A stretch of 37,199 bases of DNA from a virus: the IMG/VR virus record IMGVR_UViG_3300017739_000034, positions 1 to 37,199 of that record; one strand, written 5' to 3'. The notes below the pieces were generated by a model, which did no database searches, was not told the origin of the DNA, and saw nothing but the letters and a program-made list of their open reading frames with translations. The position numbers were made by a program, and so were the translations under genes. Below are positions 1-37,199 of the stretch, piece after piece. Each line of letters opens with the position of its first letter. The stretch's first letter is position 1.

Positions 1-27
1 AACGACGGTTACGTCGGGAGTGACTGA
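1..27 (+). CDS. possible 3' end of an upstream gene (partial)
   Basis: Frame 1 reads NDGYVGSD and then stops (TGA at 25-27). The gene would begin outside the window, so identity cannot be judged. Frame 2 also stays open to a stop at 29-31, so this is only a guess that an upstream reading frame ends here. The same bases form a small hairpin (CGACG/CGTCG), so the stretch could instead belong to the RNA element that follows. Confidence 0.2.
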   Translation, partial: NDGYVGSD

Positions 28-180
28 ATAAACTTACTGGCATATAGCTAGTTAAGGTGATGAGACACAGGTGGTGCTGCTACGAAAGTAGAATCGATTT
101 ACCAATCGGGTCTCAGGCAAGAATGTTTTTACTCTGTAGTAATGCCCATTCTTTGTTGGTATACAGGATTCCAACCTCCC
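3..180 (+). ncRNA. candidate multi-helix structured RNA
   Basis: Several perfect helices can be drawn in order. CGACG 3-7 pairs with CGTCG 12-16. TGAGAC 61-66 pairs with GTCTCA 110-115 and encloses two hairpins, CTAC/GTAG (80-83, 88-91) capped by a GAAA tetraloop and CGATT/AATCG (95-99, 104-108), giving a three-way junction. AAGAATG 119-125 pairs with CATTCTT 147-153, with TTACT/AGTAA (129-133, 138-142) nested inside. GTTGG 155-159 pairs with CCAAC 171-175. GGGAG 16-20 could close the whole with CTCCC 176-180, though it shares base 16 with the first hairpin. No reading frame fits the stretch and a terminator lies just downstream. It does not fold as a tRNA. Cyanophages are known to carry structured RNA motifs (for example manA and wcaG classes); I cannot assign this to one. 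The strand is inferred from the terminator. Confidence 0.35.
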
Positions 181-187
181 TCTATAT

Positions 188-195
188 TATAAATA
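188..195 (+). promoter_or_regulatory. late-promoter-like box TATAAATA
   Basis: Exact match to the T4 late -10 consensus TATAAATA, recognised in T4-like phages by RNA polymerase carrying gp55, which this window encodes. Transcription would begin near 201-204, so the RNA would start almost at the base of the hairpin at 205-221. It would serve the small genes from 248. Confidence 0.5.
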
Positions 196-204
196 AAATT
201 AATA

Positions 205-227
205 GGACTCATTAGCAGTCCTTTTTT
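205..227 (+). terminator. intrinsic terminator hairpin
   Basis: GGACT (205-209) pairs with AGTCC (217-221) across a 7-nt loop, followed directly by six T. This is a classical though short factor-independent terminator. It would end transcription coming through the structured region to its left. It also lies within the first bases of the transcript predicted from the late box at 188-195, where it might instead act as a 5' stabilising hairpin. Confidence 0.6.
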
Positions 228-247
228 AATACCTCAAATTTTAATAC

Positions 248-547
248 ATGTTATCTACCGCTTATCGCCTTCGACTAGAAGGCATATGTAAATCTATTGC
301 AGCAGGAACTGAAGTAAGTATAGACGATATGATATGGGCACAGAAACTAGCAAAAGCAAATACGTCTGCACGCGGTATGTTAAGTACAGCAAGACGTATG
401 AATACGAATCCAGATGATTCTTTTCTTAACGGTCTGAATATTGGTGACCCCGATTCAGGCAACCACCGTAGGGGTTTCTTTAATCCAGAAGAAGTAGTAG
501 ACTGGTTTCATCAAGAACGTTCAGATGATTGGAGGCAACGCGACTAA
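248..547 (+). CDS. conserved-type small phage protein, function unknown
   Basis: A 99-residue soluble protein with no signal peptide or membrane segment. The N-terminal half looks helical and basic (STAYRLRLEGICKSI) and the C-terminus is acidic and aromatic (EEVVDWFHQERSDDWR). I do not recognise a family. It is the first gene after the late-type promoter and terminator at 188-227, and its stop (TAA) overlaps the next start by one base, so the three genes to 956 are likely one transcript. No strong Shine-Dalgarno sequence is visible. Confidence 0.7.
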   Translation: MLSTAYRLRLEGICKSIAAGTEVSIDDMIWAQKLAKANTSARGMLSTARRMNTNPDDSFLNGLNIGDPDSGNHRRGFFNPEEVVDWFHQERSDDWRQRD

Positions 548-750
548 TGAACACACAAGCAATGTCAGCACAATTTGGTGCTATTGATTTATCGGACATA
601 GAAGAACAGAGAAATCGAATTCCAGATTTGGAAAGAAAGGAAATGAATCTTTTATCTGATGCAATGAGGATTGAACTTAAACAAGTTATTAATGAAGTTC
701 TGGACGAGAGAGAACGAACAAGACCATTTGGTGGACTTGGGGGTAAGTAA
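547..750 (+). CDS. small hypothetical protein
   Basis: A 67-residue, highly charged and probably helical protein (segment RKEMNLLSDAMRIELKQVI). I chose ATG 547 because it forms a TAATG overlap with the previous stop; an upstream ATG at 529 would overlap the previous gene by 19 nt. The stop overlaps the next ATG by one base. No family recognised. The glycine-rich end (FGGLGGK) is unremarkable. Confidence 0.6.
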   Translation: MNTQAMSAQFGAIDLSDIEEQRNRIPDLERKEMNLLSDAMRIELKQVINEVLDERERTRPFGGLGGK

Positions 751-956
751 TGTTAGCAACAATCCTACTATTCAGTTGTATTCCATTTGTGACTGTCACT
801 CTATACTTTGGTACTAGGGGAGGATACTATGATACTGATGCCTATGATGGACATGGTACAGCACACAAAGTACTCTTAGATGATGAACCAAAAGTATACT
901 GGTCAAGTGAAGCATTAGATCAGTTAGAAATGCTCCAGAAGAAAGAGACTAAATAA
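750..956 (+). CDS. small single-pass membrane protein
   Basis: A 68-residue protein whose N-terminus is a hydrophobic segment (LATILLFSCIPFVTVTLYF, residues 2-20), followed by a polar, acidic tail ending in KKETK. This suggests an inner-membrane anchored peptide with the tail on one side. Start and stop are tightly coupled to the previous gene (TAATG). The stop codon overlaps a late-promoter-like CTAAATA box that would serve the next gene. Function unknown. Confidence 0.6.
   Translation: MLATILLFSCIPFVTVTLYFGTRGGYYDTDAYDGHGTAHKVLLDDEPKVYWSSEALDQLEMLQKKETK
949..955 (+). promoter_or_regulatory. late-promoter-like box CTAAATA
   Basis: CTAAATA overlaps the stop of the preceding gene and lies about 20 nt before the start at 976. 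The same form occurs before the structural gene at 36508. A gp55-type late promoter for the oxygenase and tail-tube genes is plausible, but the motif is short and can occur by chance. Confidence 0.35.
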
Positions 957-975
957 TAAAAGAGAATGACTTATT

Positions 976-1566
976 ATGATCACTGACATCAGATATGATG
1001 GGTTCATAGGTATCTTTGATACGGAATATGATACTCAACCCTTGATTGATTATTGGGAATACCAAAACAAAGTGGGATCTACATTTAAACGTAAAGGTTT
1101 ATTTGGTAGGGAACGCAAAGCACATGCTCGTAAAGATACATGTCTTGCCACTGAAGATTTTATGTTGGATCACAACTGCGGTTATCAGTGGATGCGCGAA
1201 TATAATGAAGTTACTGGTAGATGCCTTGAAGAATACATTGATCAGTTTGAACATCTTCTACATTATAGATATCAACAAGTATATCTGAATGTACAAAAGA
1301 CTTTACCACAGCAAGGATATCATAGTTGGCATTCAGAAGATGGTTCTTTAGGATGTAATCGTCGGATCCTTGCCACTATGATGTATCTTAATGATATTGC
1401 TGAAGGTGGTGAAACTGAATTTCTATATCAGTCTTTGAGATACAAACCCAAACGAGGACAGTTTCTTATCTGGCCAGCAGGTTTTACTCATGTTCACAGA
1501 GGTAATCCTCCTTTGTCTGGTGAGAAATACATTTCTACATCATGGTTAGAAAATATAAACGCATAA
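976..1566 (+). CDS. 2OG-Fe(II) oxygenase (prolyl-4-hydroxylase-like)
   Basis: A 196-residue protein with the features of a 2-oxoglutarate/Fe(II)-dependent dioxygenase. A metal-binding H-x-E pair is at H119/E121 (YHSWHSEDG). The conserved GGETEF turn is near 144-149. A distal histidine in FTHVHRG is probably H174, and a basic 2OG-binding residue follows at K184 (GEKYISTSW). Such enzymes hydroxylate proteins, nucleic acids or small molecules; the substrate cannot be read from sequence. T4-like cyanophages commonly carry several. It sits directly upstream of a tail-tube-family gene, separated by 1 nt, so it may be expressed late and could modify a virion protein (inference). It is one of three such enzymes here (also 17040 and 26600). 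Confidence 0.85.
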   Translation: MITDIRYDGFIGIFDTEYDTQPLIDYWEYQNKVGSTFKRKGLFGRERKAHARKDTCLATEDFMLDHNCGYQWMREYNEVTGRCLEEYIDQFEHLLHYRYQQVYLNVQKTLPQQGYHSWHSEDGSLGCNRRILATMMYLNDIAEGGETEFLYQSLRYKPKRGQFLIWPAGFTHVHRGNPPLSGEKYISTSWLENINA

Positions 1567-1567
1567 C

Positions 1568-2128
1568 ATGTCTGCACAAAACTGGTATCAAGAACAATTA
1601 ACGAACAAGAACTTTCTATCTCCAATTGGATTTGTATTCCTTTTGGAGAAAGCAAGGAAGGTTTCGTTTTTATGTCAGCGAGCAAGTATCCCAGAACTTA
1701 ATGTTGGTGATATCCAAATACCTACTAGAGGATTAGTTCGTGTTCCCATCGAAGGTAACATTGACTATGGAGACTTAACTCTAGAGTTTATTGTTGATGA
1801 AGATCTAAGAAATTATATGGAGATTCATAACTGGTTGCGTGCATTGGGTACTCCTGATAATGTTGGGGAGAGAACTTCATGGATGCAGGCAAACAGTGAT
1901 AGAACATTTAATGACAGAGGATCTAAAGTATCTGATGGCACATTACAAGTATTGAACAATAATAATATCGCAAACTTTGATGTAGTGTTTGAAGAGATGT
2001 TTCCAGTCAGTCTATCAACTCTGGACTTCAACGTTACGAATACAGATACAGATTATCTTACAGCAAGTGTTACTTTCAAATATCTTCTTTACGAGATCAG
2101 AAACACTAACCAACGTACTAGACGATGA
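1568..2128 (+). CDS. tail tube family protein (gp19/gp54-like)
   Basis: A 186-residue protein with the pattern of contractile-tail tube proteins: an N-terminal 'SPIGFVFLLEKARKVSFLCQ' strand pair, then 'RASIPELNVG', an 'IEGNIDYGDLTLEFIVDEDL' beta region and the 'MEIHNWLRALG' helix. In T4, gp19 forms the tail tube and gp54 is its paralogue that starts tube assembly on the baseplate. Position next to uvsY and uvsW, where T4 keeps its baseplate/hub genes, makes a tube-initiator or baseplate tube role possible, but the length (186) is closer to gp19 than to gp54. It overlaps the next start by 4 nt (ATGA). Confidence 0.7.
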   Translation: MSAQNWYQEQLTNKNFLSPIGFVFLLEKARKVSFLCQRASIPELNVGDIQIPTRGLVRVPIEGNIDYGDLTLEFIVDEDLRNYMEIHNWLRALGTPDNVGERTSWMQANSDRTFNDRGSKVSDGTLQVLNNNNIANFDVVFEEMFPVSLSTLDFNVTNTDTDYLTASVTFKYLLYEIRNTNQRTRR

Positions 2129-2520
2129 AATTTGAGTACAAGTTTGAACATCATTGGGGTGGTGAAGATAACTGGTATACTAAATCTAAGAGATGGGCAA
2201 AGAAACAAAACCCAACCATGTCCTTAATTGCATCAATTTTTATAGAATGGTTGCATAAATGGTGGATTGATGGTAAAATACAAATGGTCCTTGACGACGT
2301 TGATCGCCAAGTTGACTTAATACATTCCCAATGGGAGGCAAATGACAGAGAACTCACCCCACACACAGTGGAGACAGGAGTATTTGGAGATGAAGGGTGG
2401 TCTATCTCAATCACAAATCCGATTGTTGAAAGAAGGACCGAACCAACTGTCTCAGGCATGGTTACTCCAAGCGATGCACAACGATTACAAGCAAATGAAG
2501 GGGATCAAAGAAACCCCTAG
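2125..2520 (+). CDS. hypothetical protein, possible baseplate/hub-related
   Basis: A 131-residue protein with a basic, tryptophan-rich N-terminal half (HHWGGEDNWYT, FIEWLHKWWID) and a polar C-terminus. The start overlaps the tail-tube gene by 4 nt. In T4 the uvsY neighbourhood contains genes 25, 26 and 51 (baseplate wedge, hub and chaperone), so a baseplate role is reasonable by position only. The last 179 nt are shared out of frame with the next gene, so one of the two may be an artefact, or the C-terminal third of this protein may be overprinted. Family not recognised with certainty. Confidence 0.6.
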   Translation: MKFEYKFEHHWGGEDNWYTKSKRWAKKQNPTMSLIASIFIEWLHKWWIDGKIQMVLDDVDRQVDLIHSQWEANDRELTPHTVETGVFGDEGWSISITNPIVERRTEPTVSGMVTPSDAQRLQANEGDQRNP

Positions 2521-2587
2521 TAAAGAAAGTGGTGTCCAGACATCAATGAAAGAATGGTTTCAAAACAATAAAGAGCAAGGATCATAA
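2342..2587 (+). CDS. small helical protein overlapping the previous gene
   Basis: An 81-residue, glutamine- and charge-rich, probably alpha-helical protein (SQSQIRLLKEGPNQLSQAWL). The ATG is preceded by GGGAGG ending 3 nt upstream, an acceptable though close ribosome-binding site. Its stop overlaps the uvsY start by one base, the coupling seen throughout this genome, which supports it being real. It shares 179 nt with the end of the preceding gene in another frame. Function unknown; a small hub-assembly protein is possible from the context. Confidence 0.55.
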   Translation: MTENSPHTQWRQEYLEMKGGLSQSQIRLLKEGPNQLSQAWLLQAMHNDYKQMKGIKETPSKESGVQTSMKEWFQNNKEQGS

Positions 2588-3015
2588 TGAATCTGGAAAA
2601 ACTGCAGGAACTGTGGAAGACAGATTGTCAGATCGATACTGATTTGTATTGTGAAGAGTCAATCAAGATTCCACAGTTACATCAAAGGTATTTGGAATTT
2701 TATAATACATACTCTCTTATGAAGAAAGAGAAAGAGGGTACGTTAAATGCATTAAAGAAAGATAAATGGTTGTACTATAAAGGAAAGGCATCATCTCAAA
2801 TCTACAAAGAGATGCCATTTGATTTAAAACTTACTACTAAAGAAGAGATCTGGATGTTCATCGATGCAGATGAAGACGTCCGCAAGTTACGTTATAAGAT
2901 TGATTATATTGATCAAGTATTATATTTCTTGGAAAATGTTCTGAAACAAATCAATACTAGGAACTTTCAAATCAAGAATGCTATTGAATGGACTAAGTGG
3001 AAAGAAGGTTCTTAA
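2587..3015 (+). CDS. uvsY: UvsY recombination mediator
   Basis: A 142-residue protein resembling T4 UvsY (137 residues): an N-terminal 'LEKLQELWKTDCQID' helix, a central 'KDKWLYYKGKA' segment matching T4's conserved lysine/tyrosine region, and a C-terminal 'NVLKQINTRNFQIKNAIEW' like the T4 end 'IKSRGFAIKHIQDM'. In T4, UvsY helps UvsX displace gp32 from single-stranded DNA and nucleates the recombination filament. UvsX is encoded at 25603 in this window. It is followed by uvsW after a 36-nt gap, as part of the same recombination cluster. Confidence 0.88.
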   Translation: MNLEKLQELWKTDCQIDTDLYCEESIKIPQLHQRYLEFYNTYSLMKKEKEGTLNALKKDKWLYYKGKASSQIYKEMPFDLKLTTKEEIWMFIDADEDVRKLRYKIDYIDQVLYFLENVLKQINTRNFQIKNAIEWTKWKEGS

Positions 3016-3051
3016 TACTCTGATACATAGTGTAGTGAAGTAAACTCACCT

Positions 3052-4524
3052 ATGTCAATGGATCTTAAGATCAAGAAGAAGAATGAAGTATATCTTAAGG
3101 TTCAAGCAGAACCTCATATAAATTACGAGTTATCGGATTTCTTTACCTTCGAGGTTGAGTCTGCAAAGTTTATGCAGAAGCAAAGAAGGTGGAAAGGATG
3201 GGATGGAAAGATAAGATTATACTCTCCTGCTACAGGGGAGATCTATTGTGGTCTCTATGATTATTTGGTTGACTACGCAAAGAAGAAGGGATACGAGTAT
3301 GAGACGGAGACCGATGAGAATTTTGGTCATCCCGAAGATGTGAATAAGTTTGTGACTCCTGAGGCAGTTGCAGGTTATATGAAATCACTGAATCTTCCTG
3401 TGAAGGTACGCGACTACCAATATCAAGCAGTATACGAATGCCTGAGATACAACAGACGACTCCTATTGTCGCCAACTGCAAGCGGGAAATCCTTGATGAT
3501 TTATTCATTGGTTAGGTATCATGAAAAGTTAGACAGAAGAATTCTAATTGTTGTTCCCACGACGTCTCTTGTTGAGCAAATGTACAAAGACTTTGAATCC
3601 TATGGATGGAAAGCGTCTGACTATTGCCACAAAATATACGCGGGGCAAGAAAAATACACGAATCATGAAGTAGTAATCACCACTTGGCAGAGTATTTACA
3701 AGGAACCTAGTCAATGGTTTAGCAAATTTGATGTCGTGATCGGTGACGAGGCGCACCAATTCAAAGCTAAATCTCTTACTTCTCTTATGGGTAAGTTGCA
3801 TAACTGTAAGTATAGGTATGGATTTACAGGGACACTTGATGGTGCAAATGTAAATCAGTTAACTCTAGAAGGATTGTTTGGTAGATGTACACAAGTAACA
3901 AGAACTAACGAGTTAATGAAGCAAGGATATATTGCAAAACTGAAAGTTAAAATTGTATTATTGAAGCACGAAGAACAACTCTTCGAGGGGTATCAGGATG
4001 AGATGAGTTATCTTGTAGAGCATGAAGGACGGAATAGATTCATCCGTAACCTTGCTGCAGATCTAAAAGGAAATACATTGATCCTCTTTAACTATGTAGA
4101 GCGTCATGGGGAACCTTTGTTTAACTTGATAAATAGTCATGTGGAACGTCCAGTACATTTCGTTCACGGTGGTGTAGACGTTGAAGATCGAGAAGAGATT
4201 CGACAACTTACTGAAGTGTCTGACGATGCTATCATCATTGCCAGTTACGGAACGTTCTCTACAGGGATTAATATCAAAAACTTGCATAATGTAATTTTTG
4301 CTTCTCCTTCAAAATCAAGAGTCAGGAACTTACAGTCCATTGGGCGAGTATTAAGGAAAGGAGAAAACAAATCACAAGCGACTTTGTATGATATTGCGGA
4401 TGACATTTCTACTGATCGTGGAAATAACTATACTTTAAATCATCTATTAGAACGAGTGAAAGTATACAATGAAGAAAAATTTAATTATGAAATTATAGAC
4501 GTAAAACTAAAAGCCTATGATTAA
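3052..4524 (+). CDS. uvsW: UvsW DNA/RNA-DNA helicase
   Basis: A 490-residue superfamily 2 helicase. Visible motifs are Walker A 'SPTASGKSL' near residue 140, the DEAH box in 'VVIGDEAHQFKA' near 232, motif III 'GFTGTLDG', and motif VI 'QSIGRVLRKGENK'. Length and order fit T4 UvsW (about 500 residues), including the small N-terminal DNA-binding domain ('RRWKGWDGKIRLY'). UvsW unwinds R-loops and branched recombination intermediates, which shuts off origin-dependent replication and drives fork reversal. It lies just after uvsY and overlaps the next gene by 8 nt. Confidence 0.93.
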   Translation: MSMDLKIKKKNEVYLKVQAEPHINYELSDFFTFEVESAKFMQKQRRWKGWDGKIRLYSPATGEIYCGLYDYLVDYAKKKGYEYETETDENFGHPEDVNKFVTPEAVAGYMKSLNLPVKVRDYQYQAVYECLRYNRRLLLSPTASGKSLMIYSLVRYHEKLDRRILIVVPTTSLVEQMYKDFESYGWKASDYCHKIYAGQEKYTNHEVVITTWQSIYKEPSQWFSKFDVVIGDEAHQFKAKSLTSLMGKLHNCKYRYGFTGTLDGANVNQLTLEGLFGRCTQVTRTNELMKQGYIAKLKVKIVLLKHEEQLFEGYQDEMSYLVEHEGRNRFIRNLAADLKGNTLILFNYVERHGEPLFNLINSHVERPVHFVHGGVDVEDREEIRQLTEVSDDAIIIASYGTFSTGINIKNLHNVIFASPSKSRVRNLQSIGRVLRKGENKSQATLYDIADDISTDRGNNYTLNHLLERVKVYNEEKFNYEIIDVKLKAYD

Positions 4525-4960
4525 CCATGTAAAACACGACGAAGATTTCTTTGGCATTTTTAAAATGACCAATGGAGAAGAAGTGCTATCTCGCGCTGTG
4601 ATCACAGTAGATCAAAATGAATCACTTATCTTTTTACAAGATCCAGTAATGGTTCATGTAATGACAAAACCTATGAGTGAAACTAAGATGGTGCGTGGAG
4701 TTGGATTTGTCAAATGGCAACAACTCTCTGATGAGGAATTCTTTGTAGTGAAAGAAAAAGATGTAGTGTGCATCGCCACCATGAGCAGAGAGGTTCAACT
4801 TTTGTATGAAGGTTACCTCATGACTGAAAATGGAGTCAAACCAACGTCGCACAAGGCAGGGTACCACATCAAACCAGATAAATCTATCGGATACGTTGGT
4901 AACACTGATGACTATAGAGAAAAACTAGAAGATCTATTTAAAGCTACTGATAACCCTTGA
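4517..4960 (+). CDS. conserved phage protein with Sm/Hfq-like N-terminal pattern
   Basis: A 147-residue protein starting with a strand-rich segment (DFFGIFKMTNGEEVLSRAV) of the 'effect of modification plus GEEV' type seen in small Sm-like phage proteins. A second block follows with 'VGFVKWQQLSDEEFFVV', and the C-terminus is polar. Two proteins further on (22365 and 22711) have a similar plan. The function is not known; RNA binding would be the expectation for an Sm-like fold, which is inference only. It overlaps uvsW by 8 nt and is followed by the gp55 promoter region. Confidence 0.65.
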   Translation: MINHVKHDEDFFGIFKMTNGEEVLSRAVITVDQNESLIFLQDPVMVHVMTKPMSETKMVRGVGFVKWQQLSDEEFFVVKEKDVVCIATMSREVQLLYEGYLMTENGVKPTSHKAGYHIKPDKSIGYVGNTDDYREKLEDLFKATDNP

Positions 4961-4987
4961 ACCCTTACAGTGTTATTGTACTCGTAA

Positions 4988-5015
4988 TTGACATTCCTGT
5001 CAAGTATGCTATAAT
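4988..5015 (+). promoter_or_regulatory. sigma70-type promoter with extended -10, upstream of gp55
   Basis: A perfect TTGACA -35 (4988-4993), 16-nt spacer, and a perfect TATAAT -10 (5010-5015) preceded by TGC, giving an extended -10. This is a strong host-type promoter, so the late sigma gene can be read by the unmodified host polymerase. The -35 is also the left arm of an inverted repeat (TTGACA-TTCC-TGTCAA, 4988-5003), so an operator may overlap it. Confidence 0.8.
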
Positions 5016-5036
5016 AACAACAGCACTTAAACACAT

Positions 5037-5510
5037 ATGAAGCGAGTCGCCAAGAAAAAACAACACTACGTTGATAACCAAAAGTTCCTAGCAGCAATCG
5101 TCGAATACAAACGACGTGTCGATGTTGCTAAAGAAAAGGGACTGGATAAACCTCGTGTCAACGATTATATTGGCGGTTGCTTTCTTAAGATTGCAAATCA
5201 TCTGTCATTCCGTCCTAACTTTATCAACTATATGTACAAGGACGATATGATTTGTGATGGTATTGAAAATTGCATTCAATATATTGACAACTTCAATCCT
5301 GAAAAATCCAAGAACCCTTTTGCATACTTCACACAGATTGTATACTATGCATTCCTGAGACGAATTGCTAAAGAGAAACGGCAGATGGACATCAAAGATA
5401 AGATCATTGACAAGTATGGATACTCAGATGTATTCTCAGTTGACGGATCAGCAACAACCGACTATAATAGTATCAAATCTAATATCCAAGTAAAAACTCG
5501 TCGTCAATGA
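5037..5510 (+). CDS. 55: gp55 late-transcription sigma factor
   Basis: A 157-residue minimal sigma factor. It contains 'VNDYIGGCFLKIANHLSFR', then 'MICDGIENCIQYIDNFNPEK' and 'NPFAYFTQIVYYAFLRRI', the sigma region 2-like core found in T4 gp55 (185 residues) and its cyanophage homologues. The C-terminus is basic. gp55 replaces the host sigma and recognises the TATAAATA-type late -10 box; full activity also needs the gp45 clamp, encoded at 12641. It has its own host-type promoter at 4988-5015. No clear gp33 gene is seen in this window. Confidence 0.9.
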   Translation: MKRVAKKKQHYVDNQKFLAAIVEYKRRVDVAKEKGLDKPRVNDYIGGCFLKIANHLSFRPNFINYMYKDDMICDGIENCIQYIDNFNPEKSKNPFAYFTQIVYYAFLRRIAKEKRQMDIKDKIIDKYGYSDVFSVDGSATTDYNSIKSNIQVKTRRQ

Positions 5511-5683
5511 TGTCATTTATTACTCGTTACTGGTCAGGTAAGACTGGTACACCTGTAGAAGAAATCCGAAGAATTGCTGAAGAAGAACTCAAAGCAAAGT
5601 TTCAATATCAAGAAGTCATCAATTCCGATGGTTCCTTGCACCACCGCATTATGATTACCTATGAAAATACTCCTGATAACTGA
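5510..5683 (+). CDS. small conserved-type protein between gp55 and gp47
   Basis: A 57-residue protein reading MSFITRYWSGKTGTP, then a charged helix (EEIRRIAEEELKAKF) and the end 'HHRIMITYENTPDN'. It begins on the A of the gp55 stop (TGATG) and its last 23 nt overlap the gp47 start at 5661. The tight coupling at both ends and the sensible composition argue that it is real. Function unknown. Confidence 0.65.
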   Translation: MSFITRYWSGKTGTPVEEIRRIAEEELKAKFQYQEVINSDGSLHHRIMITYENTPDN

Positions 5684-6692
5684 TCAGCATTTCGGTGTCA
5701 GAGGAGACAATCAACACTTTATCAATCACTATAAAAAGTTTTATGGTAAGGTGGTGATTCCTTTTATCAAAGCATCGGGTATTAAAGATATTGTTTGTCT
5801 AGGAGATACGTTTGATAAACGTAGATCTATCAATTTTATGTCTCTGGACGAGGCAAAGAAAATGTGGTTTGATCCTATTGACCAACTGGGATGTAGGATG
5901 ACTATGCTTGTTGGTAATCATGACATTTACTACAAGAATACTTTGCGGGTGAATGCTGCAACTCAAATCTTAGGTGACTATGATTTTAAAGTTGTTGAAC
6001 AACCAACTGAACTGGAGTATGACGGTCTGAAGATCCTTATGCTTCCATGGATTTGTGATGACAATCGCGATGAAGTCTTTAATATTGTAGCATCAACTGA
6101 TGCGAAAGTATGTATGGGTCACTTAGAACTGAATGGTTTTGAGGCACACCCAGGTCATGTCATGGAAAGTGGCATGGATAAAACTTTATTCGATAAGTTC
6201 AAACGTGTGTTCAGTGGACACTATCATCAGAAATCTACCAAAGGTAATGTTAGTTACCTAGGCAACCCTTATCAACTATATTGGAATGACTACGGATGCA
6301 AAAGGGGGTTTCACGTTTTTGATACGGATACTCTTAAGACTACTTTTTATAGGAATCCCTTTGACACTTTTCATAAATTGTATTATAATAATGGAGTTAG
6401 TATCCCAGAGTCAACAGAACTCGAAGGAGGTTTTGTAAAACTAATCGTTGAAGAAAAAGGCGATTACCAAAAGTTTGACTACACAGTCAAGCAACTACAA
6501 AACATCGGTCTTGGAGATCTTAAGATTGTCGAAGACCTTAGTGCTGAACTAGAGTGTTCGGATACTACCCTTGAAACAGAGGACACTATGACGTTACTTG
6601 AATCATACATAGATGAGATAGAACTAAAAGTCAATAAGACTAATATCAAATCTGTAATGAGATCTTTATACGTCGAAGCGTCTGAACTTTAA
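5661..6692 (+). CDS. 47: gp47 recombination nuclease subunit (SbcD/Mre11-like)
   Basis: A 343-residue calcineurin-like phosphoesterase. The metal-binding motifs are in order: 'TDQHFGVRGD' near 7-16, 'CLGDTFDKRR' near 46-55, 'VGNHDIYY' near 86-93, 'MGHLELNG' and 'FSGHYHQK' near 183-190. T4 gp47 is 339 residues. With gp46 it forms the Mre11/Rad50-type complex that resects DNA ends for recombination-dependent replication. A small gene (6692-6949) lies between it and gp46. The start overlaps the preceding small gene by 23 nt. Confidence 0.94.
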   Translation: MKILLITDQHFGVRGDNQHFINHYKKFYGKVVIPFIKASGIKDIVCLGDTFDKRRSINFMSLDEAKKMWFDPIDQLGCRMTMLVGNHDIYYKNTLRVNAATQILGDYDFKVVEQPTELEYDGLKILMLPWICDDNRDEVFNIVASTDAKVCMGHLELNGFEAHPGHVMESGMDKTLFDKFKRVFSGHYHQKSTKGNVSYLGNPYQLYWNDYGCKRGFHVFDTDTLKTTFYRNPFDTFHKLYYNNGVSIPESTELEGGFVKLIVEEKGDYQKFDYTVKQLQNIGLGDLKIVEDLSAELECSDTTLETEDTMTLLESYIDEIELKVNKTNIKSVMRSLYVEASEL

Positions 6693-6949
6693 TGTTTGTT
6701 TTAACCGAAGTTGGTACTGGTGGTGTCTATGCTTGCACTAATAAGGAAAAGCAGAAAACCGTAACTGTCTTTGAAAACGAAGACGATGCTGAACGGTATG
6801 CTATTCTATTAGAAGCAAATGATTACCACAAAGAACTTGAACTCATGGAAGTTGATCCTGAGATCATTGCCATGAACTGCGTTAACTACAACTATAAGTT
6901 TACAATCATTAAATCTAACGAACTGATCGTACCTATTATTAAAGAATGA
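6692..6949 (+). CDS. DUF3110-like protein
   Basis: An 85-residue protein with the hallmark of the cyanobacterial/plant DUF3110 family: 'VFENEDDAERYAILLEAND' followed by 'ELMEVDPEIIAMNC' and a final 'YNYKFTII'. The function of DUF3110 is not known. The gene is squeezed between gp47 and gp46, overlapping gp47 by 1 nt and gp46 by 4 nt. This placement within the nuclease operon suggests a role connected with the gp46/47 complex, or merely a stable passenger (inference). Its cyanobacterial family supports a cyanophage origin. Confidence 0.72.
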   Translation: MFVLTEVGTGGVYACTNKEKQKTVTVFENEDDAERYAILLEANDYHKELELMEVDPEIIAMNCVNYNYKFTIIKSNELIVPIIKE

Positions 6950-8667
6950 TTACCTTTGAAACACTTCGTTGGAAGAACTTTCTTTCGACAGGTGACCAAT
7001 GGACCGAAATCGATTTAGATGGAAGTCCTTCTACATTAATCGTGGGCAGTAATGGCAGTGGGAAATCGACTATGCTCGATGCCCTTTGTTTTGCTTTGTT
7101 TAACAAACCCTTTAGGCAGATTACTAGGGGACAACTAGTAAACAGTATCAATGAAAAGGGACTCAAAGTAGAGGTGACATTCTCTATTGGTAAGGACGAG
7201 TATAGAGTATTCAGGGGTGCAAAACCTAACGTCTTTGAATTATACAGGAATAATAAACTAGTTGATCAAGATGCTGCAGCAAAGGATACGCAGAAATATC
7301 TTGAGCAAACAGTTCTTAAACTTAACTATAAGTCTTTCACACAAGTTGTCATCTTAGGTTCATCAACCTTTGTACCTTTTATGCAACTGAAAGGACCTCA
7401 TAGGAGAGAAGTTATTGAAGATCTACTGGACATCAAGATCTTTTCACAAATGAATCTGTTGCTTAGGGATAGAGTCCGAGCAACCATGGCATCAAGTAAA
7501 GAATGTGATCACCTGTTGACTGTAGCAGAACAACAAGTATCATCACAACAAAAATTATTGAATAACTTGACCGAGATCAATAAGTCTCGTCAGGATGAAA
7601 GAGAAAAGAAGATCAAAGACAATCGAGAAATGATTGAAGGTCTTGAAAAAGAAAGAGATACTAAAAAGAAAGAACTATCTGGACTAGAAGTTAAGATGGT
7701 TGATGTAGATGATAAGAGAAATGCAATGTCAGATCTTAAAAACAGTAAAGCAGACATCACTGCAGAACTAAAAGTAGCAAGGAAAGATATTAAGTTCTTG
7801 GATACTCATGAAGAGTGTCCTACATGCAATCAACTTATTGAAAATGCTTTTAGGCAGGCAAGAATTGGTGCCCTACAAGGCAAATCTAAAATCCAACTAA
7901 AAAAACTAGACGAAATTAAGAATGATATTGATGATCTGTTCAAGTTTATTACTGCAGCAGATGATATCTCCATGGAATGCCATGAAAAGAGAAGTGAAAT
8001 TAGTCAAAGTGAACGTGATATTGTAAGAGTTGAAATGGAAACTCTTAAGATTCAGGATGAGTTGTTTAATCTGAGAGAGAATCGTCCATCTATTGATAAG
8101 GAAGAGAAAGAACTTAAGGTCTTGCAGAAAGAACTTGCAGAGACTCAAGAAGGGTGTGCAAAAATTAGTAAGAAACTGGATGAGTTCCAAGTTGTATCAC
8201 ATTTATTGCGTGATGGGGGCATCAAAAGTCAAATCATTAAGAAGTATGTGCCAGTTTTTAACAAACTAATTAATAAATACCTTAACAACATGGACTTCTT
8301 TGTTAACTTTACTCTTGATGAAGAGTTTAACGAGACATTGAAGAGCAGATTTAGGGATGAGTTTACATATTCTTCTTTCTCGGAAGGTGAAAAGCAGAAG
8401 ATTGATCTAGCACTACTGTTTACATGGAGAGAAGTTGCTAGAATGAAAAATAGTGTAGCAACTAATCTATTGATTCTTGATGAAGTATTCGATTCTTCTC
8501 TTGATGCAGGTGCAACTAATGAGTTACTTCAAATTTTGAGAGCACTAGGACATACAACTAACCTATTTGTCATCTCACATAAAGGTGAGATCTTAGTTGA
8601 TAAGTTTCTAAGGACTTTAAAGTTTGAAAAGATTAATGATTTCAGTAAAATGTCGGATGATTCCTAA
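6946..8667 (+). CDS. 46: gp46 recombination ATPase (SbcC/Rad50-like)
   Basis: A 573-residue SMC-type ATPase. Walker A 'GSNGSGKS' is at residues 34-41. Coiled coils run over about 180-290 and 320-410, joined by a zinc-hook motif 'CPTCNQ' near 290. The ABC signature 'FSEGEKQKIDLAL' is near 475-487, and Walker B 'LLILDEVFD' near 507-515 is followed by a D-loop 'SSLDAG'. T4 gp46 is 560 residues. It partners gp47 in DNA end processing. The start overlaps the DUF3110-like gene by 4 nt and the stop overlaps the next small gene by 1 nt. Confidence 0.95.
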   Translation: MITFETLRWKNFLSTGDQWTEIDLDGSPSTLIVGSNGSGKSTMLDALCFALFNKPFRQITRGQLVNSINEKGLKVEVTFSIGKDEYRVFRGAKPNVFELYRNNKLVDQDAAAKDTQKYLEQTVLKLNYKSFTQVVILGSSTFVPFMQLKGPHRREVIEDLLDIKIFSQMNLLLRDRVRATMASSKECDHLLTVAEQQVSSQQKLLNNLTEINKSRQDEREKKIKDNREMIEGLEKERDTKKKELSGLEVKMVDVDDKRNAMSDLKNSKADITAELKVARKDIKFLDTHEECPTCNQLIENAFRQARIGALQGKSKIQLKKLDEIKNDIDDLFKFITAADDISMECHEKRSEISQSERDIVRVEMETLKIQDELFNLRENRPSIDKEEKELKVLQKELAETQEGCAKISKKLDEFQVVSHLLRDGGIKSQIIKKYVPVFNKLINKYLNNMDFFVNFTLDEEFNETLKSRFRDEFTYSSFSEGEKQKIDLALLFTWREVARMKNSVATNLLILDEVFDSSLDAGATNELLQILRALGHTTNLFVISHKGEILVDKFLRTLKFEKINDFSKMSDDS

Positions 8668-8807
8668 TGGTATGTAAAGTAACACTGTATAAAGCAGGAA
8701 CTGTATTCACTGAAGAAGTGATTGCTATTGATTACCAAGATGCTAAGAAGGTAGCACTTGCAAGAAACCCTGGTGCACAGGTGATGAGTGTAACTTCGGT
8801 CATGTGA
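8667..8807 (+). CDS. small conserved-type protein downstream of gp46
   Basis: A 46-residue protein (MVCKVTLYKAGTVFTEE, then 'IDYQDAKKVALARNPGAQV') that starts inside the gp46 stop (TAATG). The beta-beta-alpha-like pattern and the fixed place after gp46 support a real gene. Function unknown. Its 3' end lies just upstream of the tandem-repeat promoter that serves the next gene. Confidence 0.6.
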   Translation: MVCKVTLYKAGTVFTEEVIAIDYQDAKKVALARNPGAQVMSVTSVM

Positions 8808-8818
8808 CAGTTGAATAA

Positions 8819-8860
8819 GTGGCACAACAAGTGGCACATGCTTGATCAGTCTGCTATAAT
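8819..8860 (+). promoter_or_regulatory. promoter with tandem GTGGCACA boxes and extended -10
   Basis: GTGGCACA occurs at 8819-8826 and again at 8831-8838 (12-nt period). Exactly 16 nt after the second copy is TATAAT (8855-8860) preceded by TGC. The -35 position is therefore GGCACA instead of TTGACA. Similar arrangements precede CobS (11200-11242) and the gene at 31500 (31437-31479), so the tandem box is likely a binding site for an activator or modified polymerase (inference). Confidence 0.65.
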
Positions 8861-8881
8861 AGGTATATACAAAGGAGATAC

Positions 8882-11068
8882 ATGATCAATCCAGAAGTCA
8901 AAGGCACACTCGCAAAACTACTCGCAACTGAGAACCTTACTGTAGAGCACCGTAAAGTGACTACAGCATATTTTGATGTTGAGAAGCGTGTTCTCTGCCT
9001 TCCTATCTGGAAGACTGCATCTAACACTGTCTATGACCTTCTAGTTGGTCATGAGGTTGGACATGCTCTATACACTCCTAACAAAGGTCTTGATGGTATC
9101 AACAAAGGTTTTGTAAATGTTCTTGAGGACATTCGTATCGAGAAGATGATGAAGGTGACCTACCCTGGTCTTCGTAAATCTTTCTTCCAAGGATACACTG
9201 AACTATGGAAAGATGATTTCTTTGGTGTGAATGATGAAGACATCTCCAAACTTCCTTTCATCGATCGTATCAATCTTTTCTACAAAGGCAATCCTGAGAT
9301 TCAGTTCACAGAAGAGGAGCAAGTGTATGTAGATCGTGCTGCTAATACTAAAACATTTGATGATGTTCTACAACTTGCAGAAGATCTATTCGGTCGCGCA
9401 GAAGATATTGAAGATAACAAAATGGAAATGCCTCTACCATCACCAGAAGCATCACCAGAAATGGGTGGACAAGGTGAAGGTGAAGTAACTCCTCAATCAT
9501 CACAGAGTGAACCAAACCAAGAAGGAGATGGTGCAGACCAATCTGCAGAATCTCAACCAAGTCAGTCTGACTCAGACGGTTATGGTAATGAGAATGCAGT
9601 GATCACTACACAGGGCAACAACTCATTTGGTCAGGAAGAGTATGATGAGACTGAAAGTATCACTCAAGAAGCATTCAATCAAGCACTAGAAACTCTTATC
9701 GATGACAATGCTAAAGAGTGGGTTTATCTAAGTCTTCCAAATGTAGATCTTGGTAAGGTTGTTGTTGGTCACAAAGAAGTTCAAGAAGATCTTAACAGGC
9801 ACTTTATCTTGGCAGAGCGTCCAGAACTAAGTGGTACTTATTCTAATCGCACTGAAAAAGAAGAAGAAGAGTACAAACAATATGTTGGTGATCAGGTACA
9901 GTCTATGCGTAACGGTTACGAATCATACAAAAAGAATGCAGCAAAATCTGTTAACTATCTTGTAAAGCAGTTCGAGATGAAAAAGTCTGCTGATGATTAC
10001 AAGCGTCAGTCTACTTCTCGCACTGGTGTTATCAATACCAACTCACTGTATAAGTACAAGTTGACTGATGACATCTTTAAGAAGATCACAGTTGTTCCTG
10101 ATGGTAAGAACCATGGTCTTGTAATGCACATTGACTGGTCTGGTTCTATGTCCAATATCCTTTTGGATACATTGAAGCAAACTTACAATCTTGTTTGGTT
10201 CTGCAGAAAAGCAGGTATCCCATTCAGAGTTCTTGCATTCCAAGATTCATATCATTCAACTCGTGAAGAGAACCATGGCAAACAGGGTGACCTAAACATT
10301 CATGAGTCTTTCAAACTTCTTGAGTTCTTCAACTCAAAGCAGAACAAACAGTCTCTTGACAAGTCTATGTTCTTGGTCTGGTGTCAGGTATGGGCAATGG
10401 GTGGATACAATGTTCAGGCATCATGCAAGTATGGTCTTGGCGGTACTCCACTTGCTGAAGCAGTTCTTTGCACTCGTCAAATTGTTGACCAGATGAAGAG
10501 AGAAGAGAACATTCAAAAAGTAAATGTTGTTTGTCTTACTGATGGTGAAGCAAATCCGATGGCATTCAATGAGTGGTATGAACCAGGTTCTGAGTACTAC
10601 GAACCATACATGAAGAGATCTTCTCTTTGTCATCAAATGGGTAAGGTATTTTTCCTTCGTGACCCTAAGACTGGTTTCACTAAGAAGATCAGCAACAGTC
10701 CTTACACTACAACTAAGGAGATCGTAGGTTTCCACAGAGAGATTACTGATTACAACTGGATTGGTATTCGTATCTGCAGTAAGAGTGAACTCGGTCGTGC
10801 AGTTCGTAACAACGTAGACACTGTACCTGCTGACATGGACAAGAAGTGGAAGAAGGAAAAGTTCTTCTCTATCTCAAAGCAAGCAGGATTCTCTGAGTCT
10901 TTCTACATCCCTGATAGAAATCTTGGTGCTGAATCTGAAGATCTTGCGGTTTCCCAAAAAGGTGAAGTTGCTACCAAGGCAGAACTACAACGTGCATTCA
11001 AAAAGCACATGGGTTCTAAGATGGGTAACAAGACTATCTTAAACAAATTTATCGAGCAAATAGCATGA
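8882..11068 (+). CDS. CobT-like VWA-domain protein with zinc-protease motif
   Basis: A 728-residue protein. The N-terminal part carries 'GHEVGHALYT' (H57-E-x-x-H61), a zinc-metallopeptidase-type motif, with 'NVLEDIRIEK' downstream that may supply the third ligand. Residues about 185-260 are a Ser/Gln/Glu-rich linker. The C-terminal part is a von Willebrand A domain with the MIDAS motif 'DWSGSMS' near 418-424 and 'LTDGEANP' near 552. The pairing with CobS just downstream is that of MoxR-type AAA+/VWA systems such as the CobS/CobT cobaltochelatase subunits. Cyanophages keep CobS but have no evident cobalamin pathway, so the pair may instead remodel or activate a target protein. It has a start with good AGGAG and its own promoter. 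Confidence 0.8.
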   Translation: MINPEVKGTLAKLLATENLTVEHRKVTTAYFDVEKRVLCLPIWKTASNTVYDLLVGHEVGHALYTPNKGLDGINKGFVNVLEDIRIEKMMKVTYPGLRKSFFQGYTELWKDDFFGVNDEDISKLPFIDRINLFYKGNPEIQFTEEEQVYVDRAANTKTFDDVLQLAEDLFGRAEDIEDNKMEMPLPSPEASPEMGGQGEGEVTPQSSQSEPNQEGDGADQSAESQPSQSDSDGYGNENAVITTQGNNSFGQEEYDETESITQEAFNQALETLIDDNAKEWVYLSLPNVDLGKVVVGHKEVQEDLNRHFILAERPELSGTYSNRTEKEEEEYKQYVGDQVQSMRNGYESYKKNAAKSVNYLVKQFEMKKSADDYKRQSTSRTGVINTNSLYKYKLTDDIFKKITVVPDGKNHGLVMHIDWSGSMSNILLDTLKQTYNLVWFCRKAGIPFRVLAFQDSYHSTREENHGKQGDLNIHESFKLLEFFNSKQNKQSLDKSMFLVWCQVWAMGGYNVQASCKYGLGGTPLAEAVLCTRQIVDQMKREENIQKVNVVCLTDGEANPMAFNEWYEPGSEYYEPYMKRSSLCHQMGKVFFLRDPKTGFTKKISNSPYTTTKEIVGFHREITDYNWIGIRICSKSELGRAVRNNVDTVPADMDKKWKKEKFFSISKQAGFSESFYIPDRNLGAESEDLAVSQKGEVATKAELQRAFKKHMGSKMGNKTILNKFIEQIA

Positions 11069-11229
11069 AAATTGAACTTAACGAACAGGATGGAAAACTT
11101 CTCCTTGATGCATTATGTTTTTATGATATGCACAAAGATGGATACTTCAATCCTGATGAGAATGATTCATTCTCTTACCTCCATGGGACACTTAGCAAAG
11201 TGGCACACACACCTTGCACACAGCAGTAG
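11065..11229 (+). CDS. small protein between the CobT-like gene and cobS
   Basis: A 54-residue protein starting in the ATGA overlap of the previous stop: MKIELNEQDGKLLLDALCFY, then 'DMHKDGYFNPDEND', which looks like a single EF-hand-like acidic loop, and a polar tail. The last 30 nt contain the TGGCACA element of the cobS promoter, so coding and promoter sequence overlap. Function unknown. Confidence 0.6.
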   Translation: MKIELNEQDGKLLLDALCFYDMHKDGYFNPDENDSFSYLHGTLSKVAHTPCTQQ

Positions 11230-11242
11230 TACCTGCTATAAT
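11200..11242 (+). promoter_or_regulatory. promoter with tandem TGGCACA/TTGCACA boxes and extended -10
   Basis: GTGGCACA at 11200-11207, CTTGCACA at 11213-11220 (13-nt period), a 16-nt gap and TATAAT at 11237-11242 preceded by TGC. The arrangement is the same as at 8819 and 31437. It lies partly inside the small gene ending at 11229 and reads toward cobS. Confidence 0.65.
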
Positions 11243-11276
11243 AAGTACATAACAAACAAACAATCCTTTTAATACA

Positions 11277-12347
11277 ATGACTTTCGCTCCAAACCCAGTT
11301 ACTACTGAACAACTCGTTGACTATCTTACCAATAAGGTAGGTACTGATGTTGGTTGTTCTGATATTCGTTCTGCTGCGAAGGTCCTCAAAGTTGGATATG
11401 AGACTGCTTGCAGGAGACTCAAAGAATACAAGACAGGTATCGGCAAATGGAATCTTACTACTCAACAGATCGAAAAAATTTACGAATCACCTGCTGCACA
11501 ACCTGCAGTAGAACCAACCTACATCCCTGATAAAGATGCTTCCTATGTCCAGTTTGGTACTTACACACCGATTAAAAAGATTATCAAGTCTAAACTTTTT
11601 TATCCTGCATTCATTACAGGTCTTTCTGGCAACGGTAAAACAATGTCCGTTGAGCAAGTTTGTGCAGACCTTGGTCGCGAATTGATTCGTGTAAACATTA
11701 CTATTGAGACTGATGAAGACGATCTTATTGGCGGTTTCCGTCTTGTTGATGGGTCAACTGTTTGGCATAACGGACCTGTCATCGAAGCACTCGAAAGGGG
11801 TGCAGTCCTGCTACTCGACGAGATTGACCTTGCTAGTAACAAGATCCTCTGCCTACAATCCGTTCTTGAAGGGAAGGGTGTGTATCTGAAGAAGATCGGT
11901 AAGTATGTTCGTCCTGCTAAAGGATTCACAGTTATCGCTACTGCTAACACAAAAGGTAAGGGCAGTGATGATGGTAGGTTCGTCGGTACTAATGTATTGA
12001 ATGAAGCATTCCTTGAGCGTTTCCCTATCACTATCGAGCAAGAGTATCCTTCTTCTGCTATCGAGACTAAGATTCTTGTTGCTAATGGATGTGACAAAAA
12101 CTTTACTGAGAACCTTGTCAAGTGGGCAGGTGTTATCCGTAAGACATTCTATGATGGTGGTGTTGATGAAGTTATCACTACTCGTAGACTTGTGCATATC
12201 GCTAAGGCATACTCCATCTTCGGTGATCGCCTTCAAGCAGTTACTCATTGTGTGAACCGTTTCGACAATGACACTAAGCAATCTTTCCTAGACCTTTATA
12301 CAAAGGTTGACGCAGGAGAAGAAACAGAGTATAATGAAGAGGACTAA
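11277..12347 (+). CDS. cobS: CobS-like MoxR-family AAA+ ATPase
   Basis: A 356-residue AAA+ protein. An N-terminal winged-helix-like region ('SDIRSAAKVLKVGYETACRR') precedes Walker A 'LSGNGKTMS' near 115-123, 'ETDEDDLIGGFRLVDG', Walker B 'VLLLDEIDLAS' near 177-187, and sensor 1 'VIATANTKGKG', followed by 'NEAFLERFPITI'. CobS is the ATPase subunit of the aerobic cobaltochelatase and is a known core gene of T4-like cyanophages. Its role in phage is unsettled. The CobT-like partner lies immediately upstream with the same promoter type. An 8-bp hairpin spans the stop codon. Confidence 0.88.
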   Translation: MTFAPNPVTTEQLVDYLTNKVGTDVGCSDIRSAAKVLKVGYETACRRLKEYKTGIGKWNLTTQQIEKIYESPAAQPAVEPTYIPDKDASYVQFGTYTPIKKIIKSKLFYPAFITGLSGNGKTMSVEQVCADLGRELIRVNITIETDEDDLIGGFRLVDGSTVWHNGPVIEALERGAVLLLDEIDLASNKILCLQSVLEGKGVYLKKIGKYVRPAKGFTVIATANTKGKGSDDGRFVGTNVLNEAFLERFPITIEQEYPSSAIETKILVANGCDKNFTENLVKWAGVIRKTFYDGGVDEVITTRRLVHIAKAYSIFGDRLQAVTHCVNRFDNDTKQSFLDLYTKVDAGEETEYNEED

Positions 12348-12356
12348 ATCCTCTTC
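12336..12356 (+). promoter_or_regulatory. 8-bp hairpin over the cobS stop codon
   Basis: GAAGAGGA (12336-12343) pairs perfectly with TCCTCTTC (12349-12356) around a 5-nt loop. The cobS stop (12345-12347) sits in the loop. Only a weak T-rich run (TATATT) follows, so termination would be partial at best. The next start is 7 nt away and shows no Shine-Dalgarno sequence. It may be an attenuator, an RNA-processing site or a weak terminator. Confidence 0.5.
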
Positions 12357-12362
12357 TATATT

Positions 12363-12644
12363 ATGAAGTATCAAGAAGATACGACACTTGAAGAACTTAG
12401 ATCATACATCAGTTCGACGTATGGTCAACATTACTCTTCAGGTAATGACAGTATTCAGACTCTCGATTTGATTCAAGCATGTGGGGACGCTGAGGCATTC
12501 TGTCGTAGTAATATTCTTAAGTACGCTTCACGGTATGACAAAAAGGGATCTGCAAAAATGGATCTCTTGAAGGTCATGCACTACGCTGTACTCCTTTACC
12601 ATTTTAATCAAAAAGACAAAGAAATCGAAACCTATCCTCAATGA
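12363..12644 (+). CDS. DUF3310-type protein
   Basis: A 93-residue protein with the DUF3310 pattern found in many phages: 'IQTLDLIQACGDAEAFCRSN' followed by 'ILKYASRYDKKGSAKMDLLK' and 'VMHYAVLLYHF'. The family is sometimes labelled nucleotide kinase by association, but the activity is not established. It overlaps the gp45 start by 4 nt. No Shine-Dalgarno sequence is visible, and a hairpin over the cobS stop lies immediately upstream. Confidence 0.75.
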   Translation: MKYQEDTTLEELRSYISSTYGQHYSSGNDSIQTLDLIQACGDAEAFCRSNILKYASRYDKKGSAKMDLLKVMHYAVLLYHFNQKDKEIETYPQ

Positions 12645-13300
12645 CAGTAATCACTCCCCAAACAATTGAAGTCCTTAAAAACTTTTGTGCGATCAACAAA
12701 TCAATCGTTATCAAACCAGGTAATACGATTTCTACTCTGAGCATTAACAAGAACATTCTTGCTATTGCTGAAGTTCAAGAACAGTTTGAATCTGAGATCA
12801 GCATTTATGATTTGGGTCTTTTTGTTAACGGTCTCTCTCTTTTCGATCAACCAAAGATTGACACCAATAGCAAAAGTTTTGTAGTCGTTAGTGATGAAGT
12901 TGGTCGCTCTAAGACACGGTTCTTCTATGCTGATCCTGAAATCATTACTCAGGCACCTGAGGAAGAGATCAAACTTCCTGACATGGATGTTCACTTTCAC
13001 CTAGATTCTGAAACCCATAAGCAACTCAATAAGGCAGCAGCAATCTATCAACTCCCAGACCTTTGTTTGTTTGGTGATGGTGAGGAGATGAATCTCTGTG
13101 TTACTGACAAGAAGAACGAAACTTCTAATAACTTCTCAGTTAAGGTTGGAAACACAGATCAAACATTCTGTTATTGCTTCCGAGTTGAGAACTTGAAACT
13201 TCTTGCAGGTGCATATGATGTATCTGTCAGTAGTAAAAACGTTGCCAAATTCCAAGGAACTGGCATCAAGTACTATATCGCACTTGAACCTAATGAATGA
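12641..13300 (+). CDS. 45: gp45 sliding clamp
   Basis: A 219-residue protein matching the T4 gp45 clamp (228 residues) in length, context and pattern: an N-terminal 'NFCAINKSIVIKPGNTISTL' and a C-terminal 'YDVSVSSKNVAKFQGTGIKY' with a beta-rich core. It forms a trimeric ring holding gp43 on DNA and, in T4, also activates late transcription with gp55. It is followed directly by its loader gp44, overlapping by 8 nt. Sequence conservation in this family is low, so context carries much of the weight. Confidence 0.88.
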   Translation: MTVITPQTIEVLKNFCAINKSIVIKPGNTISTLSINKNILAIAEVQEQFESEISIYDLGLFVNGLSLFDQPKIDTNSKSFVVVSDEVGRSKTRFFYADPEIITQAPEEEIKLPDMDVHFHLDSETHKQLNKAAAIYQLPDLCLFGDGEEMNLCVTDKKNETSNNFSVKVGNTDQTFCYCFRVENLKLLAGAYDVSVSSKNVAKFQGTGIKYYIALEPNE

Positions 13301-14237
13301 TGATTTTCTCTGGGTTGAGAAATACCGTCCTAAAATTATTGACGAGTGTATTCTACCCCAGAATGTGAAAGACACCTTCACTAACTTTCTAGAGCAGGGG
13401 GAGATTCCTAATCTTCTTCTCTCTGGGACAGCAGGTGTAGGTAAGACAACTATTGCGAAAGCACTTTGTAATGAACTAGGAGCAGACTCTTATGTCATCA
13501 ATGGATCTGATGAAGGTCGATTCTTGGACACTGTACGCAATCAGGCAAAATCCTTTGCTGCTACTGTGTCTCTTACTTCTTCTAGTAAGCACAAGATTCT
13601 TATCATTGATGAAGCAGACAATACGACACCCGACGTACAACTACTCCTTAGGGCATCGATCGAAGAGTTTCAAAAGAACTGTCGTTTTATCTTTACCTGT
13701 AACTTCAAGAACAAGATAATCGAACCCCTGCATAGTCGAACAACTGTTATCGACTTCAATGCTCGTGGTAAGATCAAACAAGAACTTGCTGCATCATTCT
13801 TTGAAAGATGTCGTGACATTCTTACTTCTGAGAAGGTTTCATTCTCCGACAAAGTTGTTGCTGAGGTTGTACAAAAATACTACCCAGACTTCCGACGTAC
13901 TCTCAATGAACTTCAAAGGTATGCTTCATCAGGAAGTATTGACACTGGTATCCTAGCACTCCTAGGTGATGCCAAGATCGATACTCTTGTTGGTGCTATG
14001 AAAACAAAGAAGTTCAATGATGTAAAGAAATGGGTACAACAGAATCTAGATTCAGATCCTGCTGCTATCCTAAGACAGATCTACGATAATCTATCATCTA
14101 TTATGGATGGTCCTAGCACTGCAGCAGCAGTTCTAATTATTGCAGACTATCAATACAAATCTGCATTCGTAGCAGATCAAGAAATTAATCTGTTAGCATG
14201 TCTAACTCAACTTATGATGGAGTGTAATTTTAACTAA
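13293..14237 (+). CDS. 44: gp44 clamp loader ATPase subunit
   Basis: A 314-residue AAA+ protein (T4 gp44 is 319). 'WVEKYRPKIIDECILP' opens the family. Walker A 'SGTAGVGKTTIAK' is near 44-56, Walker B 'ILIIDEADN' near 101-109, sensor 1 'FIFTCNFKNKI', and the arginine finger in 'PLHSRT'. I chose ATG 13293, giving MNDDFLWVEKYRP, because an in-frame ATG at 13203 would overlap gp45 by 98 nt and precede the conserved start. gp44 loads gp45 with gp62, which here is 2 kb downstream rather than adjacent. Confidence 0.93.
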   Translation: MNDDFLWVEKYRPKIIDECILPQNVKDTFTNFLEQGEIPNLLLSGTAGVGKTTIAKALCNELGADSYVINGSDEGRFLDTVRNQAKSFAATVSLTSSSKHKILIIDEADNTTPDVQLLLRASIEEFQKNCRFIFTCNFKNKIIEPLHSRTTVIDFNARGKIKQELAASFFERCRDILTSEKVSFSDKVVAEVVQKYYPDFRRTLNELQRYASSGSIDTGILALLGDAKIDTLVGAMKTKKFNDVKKWVQQNLDSDPAAILRQIYDNLSSIMDGPSTAAAVLIIADYQYKSAFVADQEINLLACLTQLMMECNFN

Positions 14238-14476
14238 TGGGACCAGGAGAAATGCTCGCTATACGCGACCTAATCGCATCATGCCCACCAGTGTATACTC
14301 TACCTGGTACTTGGACTAAGTGTAATGCAATCATCCCACATTACAATGCAGATCCAAACATTACTCTTGCTATCAGTGTAGGAGTTATCGTAGCACTTTT
14401 TACCTTCTATGGTGTCTACCGAGGATTTTTTGCAAACGAAGGACTAGACGACCCATTTGACGATCATGACGACTAA
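14237..14476 (+). CDS. small membrane protein
   Basis: A 79-residue protein with one clear membrane helix (ITLAISVGVIVALFTFYGVY, about residues 43-62), a cysteine-containing N-terminal part and a strongly acidic tail (DDPFDDHDD). It starts in the gp44 stop (TAATG). It begins the block that separates gp44 from gp62. Function unknown. Confidence 0.62.
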   Translation: MGPGEMLAIRDLIASCPPVYTLPGTWTKCNAIIPHYNADPNITLAISVGVIVALFTFYGVYRGFFANEGLDDPFDDHDD

Positions 14477-14723
14477 ACGAGACAAAGTACGGCATCAAGT
14501 GAAAAGTAGATTCTACTATCTGTTCTGGGGCACTGCTACTGTTGCAGTTGTTGCAGGACAAGTTTATGTTGGAGCAGGTTACAGAATGTATTCAAGGAGT
14601 TTGAATAGATTATTCAATTCTATTGATGCTGTTGTTATTCCTCAACCAAAACCTAGAGGATACTATGCACCTTTAGTTCCACCACCTCCTACTGGAGATG
14701 AAAACTATATTGAATGGTTGTAA
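14466..14723 (+). CDS. small membrane protein with proline-rich tail
   Basis: An 85-residue protein: a basic N-terminus (TTKRDKVRHQVKSR), one membrane helix (YYLFWGTATVAVVAGQVYVG, about 18-37), then a proline-rich tail (PQPKPRGYYAPLVPPPPTG). I chose ATG 14466 over TTG 14457. It overlaps the previous gene by 11 nt, and its stop overlaps the methyltransferase start by 1 nt. Function unknown. Confidence 0.62.
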   Translation: MTTKRDKVRHQVKSRFYYLFWGTATVAVVAGQVYVGAGYRMYSRSLNRLFNSIDAVVIPQPKPRGYYAPLVPPPPTGDENYIEWL

Positions 14724-15559
14724 TGACTGTAGCAACATCTTTAAAAACTCCTCTTAGATATCCTGGTGGTAAGTCTCGTGCTATTAAAAAGATGGCACCA
14801 TACTTTCCTAATCTAAGTGAGTATACAGAGTATCGCGAACCATTCTTGGGTGGCGGTTCTGTTGCATTGTACGTTACACAACAATACCCTAACATTAGTA
14901 TTTGGGTGAATGACTTGTATGAACCATTATATACGTTTTGGAAACAGTTACAAATCTCTGGAGACAAACTAACTAATGAACTCAAACAACTCAAATCAAG
15001 ATTCCCCGACCCAGGATCAGCACGAGGAATGTTCATCGAAGCACGAGAATACCTCAACCGAGGACTCTCTGACAGTGAACCCTTTTATCGTGCCATTAGT
15101 TTTTATGTTGTTAACAAGTGCTCTTTTTCTGGTCTCTCTGAGTCCTCATCCTTTTCTTCCCAGGCGTCCGACCAAAACTTTTCAATGCGAGGAATCGAAA
15201 AACTCCCTTTCTATTCCCAACTCATCAGAAACTGGCATATCACTAATTTGTCGTATGAGAAATTGATGACGGATGATGATACTGTATTCTTGTATCTGGA
15301 TCCTCCATACTCTATCAAAGATAACCTGTATGGTAAGAAGGGTAGAATGCATAGTGGATTCTCTCATGAAACATTCCATAAAACTTGTGACAGTTATAAG
15401 GTAGATCAAATGATTTCTTACAACTCAGACAATCTAATCAAAGAACGTTTCCAAGGTTGGAAAGCACAAGAATACGATCACACATACACAATGCGATCTG
15501 TAGGAGACTACATGAAGGATCAAGAAAAAAGAAAAGAACTAATCCTATTAAATTATTAA
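14723..15559 (+). CDS. Dam-type N6-adenine DNA methyltransferase (D12 class)
   Basis: A 278-residue protein with the motifs of the D12 class: 'RYPGGKSRAI' at 12-21 (motif X), the SAM-binding 'EPFLGGGSVAL' at 39-49 (motif I), and catalytic 'DPPY' at 193-196 (motif IV). T4 Dam is 259 residues. Expected activity is N6-methylation of adenine, often in GATC, but the target cannot be read from sequence. The gene lies 1 nt before a PD-(D/E)XK-like protein, so it may be half of a restriction-modification-like pair, or serve to protect phage DNA. I chose ATG 14723 in the TAATG overlap. Confidence 0.92.
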   Translation: MTVATSLKTPLRYPGGKSRAIKKMAPYFPNLSEYTEYREPFLGGGSVALYVTQQYPNISIWVNDLYEPLYTFWKQLQISGDKLTNELKQLKSRFPDPGSARGMFIEAREYLNRGLSDSEPFYRAISFYVVNKCSFSGLSESSSFSSQASDQNFSMRGIEKLPFYSQLIRNWHITNLSYEKLMTDDDTVFLYLDPPYSIKDNLYGKKGRMHSGFSHETFHKTCDSYKVDQMISYNSDNLIKERFQGWKAQEYDHTYTMRSVGDYMKDQEKRKELILLNY

Positions 15560-15560
15560 A

Positions 15561-16223
15561 ATGAACAAAGCACCATACAATCGAAGATCTATACACAAAG
15601 ATGTTTCACACCTACCTTTAGACCAGATTCAATATGCTATCACCCCTCCACTCTTGGAAGAGGAAATAGTTCATTGCCGAAGGTCTGATGAGAAGAACCT
15701 TACCAACTACGCAGGAAAAGTATGCGAAGATTTGGTAAGGTCTTACTGTGCAGAGAACAGATGGAATGTAGCAGAACCTGAGATTGATATGGGAATTGAC
15801 TTGCTTATCAATAGAAATGATAGGTGGGACAAAGTTCAAGTTAAGAAAGTTGTTTTCTGGGAAACTGACTATGGATTGATGACACAGAAGTTTCAGTTTC
15901 AATCAGGTGGTATATCAAAGGATGTAAGATTGCGTCATCGTCAATCAAGTCCTGATGACTTTGATTCATTCATTCATGTATTGGCAACTCCATATCGCCA
16001 ACTTATATTTGAGACTCCCGTAGATCAAATCCCTTTGAAAAAGGATGGTACTTTTATACAATCGAGAGGGACAGTTATTACTCAGAATTATAAGAAAGCA
16101 CCGAAGGGGTATGTTGATTGGGGGAAAAATATGGTAAGATGTTTATATCATCCTAAATTGTTCCTAACCTTTCCTGACTTCTGGAATACAAAAGATAGAA
16201 ATCTTTCAACTTTATTATCATGA
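15561..16223 (+). CDS. PD-(D/E)XK-like putative nuclease
   Basis: A 220-residue protein with a likely restriction-endonuclease-type core: E56 in 'AGKVCEDLV', D80 in 'MGIDLLI', and Q93-V-K95-K96 in 'DKVQVKK'. The order glutamate helix, GxD strand, Q-x-K strand is the typical PD-(D/E)XK signature, here with Q in place of D/E as in several families. It follows the Dam-type methyltransferase by 1 nt and overlaps gp62 by 4 nt. It could cut DNA unprotected by the methylase, act as a repair nuclease, or be inactive. I found no exact family. Confidence 0.6.
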   Translation: MNKAPYNRRSIHKDVSHLPLDQIQYAITPPLLEEEIVHCRRSDEKNLTNYAGKVCEDLVRSYCAENRWNVAEPEIDMGIDLLINRNDRWDKVQVKKVVFWETDYGLMTQKFQFQSGGISKDVRLRHRQSSPDDFDSFIHVLATPYRQLIFETPVDQIPLKKDGTFIQSRGTVITQNYKKAPKGYVDWGKNMVRCLYHPKLFLTFPDFWNTKDRNLSTLLS

Positions 16224-16624
16224 AATACGATGACAGATATCCTCTAAAGGATTATCTAAACTCCATCAATCTTAACAAAAAGAACTTGATGGACGATGAA
16301 GATCCCACATGGGAAAAGAAGTACCCTGCATTCATTATTAATAAATGTATGTCTCATCATATGGATACAGTTCTATATGCTAACGAGATGAATATGTATC
16401 CAAACTTACCTAATCGTATGCAGTATGATTTTTTTATACATATAGTGAGACCCCGTAAGAGATTCTCTCCTTGGGGTAAGAAGGAAAAGGTGAATGATCT
16501 TGAACTTGTCAAGGAATACTATGGTTATAGTAATGAGAAGGCAAAACAAGCATTGCGTATCCTATCTCCTAATCATCTAGACTACATTAAAGAAAAACTG
16601 AACAAAGGGGGTAAGAAAAGATGA
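16220..16624 (+). CDS. 62: gp62 clamp loader subunit
   Basis: A 134-residue protein of the short cyanophage gp62 type: 'LNSINLNKKNLMDDEDPTWE', 'YPAFIINKCMSHHMDTVLY', 'PNRMQYDFFIHIVRPRKR' and 'YYGYSNEKAKQALRILS'. T4 gp62 (187 residues) has the corresponding 'ENALSQFPECMPAVYAMNL' and 'MAAVPRGKRYGKW'. It joins gp44 in the clamp loader. It overlaps the previous gene and RegA by 4 nt each. Confidence 0.85.
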   Translation: MKYDDRYPLKDYLNSINLNKKNLMDDEDPTWEKKYPAFIINKCMSHHMDTVLYANEMNMYPNLPNRMQYDFFIHIVRPRKRFSPWGKKEKVNDLELVKEYYGYSNEKAKQALRILSPNHLDYIKEKLNKGGKKR

Positions 16625-17043
16625 GTGAAGGTAATGAAGTCCAATGGACTAAAGAGAATATGATTGAAGTGAACCTCAAGGAACCTGATGATTTCTTGAA
16701 AGTTCGCGAAACACTTACCCGTATTGGAGTTGCCTCCCGTAAGGAAAAGAAACTGTATCAGTCCTGCCACATTCTACATAAGAAAGGACAATACTACATT
16801 GTACATTTTAAAGAACTATTTGCGTTAGACGGAAAGAAAGCAAACCTATCAGACAACGACGTACAAAGACGAAACAGAATCATCAAACTATTATCTGATT
16901 GGGGTCTAGTTGAGATTGTAAAGGAAGACAGCATTAAAGGTGTAGCACCACTAAGTCAAATCAAAGTTATTGCATACAAAGAAAAGGGGGACTGGACACT
17001 AGAGTCTAAATACAATATTGGAAAGAAACGCACTACAGAATGA
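16621..17043 (+). CDS. regA: RegA translational repressor
   Basis: A 140-residue protein close to T4 RegA (122 residues): 'MIEVNLKEPDDFLKVRETLT', 'LYQSCHILHKKGQYYIVHFK' and 'LSDWGLVEIV' all match. RegA binds start regions of early mRNAs and blocks translation, including clamp and clamp-loader genes. The reading frame extends 13 residues upstream of the T4-like start (M14). The upstream start at 16621 has a strong AAAGGGGG site and the usual 4-nt overlap, so it is preferred. Confidence 0.93.
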   Translation: MSEGNEVQWTKENMIEVNLKEPDDFLKVRETLTRIGVASRKEKKLYQSCHILHKKGQYYIVHFKELFALDGKKANLSDNDVQRRNRIIKLLSDWGLVEIVKEDSIKGVAPLSQIKVIAYKEKGDWTLESKYNIGKKRTTE

Positions 17044-17690
17044 GCGACTTTAATTATCATGTCCAGTGGTTTAAAAGTCCTGGATACCTACTAGCAGAGG
17101 TTCCCCCTGCAGTAGTTGAAGAATTACAGCATAGCATCAACACACTAGAGAAGACCCCTGAGACGGACGCTAGAGACTCTCTGAGGGGTCATATAGAAGA
17201 AGAATGGACTTTACCCCTATCCAAGGAGATTAGTGCATTCACTCGTTGCCTTTCATATGAATACATCAAGCAGTTTGGTTTCCAACCTGCTATGGGTGTA
17301 GCAGAGACAATGAGAGAAATCAGTGAGTGTGACTTTGAACTAAAAAGACTCTGGGTAAACTTCCAGAATAAATACGACTTCAACCCTCTGCACATACACA
17401 GTGGGTTGTTTTCGTTTGTGATCTGGGTGCAAGTTCCATATGACTTAGAAGAAGAAAGAAAAAGATATAAGACAAACGGAAATGAGACAGCATCATTCAT
17501 GTTCCAGTACAACACAGCACTAGGTGGACTGGATACAGAGTACTTACACATAGACAAATCATTTGAATGGAAGATAGCATTCTTCCCTGCACGCCTTAAT
17601 CACGGTGTTAATCCATTTTATACTACAGATGATCACCGTATCTCAATAAGTGGAAATCTTTATGTTATAGATAATAATACAATAGAATAA
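17040..17690 (+). CDS. 2OG-Fe(II) oxygenase-like protein
   Basis: A 216-residue protein with a double-stranded beta-helix pattern typical of the phage 2OG-Fe(II) oxygenases: 'LWVNFQNKYDFNPLHIHSG' with H118/H120, 'FSFVIWVQVP', then 'FFPARLNHGVNPF' with H188 and 'DDHRISISGNLYV' with R200 as likely 2OG-binding arginine. The proximal motif reads H-x-H rather than the usual H-x-D/E, so metal use may differ. It overlaps RegA by 4 nt. Substrate unknown. Confidence 0.7.
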   Translation: MSDFNYHVQWFKSPGYLLAEVPPAVVEELQHSINTLEKTPETDARDSLRGHIEEEWTLPLSKEISAFTRCLSYEYIKQFGFQPAMGVAETMREISECDFELKRLWVNFQNKYDFNPLHIHSGLFSFVIWVQVPYDLEEERKRYKTNGNETASFMFQYNTALGGLDTEYLHIDKSFEWKIAFFPARLNHGVNPFYTTDDHRISISGNLYVIDNNTIE

Positions 17691-17695
17691 TTATC

Positions 17696-18109
17696 ATGGC
17701 AGATGCAGTTAAAAAAGAAGACCCTAAGAAGGGTATCTTAGGTAAAATTAAAGAAGCAGCAGAGGATAAGGAGGAGCAACTTGCTATCCTTTCTACCTTT
17801 GTGCGACTTGGAATCTTGATTTGGTCTGGTGGAATTTTAACATTAGCGTATGTTGATTTGCCACCTGCATTGAAAATTCCTAAACAGGATATGGATCCAA
17901 CTTTCATAGCTTCGGTCTTCACAGGAGTCGTAGCTACCTTCGGTGTCCAAGCGGGAGGTAAGAAAAAGAACGGTGAAAATGGTGGTGGTGCAAACATATC
18001 TAAAAAAGATATGGAGTTTCTTATCGCTAAGGCATCCGAGACTGCTCCTGCCCAAACTATAAGGATCGAACAAGGTCCTGTAAAAATTGTCCCTTCTGAT
18101 ACTAAGTAA
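17696..18109 (+). CDS. two-helix membrane protein (holin-like topology)
   Basis: A 137-residue protein with a charged N-terminus, two hydrophobic segments (LSTFVRLGILIWSGGILTLA, about 32-51, and TFIASVFTGVVATFGVQAG, about 69-87), and a cytoplasmic-type tail rich in Lys and Gly (GGKKKNGENGGG). The topology is compatible with a class II holin, but I see no family evidence. The first of four adjacent small genes with membrane segments. Confidence 0.6.
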   Translation: MADAVKKEDPKKGILGKIKEAAEDKEEQLAILSTFVRLGILIWSGGILTLAYVDLPPALKIPKQDMDPTFIASVFTGVVATFGVQAGGKKKNGENGGGANISKKDMEFLIAKASETAPAQTIRIEQGPVKIVPSDTK

Positions 18110-18114
18110 TCATC

Positions 18115-18351
18115 ATGCAAAAAATCATTAACGTCCTTGCCATTGCATCATTCGCTGTTTCTATTTCTGCTGTTGGTGGTGCTGTGTATGTGTATACACA
18201 GAAAGATGCCATCATCGAAGATCTAAAGGAGAAAGCGTTAGGTTCTTTAGGTGCAGGAATCTCTTCAGCACTTCCTAATGTAGTCGAAGGTATCATACCT
18301 GAGACAACAGGATCTGCCATCCCAGATGTTAAATTGCCCTCAATGCCATGA
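18115..18351 (+). CDS. small membrane-anchored protein
   Basis: A 78-residue protein with an N-terminal hydrophobic segment (INVLAIASFAVSISAVGGAV, about 4-23), a short charged helix, and a Pro/Gly-rich tail. It could be an N-terminal anchor or an uncleaved signal. It overlaps the next start by 4 nt (ATGA). The C-terminal part may lie in the periplasm or be exposed on the virion. Function unknown. Confidence 0.6.
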   Translation: MQKIINVLAIASFAVSISAVGGAVYVYTQKDAIIEDLKEKALGSLGAGISSALPNVVEGIIPETTGSAIPDVKLPSMP

Positions 18352-18962
18352 ATGTTAAATGGATCTCAATAGGTGTAGTCGGTAGTTTATTTGCTGCTTC
18401 TCATATTGGTATGATTGGTATGCTTGCAACTAGAAACGAGTCTAAAATACCACAGTTAAACCTGCCTGCAGGACCTTATACTTCTTACGTTGCTACTGCA
18501 GACGAATCTGGATATAAGATTAGTTACAAAGCAAATGATCCTAAGACGATGTACATCACTAAGGACATTGTAAAACCTTCTGGGTTTCTCGGATTCGGGA
18601 GAACCAAGACACAAGTTGTTGAAGAGTACGTCATGGACGGATCAACCAATCAAGGTGGACCTGTATCCAATGCTCGCTCATGGCAAGATGGTAGTGCAGG
18701 AGGCAAAGCAGGAATCTCAAAAAAGTCTGTCGCGTGTATCGAGGCGGTCGGTGGTGGCAAACAAACGGGACGTCTTGTCGGGACTAGCGTAGGTGCTGCT
18801 GTTGCTCCTGCTGTCACTGGAATCCCATTTGTTGGTTGGTTAGCAGCAGGTTGGATTGCTATGTTCGGTGGAGAACAAGGTTCAGAGATAGGTGGTAATA
18901 TGGTTAATGATCTCAATGATGCATGTGAGGTAGACGATGGAGATACCAACAATAAGGATTGA
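18348..18962 (+). CDS. membrane protein with glycine-zipper region
   Basis: A 204-residue protein: an N-terminal hydrophobic stretch (WISIGVVGSLFAASHIGMIG), a soluble middle, and a C-terminal glycine/alanine-rich region (VGTSVGAAVAPAVTGIPF, GWLAAGWIAMFGGEQGSEIG). Glycine-zipper segments can insert into or pack within membranes, as in pore-forming or DNA-ejection proteins (inference). The last 26 nt overlap the next gene. Confidence 0.6.
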   Translation: MNVKWISIGVVGSLFAASHIGMIGMLATRNESKIPQLNLPAGPYTSYVATADESGYKISYKANDPKTMYITKDIVKPSGFLGFGRTKTQVVEEYVMDGSTNQGGPVSNARSWQDGSAGGKAGISKKSVACIEAVGGGKQTGRLVGTSVGAAVAPAVTGIPFVGWLAAGWIAMFGGEQGSEIGGNMVNDLNDACEVDDGDTNNKD

Positions 18963-19716
18963 TCAAGGTCAAATCCAAACTATCAATGTCAGAAACAATT
19001 ACATAAGTGATATACCGAAATGGTTAACATCGGATCCCCCTCAGGCGATTCCGATATATCCTCCTGTCACTCAACAGATTGGTGTACCTATCATCAACAT
19101 TCCTGGATGTGTTGAGGCACATGAACGTAGTGATAAGAATGATAATATTGTAGGTGACGATCCTAAGGGTGCGAGGATATTTTGTGATGCAGGTTTACCT
19201 TCATTCAATCCTATTGATTACTCACCAGAACAGTTACAGTATGAAATGCAGGCACCAGTTCCACCTGTAGCACCACCTCCAGATGATGTAGAAACTGATA
19301 CTGATATACCTCCAGTCAAACCTCCACCTACTGAGTGCCCTGGACCTAATCAACCTAGAGTTGGTGACCTAACAGCAAGTGGAGATGAAAGAGTTATTGG
19401 TCACGAACTAAGTGAAGATGGTAAAATCTGTGTAGTATTATATGAAGATACAACTGCAGTCGAAAAATTTCTACCAACTGCAAATCAAGTCAGCACTACT
19501 GCATCGATTGCTGTAGTAGCTACCGCTGCTGCTGCAGCAACACCATTATTATTGAGAGTTGTCAAACCTATAGTCAAACAAATTATTAAAAAGATTCAGA
19601 AGTTACTAGGTAAAGAACCTCGTCAACCTACTAGAATTGAAGTTAAGGCAAACGCGATTCGTCAAAAGAGAGGGTTACCTCCTTTAAAAGTGAAGCGTCC
19701 GAAGAAACCTCGTTAG
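18937..19716 (+). CDS. proline-rich protein with C-terminal membrane helix and basic tail
   Basis: A 259-residue protein. The middle is proline-rich (QAPVPPVAPPPDD, PPVKPPPTECP). A hydrophobic segment (ASIAVVATAAAAATPLLLRV, about 188-207) precedes a very basic tail (KPIVKQIIKKIQKLLGK and KVKRPKKPR). Cysteines at 57, 82 and 132 region could pair. It may be an envelope or virion protein; no family recognised. The start overlaps the previous gene by 26 nt. The 3' end overlaps the convergent minus-strand gene by 74 nt. Confidence 0.6.
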   Translation: MEIPTIRIDQGQIQTINVRNNYISDIPKWLTSDPPQAIPIYPPVTQQIGVPIINIPGCVEAHERSDKNDNIVGDDPKGARIFCDAGLPSFNPIDYSPEQLQYEMQAPVPPVAPPPDDVETDTDIPPVKPPPTECPGPNQPRVGDLTASGDERVIGHELSEDGKICVVLYEDTTAVEKFLPTANQVSTTASIAVVATAAAAATPLLLRVVKPIVKQIIKKIQKLLGKEPRQPTRIEVKANAIRQKRGLPPLKVKRPKKPR

Positions 19717-20512
19717 GTGTAATCTTATGAACGTGGGGTGTAATAGTATTAACACCTTGTACTACCACGTCAGCACACAGTGAAAAATAAGGTGACTTTG
19801 GATGGAAGGATATACCATCTTTCATTAATGAACCGCAATTTTTTAATCTCGCGATCTCAAAATCCAAGCGTTTATTAGCATTCATCTGATTCATCAATGC
19901 GATGTTTGATGCTGCTGCTTCTTTACATAGTTTCTGGAGTTTCTTATCCATGGGGTTAGACCATGTAGCAGACACACCTATACTTAAATTATAATTATCT
20001 TTCTGTCCTGTTCTTGTCGGAACAAAATATAAAATCTCTCCTGGATTATCTGGCACTCCGTTATCATCTGCGTCTAACATATTGTAGACTGGAGAATCCC
20101 AGTATTGTTCGTTTGGTTTTTGTGCTGATGCACTACCTGTAACGTATGGCGTGACATTCATAGTCGGTCCTTGACATTGGATGCCATTACCATAAGTGTT
20201 AGTTATATACGGTCCTTGTAAAACCTGAATTGCCTGATTGGTAACTGAGCCCGAACTATTTGCAACGGGAGCAGCAGTTGCACTGACTCCCCCTACAGTT
20301 TCCGCAACCGCAGGTATCGCATTTGTTAGTTGTGTTAGACATAGAATTACTGGGAGAAAATACTTGTTGTGTCGGTTACGCTTGTAACCTCGGTAGTCCT
20401 CTGGATTACCGTGTGATTTGAAAGACCTGGGGATTGATAGGTCTCTGTGAACTGAAACGCTGCCCCTGGTGTTGTCTGTGTGAACGTTGGTTTCGTTCCT
20501 ATTCCTGTCCAT
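19643..20512 (-). CDS. exported/anchored protein, overlapped at both ends
   Basis: A 289-residue protein with a 54-residue hydrophilic, basic N-terminus followed by a signal-like segment (YFLPVILCLTQLTNAIPAVA) and a soluble domain with cysteine-bearing motifs (GNGIQCQGP, RLKNCGSLM, SPYFSLCADVVV). I kept ATG 20512 because AAGGAG lies 10 nt upstream (20523-20528) and there is no in-frame ATG, GTG or TTG nearer the signal segment. This start makes the first 166 nt overlap the previous gene out of frame (20347-20512). A -1 frameshift fusion is the alternative. The 3' end overlaps the plus-strand gene by 74 nt. Confidence 0.65.
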   Translation of the reverse strand: MDRNRNETNVHTDNTRGSVSVHRDLSIPRSFKSHGNPEDYRGYKRNRHNKYFLPVILCLTQLTNAIPAVAETVGGVSATAAPVANSSGSVTNQAIQVLQGPYITNTYGNGIQCQGPTMNVTPYVTGSASAQKPNEQYWDSPVYNMLDADDNGVPDNPGEILYFVPTRTGQKDNYNLSIGVSATWSNPMDKKLQKLCKEAAASNIALMNQMNANKRLDFEIARLKNCGSLMKDGISFHPKSPYFSLCADVVVQGVNTITPHVHKITPNEVSSDASLLKEVTLSFDESRLP

Positions 20513-20799
20513 GTCGAAGTCACTCCTTCAATAATTACATTTGATTTCTCAGTGGTAGGGGATAGATTACCACTTGCAGATACGCCTGATCCTGTTACCG
20601 AAAATTGATACCCAGTGTTGTAGTCCATCGAATTGATAGTTTCTACTACTTTTGATGTCGTTTCCGTGTGAGACGTCATCGAGCCTTGTTGAAAATTTGG
20701 CACCACGGGGACCGCAATCGCAGGTGCAGCACTTGTCAAAGCAATAACCGCACCTAGGACATATGTCTTTCTTGTTATTATATATGAAAGGTTCACCAT
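20347..20799 (-). CDS. exported Thr/Ser-rich protein
   Basis: A 150-residue protein with an N-terminal signal peptide (KTYVLGAVIALTSAAPAIA, cleavage likely after AIA or AVA) and a threonine/serine-rich, beta-prone mature part (SVTGSGVSASGNLSPTTEK). GGAG lies 9 nt before the ATG. Its last 166 nt are read in another frame by the next gene. Together with its two neighbours it forms a minus-strand cluster of exported proteins. Function unknown; a virion fibre-like or envelope protein is possible. Confidence 0.68.
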   Translation of the reverse strand: MVNLSYIITRKTYVLGAVIALTSAAPAIAVPVVPNFQQGSMTSHTETTSKVVETINSMDYNTGYQFSVTGSGVSASGNLSPTTEKSNVIIEGVTSTWTGIGTKPTFTQTTPGAAFQFTETYQSPGLSNHTVIQRTTEVTSVTDTTSIFSQ

Positions 20800-20821
20800 A
20801 GTCGTCTTTCTCCATTAAAGT

Positions 20822-21328
20822 CTAGTCAAAGACAGAGATTTCACTAACAAATTGACCAGTAGTTGTAGTACCTGCTAAACCGCCACCTGTAAGAGTAACA
20901 GCATGTGCGTTGGTAACAGTACCAACAGCAGCACTACCTGCAGTACCACCAGAGTAGTGGACTTGATTACCGAACAATGCTTCATCAGTACCTGATCCTG
21001 CAGCATCACCTGCTGTGAATGACTGACTGAAATTGAATGATCCTGATCCAGTTTGTGTTGCTGAAATTTCTCCAACACTTGCAACACCTGTAGTTGCACT
21101 ATAGGAGTTAATACCAATACCACCTGAAACTGCACTACCACCTGATGGTGTGTGTGATGTAGTTACATTCGTACCAGAGATAGAAAAAGCATTACCAACT
21201 CTAGTGTATGAATTGTAACCTGCTTCTACCGTATGTTGTAAACTAGACTGATGTTTACTAACTATTCCACCTGCATGAGCAGCACTTCCTGCCATGAGTA
21301 ACATAACGAGAGGTAAAATTTTCTTCAT
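20822..21328 (-). CDS. exported Gly/Ser/Thr-rich protein
   Basis: A 168-residue protein starting with a textbook signal peptide (MKKILPLVMLLMAGSAAHA, cleavage after AHA) and a mature part made of short Gly, Ser, Thr and Ala-rich beta repeats (TATQTGSGSFNF-like, GGTAGSAAVG, TGGGLAGTTTTG). It is the first gene of the minus-strand cluster, 22 nt before the next start. The composition resembles secreted or fibre proteins. No family recognised. Confidence 0.7.
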   Translation of the reverse strand: MKKILPLVMLLMAGSAAHAGGIVSKHQSSLQHTVEAGYNSYTRVGNAFSISGTNVTTSHTPSGGSAVSGGIGINSYSATTGVASVGEISATQTGSGSFNFSQSFTAGDAAGSGTDEALFGNQVHYSGGTAGSAAVGTVTNAHAVTLTGGGLAGTTTTGQFVSEISVFD

Positions 21329-21420
21329 TTTTCCTCATATGAGTTCTACCACTATATAGGTTAGGTATTTCCTACAAAAGGGTTCGGTCTGTACACTACC
21401 AGTCAGGGACTAGAATGTAG

Positions 21421-21427
21421 TTAAATA
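21421..21427 (+). promoter_or_regulatory. late-promoter-like box TTAAATA upstream of hsp20
   Basis: TTAAATA lies 52 nt before the hsp20 start in the 150-nt divergent region 21329-21478. Predicted transcripts would begin near 21434, right at the hairpin 21432-21450. For the divergent minus-strand cluster I see no clear promoter in this region, only a weak TATAGT-like box. Confidence 0.35.
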
Positions 21428-21431
21428 TAAC

Positions 21432-21450
21432 TGTGATGCTTCGGGTCACA
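21432..21450 (+). promoter_or_regulatory. 5' leader hairpin with UUCG-type loop
   Basis: TGTGA (21432-21436) pairs with TCACA (21446-21450), and the apical part contains a CTTCGG that can form a UUCG tetraloop. There is one mismatch between them. It sits near the predicted 5' end of the hsp20 mRNA and could stabilise it. No T-run follows, so it is not an intrinsic terminator. Confidence 0.35.
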
Positions 21451-21478
21451 CATTCACACTCGCTTAATAAGGAGCACA

Positions 21479-21928
21479 ATGACAAACTTACAAAAATGGT
21501 CCTCGAAGGACGTTAATGCAATTTTTGATGCAGCAAACCGCTACAGTGTAGGACTAGATGATTTGTTCTACAGACTGCATTCATACGGAGCAGGATCTCC
21601 AGGTGGAGCATACCCTCCATACAATATCGTCAAAGAATCAAATGTTAAATGGCGTATTGAACTAGCACTAGCAGGATGGAAGAAAGAAGATATTGAAGTT
21701 ACTACTGAATCTAACATTATGATTGTCAAATCAAAATGCCAAGAAGAAGCACCAGATCAAGAACAATATCTACACAAAGGTGTGGCAGGTAGATCTTTCA
21801 CACGAGGATTTAACTTATCCGACGATGTAGAGATCGGTGAAGTTGAGTTCAATAATGGATTGTTAACAATCGAGTTGAAGAAAGTTATTCCAGATCACCA
21901 AAAACTTAAAGTGTATGAGATTCAATAA
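21479..21928 (+). CDS. hsp20: Hsp20 small heat-shock protein
   Basis: A 149-residue protein of the alpha-crystallin family: 'YPPYNIVKESNVKWRIELAL', 'AGWKKEDIEVTTESNIMIV', 'GRSFTRGFNLSDDVEIGEV', and 'EFNNGLLTIELKKVIP', the conserved end of the crystallin domain. AAGGAGCACA gives a strong ribosome-binding site. Hsp20 is common in T4-like cyanophages; it would hold unfolded proteins and may assist virion assembly or host thylakoid stability (inference). The 3' end overlaps a small minus-strand gene by 7 nt. Confidence 0.92.
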   Translation: MTNLQKWSSKDVNAIFDAANRYSVGLDDLFYRLHSYGAGSPGGAYPPYNIVKESNVKWRIELALAGWKKEDIEVTTESNIMIVKSKCQEEAPDQEQYLHKGVAGRSFTRGFNLSDDVEIGEVEFNNGLLTIELKKVIPDHQKLKVYEIQ

Positions 21929-22098
21929 TCCTCATAGGGTGAATTGAGTCTATCTTGATGTTCAGCATTTTGTAAACAATACGCATGGACATCCATCTCC
22001 ATCATATAATGAGCATGAGTATGAACTACTTGAATCATTCCAAGAGTGCCACATAACACAACGTTGAATATAGTGACAGGGTGAAAAAGAAACTTCAT
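21922..22098 (-). CDS. small histidine-rich membrane protein
   Basis: A 58-residue protein on the minus strand: MKFLFHPVTIFNVVLCGTLG, then 'MIQVVHTHAHYMMEMDVHAY' and a polar end. The N-terminal hydrophobic stretch is a likely membrane anchor. The following His/Met-rich part (HTHAHYMMEMDVH) could bind metal (inference). It fills the otherwise empty space between hsp20 and the terminator at 22141. No good Shine-Dalgarno sequence is visible, so the call is moderate. Confidence 0.5.
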   Translation of the reverse strand: MKFLFHPVTIFNVVLCGTLGMIQVVHTHAHYMMEMDVHAYCLQNAEHQDRLNSPYEDY

Positions 22099-22140
22099 CA
22101 GGAGATCTTTAAAGATACACTATATACTATGGAACTAAAC

Positions 22141-22167
22141 AGAGACCCTTCGCAGGTCTCTTTTTTT
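22141..22167 (+). terminator. strong intrinsic terminator
   Basis: AGAGACC (22141-22147) pairs with GGTCTCT (22155-22161) around CTTCGCA, followed by a run of seven T (22161-22167). It ends the hsp20 transcript. The run ends 1 nt before the ATG at 22169, so the next gene has no room for a normal ribosome-binding site outside the hairpin. Confidence 0.82.
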
Positions 22168-22168
22168 A

Positions 22169-22399
22169 ATGAATATCTATTTGAATTTAAAACCAAATAA
22201 TTACGATGGAGAATCGGATCTCCTAACATTAGACTTGCCAAAGGATCATTTAGATGATATAATGCGTTATGTGAGACCCATTGCTGATAACACTAAGCAA
22301 GCAGATCACCAGGTCCTAAAGGATCTGATCAAAGAGTGTATGTTAACTATTTCACAAAGGAACTATGAGCGTAAGAATCGTAAGAACAAAAGGCGGTGA
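22169..22399 (+). CDS. small hypothetical protein
   Basis: A 76-residue protein with an acidic N-terminal half (LTLDLPKDHLDDIMRYVRP), a helical centre and a very basic end (RNYERKNRKNKRR). It overlaps the next gene by 35 nt. Its start directly follows the T-run of the terminator and has no Shine-Dalgarno sequence, so it may be translated poorly, as a leaderless mRNA, or only after read-through. A later start is possible. Function unknown. Confidence 0.55.
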   Translation: MNIYLNLKPNNYDGESDLLTLDLPKDHLDDIMRYVRPIADNTKQADHQVLKDLIKECMLTISQRNYERKNRKNKRR

Positions 22400-22781
22400 A
22401 GATGTCATCTCTGACCTGTTCGAGGTAACTACTAAAGAGGACCCTGAGAAAGCAGTAGCATTTCAACTACGTTATCCTTATAATGTTTGGTTGGAGAATC
22501 GTGAGGAACCTGAGTTGCTTACGGAAGTTGAGGGTGAAGAACGTCTCAACAAAAACTCAAATCCCAATATTCGTTTTGAACCTTGGGCACCCCTATCAAA
22601 GGATAGAAGTATTATGTTGAAACTTGATGAAGTTGTCAGCGCATACGAAACCTATCCTGAGGTAGAGGAAAAATACAACAAAATCGTGGAGGCAGAAAGT
22701 GGAAGAGGAAATGCTGCAACAGGAGTTACGTTTGATCCTCCTGAAGGATCGTCCCCAGTATCTCTTGGGCAAAATAACTGA
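22365..22781 (+). CDS. conserved phage protein with Sm-like pattern
   Basis: A 138-residue protein whose N-terminus (VRIVRTKGGEDVISDLFEV) and following 'AVAFQLRYPYNVWL' resemble the small Sm-like phage proteins also seen at 4517 and 22711. A central 'FEPWAPLSKDRSIMLKLDEV' follows, and the tail is acidic and low complexity. AAAGGA precedes the ATG. It lies two genes before DNA polymerase, so a connection with replication or mRNA control is possible. Function unknown. Confidence 0.65.
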   Translation: MSVRIVRTKGGEDVISDLFEVTTKEDPEKAVAFQLRYPYNVWLENREEPELLTEVEGEERLNKNSNPNIRFEPWAPLSKDRSIMLKLDEVVSAYETYPEVEEKYNKIVEAESGRGNAATGVTFDPPEGSSPVSLGQNN

Positions 22782-22956
22782 ACTAGATGAAGAACCTAGC
22801 ATCTTAATTGAAAAATGCTTTGAGGTCGTTGGTGATGAGGAAATCACACCCTTCCCCAAGTACACAGATCAACGAGATTTGTTCTTGACATCTGATCAAA
22901 TCTTTACTATACTGGAACCGAGTTCCAAACTTGTAGAGATCTACAACAATACATGA
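22711..22956 (+). CDS. small conserved phage protein upstream of gp43
   Basis: An 81-residue protein. The conserved-looking core is 'QYLLGKITELDEEPSILIE' and 'YTDQRDLFLTSDQIFTILEP', a strand-rich Sm-like plan. The start is uncertain: GTG 22699, ATG 22711 (GAGG close upstream) and TTG 22732 (AGGAG 6 nt upstream, closer to the conserved core) are all possible. It overlaps the preceding gene by about 50-80 nt and the gp43 start by 4 nt. Confidence 0.6.
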   Translation: MLQQELRLILLKDRPQYLLGKITELDEEPSILIEKCFEVVGDEEITPFPKYTDQRDLFLTSDQIFTILEPSSKLVEIYNNT

Positions 22957-25457
22957 GTTCATTCTATACAAACATTCAACTTGCAGGAGACACGATCCTT
23001 TATCGGGGATATGAGAACGGTGAACCCGTTCAATTTCGTACACAGTTTTCTCCTACATTGTATGTTCTATCTAAGAATGCAACCGAAGAATACAAGACCC
23101 TTGATGGTCGCCCTGTAGCACCTATGCAGTTTCAGACTGCAAGGGAAGCAAGGGAATTTATCAAGACCTATGATGGGGTCGAAAGTTTTGAGGTGCATGG
23201 TTATGAAAGATTCGTATATCAGTATATCCGTCGTGAGTTTCCTGACGGTGTAGACTACGATATCAAAAAAATCAAAATGTTTGCATTGGACATTGAGGTT
23301 CAATGTGACAATGGTTTCCCCTCAGTAGAGGAAGCAGCAGAAGAAATGCTATCAATCACCATCAAAGACATGGTGACAAAACAGTATTACACTTGGGCGA
23401 TGCGTGAGTTTGATCCCCCTGAAGGAGTCAAGGCAAAGTTTTTCTGGACAGAAAATGAAATGCTTACTGACTTTATTACTTGGTGGGCACAGAACACTCC
23501 TGACATCTTGACAGGATGGAACGTCAATCTTTATGACGTCCCATACATTGCTCGTCGTGTAAATAGAGTATTAGGTTCAAAGTGGACAAAATCATTGTCA
23601 CCTTGGAATCGTGCAAACGAAAGGGAAGTTTATGTCCAAGGACGGAAGAACTATGCTTATGACCTTAGTGGGATCAACATTCTTGACTATCTTGATCTTT
23701 ATCGTAAGTTTACTTATAGTAACCAGGAGTCATATCGACTCGACCATATCGCTTTCGTTGAGTTAGGACAACGTAAGGTCGATCATAGTGAGTATGAAAA
23801 CTTCAAAGACTTCTACACAAAAGATTGGCAGAAGTTTATGGAGTACAACATCCAAGACGTTGAGTTGATCGACAGACTGGAAGATAAGATGAAGTTGCTT
23901 GAACTAGCAATCACTATGTCATATGATGCCAAGGCAAACTTTGAGGATGTATATTCTCAGGTTCGCATGTGGGATACTATCATCTATAACTATCTTACAG
24001 ATCGAAAGGTTGTGGTACCACCTCGAAAAGGTGCAGCAAAGAAAAACGAAAAGTATGCAGGTGCTTATGTTAAGGAACCGATTGCAGGATGCTATGATTG
24101 GGTGGTCAGTTTTGACCTCAACAGTCTGTATCCTCACCTTATTATGCAGTATAATATTTCCCCAGAGACCCTCGTCGAACAACGTCATCCAAAAGTTACA
24201 GTTGATCGAATCCTTAAGGAGGAACTAACTTTTGAGAAAGACTATTGTGTCTGTGCCAACGGTGCTCAATACCGTAAAGACATCCATGGGTTCTTACCCG
24301 AAATCATGCAGAAGATCTATGATGAACGTACCATTTACAAGAAAAGGATGCTACAAGCAAAGCAGCATCTTGAACATGCCAAGACACCTGCAGAGACCTT
24401 GGCACTACAAAAAGATATATCAAAGTTCAACAACATCCAAATGGCAAGAAAGATCCAACTCAACTCTGCCTATGGTGCCATTGGAAACCAATACTTCAGA
24501 TACTACAATCTGGCAAATGCTGAGGCGATTACTCTCTCTGGGCAAGTAAGTATTCGATGGATTGAAAACAAAATGAACGAGTACCTCAACAAGGTACTTA
24601 AAACTGATGGAGATGATTATGTTATTGCTTCTGATACTGATTCTATCTACCTTAATCTTGGTCCTCTGGTCCAAGGTGTATTCAAGGGCGGAGAAACGGA
24701 TGTTAAGAGGGTCGTTACTTTCCTTAACAAGGTGTGTGAGGTGGAATTTGAAAAATATATTTCGGATTCTTACCAAACGCTCGCCACATATGTCAACGCT
24801 TACGAGCAGAAAATGATTATGAAGCGTGAGAACATTGCTGAAAAGGGTCTATGGACTGCTAAGAAGCGATACATTCTCAACGTATGGGACAGTGAGGGTG
24901 TTCGTTATGAAGCACCCAAACTTAAGATCATGGGTCTAGAGGCAGTTAAGTCTTCTACTCCTATGGCATGTCGTGAGGCGATTCGTAAATGCTTTACCAT
25001 TATCATGAATGAAGGTGAAGCAGAAGCACAGAAGTTTATCAAAGACTTCAAGACTGAGTTCTGTTCATTGCCAGTTGAAGACATCTCATTCCCAAGGGGA
25101 TGCAACGGAATAAATAAGTGGGCGAACCCGACCACTATCTACAGCAAAGGCACACCTATTCATGTTCGTGGTGCTTTGTTGTACAACTTTTACAACAAGA
25201 AAAACAAATTGACTCACAAGTATCCTCTGATACAAGATGGTGAAAAGGTCAAGTTTGTGTACATGAAGACTCCAAACAAGATCAATGAAAACGTGATCAG
25301 TTACCTAAACACTTTCCCCAAAGAGTTTGGTCTTAACAATCATGTGGACTATGATCTGCAGTTCTCTAAGTCTTTCCTCGAACCTGTAAAGGTTATCTTG
25401 GACACTATCGGGTGGAAACATGAAAAAGTAGCATCATTGGAGTTTTTATTTGCATGA
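22953..25457 (+). CDS. 43: gp43 DNA polymerase (family B)
   Basis: An 834-residue family B polymerase. The 3'-5' exonuclease motifs are 'FALDIEVQ' (Exo I, near 110), 'GWNVNLYDVPYI' (Exo II, near 190) and 'YNIQDVELID' (Exo III, near 300). The polymerase motifs are A 'SFDLNSLYPHLI' near 387, B 'KIQLNSAYGAIGN' near 499, and C 'ASDTDSIYL' near 560. T4 gp43 is 898 residues; shorter forms are usual in cyanophages. It copies the genome with gp45 and gp44/62. No intein or split is seen. It overlaps the small genes on both sides by 4 nt. Confidence 0.97.
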   Translation: MSSFYTNIQLAGDTILYRGYENGEPVQFRTQFSPTLYVLSKNATEEYKTLDGRPVAPMQFQTAREAREFIKTYDGVESFEVHGYERFVYQYIRREFPDGVDYDIKKIKMFALDIEVQCDNGFPSVEEAAEEMLSITIKDMVTKQYYTWAMREFDPPEGVKAKFFWTENEMLTDFITWWAQNTPDILTGWNVNLYDVPYIARRVNRVLGSKWTKSLSPWNRANEREVYVQGRKNYAYDLSGINILDYLDLYRKFTYSNQESYRLDHIAFVELGQRKVDHSEYENFKDFYTKDWQKFMEYNIQDVELIDRLEDKMKLLELAITMSYDAKANFEDVYSQVRMWDTIIYNYLTDRKVVVPPRKGAAKKNEKYAGAYVKEPIAGCYDWVVSFDLNSLYPHLIMQYNISPETLVEQRHPKVTVDRILKEELTFEKDYCVCANGAQYRKDIHGFLPEIMQKIYDERTIYKKRMLQAKQHLEHAKTPAETLALQKDISKFNNIQMARKIQLNSAYGAIGNQYFRYYNLANAEAITLSGQVSIRWIENKMNEYLNKVLKTDGDDYVIASDTDSIYLNLGPLVQGVFKGGETDVKRVVTFLNKVCEVEFEKYISDSYQTLATYVNAYEQKMIMKRENIAEKGLWTAKKRYILNVWDSEGVRYEAPKLKIMGLEAVKSSTPMACREAIRKCFTIIMNEGEAEAQKFIKDFKTEFCSLPVEDISFPRGCNGINKWANPTTIYSKGTPIHVRGALLYNFYNKKNKLTHKYPLIQDGEKVKFVYMKTPNKINENVISYLNTFPKEFGLNNHVDYDLQFSKSFLEPVKVILDTIGWKHEKVASLEFLFA

Positions 25458-25606
25458 CAACTAAATATGTGGTATCATATCAAAAAGCATTTGGTATCCC
25501 AGATAAGAGAGAGCAATCTTTCAAGGAAGAATCAGAAGCAAAATGGTTTGAGCGTGCCATGAAACGTTCTAATTTTATTACAACTATGACGGAGGTCAAA
25601 GAGTGA
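25454..25606 (+). CDS. small protein between gp43 and uvsX
   Basis: A 50-residue protein ([20 protein letters not shown], then '[17 protein letters not shown]' and 'TEVKE'). It begins in the gp43 ATGA overlap and ends in the GTGA overlap with uvsX, so it is coupled on both sides. The pattern strand-helix-strand resembles other tiny conserved phage proteins such as that at 8667. Function unknown. Confidence 0.6.
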
Positions 25607-26610
25607 ACTCATTTCTAAAGGATGTATCAAGTGAAATTGATAATGATTATGCCAGTCTTGTCTCCGATGGAGTTTCAGCAGGAGATACTAGTAATTTCAT
25701 TGACACTGGTAGTTATATCTTTAATGCTCTCGTTAGCGGAAGCATCTATGGGGGTGTACCAGGGAATAAGATCACTGCTATTGCGGGTGAGTCTTCCACT
25801 GGCAAAACTTTCTTTTGCCTTGGCATTGTTCAACATTTTCTTGAGTCTAACCCAGATGCAGGAGTGATCTACTTTGAGTCTGAGTCTGCTATTTCTAAGC
25901 AGATGATTGAAGACAGGGGTATTGATTCTACTCGTATGATGATTGTACCTGTAACTACAGTACAAGAGTTTCGACATCAATCAATCAAGATCATTGACAA
26001 GTATATGGGACTTGATGATAAGAAACCTATGATGTTTGTTCTTGATTCTCTTGGTATGTTATCTACTTCTAAAGAAGTAACTGACAGTGAAGAAGGTAAA
26101 GAAACTCGTGACATGACAAGAGCACAAGTTGTTAAGTCTATCTTCCGAGTTTTGACTCTTAAGTTGGGTAAAGCAAATGTTCCTATGTTAGTTACTAACC
26201 ATACCTATGATGTGGTAGGTGCTTACATTCCTACAAAAGAAATGGGTGGTGGTAGTGGACTCAAGTATGCATCTTCAAGTATAATCTTTCTCTCTAAGAA
26301 AAAAGAAAAGGATGGTAAAGAAGTAGTTGGTAATATTATCAAATGTAAGAATGCTAAATCACGTTTAACTAAGGAGAACTCGCAAGTTGAAACACGTCTT
26401 TATTACGACCGTGGACTGGACAGGTATTACGGACTACTGGAGTTGGGTGAGAAGTATGGAGTCTTCCAACGGAAGGGGAATCGCGTTGTTGTTGGGGAAT
26501 CTTCCGTTTATCCTTCTGCTATTCTTGCCAATCCTGAGAAATATTTCACCGAAGAAATAATGAGTAAACTAGATGAAGCAGCAGCAAAAGAGTTTAGGTA
26601 TGGCAACTAA
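25603..26610 (+). CDS. uvsX: UvsX RecA-like recombinase
   Basis: A 335-residue RecA-family protein. Walker A '[10 protein letters not shown]' is near 62-71 and Walker B '[11 protein letters not shown]' near 144-154, followed by '[20 protein letters not shown]' and 'NHTYD', then '[17 protein letters not shown]' as the L2/DNA-binding region. T4 UvsX is about 390 residues. It forms the strand-exchange filament, assisted by UvsY. It starts with GTG in a GTGA overlap with the previous small gene. It overlaps the following oxygenase by 11 nt. Confidence 0.94.
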
Positions 26611-27166
26611 TTTAAAAGACTATGTTAGAACGTATGATCAATTGGTTGACGCTGATCTTTGTCAGAGGATACTTGAAGCGTTTGGAAAATCCAACGGTGA
26701 GTATATTGATCGAGAGCAGCGACCTTCCTTCACGGAACTGAATCTAACAAATAGACTCAGAGCAAAAGATCCTTTATGGTCTGATATTCATGTCAAACTA
26801 GAGGATGCTTTCGTTGATGCTACACAAATTTATATGGAAGAACTGGATTTAGGTCCAGACTTTCCATCAAAGTATTGCTTTGAAGAATTACGATTAAAAT
26901 ATTATCAAAACAATGGACATGACCAGTTCAAGAACCATGTCGATGTACAAGACTACAACAGCGCACGTCGTTTCCTTGTTTGTTTCTTGTATCTAAACAG
27001 TGTCGGGATGGGAGGTCAAACACATTTTCCAAAGTTGGACTGTACAATCGAACCAAAGTGTGGTAGGATACTATTGTTCCCATCTACTTGGCAGTACAGA
27101 CATGCGGGTCTACCCCCTGAGTCCAACAACAAGTACATCGTTGGCACCTATTTGCACTATCTCTAA
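26600..27166 (+). CDS. 2OG-Fe(II) oxygenase (prolyl-4-hydroxylase-like)
   Basis: A 188-residue protein with complete active-site residues: H113-x-D115 in 'KNHVDVQDY', 'GMGGQTHFP' matching the GG-E/Q-T-x-F turn, H168 in 'YRHAGLPP', and K178 in '[12 protein letters not shown]'. This is the classical P4H-type arrangement and differs from the other two oxygenases in the window. I chose ATG 26600 (MATNLKDYV), which overlaps uvsX by 11 nt; an upstream ATG at 26573 would overlap by 38. Placed between uvsX and gp41. Substrate unknown. Confidence 0.85.
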
Positions 27167-28545
27167 TGTCCCTCGAACTCACGATTCTTAGTAATCTCGT
27201 CTATAATGAGAAGTATGCTCGCAAGGTCCTTCCCTTCCTGAAGGTAGACTACTTTACTGAGAAGACTCTCAAGGTTATCTTTCTGGAGATCCATGAGTAC
27301 ATCAGTCAGTATGATGGTTTACCATCTCTCAATGCCATTAGTATTGAGTGTCAAGAAAGGAATGACCTTAGTGACGAGCAATATAAAACTGTTCTGGAGA
27401 CTTTAAATGTCCTTTCCGATGATCCCACAGACTACGATTGGATCGTTGATACTACGGAAAAGTGGTGTCAAGAGCGTGCGATCTACCTATCTCTTATGGA
27501 GAGTGTCAAGATTGCTGACGGTCAAGATCCCAAGAAAGATAAGGGTGCCATTCCCCAAATTCTCTCAGAAGCATTAGGAGTTTCCTTTAATCAAAGCGTT
27601 GGACATGATTACATGGACAATGCATTCGATCGTTTTGATTACTACCATCGGAAGGAAGATAAGATTCCTTTTGACTTAGAGTTCTTTAATAAGATCACTA
27701 AAGGTGGATTGGTAAACAAATCTTTGAATGTTGCACTTGCAGGCACAGGTGTCGGTAAGTCTTTGTTTATGTGTCATGTCGCAGCAAGTATGCTATTGCA
27801 AGGTAAGAATGTTTTATACATCACTTGTGAGATGGCAGAAGAAAAGATTGCAGAAAGGATTGATGCTAATCTTATGAACGTCAACATCCAGAAACTTTCT
27901 GAGTTACCTCGTATGATGTTTGAAAAGAAGATTCAGCAGTTAGGAAAGAAGACTCAAGGCAAGTTAATCATTAAAGAATATCCAACTGCTTCGGCACATG
28001 TTGGTCACTTTAAATCTTTGATTGCTGACCTTGCTCTAAAAAGAAGTATTAAACCTGATATTATATTTGTAGACTACCTCAACATTTGTGCCTCTCAAAG
28101 GTACAAAGGATCTATTGTTAACTCTTATACCTATGTTAAAGCGATTGCTGAAGAACTCAGGGGACTTGCTGTTGAAACTAATGTCCCCATTGTCTCTGCG
28201 ACACAAACGACTCGCTCTGGTTTTGGGAGTACTGATGTTGATCTCACTGATACGAGTGAGTCCTTTGGTCTTCCTGCCACTGCTGATCTTATGTTCGCTC
28301 TTATCTCGACTGAGGAACTTGAGGGAATGAATCAGATCATGGTCAAGCAGTTAAAGAATAGATACAATGATCCGACTATGAACAAAAGGTTCTGTGTCGG
28401 TATTGACAGAGCGAAGATGCGACTCTATGATGTTGAAGATTCTGCTCAGACTGATATCGTTGACTCTGGTCAAGAAGATCTAGAAAAGAATCTAGTCAAA
28501 CGTTTCACTTCATCCAAACCTTTCGATGCCCTCTCCTATGATTGA
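27166..28545 (+). CDS. 41: gp41 replicative helicase (DnaB-like)
   Basis: A 459-residue protein (T4 gp41 is 475). An N-terminal helical domain is followed by a RecA-type motor with Walker A 'AGTGVGKSLFM' near 192-202, 'LYITCEMAEEKIAERIDANL', Walker B 'DIIFVDYLNICASQRY' near 300 and 'ETNVPIVSATQTTRSGF' near 345. It unwinds DNA at the fork and works with a gp61 primase, which I do not see in this window. The start overlaps the oxygenase stop by 1 nt. Confidence 0.94.
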   Translation: MSLELTILSNLVYNEKYARKVLPFLKVDYFTEKTLKVIFLEIHEYISQYDGLPSLNAISIECQERNDLSDEQYKTVLETLNVLSDDPTDYDWIVDTTEKWCQERAIYLSLMESVKIADGQDPKKDKGAIPQILSEALGVSFNQSVGHDYMDNAFDRFDYYHRKEDKIPFDLEFFNKITKGGLVNKSLNVALAGTGVGKSLFMCHVAASMLLQGKNVLYITCEMAEEKIAERIDANLMNVNIQKLSELPRMMFEKKIQQLGKKTQGKLIIKEYPTASAHVGHFKSLIADLALKRSIKPDIIFVDYLNICASQRYKGSIVNSYTYVKAIAEELRGLAVETNVPIVSATQTTRSGFGSTDVDLTDTSESFGLPATADLMFALISTEELEGMNQIMVKQLKNRYNDPTMNKRFCVGIDRAKMRLYDVEDSAQTDIVDSGQEDLEKNLVKRFTSSKPFDALSYD

Positions 28546-28939
28546 CTTTTTAAAATATGCACAGTTCGTTAATGCTGTGACTTCAAAAGAAAGTAAGTGT
28601 GGAGACGCATTTACAGAACGAATTGCAGACTTGCACTATCAAGACTTTCCTACAGAAAGGATGTTGACTGCTGCACTGGGACTATCTGCTGAGGCAGGTG
28701 AGTTTACTGAAGTAGTAAAGAAGATTATCTTCCAAGGCAAACCTGTCAATGAAGATAACCTGTTCCATATGAAGCGTGAACTCGGTGACATCATGTGGTA
28801 TTTTATGCAAGCATGTATGGCACTAGATGTATCTCCTGAGGAGGTCATCGAAATGAATGTGGACAAACTAAAAGCACGTTACCCAGGTGGCGAGTTTGAT
28901 GTTCACTTCTCTGAAAACCGTAAACAAGGTGACGTATGA
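28538..28939 (+). CDS. mazG: MazG-like nucleotide pyrophosphohydrolase
   Basis: A 133-residue all-alpha protein with the MazG metal-binding signature: 'GLSAEAGEFTEVVKKIIF' (E-x-x-E) followed by 'KRELGDIMWYFMQACMAL' (E-x-x-D). MazG-type enzymes cleave nucleoside triphosphates to monophosphates; in cyanophages they have been linked to nucleotide recycling or (p)ppGpp control, which is debated. Start choice: ATG 28538 overlaps gp41 by 8 nt; ATG 28526 would add 4 residues. Followed by a 4-nt overlap with the next gene. Confidence 0.85.
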   Translation: MIDFLKYAQFVNAVTSKESKCGDAFTERIADLHYQDFPTERMLTAALGLSAEAGEFTEVVKKIIFQGKPVNEDNLFHMKRELGDIMWYFMQACMALDVSPEEVIEMNVDKLKARYPGGEFDVHFSENRKQGDV

Positions 28940-29211
28940 TTGGTAAACTAGACCCAGATGAAAGGGTTCTGTCTGATACAGAACCTATGCAACTTACTCC
29001 TGATCTAATTAATCAGATTAATGAGAAGATGGCACACACAAAGAAGGATGGTTCCTTCAACTGGTTGCCTACTGATGACTATGAAATTCAAATCGCAGGT
29101 ACTTTTGCTGCTGATAGATTTATTGTTATCAAGAACGTATCTAAGAATCCTTGGGTACCTTCCGAACCTCACCCCAACTATGACTATGAAAAAAAGGAGT
29201 TTAAAAAATGA
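28936..29211 (+). CDS. hypothetical protein
   Basis: A 91-residue soluble protein. It has an acidic N-terminus (KLDPDERVLSDTEPM), a helix (LTPDLINQINEKMAH), and a strand-rich end (FAADRFIVIKNV). The start overlaps MazG by 4 nt and the end overlaps the next gene by 4 nt, as part of a chain of small genes to 29757. No family recognised. Confidence 0.65.
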   Translation: MIGKLDPDERVLSDTEPMQLTPDLINQINEKMAHTKKDGSFNWLPTDDYEIQIAGTFAADRFIVIKNVSKNPWVPSEPHPNYDYEKKEFKK

Positions 29212-29384
29212 TGCTATTTGCAATTAACCCAGTAGACGCATGGAACAATATTTCATGGGCAGATGCAGTTCCATTTTGCATCGTTCTTTTTGCGTTGTAC
29301 TGGACTAAGAAATGGATTGATCTTAAGTTTGCAAAGAAGCAATCAAAGATTGTATACAAAGTTAAGATCGTAGACGAACCGTGA
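29208..29384 (+). CDS. small membrane protein
   Basis: A 58-residue protein with one membrane helix (ADAVPFCIVLFALYWTKKW, about 18-36) and a basic cytoplasmic-type tail (KFAKKQSKIVYKVK). The AAGGAG before it supports this start, and ATG is repeated at 29208 and 29211. It overlaps its neighbours by 4 nt on each side (ATGA and GTGA). Function unknown. Confidence 0.6.
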   Translation: MMLFAINPVDAWNNISWADAVPFCIVLFALYWTKKWIDLKFAKKQSKIVYKVKIVDEP

Positions 29385-29560
29385 GAGTTGACAGGTACTA
29401 TGATCCCTATGAGGATCTCGAACGCAAGTGTCTAGAAGAACTAGACTATATCGCCAAGTCACTTGGTGGTACTATGTGTCAAAAAACAAAGTGTAACAGC
29501 ACAGGTAGACAGAGTAGGATCATTGAGATAGAATACCATGTGGAGGATACTAAAGGTTGA
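29381..29560 (+). CDS. small protein with GTG start
   Basis: A 59-residue protein starting with GTG in a GTGA overlap: MRVDRYYDPYEDLERKCLEE, then 'LDYIAKSLGGTMCQKTKC', and a charged end. Three cysteines (C17, C33, C38) could form a small metal site or simply be free. The stop overlaps the next start as TTGA. Function unknown. Confidence 0.55.
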   Translation: MRVDRYYDPYEDLERKCLEELDYIAKSLGGTMCQKTKCNSTGRQSRIIEIEYHVEDTKG

Positions 29561-29757
29561 AACAGTTATGGCGAATCTGGGCAAAAGCACTTGGTGACAA
29601 GGCAGGTACTTCCGACAAAGAAGCAGATACCGTTGCCCTCATTCGCACATTCATCTTCGTTCAACTTGTAATCACCAACTGTTTTATCGTTGCAGGTAAC
29701 ATCAGACACTGGAACGATCATTACTCACCACCTAATTATGAACATATTCGTGACTGA
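29557..29757 (+). CDS. small membrane protein with TTG start
   Basis: A 66-residue protein with a helical, charged N-terminus (KQLWRIWAKALGDKAG) and one membrane segment (IRTFIFVQLVITNCFIVAGN, about 29-48). It begins with TTG in a TTGA overlap. It overlaps the next gene by 20 nt. Function unknown. Confidence 0.6.
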   Translation: MKQLWRIWAKALGDKAGTSDKEADTVALIRTFIFVQLVITNCFIVAGNIRHWNDHYSPPNYEHIRD

Positions 29758-30286
29758 CCGTGATCCCAAGATCTCGGCACAATCATTGCCTGATAAGCAC
29801 GTCGTGAAGATGCCTCTAGAAACATGTCAAATGCTTTCTATTGTATTCTCACACTGGTACTTTGACTGGGGTGATGATCTAGTAAAGAAGATTGATGGCA
29901 CACCATATGCCACACAAAAAGGTGCATTCCGTAATCATCCATGTACACAGTGGGCAGGACAGTCACTAGAAAACTGTGCATGGTTGATTCAACATGGTTG
30001 TGCATTGTCCACAGAATACACTCATCGCTATGGTAAACAGCACGGTTGTGCTGAGGCATTATGGGAAGCAAAGAAAACATTTCATAGGTTCAGTGAGAAT
30101 GTGATTGTCATCTGGAAACAAGTAGAATCTTTTACTCGTGCAATGCCAGAGCAATGGAAGTATGATGATACAATAGATACGATCACTGCATACAGACTGT
30201 ATGTTTCCAGTAAACCATGGGCACCAACTAACTATCTTCGTGACCCATCTCGTAAACCTCTCTGGATGAACTACCTCACCTCATAA
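29738..30286 (+). CDS. conserved phage protein of unknown function
   Basis: A 182-residue soluble protein with recognisable conserved stretches: 'MNIFVTDRDPKISAQSLPDK', 'HVVKMPLETCQMLSIVFSHW', 'NHPCTQWAGQSLENCAWLIQ' and 'YTHRYGKQHGCAEALW', ending in 'PLWMNYL'. The pattern of buried Trp, His and Cys suggests an enzyme-like fold. I have seen similar proteins widely in phages but cannot name the function. I chose ATG 29738 rather than the longer frame from 29690 because the conserved part begins at the ATG. Confidence 0.7.
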   Translation: MNIFVTDRDPKISAQSLPDKHVVKMPLETCQMLSIVFSHWYFDWGDDLVKKIDGTPYATQKGAFRNHPCTQWAGQSLENCAWLIQHGCALSTEYTHRYGKQHGCAEALWEAKKTFHRFSENVIVIWKQVESFTRAMPEQWKYDDTIDTITAYRLYVSSKPWAPTNYLRDPSRKPLWMNYLTS

Positions 30287-30289
30287 ATA
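30282..30289 (+). promoter_or_regulatory. late-promoter-like box CATAAATA
   Basis: CATAAATA overlaps the stop codon of the preceding gene and lies 37 nt before ATG 30326. It matches the T4-type late -10 closely (7 of 8). A late transcript starting near 30297 would cover the nuclease-like gene at 30326. Confidence 0.5.
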
Positions 30290-30325
30290 TCAGGGGACGA
30301 GAATGATTTGGAGATCTAAAGAGTA

Positions 30326-31423
30326 ATGGCATTCCTATCGGGTGGCGAACAAACAACTATCAACTCTACTATTACAGAGTTATTTCCTGCACTAGCATTC
30401 AATACAGGAAAGAAGTTTAGTAACGCTGATGATTTAGAAGAGTACATTGATAACTTAGATCTAAGATCAATAAAAGCAAAAAAGACATTTGTAAACAATA
30501 ATAATATTGATGCAGCAGCAGGTTATATTAATAAATTAGATCAGATTAGACCTGCAATGAAAAAAACAAAACTGGATAATGCTGTAGGTATTCTGAATTA
30601 CTTGTATAAGTATCACAAGTCAAGACCAATCCAACAGGTTGTCTGGGGATATAGAGAAAAACCAAGAGGGGTTCCATCTAATCACGCAGGTGATATTTTT
30701 TTAGTTCATAAAAATCAAAAGGTTACACCTAAGATTGTAGGTATTAGTTTAAAAGCAGGAACAAAAAAGTCCAAAGAACCTAAACTAAACTCCTATGTGG
30801 GAACAACTTTAAGAAAGGATGCATGGAAGAGGGCATACCCTAGAGCAATAGATCAGTTAAAAGATAAGTTGTGGACAGAAGTATACTCCAAGGTCCCAAG
30901 ATTACCTGTAAAAGGTAAAGACAAAGTTGATAAGAATAACTGGTTGACATTGACTGCAACTAGACAGAAACCAAATCCAATTCTAGTAGAAAAAGTTCTT
31001 GATCTATTTGAATCAAATCCAAAACAGTTTGATGAACTCTACATTAAGATGAATAAGGTCTGTAGAGAACATTTGGTTGGGATGATCAATGGTAATCTAA
31101 ATGCAACTAAAGCATGGATTAAAGAAGAGTTTAGATTACAAGAACAAGATGTTGAAGTACCTATGATCTTAGTAAAGGCAATTGGGAATAAAGCAGACTC
31201 ATCTTCTACAGATCCTTTAAGAGATATTCTACCTAAGGTAACCAAAGTCAAAGCATACCTCAAGTCTGGTTCTGTACAAGAATGGTTTATTGATGTTATG
31301 GCAAATGGTAGTGAGAAATTAACTCTATCGATGACTATTAGAAGTGACTCAGAATATAGAAAGTCAAAACAGAAGGGTAAACTAGGAGCGTACATGATGC
31401 TCAAGTTACTTTATAGAAGTTAA
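30326..31423 (+). CDS. putative PD-(D/E)XK nuclease-like phage protein
   Basis: A 365-residue protein with a possible restriction-endonuclease core: E18 in 'TITELFPALAF', D123 in 'NHAGDIFLVHKN', and K143 in 'IVGISLKAGTKKS'. The order glutamate, G-D strand, and strand ending in x-L-K is compatible with the PD-(D/E)XK superfamily, though the second acidic residue is replaced by serine. The rest is basic and helical, fitting nucleic acid binding. It is the first of three adjacent enzyme-like genes. It has a late-type promoter box upstream, and a tandem-repeat promoter follows it. Confidence 0.55.
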   Translation: MAFLSGGEQTTINSTITELFPALAFNTGKKFSNADDLEEYIDNLDLRSIKAKKTFVNNNNIDAAAGYINKLDQIRPAMKKTKLDNAVGILNYLYKYHKSRPIQQVVWGYREKPRGVPSNHAGDIFLVHKNQKVTPKIVGISLKAGTKKSKEPKLNSYVGTTLRKDAWKRAYPRAIDQLKDKLWTEVYSKVPRLPVKGKDKVDKNNWLTLTATRQKPNPILVEKVLDLFESNPKQFDELYIKMNKVCREHLVGMINGNLNATKAWIKEEFRLQEQDVEVPMILVKAIGNKADSSSTDPLRDILPKVTKVKAYLKSGSVQEWFIDVMANGSEKLTLSMTIRSDSEYRKSKQKGKLGAYMMLKLLYRS

Positions 31424-31436
31424 GACAGTTCAACAA

Positions 31437-31479
31437 CTGGCACACACCCCCTACACAAGGCACTTGACTGTGCTATAAT
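31437..31479 (+). promoter_or_regulatory. promoter with tandem TGGCACA/TACACA boxes and extended -10
   Basis: CTGGCACA at 31437-31444, CCTACACA at 31450-31457 (13-nt period), a 16-nt gap, and TATAAT at 31474-31479 preceded by TGC. It has the same layout as before the CobT-like gene and cobS. A short hairpin CAGTT/AACTG (31426-31439) overlaps the left box. Transcription would reach the ligase-like gene 20 nt downstream. Confidence 0.6.
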
Positions 31480-31499
31480 AAGGGTACCGAAAGACACCT

Positions 31500-32429
31500 A
31501 TGCCAAACAAACACCTAGAGCATCCAGAAGACATGATCATGTATGGTCGTCGTGCTGCTCTGAGGACAGTCAATGCTCTGTTACACGAGGATCTACCTCT
31601 TGGTGTGAAGTGGGATGGTGCTCCTGCTATTGTATTTGGGACTAACCCTGACAATGGTAAGTTCTTTGTTGGTACAAAGTCTGTATTCAACAAGATTAAG
31701 GTCAAGATTGCTTATTCATACGAGGACATTGATGCGTACTACAAGGGGGAAGTGGCGAACATTCTTCGTCTATGCTATCGTCACCTTCCTAGGATTGGTG
31801 GTATTGTCCAAGGTGACTATATTGGGGTATCTGGGGGTCGTACCTATACTCCTAACACTCTTGAGTATCGGTTTGCTACCAAAACTGGTGGTCATATTGT
31901 GTTTGCCCCTCACACTGGTTATGATGTTGTTTCTCCAACTGCCACTCCTCGTTTTGGTGTTAATGTTTTTGGTGAGTCTGATTGCTTTATGCTAGGACAC
32001 AATGAAGCAAGTGCTGTTTGTGAAGGAAAGGTTAAGTTCGACTGGTTCAAATTCATGAAGAATCTAGTCAGGGCAAAGGTTCCTGCTGATAAGAAGACTC
32101 GTGACGCGATGTTCAAGCACATCAATCTATGGATTCGATTTGAGATGGTGCCACCTTCCGCAGAAATGTATAATGCCTTACCTGATAAATATAAGCAAGA
32201 AGTGAATATCTACACCTTTAGAGTGTGGGATCAAATCTTCCAACTGAAACAGTCACTCATGAGCAATATACGAGTCAGTGGTACAGTCACTCCTTATTTG
32301 AATGACCAACCAACTGCTCACGAAGGTTTCGTTACACAAAACGAAGTACCTGTGAAACTTGTAGACCGAATGACCTTTAGTAAAGCAAACTTTACCCTTA
32401 AAAAAAATTGGACGAATGAAAAAGTTTAG
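31500..32429 (+). CDS. putative covalent nucleotidyltransferase (polynucleotide ligase-like)
   Basis: A 309-residue protein with motifs resembling nucleic acid ligases: 'VKWDGAPAIVFG' with K37-x-D39-G40 (motif I, adenylated lysine), 'FVGTKSVF' near 57-63 (motif Ia-like), 'VQGDYIGV' near 103-110 (motif III), 'EGFV' at 275-278 (motif IV), and 'VKLVDRMTFSK' near 285-295 (motif V region). Order and spacing fit the fold. No C-terminal OB-fold is obvious, so it may be a minimal enzyme or a domain of other function. Known DNA and RNA ligases of T4 (gp30, RnlA, RnlB) are not obviously closer. It overlaps the following nucleotidylyltransferase gene by 14 nt. Confidence 0.6.
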   Translation: MPNKHLEHPEDMIMYGRRAALRTVNALLHEDLPLGVKWDGAPAIVFGTNPDNGKFFVGTKSVFNKIKVKIAYSYEDIDAYYKGEVANILRLCYRHLPRIGGIVQGDYIGVSGGRTYTPNTLEYRFATKTGGHIVFAPHTGYDVVSPTATPRFGVNVFGESDCFMLGHNEASAVCEGKVKFDWFKFMKNLVRAKVPADKKTRDAMFKHINLWIRFEMVPPSAEMYNALPDKYKQEVNIYTFRVWDQIFQLKQSLMSNIRVSGTVTPYLNDQPTAHEGFVTQNEVPVKLVDRMTFSKANFTLKKNWTNEKV

Positions 32430-33573
32430 TGCTTTCCTATCTGAAGCAGAGAGATCGTTCGCTGCAAAAGCAGCAGAGAAACTAAACCTCCAACATATTG
32501 GTTACGGACGGTATGCCGATCAAAATGGCAACGTAACCCATATGTCGAAGGATGGTAAACTAGTAAAAATTACAAAAGACAATGACGCAGGACCCCAACA
32601 ATCAGCAGGAGGAGAAGAAACTGCAGATGGCGAGGGTGCGGTCGATCAAGGTGCAATATCTATTACATTTGGAAGATTTAATCCACCTACTATTGGACAT
32701 GAGAAACTTCTAGACAAAGTAGCAAGAGAGGCAAAAAGTAGTGGAGGAGAGTATAGAATATACCCCTCAAGGTCGGAGGATCCTAAGAAGAACCCCCTCG
32801 ATGCGGGGACTAAAATCAAGTATATGCGCCAAGCGTACCCTGATCATTCTAACGCGATTATTGATAATGCTGACATGCGTACTATTTTTGATGTTCTCAG
32901 TGGACTCGATGCTGACGGGTATAGTTCAGTTAATATTGTGGTGGGTGGTGATAGGGTCAGTGAATTCAACTCACTAGCAAACAAGTATAATGGTGACCTT
33001 TATACCTTTGATGAAATTAAAGTATCATCAGCAGGTGATCGTGATCCTGATGGTGAAGGTGTGTCAGGTATGTCAGCATCTAAACTTAGAGCAGCAGCAG
33101 TACAGGGTGACTTCGATTCATTTAAGTCAGGTATACCAAAGGGTATCAAAGATAAGGATCTTCAGTCACTTTACGGAACGTTAAGAACTGCAATGAAGGT
33201 TGAAGAAGACCAAGATTTTGGCGATTGTTCTTATAATATATTTGAGTACGCACCTAAGATGGACTCTCAAGGATTGAGAGAAGCATACTTCTCAGGTGAA
33301 TTATTTAAAGAGGGCACATTCGTTGAAAACCTTAACACAGGGATCGTTTCTAAGATTGTTAGTAGGGGTAGCAATTACGTCATCTCTATTGATGAGCATG
33401 ATCATCTATTTCGTACTTGGTTGATGAATCTGATGGAACGAAATGACATTAAGTTCTTTAATTTCAAACCTGCGGGTGAGATGGGAACTGATAAACTCGC
33501 TAACTATATGCGAAAACTTACCCCTGGTGAGTTTATTAACAAGATAAATAAAAAGGATAAGGTTACCAAATAA
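32416..33573 (+). CDS. nucleotidylyltransferase-fold protein with capsid-targeting-like N-terminus
   Basis: A 385-residue protein. Residues 1-11 (MKKFSAFLSEA) resemble the T4 capsid-targeting sequence MKTYQEFIAEA of internal head proteins and Alt; T4 prohead protease cuts after (I/L)-x-E, which fits L8-S9-E10. Residues 81-230 look like an adenylyl/cytidylyltransferase: 'GRFNPPTIGH' (T/HxGH motif) at 86-95, 'IVVGGDRV' near 174-181, and 'SGMSASKLR' at 217-225 like the ISSTxIR motif. This is the plan of NMN or pantetheine-phosphate adenylyltransferases. The C-terminal third is unknown. It overlaps the ligase-like gene by 14 nt. Confidence 0.75.
   Translation: MKKFSAFLSEAERSFAAKAAEKLNLQHIGYGRYADQNGNVTHMSKDGKLVKITKDNDAGPQQSAGGEETADGEGAVDQGAISITFGRFNPPTIGHEKLLDKVAREAKSSGGEYRIYPSRSEDPKKNPLDAGTKIKYMRQAYPDHSNAIIDNADMRTIFDVLSGLDADGYSSVNIVVGGDRVSEFNSLANKYNGDLYTFDEIKVSSAGDRDPDGEGVSGMSASKLRAAAVQGDFDSFKSGIPKGIKDKDLQSLYGTLRTAMKVEEDQDFGDCSYNIFEYAPKMDSQGLREAYFSGELFKEGTFVENLNTGIVSKIVSRGSNYVISIDEHDHLFRTWLMNLMERNDIKFFNFKPAGEMGTDKLANYMRKLTPGEFINKINKKDKVTK
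33543..33550 (+). promoter_or_regulatory. late-promoter-like box GATAAATA
   Basis: GATAAATA at the 3' end of the previous gene, 25 nt before the ATG at 33575. It matches the late -10 except at the first base. It would start the transcript of the scaffold-like gene. Being inside coding sequence rich in A/T, it may be chance. Confidence 0.4.
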
Positions 33574-33574
33574 G

Positions 33575-35260
33575 ATGAATTTTAAAGAACTACCTGATAT
33601 GTCTGCTGCCTATCAACAGGTGCAGGAGAAAGCAAAGAAACTCGATCCAGTCGGGAAAGAGGATGGTGACATCAACAATGATGGCAAAAAAGATAAAACA
33701 GATTCTTATCTTGCTAACCGCAGAAAAACTATTGCAAATAAACTCAAGAACGAACATCATCAGAAAGATGAAGATGGTAACGTCATTGAGCACGAAGAAA
33801 CTACACCCAGTTCTGTAGAAGAAGCAGTCTATGGTGGTGCTAAGAAAGCAACTCCTGAGTCTGGTACTGGTAAGTATTATAAAGAAGGCAAACCTACTGC
33901 TATGCAGAAGGAAAAACGTGCCAGGATGGATAAGATCAAGGCATTGACCAATGCAGGTAAGCATAAGGAAGCAAGTGCACTCTACAAGAAAGAAGAAGTA
34001 GAGGAAGTGGAAGAAGGTAGTGCATACGGTATCTACAAAGGTGACGGTAAGGATAAGATCCGAGCACCAAGAATGCAGAAAGGTGCCATGGCATATGATG
34101 GTCCTAACAAGGCAGCATCCGAAGCAAAGGATCGCATTCTTGCTAAGACTAAGGCAAAGATGAAGAAAGAAGAAAATGAAGTAGAAGAAGGTTACAAACC
34201 ACTTCCTAAAGAGAAGATGGCACGACAGGCCAATAACGCATATGGTAAAGAGCAAAGAGCAGCAATTGCTGGTGACGAGAAAGAAACCAATAAGCAGATG
34301 CAACGCAGGATTGCTATCAAGGATCCTTCGGGACGCAAGGCAGCATTAAAGAAAGAAGCATTTGCTTTCTCTGAAGAAGAACTATTTGATCTGTATGAAA
34401 ACTTTGAAGAGTTTGATAGTGTAACTGATGAAGAACTCGTAGACTTCATGCTTGAGTCTATCTGTGAACTAGCAGAGGACGATCAGGATCTTCTGGAAAT
34501 CTGTGAAGCACTTGAGGAAGTTGAGGTTCTATCTGAAGAGAAGTATAAGCAACTTGAACTCAAGTTAAAACCTTCCAAGATGGATCGAGTAAAGAGTGCT
34601 GCAAAGAAAGCAGGCGGTATGCTCAAGAAAGGTGTTAAGGCAGCAGGTAAGTCTGTCGCTAAGAATACAGGTAAAGCAGTTGGTGAATTCCAAGCAGCAC
34701 GCATCAAAGCAAAGCGTGCATCGATGGAAAAAACTCCTGCTAAGTCGTCTTCATCTGACAATGATGGTACTGGTGGTAAGTTAGATAAACTTATCTCTAG
34801 TGTCAGAGGTAAGAAGTCTGACACTGGTAGCAGCAGCAGTTCTTCAGATAGCAGCAGCAGTTCTTCAGGTGGTAGTTCATCTGGTAGCAGCAGCAGTGGT
34901 GAAACTAGAAGGGCAGCAGGTGGTGCACTCAGGTCTGTAGGTAGACTCCTTAAGAAGGGTCTTAAGAAAGCAGTTGGTAAAACTTCTAGATTAGTATCTA
35001 AAGGTAGTGACAAACTTGCTAAGAGACTTGGTGAAGACTATGAAACTATCTCTCATCTATATGAGTCAGGTCTGTTCCAACTCTTTGAGATCGAAAATGT
35101 TGTCGCAGAGAACTATCGTGCAATGAGAAATCCTGAGAAGTATGAGAGGGACCAAGAGAAGAGTGACAAGAGAAGTGCTAAACAGAAGAGAATGGCAGAT
35201 CCTAAGAGAGGAATTAACTCTCCTGCATTCAAAGAGTTCATGCGTCAGCAAGGTATGTGA
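33575..35260 (+). CDS. highly charged head/scaffold-like protein
   Basis: A 561-residue low-complexity protein. Residues 30-43 hold an EF-hand/dockerin-like loop (DINNDGKKDKTD; D32, N34, D36, D40, D43). Residues 120-260 carry two related basic/acidic blocks ending in EVEEG. Residues 277-333 are strongly acidic and helical (EEELFDLYENFEEF). Residues about 334-390 are lysine/alanine-rich and histone-like, followed by a serine/glycine tract near 395-450. Many (L/I)-x-E sites could be cut by a prohead protease. The composition suits a prohead core or internal DNA-associated protein. Function inferred from composition and place. Confidence 0.6.
   Translation: MNFKELPDMSAAYQQVQEKAKKLDPVGKEDGDINNDGKKDKTDSYLANRRKTIANKLKNEHHQKDEDGNVIEHEETTPSSVEEAVYGGAKKATPESGTGKYYKEGKPTAMQKEKRARMDKIKALTNAGKHKEASALYKKEEVEEVEEGSAYGIYKGDGKDKIRAPRMQKGAMAYDGPNKAASEAKDRILAKTKAKMKKEENEVEEGYKPLPKEKMARQANNAYGKEQRAAIAGDEKETNKQMQRRIAIKDPSGRKAALKKEAFAFSEEELFDLYENFEEFDSVTDEELVDFMLESICELAEDDQDLLEICEALEEVEVLSEEKYKQLELKLKPSKMDRVKSAAKKAGGMLKKGVKAAGKSVAKNTGKAVGEFQAARIKAKRASMEKTPAKSSSSDNDGTGGKLDKLISSVRGKKSDTGSSSSSSDSSSSSSGGSSSGSSSSGETRRAAGGALRSVGRLLKKGLKKAVGKTSRLVSKGSDKLAKRLGEDYETISHLYESGLFQLFEIENVVAENYRAMRNPEKYERDQEKSDKRSAKQKRMADPKRGINSPAFKEFMRQQGM
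34829..34870 (+). repeat. tandem 21-nt repeat in serine tract
   Basis: Two tandem copies of a 21-nt unit (AGCAGCAGCAGTTCTTCAGA plus T, and the same with GG near the end) differ at one base. A partial third AGCAGCAGCAGT unit lies at 34885-34896. They encode the serine run of the scaffold-like protein. Such repeats often change copy number by slippage, always in frame here. Confidence 0.75.
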
Positions 35261-35263
35261 TCT

Positions 35264-35914
35264 ATGTTAAGTTTCAAAGAACTTGCGGAAAAGAAATCTA
35301 AGATCCTCGTCAATCCTAAGAAAAAGGATATGATGGAGGTCAAGGGTATGAATCATGGTGAGGACTGTGATTGTAAAAAATGTGAGGCAAAACGTAAAGG
35401 GGAGGAAGTAAATGACGGTCCTGATATCAGTACTGAAGAAGTAAACCCCCTAAATAAAACACCTACACAAACAACCGACGCTTATGACAGTCAAGAAGAA
35501 GTTTCAGAAGAAAGCAATCAAGAAGAGCGCGATCCAGAAACTTCACTTATACGATTCAGTGAATTTAATGAGGCGACTAGATTAAAGAAGGAGAAAGGTT
35601 ACGACAAGGGCGGTACTAAAAAACCTGTCCCAGGAGCAAAACCTTCTGCCATGGACGTAGTAAAAGCACAGATTGCCAAACAATATGGTAAGGGTGCAAT
35701 CATCGGTCAAGGTGGCAGCAAACAAGATAAAAAAGTAAAGGGTGCTAAGTCTACTGCAGGTACTGGTAAGTACCAGAAAGCAGCAGATCAGAAAAAGCAA
35801 ACAGCATCTGATGCAAAGAAGAGAGGTTTCAAGGACGTCAAGTCTTACACTAACACCATGGCACGCTATGGTGGTAAGGACAACTACGATAAAGGTAGGG
35901 GACTCGGATCTTGA
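35264..35914 (+). CDS. charged head-associated-type protein with Cys motif
   Basis: A 216-residue hydrophilic protein. The N-terminus (MLSFKELAEKKSKIL) resembles the capsid-targeting-like starts of its neighbours. 'HGEDCDCKKCEAK' near 31-43 has three cysteines and a histidine that could bind zinc. An acidic middle is followed by 'IRFSEFNEATRLKKEKG' near 96-112 and a Lys/Gly-rich basic C-terminus. No family recognised; probably part of the head or packaged with DNA. It ends in a TTGA overlap with the next gene. Confidence 0.6.
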   Translation: MLSFKELAEKKSKILVNPKKKDMMEVKGMNHGEDCDCKKCEAKRKGEEVNDGPDISTEEVNPLNKTPTQTTDAYDSQEEVSEESNQEERDPETSLIRFSEFNEATRLKKEKGYDKGGTKKPVPGAKPSAMDVVKAQIAKQYGKGAIIGQGGSKQDKKVKGAKSTAGTGKYQKAADQKKQTASDAKKRGFKDVKSYTNTMARYGGKDNYDKGRGLGS

Positions 35915-36231
35915 AGGTTGACTTAACCAATAACTGCCCTCAGGGGCAGTATTATTGTTTTGATGATAAAAAGTGTAAACCCATGCCTAAAGGTATGACT
36001 GTAGGAGGAGATGGTATGTTACGCAAAGAAGAACTAACACATCTTAAACAAGATAGAGAGCACAAAGAACGTGACGCTCGTATGAAATATGGTAAATCAT
36101 ACAAAGAGGTTCTAAAAAATATGAAAGACAAGAAAGATAACTTATATTCTGTCACTAGAAAGAAGGGTGTAAGATTCTACGATAAGAAGGGTTCGGGGTA
36201 TATGAAGGACGGTAAGAAGACCTACGATTAG
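35911..36231 (+). CDS. small basic protein with TTG start
   Basis: A 106-residue, very basic protein. It has an N-terminal 'NCPQGQYYCFDDKKCKPMPK' with three cysteines (C9, C16, C22), a style seen in several cyanophage structural proteins. The rest is Lys, Asp and Tyr-rich with repeated turns (YMKDGKKTYD). It begins with TTG in the overlap with the previous stop. Function unknown, possibly virion-associated. Confidence 0.6.
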   Translation: MKVDLTNNCPQGQYYCFDDKKCKPMPKGMTVGGDGMLRKEELTHLKQDREHKERDARMKYGKSYKEVLKNMKDKKDNLYSVTRKKGVRFYDKKGSGYMKDGKKTYD

Positions 36232-36265
36232 AAGCCTATATATTGTAGTTTCTAAAAATTAAATC

Positions 36266-36463
36266 ATGTTAGGTTTTCTATTACCCCTCGCTTATAAAGT
36301 AGTTGATTCAGCAGTCGCTAAGATTCCTGATGATGCAGAACTTGGCGAAAAACTTATCGACATCTGTTTACTCATCATTGGCAAGGCAGTTAAACTGACT
36401 AAAACTGATGCAGACGACAAACTTTTTGAAAAAGTAAAAGAGTCTCTAGTCACTAGAGGTTGA
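36266..36463 (+). CDS. small amphipathic/hydrophobic protein
   Basis: A 65-residue protein with a hydrophobic start (LGFLLPLAYKVVDSAVAKI), a second hydrophobic helix (LIDICLLIIGKAVKL) and a charged end. It could be membrane-associated or a small virion component. The 34 nt before it hold no obvious promoter. A late-type box and the next gene follow. Function unknown. Confidence 0.55.
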   Translation: MLGFLLPLAYKVVDSAVAKIPDDAELGEKLIDICLLIIGKAVKLTKTDADDKLFEKVKESLVTRG

Positions 36464-36470
36464 TAAACAC

Positions 36471-36477
36471 CTAAATA
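36471..36477 (+). promoter_or_regulatory. late-promoter-like box CTAAATA
   Basis: CTAAATA is 31 nt before the ATG of the structural gene at 36508, in non-coding sequence. The palindrome AAAGATCTTT (36487-36496) lies between it and the start. This is the same late-box form as at 949. Confidence 0.5.
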
Positions 36478-36507
36478 AAGAATAGGAAAGATCTTTACTG
36501 GAGTACC

Positions 36508-37199
36508 ATGGCAATCTACGGAATACTTGACGCCAAGGCAATGGGCACCAACGTTGGAGTTACCAACGCTGATGCTACTGTCACAACTTCGGGAGACTTT
36601 ACAGACGCCTCCGACAATTTGGTTGAAGTAGGTGATGTATTGGAACTCGGTGGCGTTGCATATATCGTCAAACAAAGAACTAGTGCAACTGCATTAGAAT
36701 TACACACTACATACGCAGGAAGCACTGCAACAATTACTGCAGCAAACGCAGTACGAAGAACACCTCCTCGTGCAGTAGCAGAATTTGTTATCAAAGGTGG
36801 CGACACTAACTCTTATGAGTTGGTCTTCGTTGACACTACTGAAGCAGCACTTGCAGAAAATAAATCAAGAGGAATCACTGGACCAGGATGGTGGCAGTAT
36901 CGTACCTTCACCGATCACAATGGTAACACCAGACATAAGTCTGAGTGTCTAGCAGTTATTCATTCTGCAGCAGGAGCATCTGGTGACGACACAGACGATA
37001 CAGTTGTAGCAGACGCAGCATCCGCAGTTACTATCAGTTCTCAACCTGCAAACTCTACTTCCTCCTCTGGAGCAGGTACATTCGCAGTCAGCACCAGTAC
37101 AACTGGAACACCTGGAACTCTTACATACAAATGGCAGAGACAGACAGCAAATGCAACTACTCGTTGGGTTGACATTGTTGGTGGAGCAGGTGGACTTGA
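36508..37199 (+). CDS. virion structural protein with Ig-like region (partial)
   Basis: An open frame of 230 codons running off the window end. The N-terminal part (MAIYGILDAKAMGTNVGV, 'VEVGDVLELGGVAYIV', 'GPGWWQYRTFTDHNGNTRHK') is of the kind found in cyanophage structural proteins. From about residue 170 it becomes a Ser/Thr/Gly-rich Ig-like domain: 'SSQPANSTSSSGAGTF' followed by 'GTLTYKWQRQ' and 'WVDIVGG', the usual strand pattern with the core tryptophans. A late-type box lies upstream. It was probably missed by simple ORF lists because the stop is outside the window. Confidence 0.75.
   Translation, partial: MAIYGILDAKAMGTNVGVTNADATVTTSGDFTDASDNLVEVGDVLELGGVAYIVKQRTSATALELHTTYAGSTATITAANAVRRTPPRAVAEFVIKGGDTNSYELVFVDTTEAALAENKSRGITGPGWWQYRTFTDHNGNTRHKSECLAVIHSAAGASGDDTDDTVVADAASAVTISSQPANSTSSSGAGTFAVSTSTTGTPGTLTYKWQRQTANATTRWVDIVGGAGGL

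Follow-up and report, generated by a model that had tools for sequence, protein, structure and literature searches.

A conserved 166-nt overlap of two cyanophage genes as the probable source of a basic leader ahead of a signal-like segment

Two consecutive minus-strand genes of a T4-like cyanophage share 166 nt in different reading frames, and comparison across related phages indicates that the downstream gene very probably starts at an internal ATG (position 20512), where the overlap would encode a long, positively charged leader in front of a Sec-like signal. We put the probability of this reading at roughly 0.87. The DNA analyzed, called the window below, is the whole of a 37-kb (37,199-nt) T4-like cyanophage record. 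Around these genes, it shares 99.6% identity with Synechococcus phage metaG-MbCM1 and 83.5% with P-RSM1, and the records of both phages give Kyanoviridae. The features of the overlapping pair are listed here, with a slash at the end of each signal-like segment.

20822..21328, minus strand: T4-GC_237, phrog_564, the preceding gene in the run; signal-like N-terminus
20347..20799, minus strand: upstream gene, T4-GC_236, DUF6322 (PF19847, E 3.1e-41), phrog_650; 150 aa, signal-like segment ending AIA/VPVVPNF
19643..20512, minus strand: downstream gene, T4-GC_235 family, phrog_848; 289 aa, with N-terminal extension, signal-like segment and mature domain with four invariant Cys
20347..20512, minus strand: overlap of the two genes, 166 nt on the same strand, downstream gene in the -1 frame of the upstream gene
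20528..20530, minus strand: in-frame TGA closing the downstream frame just upstream of the ATG, 15 nt before it; open stretch of 181 nt
20523..20528, minus strand: AAGGAG, Shine-Dalgarno-like, with a 10-nt spacer to the downstream ATG; relatives mostly have GG[A/C]GTG at -14..-9
20510..20512, minus strand: ATG of the downstream gene, made of the third base of an upstream Thr/Ser codon and the TG of the upstream Trp codon TGG
20351..20512, minus strand: N-terminal extension of the downstream protein, 54 residues, basic and hydrophilic; its composition was compared with synonymous resamples
20303..20362, minus strand: signal-like hydrophobic segment of the downstream protein, ending AVA/E, residues ~51-70; straddles the upstream stop codon

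The gene pair and its conservation

GC_237, GC_236, and GC_235 follow one another on the minus strand, and all three have signal-like N-termini as judged by eye. The 289-aa downstream protein matched 435 phage records, and in 401 the match covers 80% or more of the query; the upstream protein matched 406. The PHROGs matched by these genes are of unknown function; the PHROG 848 match spans residues 1-276 of the downstream protein, with the extension inside the matched part. In Pfam, the upstream protein matched DUF6322 only, and the downstream protein, GC_237, and GC_234 had no match up to E 1. Four cysteines in the mature part of the downstream protein (C113, C196, C226, and C246) are invariant across 75 aligned proteins, which fits an oxidizing compartment. 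AlphaFold2 models of the pair were poor, with a mean pLDDT of 48.9 for the downstream protein and 46.7 for the upstream one.

Several observations concern the surroundings of the pair. At its 3' end, the downstream gene shares 74 nt (19643..19716) with GC_234 (18937..19716), a convergent gene on the plus strand. This second overlap is also 74 nt in metaG-MbCM1 and P-RSM1, and it measures 4 nt in P-HM1, 221 nt in P-SSM7, and 230 nt in S-RIM12 RW_06_0310. The downstream protein differs in C-terminal length between phages, as noted at L038-L040, L072, and L104; in uncut loci its open frame has from 271 to 364 codons, and in most phages the protein aligns up to about residue 264. In the metaG-MbCM1 record (L002, 1..3522), the annotation splits the gp43 DNA polymerase into four pieces and Hsp20 into two, which suggests errors in that record; the polymerase of the window is one 834-aa ORF. 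A Cys-rich 28-aa ORF in the third frame at 20342 was set aside, as the conserved VGGVSATAAPVAN codons appear to dictate its tail. An exact search for the late-promoter-like TATAAATA gave one match, at 188, and none near GC_235, GC_236, or GC_237. GC_235 and GC_236 are absent from the gene list of the S-PM2 stretch examined, and neither is named in the covered parts of the virion proteomics of Sullivan 2010.

The initial annotation described a 166-nt out-of-frame overlap of two minus-strand genes and proposed a comparison with related phages. The ORF coordinates confirm the overlap, which is no artefact, and the comparison was run by script on 134 loci from IMG/VR contigs and named phages, some contigs being present twice. 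Both genes were found by tblastn in 132 of them (L098 had no match to the downstream gene and L124 none to the upstream gene), and in 129 of these 132 the downstream gene lies in the -1 frame, its codon position 1 being position 3 of the upstream codons. The exceptions are a locus with an insertion (L122), P-HS2 (L123), in which the phase is different, and ACG-2014g (L134), in which the record breaks the frame inside the mature part and the extension is in the usual frame. For counting start positions, L122, P-HS2, and one locus at a contig edge (L037) were left out and L124 was added by hand, giving 130 loci. The ATG stands at exactly 166 nt in 120 of the 130 (91 distinct sequences); these sequences are related and some loci are one contig twice, and this and all other counts and p-values given here overstate independence accordingly. 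In the ten others, the overlap measures 172 (two loci), 175, 178, 292, 307, 310, or 319 nt, begins with a GTG at 112 nt (P-RSP2), or has several possible NTG starts, including ATG at 364 and at 208 (the podovirus P-SSP10, L125). Six further records, found through the cysteine-rich frame described below, have the ATG at 166 nt in three cases and at 172 nt in three, the latter (Syn19, Syn30, and S-E7) with a second in-frame ATG at 139 nt. By its sequence, with both frames kept open and the start conserved across orthologues, the pair can be taken as a real co-directional phase-2 overlap.

Existing annotation of the pair is uneven. Both genes are shown as overlapping in seven of the 19 annotated records with the overlap that we viewed (P-RSM1, S-RIM12 RW_06_0310, P-HM1, P-TIM68, S-IOM18, S-RIM2 R21_2007, and Syn19), while in the other 12 at least one of the two genes is missing or shortened (metaG-MbCM1, P-SSM4, P-RSP2, P-SSP10, P-SSM7, S-SSM6a, S-TIM5, S-SCSM1, ACG-2014g, Syn30, S-CAM1, and S-E7); this count leaves out P-HS2, the unannotated AG-345-O18, and S-PM2. 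A missing or shortened gene removes a signal segment, or the whole gene, from catalogues of marine phages.

Start codon, initiation region, and leader

The exact length of the overlap has a clear reason. According to Sabath 2008 (PMC2542354, available sections), a start codon in this phase must come from a Trp or Cys codon of the upstream gene, and such starts are expected to be rare. Every in-frame NTG in the 130 loci does sit on an upstream Trp or Cys codon. In 126 of the 130, the open stretch holds exactly one TGN codon, a Trp, and the start falls on that Trp. Four records lack the usual Trp (P-SSM7, S-SSM6a, S-RIM12 RW_06_0310, and AG-345-O18), and in them the start lies at the next upstream Trp, with overlaps of 292-319 nt. 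The overlap is thus long because an NTG in the downstream frame needs an upstream Trp or Cys codon and the upstream gene has a single Trp there; its length is an incidental result of the position of tryptophan in the upstream protein.

For finer comparison, 119 loci with the ATG at 166 nt were thinned below 93% identity to 69 representatives, which were chosen for an open-frame ATG. The window has no other in-frame ATG, GTG, or TTG in the overlap or the signal-like segment, as first reported, and the ATG at 20512 is conserved. No other NTG occurs in the overlap in any of the 69, and none up to 30 nt past the upstream stop in 61 of them, the window included. Selected as they were for the ATG, all 69 form its A from the third base of an upstream ACA (33), TCA (33), or CAA (3) codon; A occupies 42% of the third bases of upstream-gene Thr and Ser codons before the overlap and 60% elsewhere within it. 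The AAGGAG noted 10 nt from the start is present in the window but is not universal in relatives: of the 69, 46 have A at base -12, 21 have C, and two have T, and 40 of the 130 loci have none of GGAG, GAGG, AGGA, or AAGG. In 68 of 69, the GTG at -11..-9 retains its final G. Four-fold sites are quiet at the initiation region (GTA in 64/67, ACT in 62/66, GTG in 68/69). The near-fixed GTA and ACT sites lie in a AATGTAACTAT-like stretch at 20531..20541 (minus strand), -29 to -19 from the ATG, which precedes the Shine-Dalgarno region.

The initiation region is less folded than its synonymous variants, with a mean z of +1.05 and values above 0 in 90% of the 69. Four control segments, computed for 40 of the 69 sequences each, gave z from -0.91 to 0.04, and those upstream showed no consistent excess of folding over synonymous variants (-0.91 at -120, 0.04 at -90). 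Consensus folding gave 0.0 kcal/mol from -45 to +40 and -0.66 out to +100. A conserved stimulatory hairpin was considered and dropped, as the folded stretches 22-80 nt upstream differ between phages.

The second frame carries a clear signature of stop avoidance. When the upstream protein was held fixed and synonymous codons were drawn at random, the downstream frame stayed open over 166 nt in 5.8% of draws on average, and it is open in all 69 representatives; these were selected for it, but exactly this start is also found in 120 of the 130 loci, which were not. A stop-forming T before AA, AG, or GA codons was found at 0 of 578 sites in the overlap and at 315 of 914 upstream of it; counted by alignment column, the figures are 0 of 12 in the overlap and 18 of 22 outside (p 3e-6). 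At codons -6, -10, and -11 before the ATG, stops occur in 38, 27, and 24 of the 69, and none occurs after it. Since stops are frequent before the ATG and absent from it onward, the boundary of stop avoidance is the ATG itself.

Composition is biased as well. The basic extension was initially put at 54 residues, which is right to within two or three, as the hydrophobic segment (mean Kyte-Doolittle value 2.15) begins at about residue 52 (median of 69, range 50-63). Compared with stop-free synonymous resamples, the extension has a net charge of +7.3 against +2.6 and a hydropathy of -1.50 against -0.99, and the charge of its last 20 residues is +4.45 compared with +0.81. All 69 representatives show each of these three shifts. 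When the stop-free condition is lifted, the charge is +7.3 against +1.6 and the hydropathy -1.68 against -1.11. The 54 codons upstream, used as a control, have no such shift (charge +2.39 against +3.47, hydropathy -1.38 against -1.37), and the +1 frame has no shift in charge (5.81 against 5.51). However, one 27-codon control was also shifted in hydropathy (-1.61 against -1.28, 94%), and when the overlap's own codon usage was used in resampling the charge excess shrank to 7.30 against 4.47.

Particular residues appear to matter far less. In simple pairwise counts made without a tree, the extension has an NN/NS of 1.37 and an SN/SS of 0.92, and the two upstream control stretches have NN/NS of 1.55 and 2.11, against which weak constraint on the extension residues is possible. 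The upstream protein is constrained (NN/SN 0.27), and its four-fold diversity falls only slightly in the overlap, from 0.53 to 0.45. Overprinting, as the initial annotation called it, holds in that the frame is biased to stay open, basic, and hydrophilic, but the classical mark of overprinting, purifying selection on the residues of the second frame, is little or not at all seen in the extension. On these comparisons, what selection maintains in the second frame is its openness, basic charge, and hydrophilicity, and hardly any particular sequence. The tolerance for such an overlap also has a reason, as the leader seems to need charge and hydrophilicity only.

We propose that ribosomes would initiate the downstream gene at the ATG at 20512, inside the upstream coding sequence, probably helped by ribosomes already translating the upstream gene. 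The overlap would then be translated in two frames, with sequence constraint falling mainly on the upstream C-terminus, and the second frame would supply a leader of about 54 residues, basic and hydrophilic and much like a spacer, acting as a cytoplasmic extended n-region. The hydrophobic segment that follows would direct Sec-type export, probably with cleavage after AxA.

Other accounts of the same geometry are far less probable. The best of them, though improbable, places the start at a non-canonical codon (ATT, CTC, GTA, or the like) beside the signal segment, with the extension never made, and several annotators do place the downstream start farther on. Two exceptional loci suggest that a short leader can suffice. 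In L122, a 177-aa ORF on the opposite strand (2900..3433, minus strand) is inserted at the end of the overlap and splits the pair; the old ATG now opens an ORF of only 46 aa, and the downstream gene has an ATG at 3449 just before the signal. The inserted ORF looked HNH-like by eye, but Pfam gave no match. In P-HS2, the relatives of the two genes lie in a different phase and there is no extension. Both loci suggest that the mature downstream protein may do without the extension, which would make the leader dispensable in principle. A start downstream, in the signal segment, had been named in advance as evidence against an internal start, and this applies in an exceptional locus, L122. A non-canonical start also leaves the 54 stop-free codons, the basic and hydrophilic bias in 69 of 69, and the fixed ATG unexplained.

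Slightly less probable still is a programmed -1 frameshift in the overlap that fuses the two proteins, the internal ATG being incidental. The relative frame of -1 and the openness of the overlap in both frames are what such a frameshift needs. Strict X XXY YYZ heptamers, however, number three in the 69 sequences, scattered and recurring at no column, in agreement with the early remark that no classical slippery heptamer was seen. The stretch of stop avoidance runs back to the ATG, and its limit is that codon rather than a slip site; the ATG and its unfolded initiation region are conserved; almost no consensus RNA structure lies near the start; and a fusion would, we reason, place a second signal segment mid-chain. 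Of the two readings initially offered, internal initiation is thus favored by the fixed ATG, a frame free of stops only downstream of it, and an open initiation region, and frameshift fusion is unsupported. A sequencing error or mis-assembly joining two frames, which was the other point raised against the overlap, can be dismissed: the window is an assembled contig and the polymerase of metaG-MbCM1 is annotated in pieces, but the same geometry recurs in 120 of the 130 loci, which amount to 91 distinct sequences, and independent isolates rule the error out (the cultured P-RSM1 and P-SSM4, and also S-CAM1, S-IOM18, and S-RIM2).

A cysteine-rich frame over the upstream signal segment

The same reasoning as for the overlap above exposed a candidate microprotein ORF at the other end of the upstream gene:

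20567..20815, minus strand: 82-aa ORF with a Cys4 motif (CPRCG...CTC), in the -1 frame of the upstream gene, over its signal-like segment

Among 131 loci with the anchor VPVVP.F, some of which were fetched with the Cys4 ORF as query, 52 (31 distinct) have at least four Cys in the last 30 codons of this frame and no stop. At an E cut-off of 0.01, a 39-aa Cys4 query matched 139 phage records, with identity under 60% in 50 of these, and the ORF was unannotated in all six matching records that were opened. The CxxCG...CxC pattern is invariant in 13 of 13 aligned Cys4 ORFs, rows that were chosen as Cys-rich. A search with these 13 found 209 viral loci, of which 80 were kept (L147-L226). In 79 of the 80, the frame lies over the upstream signal-like segment at one fixed spacing, and the remaining one (L180) is cut by a contig end; no stand-alone copy was found among the 80. 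The nearest NTG is 15-22 codons before the first Cys in each of the 79 (48 ATG, 17 TTG, 14 GTG).

Variation in two groups of relatives is concentrated at position 2 of the upstream codons, which is the third position of the -1 frame. Variable columns at upstream codon positions 1, 2, and 3 number 8/25, 20/25, and 6/25 in group one (n=9, p 2e-5) and 5/16, 13/16, and 3/16 in group two (n=9, p 4.5e-4). These 18 rows came through similarity to the gene pair (15) or through the Cys4 query (L141, L142, and L143), and all had passed the Cys criterion. Outside the search pattern, the excess at position 2 has a p of 0.038 (26 representatives). NN/NS of the Cys4 frame is 0.16 and 0.34 in the two groups. 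Loci that fell short of the Cys criterion gave 1.12, 2.23, and 1.32, and a few of these loci, L025, L104, and L144 among them, may have a shorter version of the motif. A different picture is seen in the window-like group (n=6), with the position bias absent (16, 21, and 18 of 30), stops in L011 and L049, and some Cys missing in L009. We would count the Cys4 microprotein gene as real in the two other groups, judging by this purifying selection, and it is unproven in the clade of the window. Its product is a putative zinc-ribbon-like protein by motif only; the ORF had no Pfam match above cut-off and no PHROG match. As a separate observation, the conserved frame in several groups is that of the Cys4 ORF and not that of the signal peptide.

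Comparison with known overlaps

A literature search of open-access titles and abstract openings found no earlier description of these overlaps. The genes correspond to the cyanomyovirus clusters T4-GC_235 and T4-GC_236, and some records annotate the overlap, though with neither mechanism nor start evidence.

One of the closest likenesses is to two-component spanins with overlapping genes (P2-like, or embedded as in lambda Rz/Rz1), which are likewise pairs of envelope-targeted phage proteins in overlapping same-strand frames and which, in the available part of Kongari 2018 (PMC6139136), are often missed or mis-started by gene callers. Unlike in spanins, the overlap here sits under an N-terminal leader. 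The pair was considered as a spanin and set aside, as the lipobox Cys at +1 is absent in the alignments (A/VPVVPNF in the upstream protein, A/E.VGG in the downstream one). An i-spanin has an N-terminal membrane segment and a periplasmic helix; the downstream protein has a hydrophobic segment, and a helix at 190-231 appears in the poor model only (pLDDT 48.9). No lysis gene is named beside the pair in the records examined.

We give even odds to a broader idea, that in these successive genes for exported proteins leaders serve as an overlap sink, twice and both times in the -1 frame: GC_236, with its constrained C-terminus, would lie over the free leader of GC_235, and, in many relatives, the Cys4 gene over the free signal peptide of GC_236. 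If this is true, N-terminal targeting segments, which are held to a composition and not to a sequence, would be a general place for long real overlaps and hidden genes.

Among prokaryotic overlaps, the pair resembles the long co-directional phase-2 class in orientation, in phase, and in a start derived from a Trp or Cys codon, as far as the consulted part of Sabath 2008 (PMC2542354) describes that class. Conserved, real co-directional overlaps have a precedent in holD-rimI of Enterobacteria, where, in the accessible portion of Palleja 2008 (PMC2478687), the overlap is 32-56 nt and, unlike here, one product is a DNA polymerase subunit and the other an acetyltransferase. That same portion reports, for 338 prokaryotic genomes, no real case among 715 co-directional overlaps of over 60 bp and a longest real one of 56 bp. 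The cyanophage overlap differs from that survey in being found in phages, in being widely conserved, and in its length, mostly 166 nt and up to 319 nt. The 166-nt case counters the rule, as given there, that co-directional overlaps longer than 60 bp are mis-annotations.
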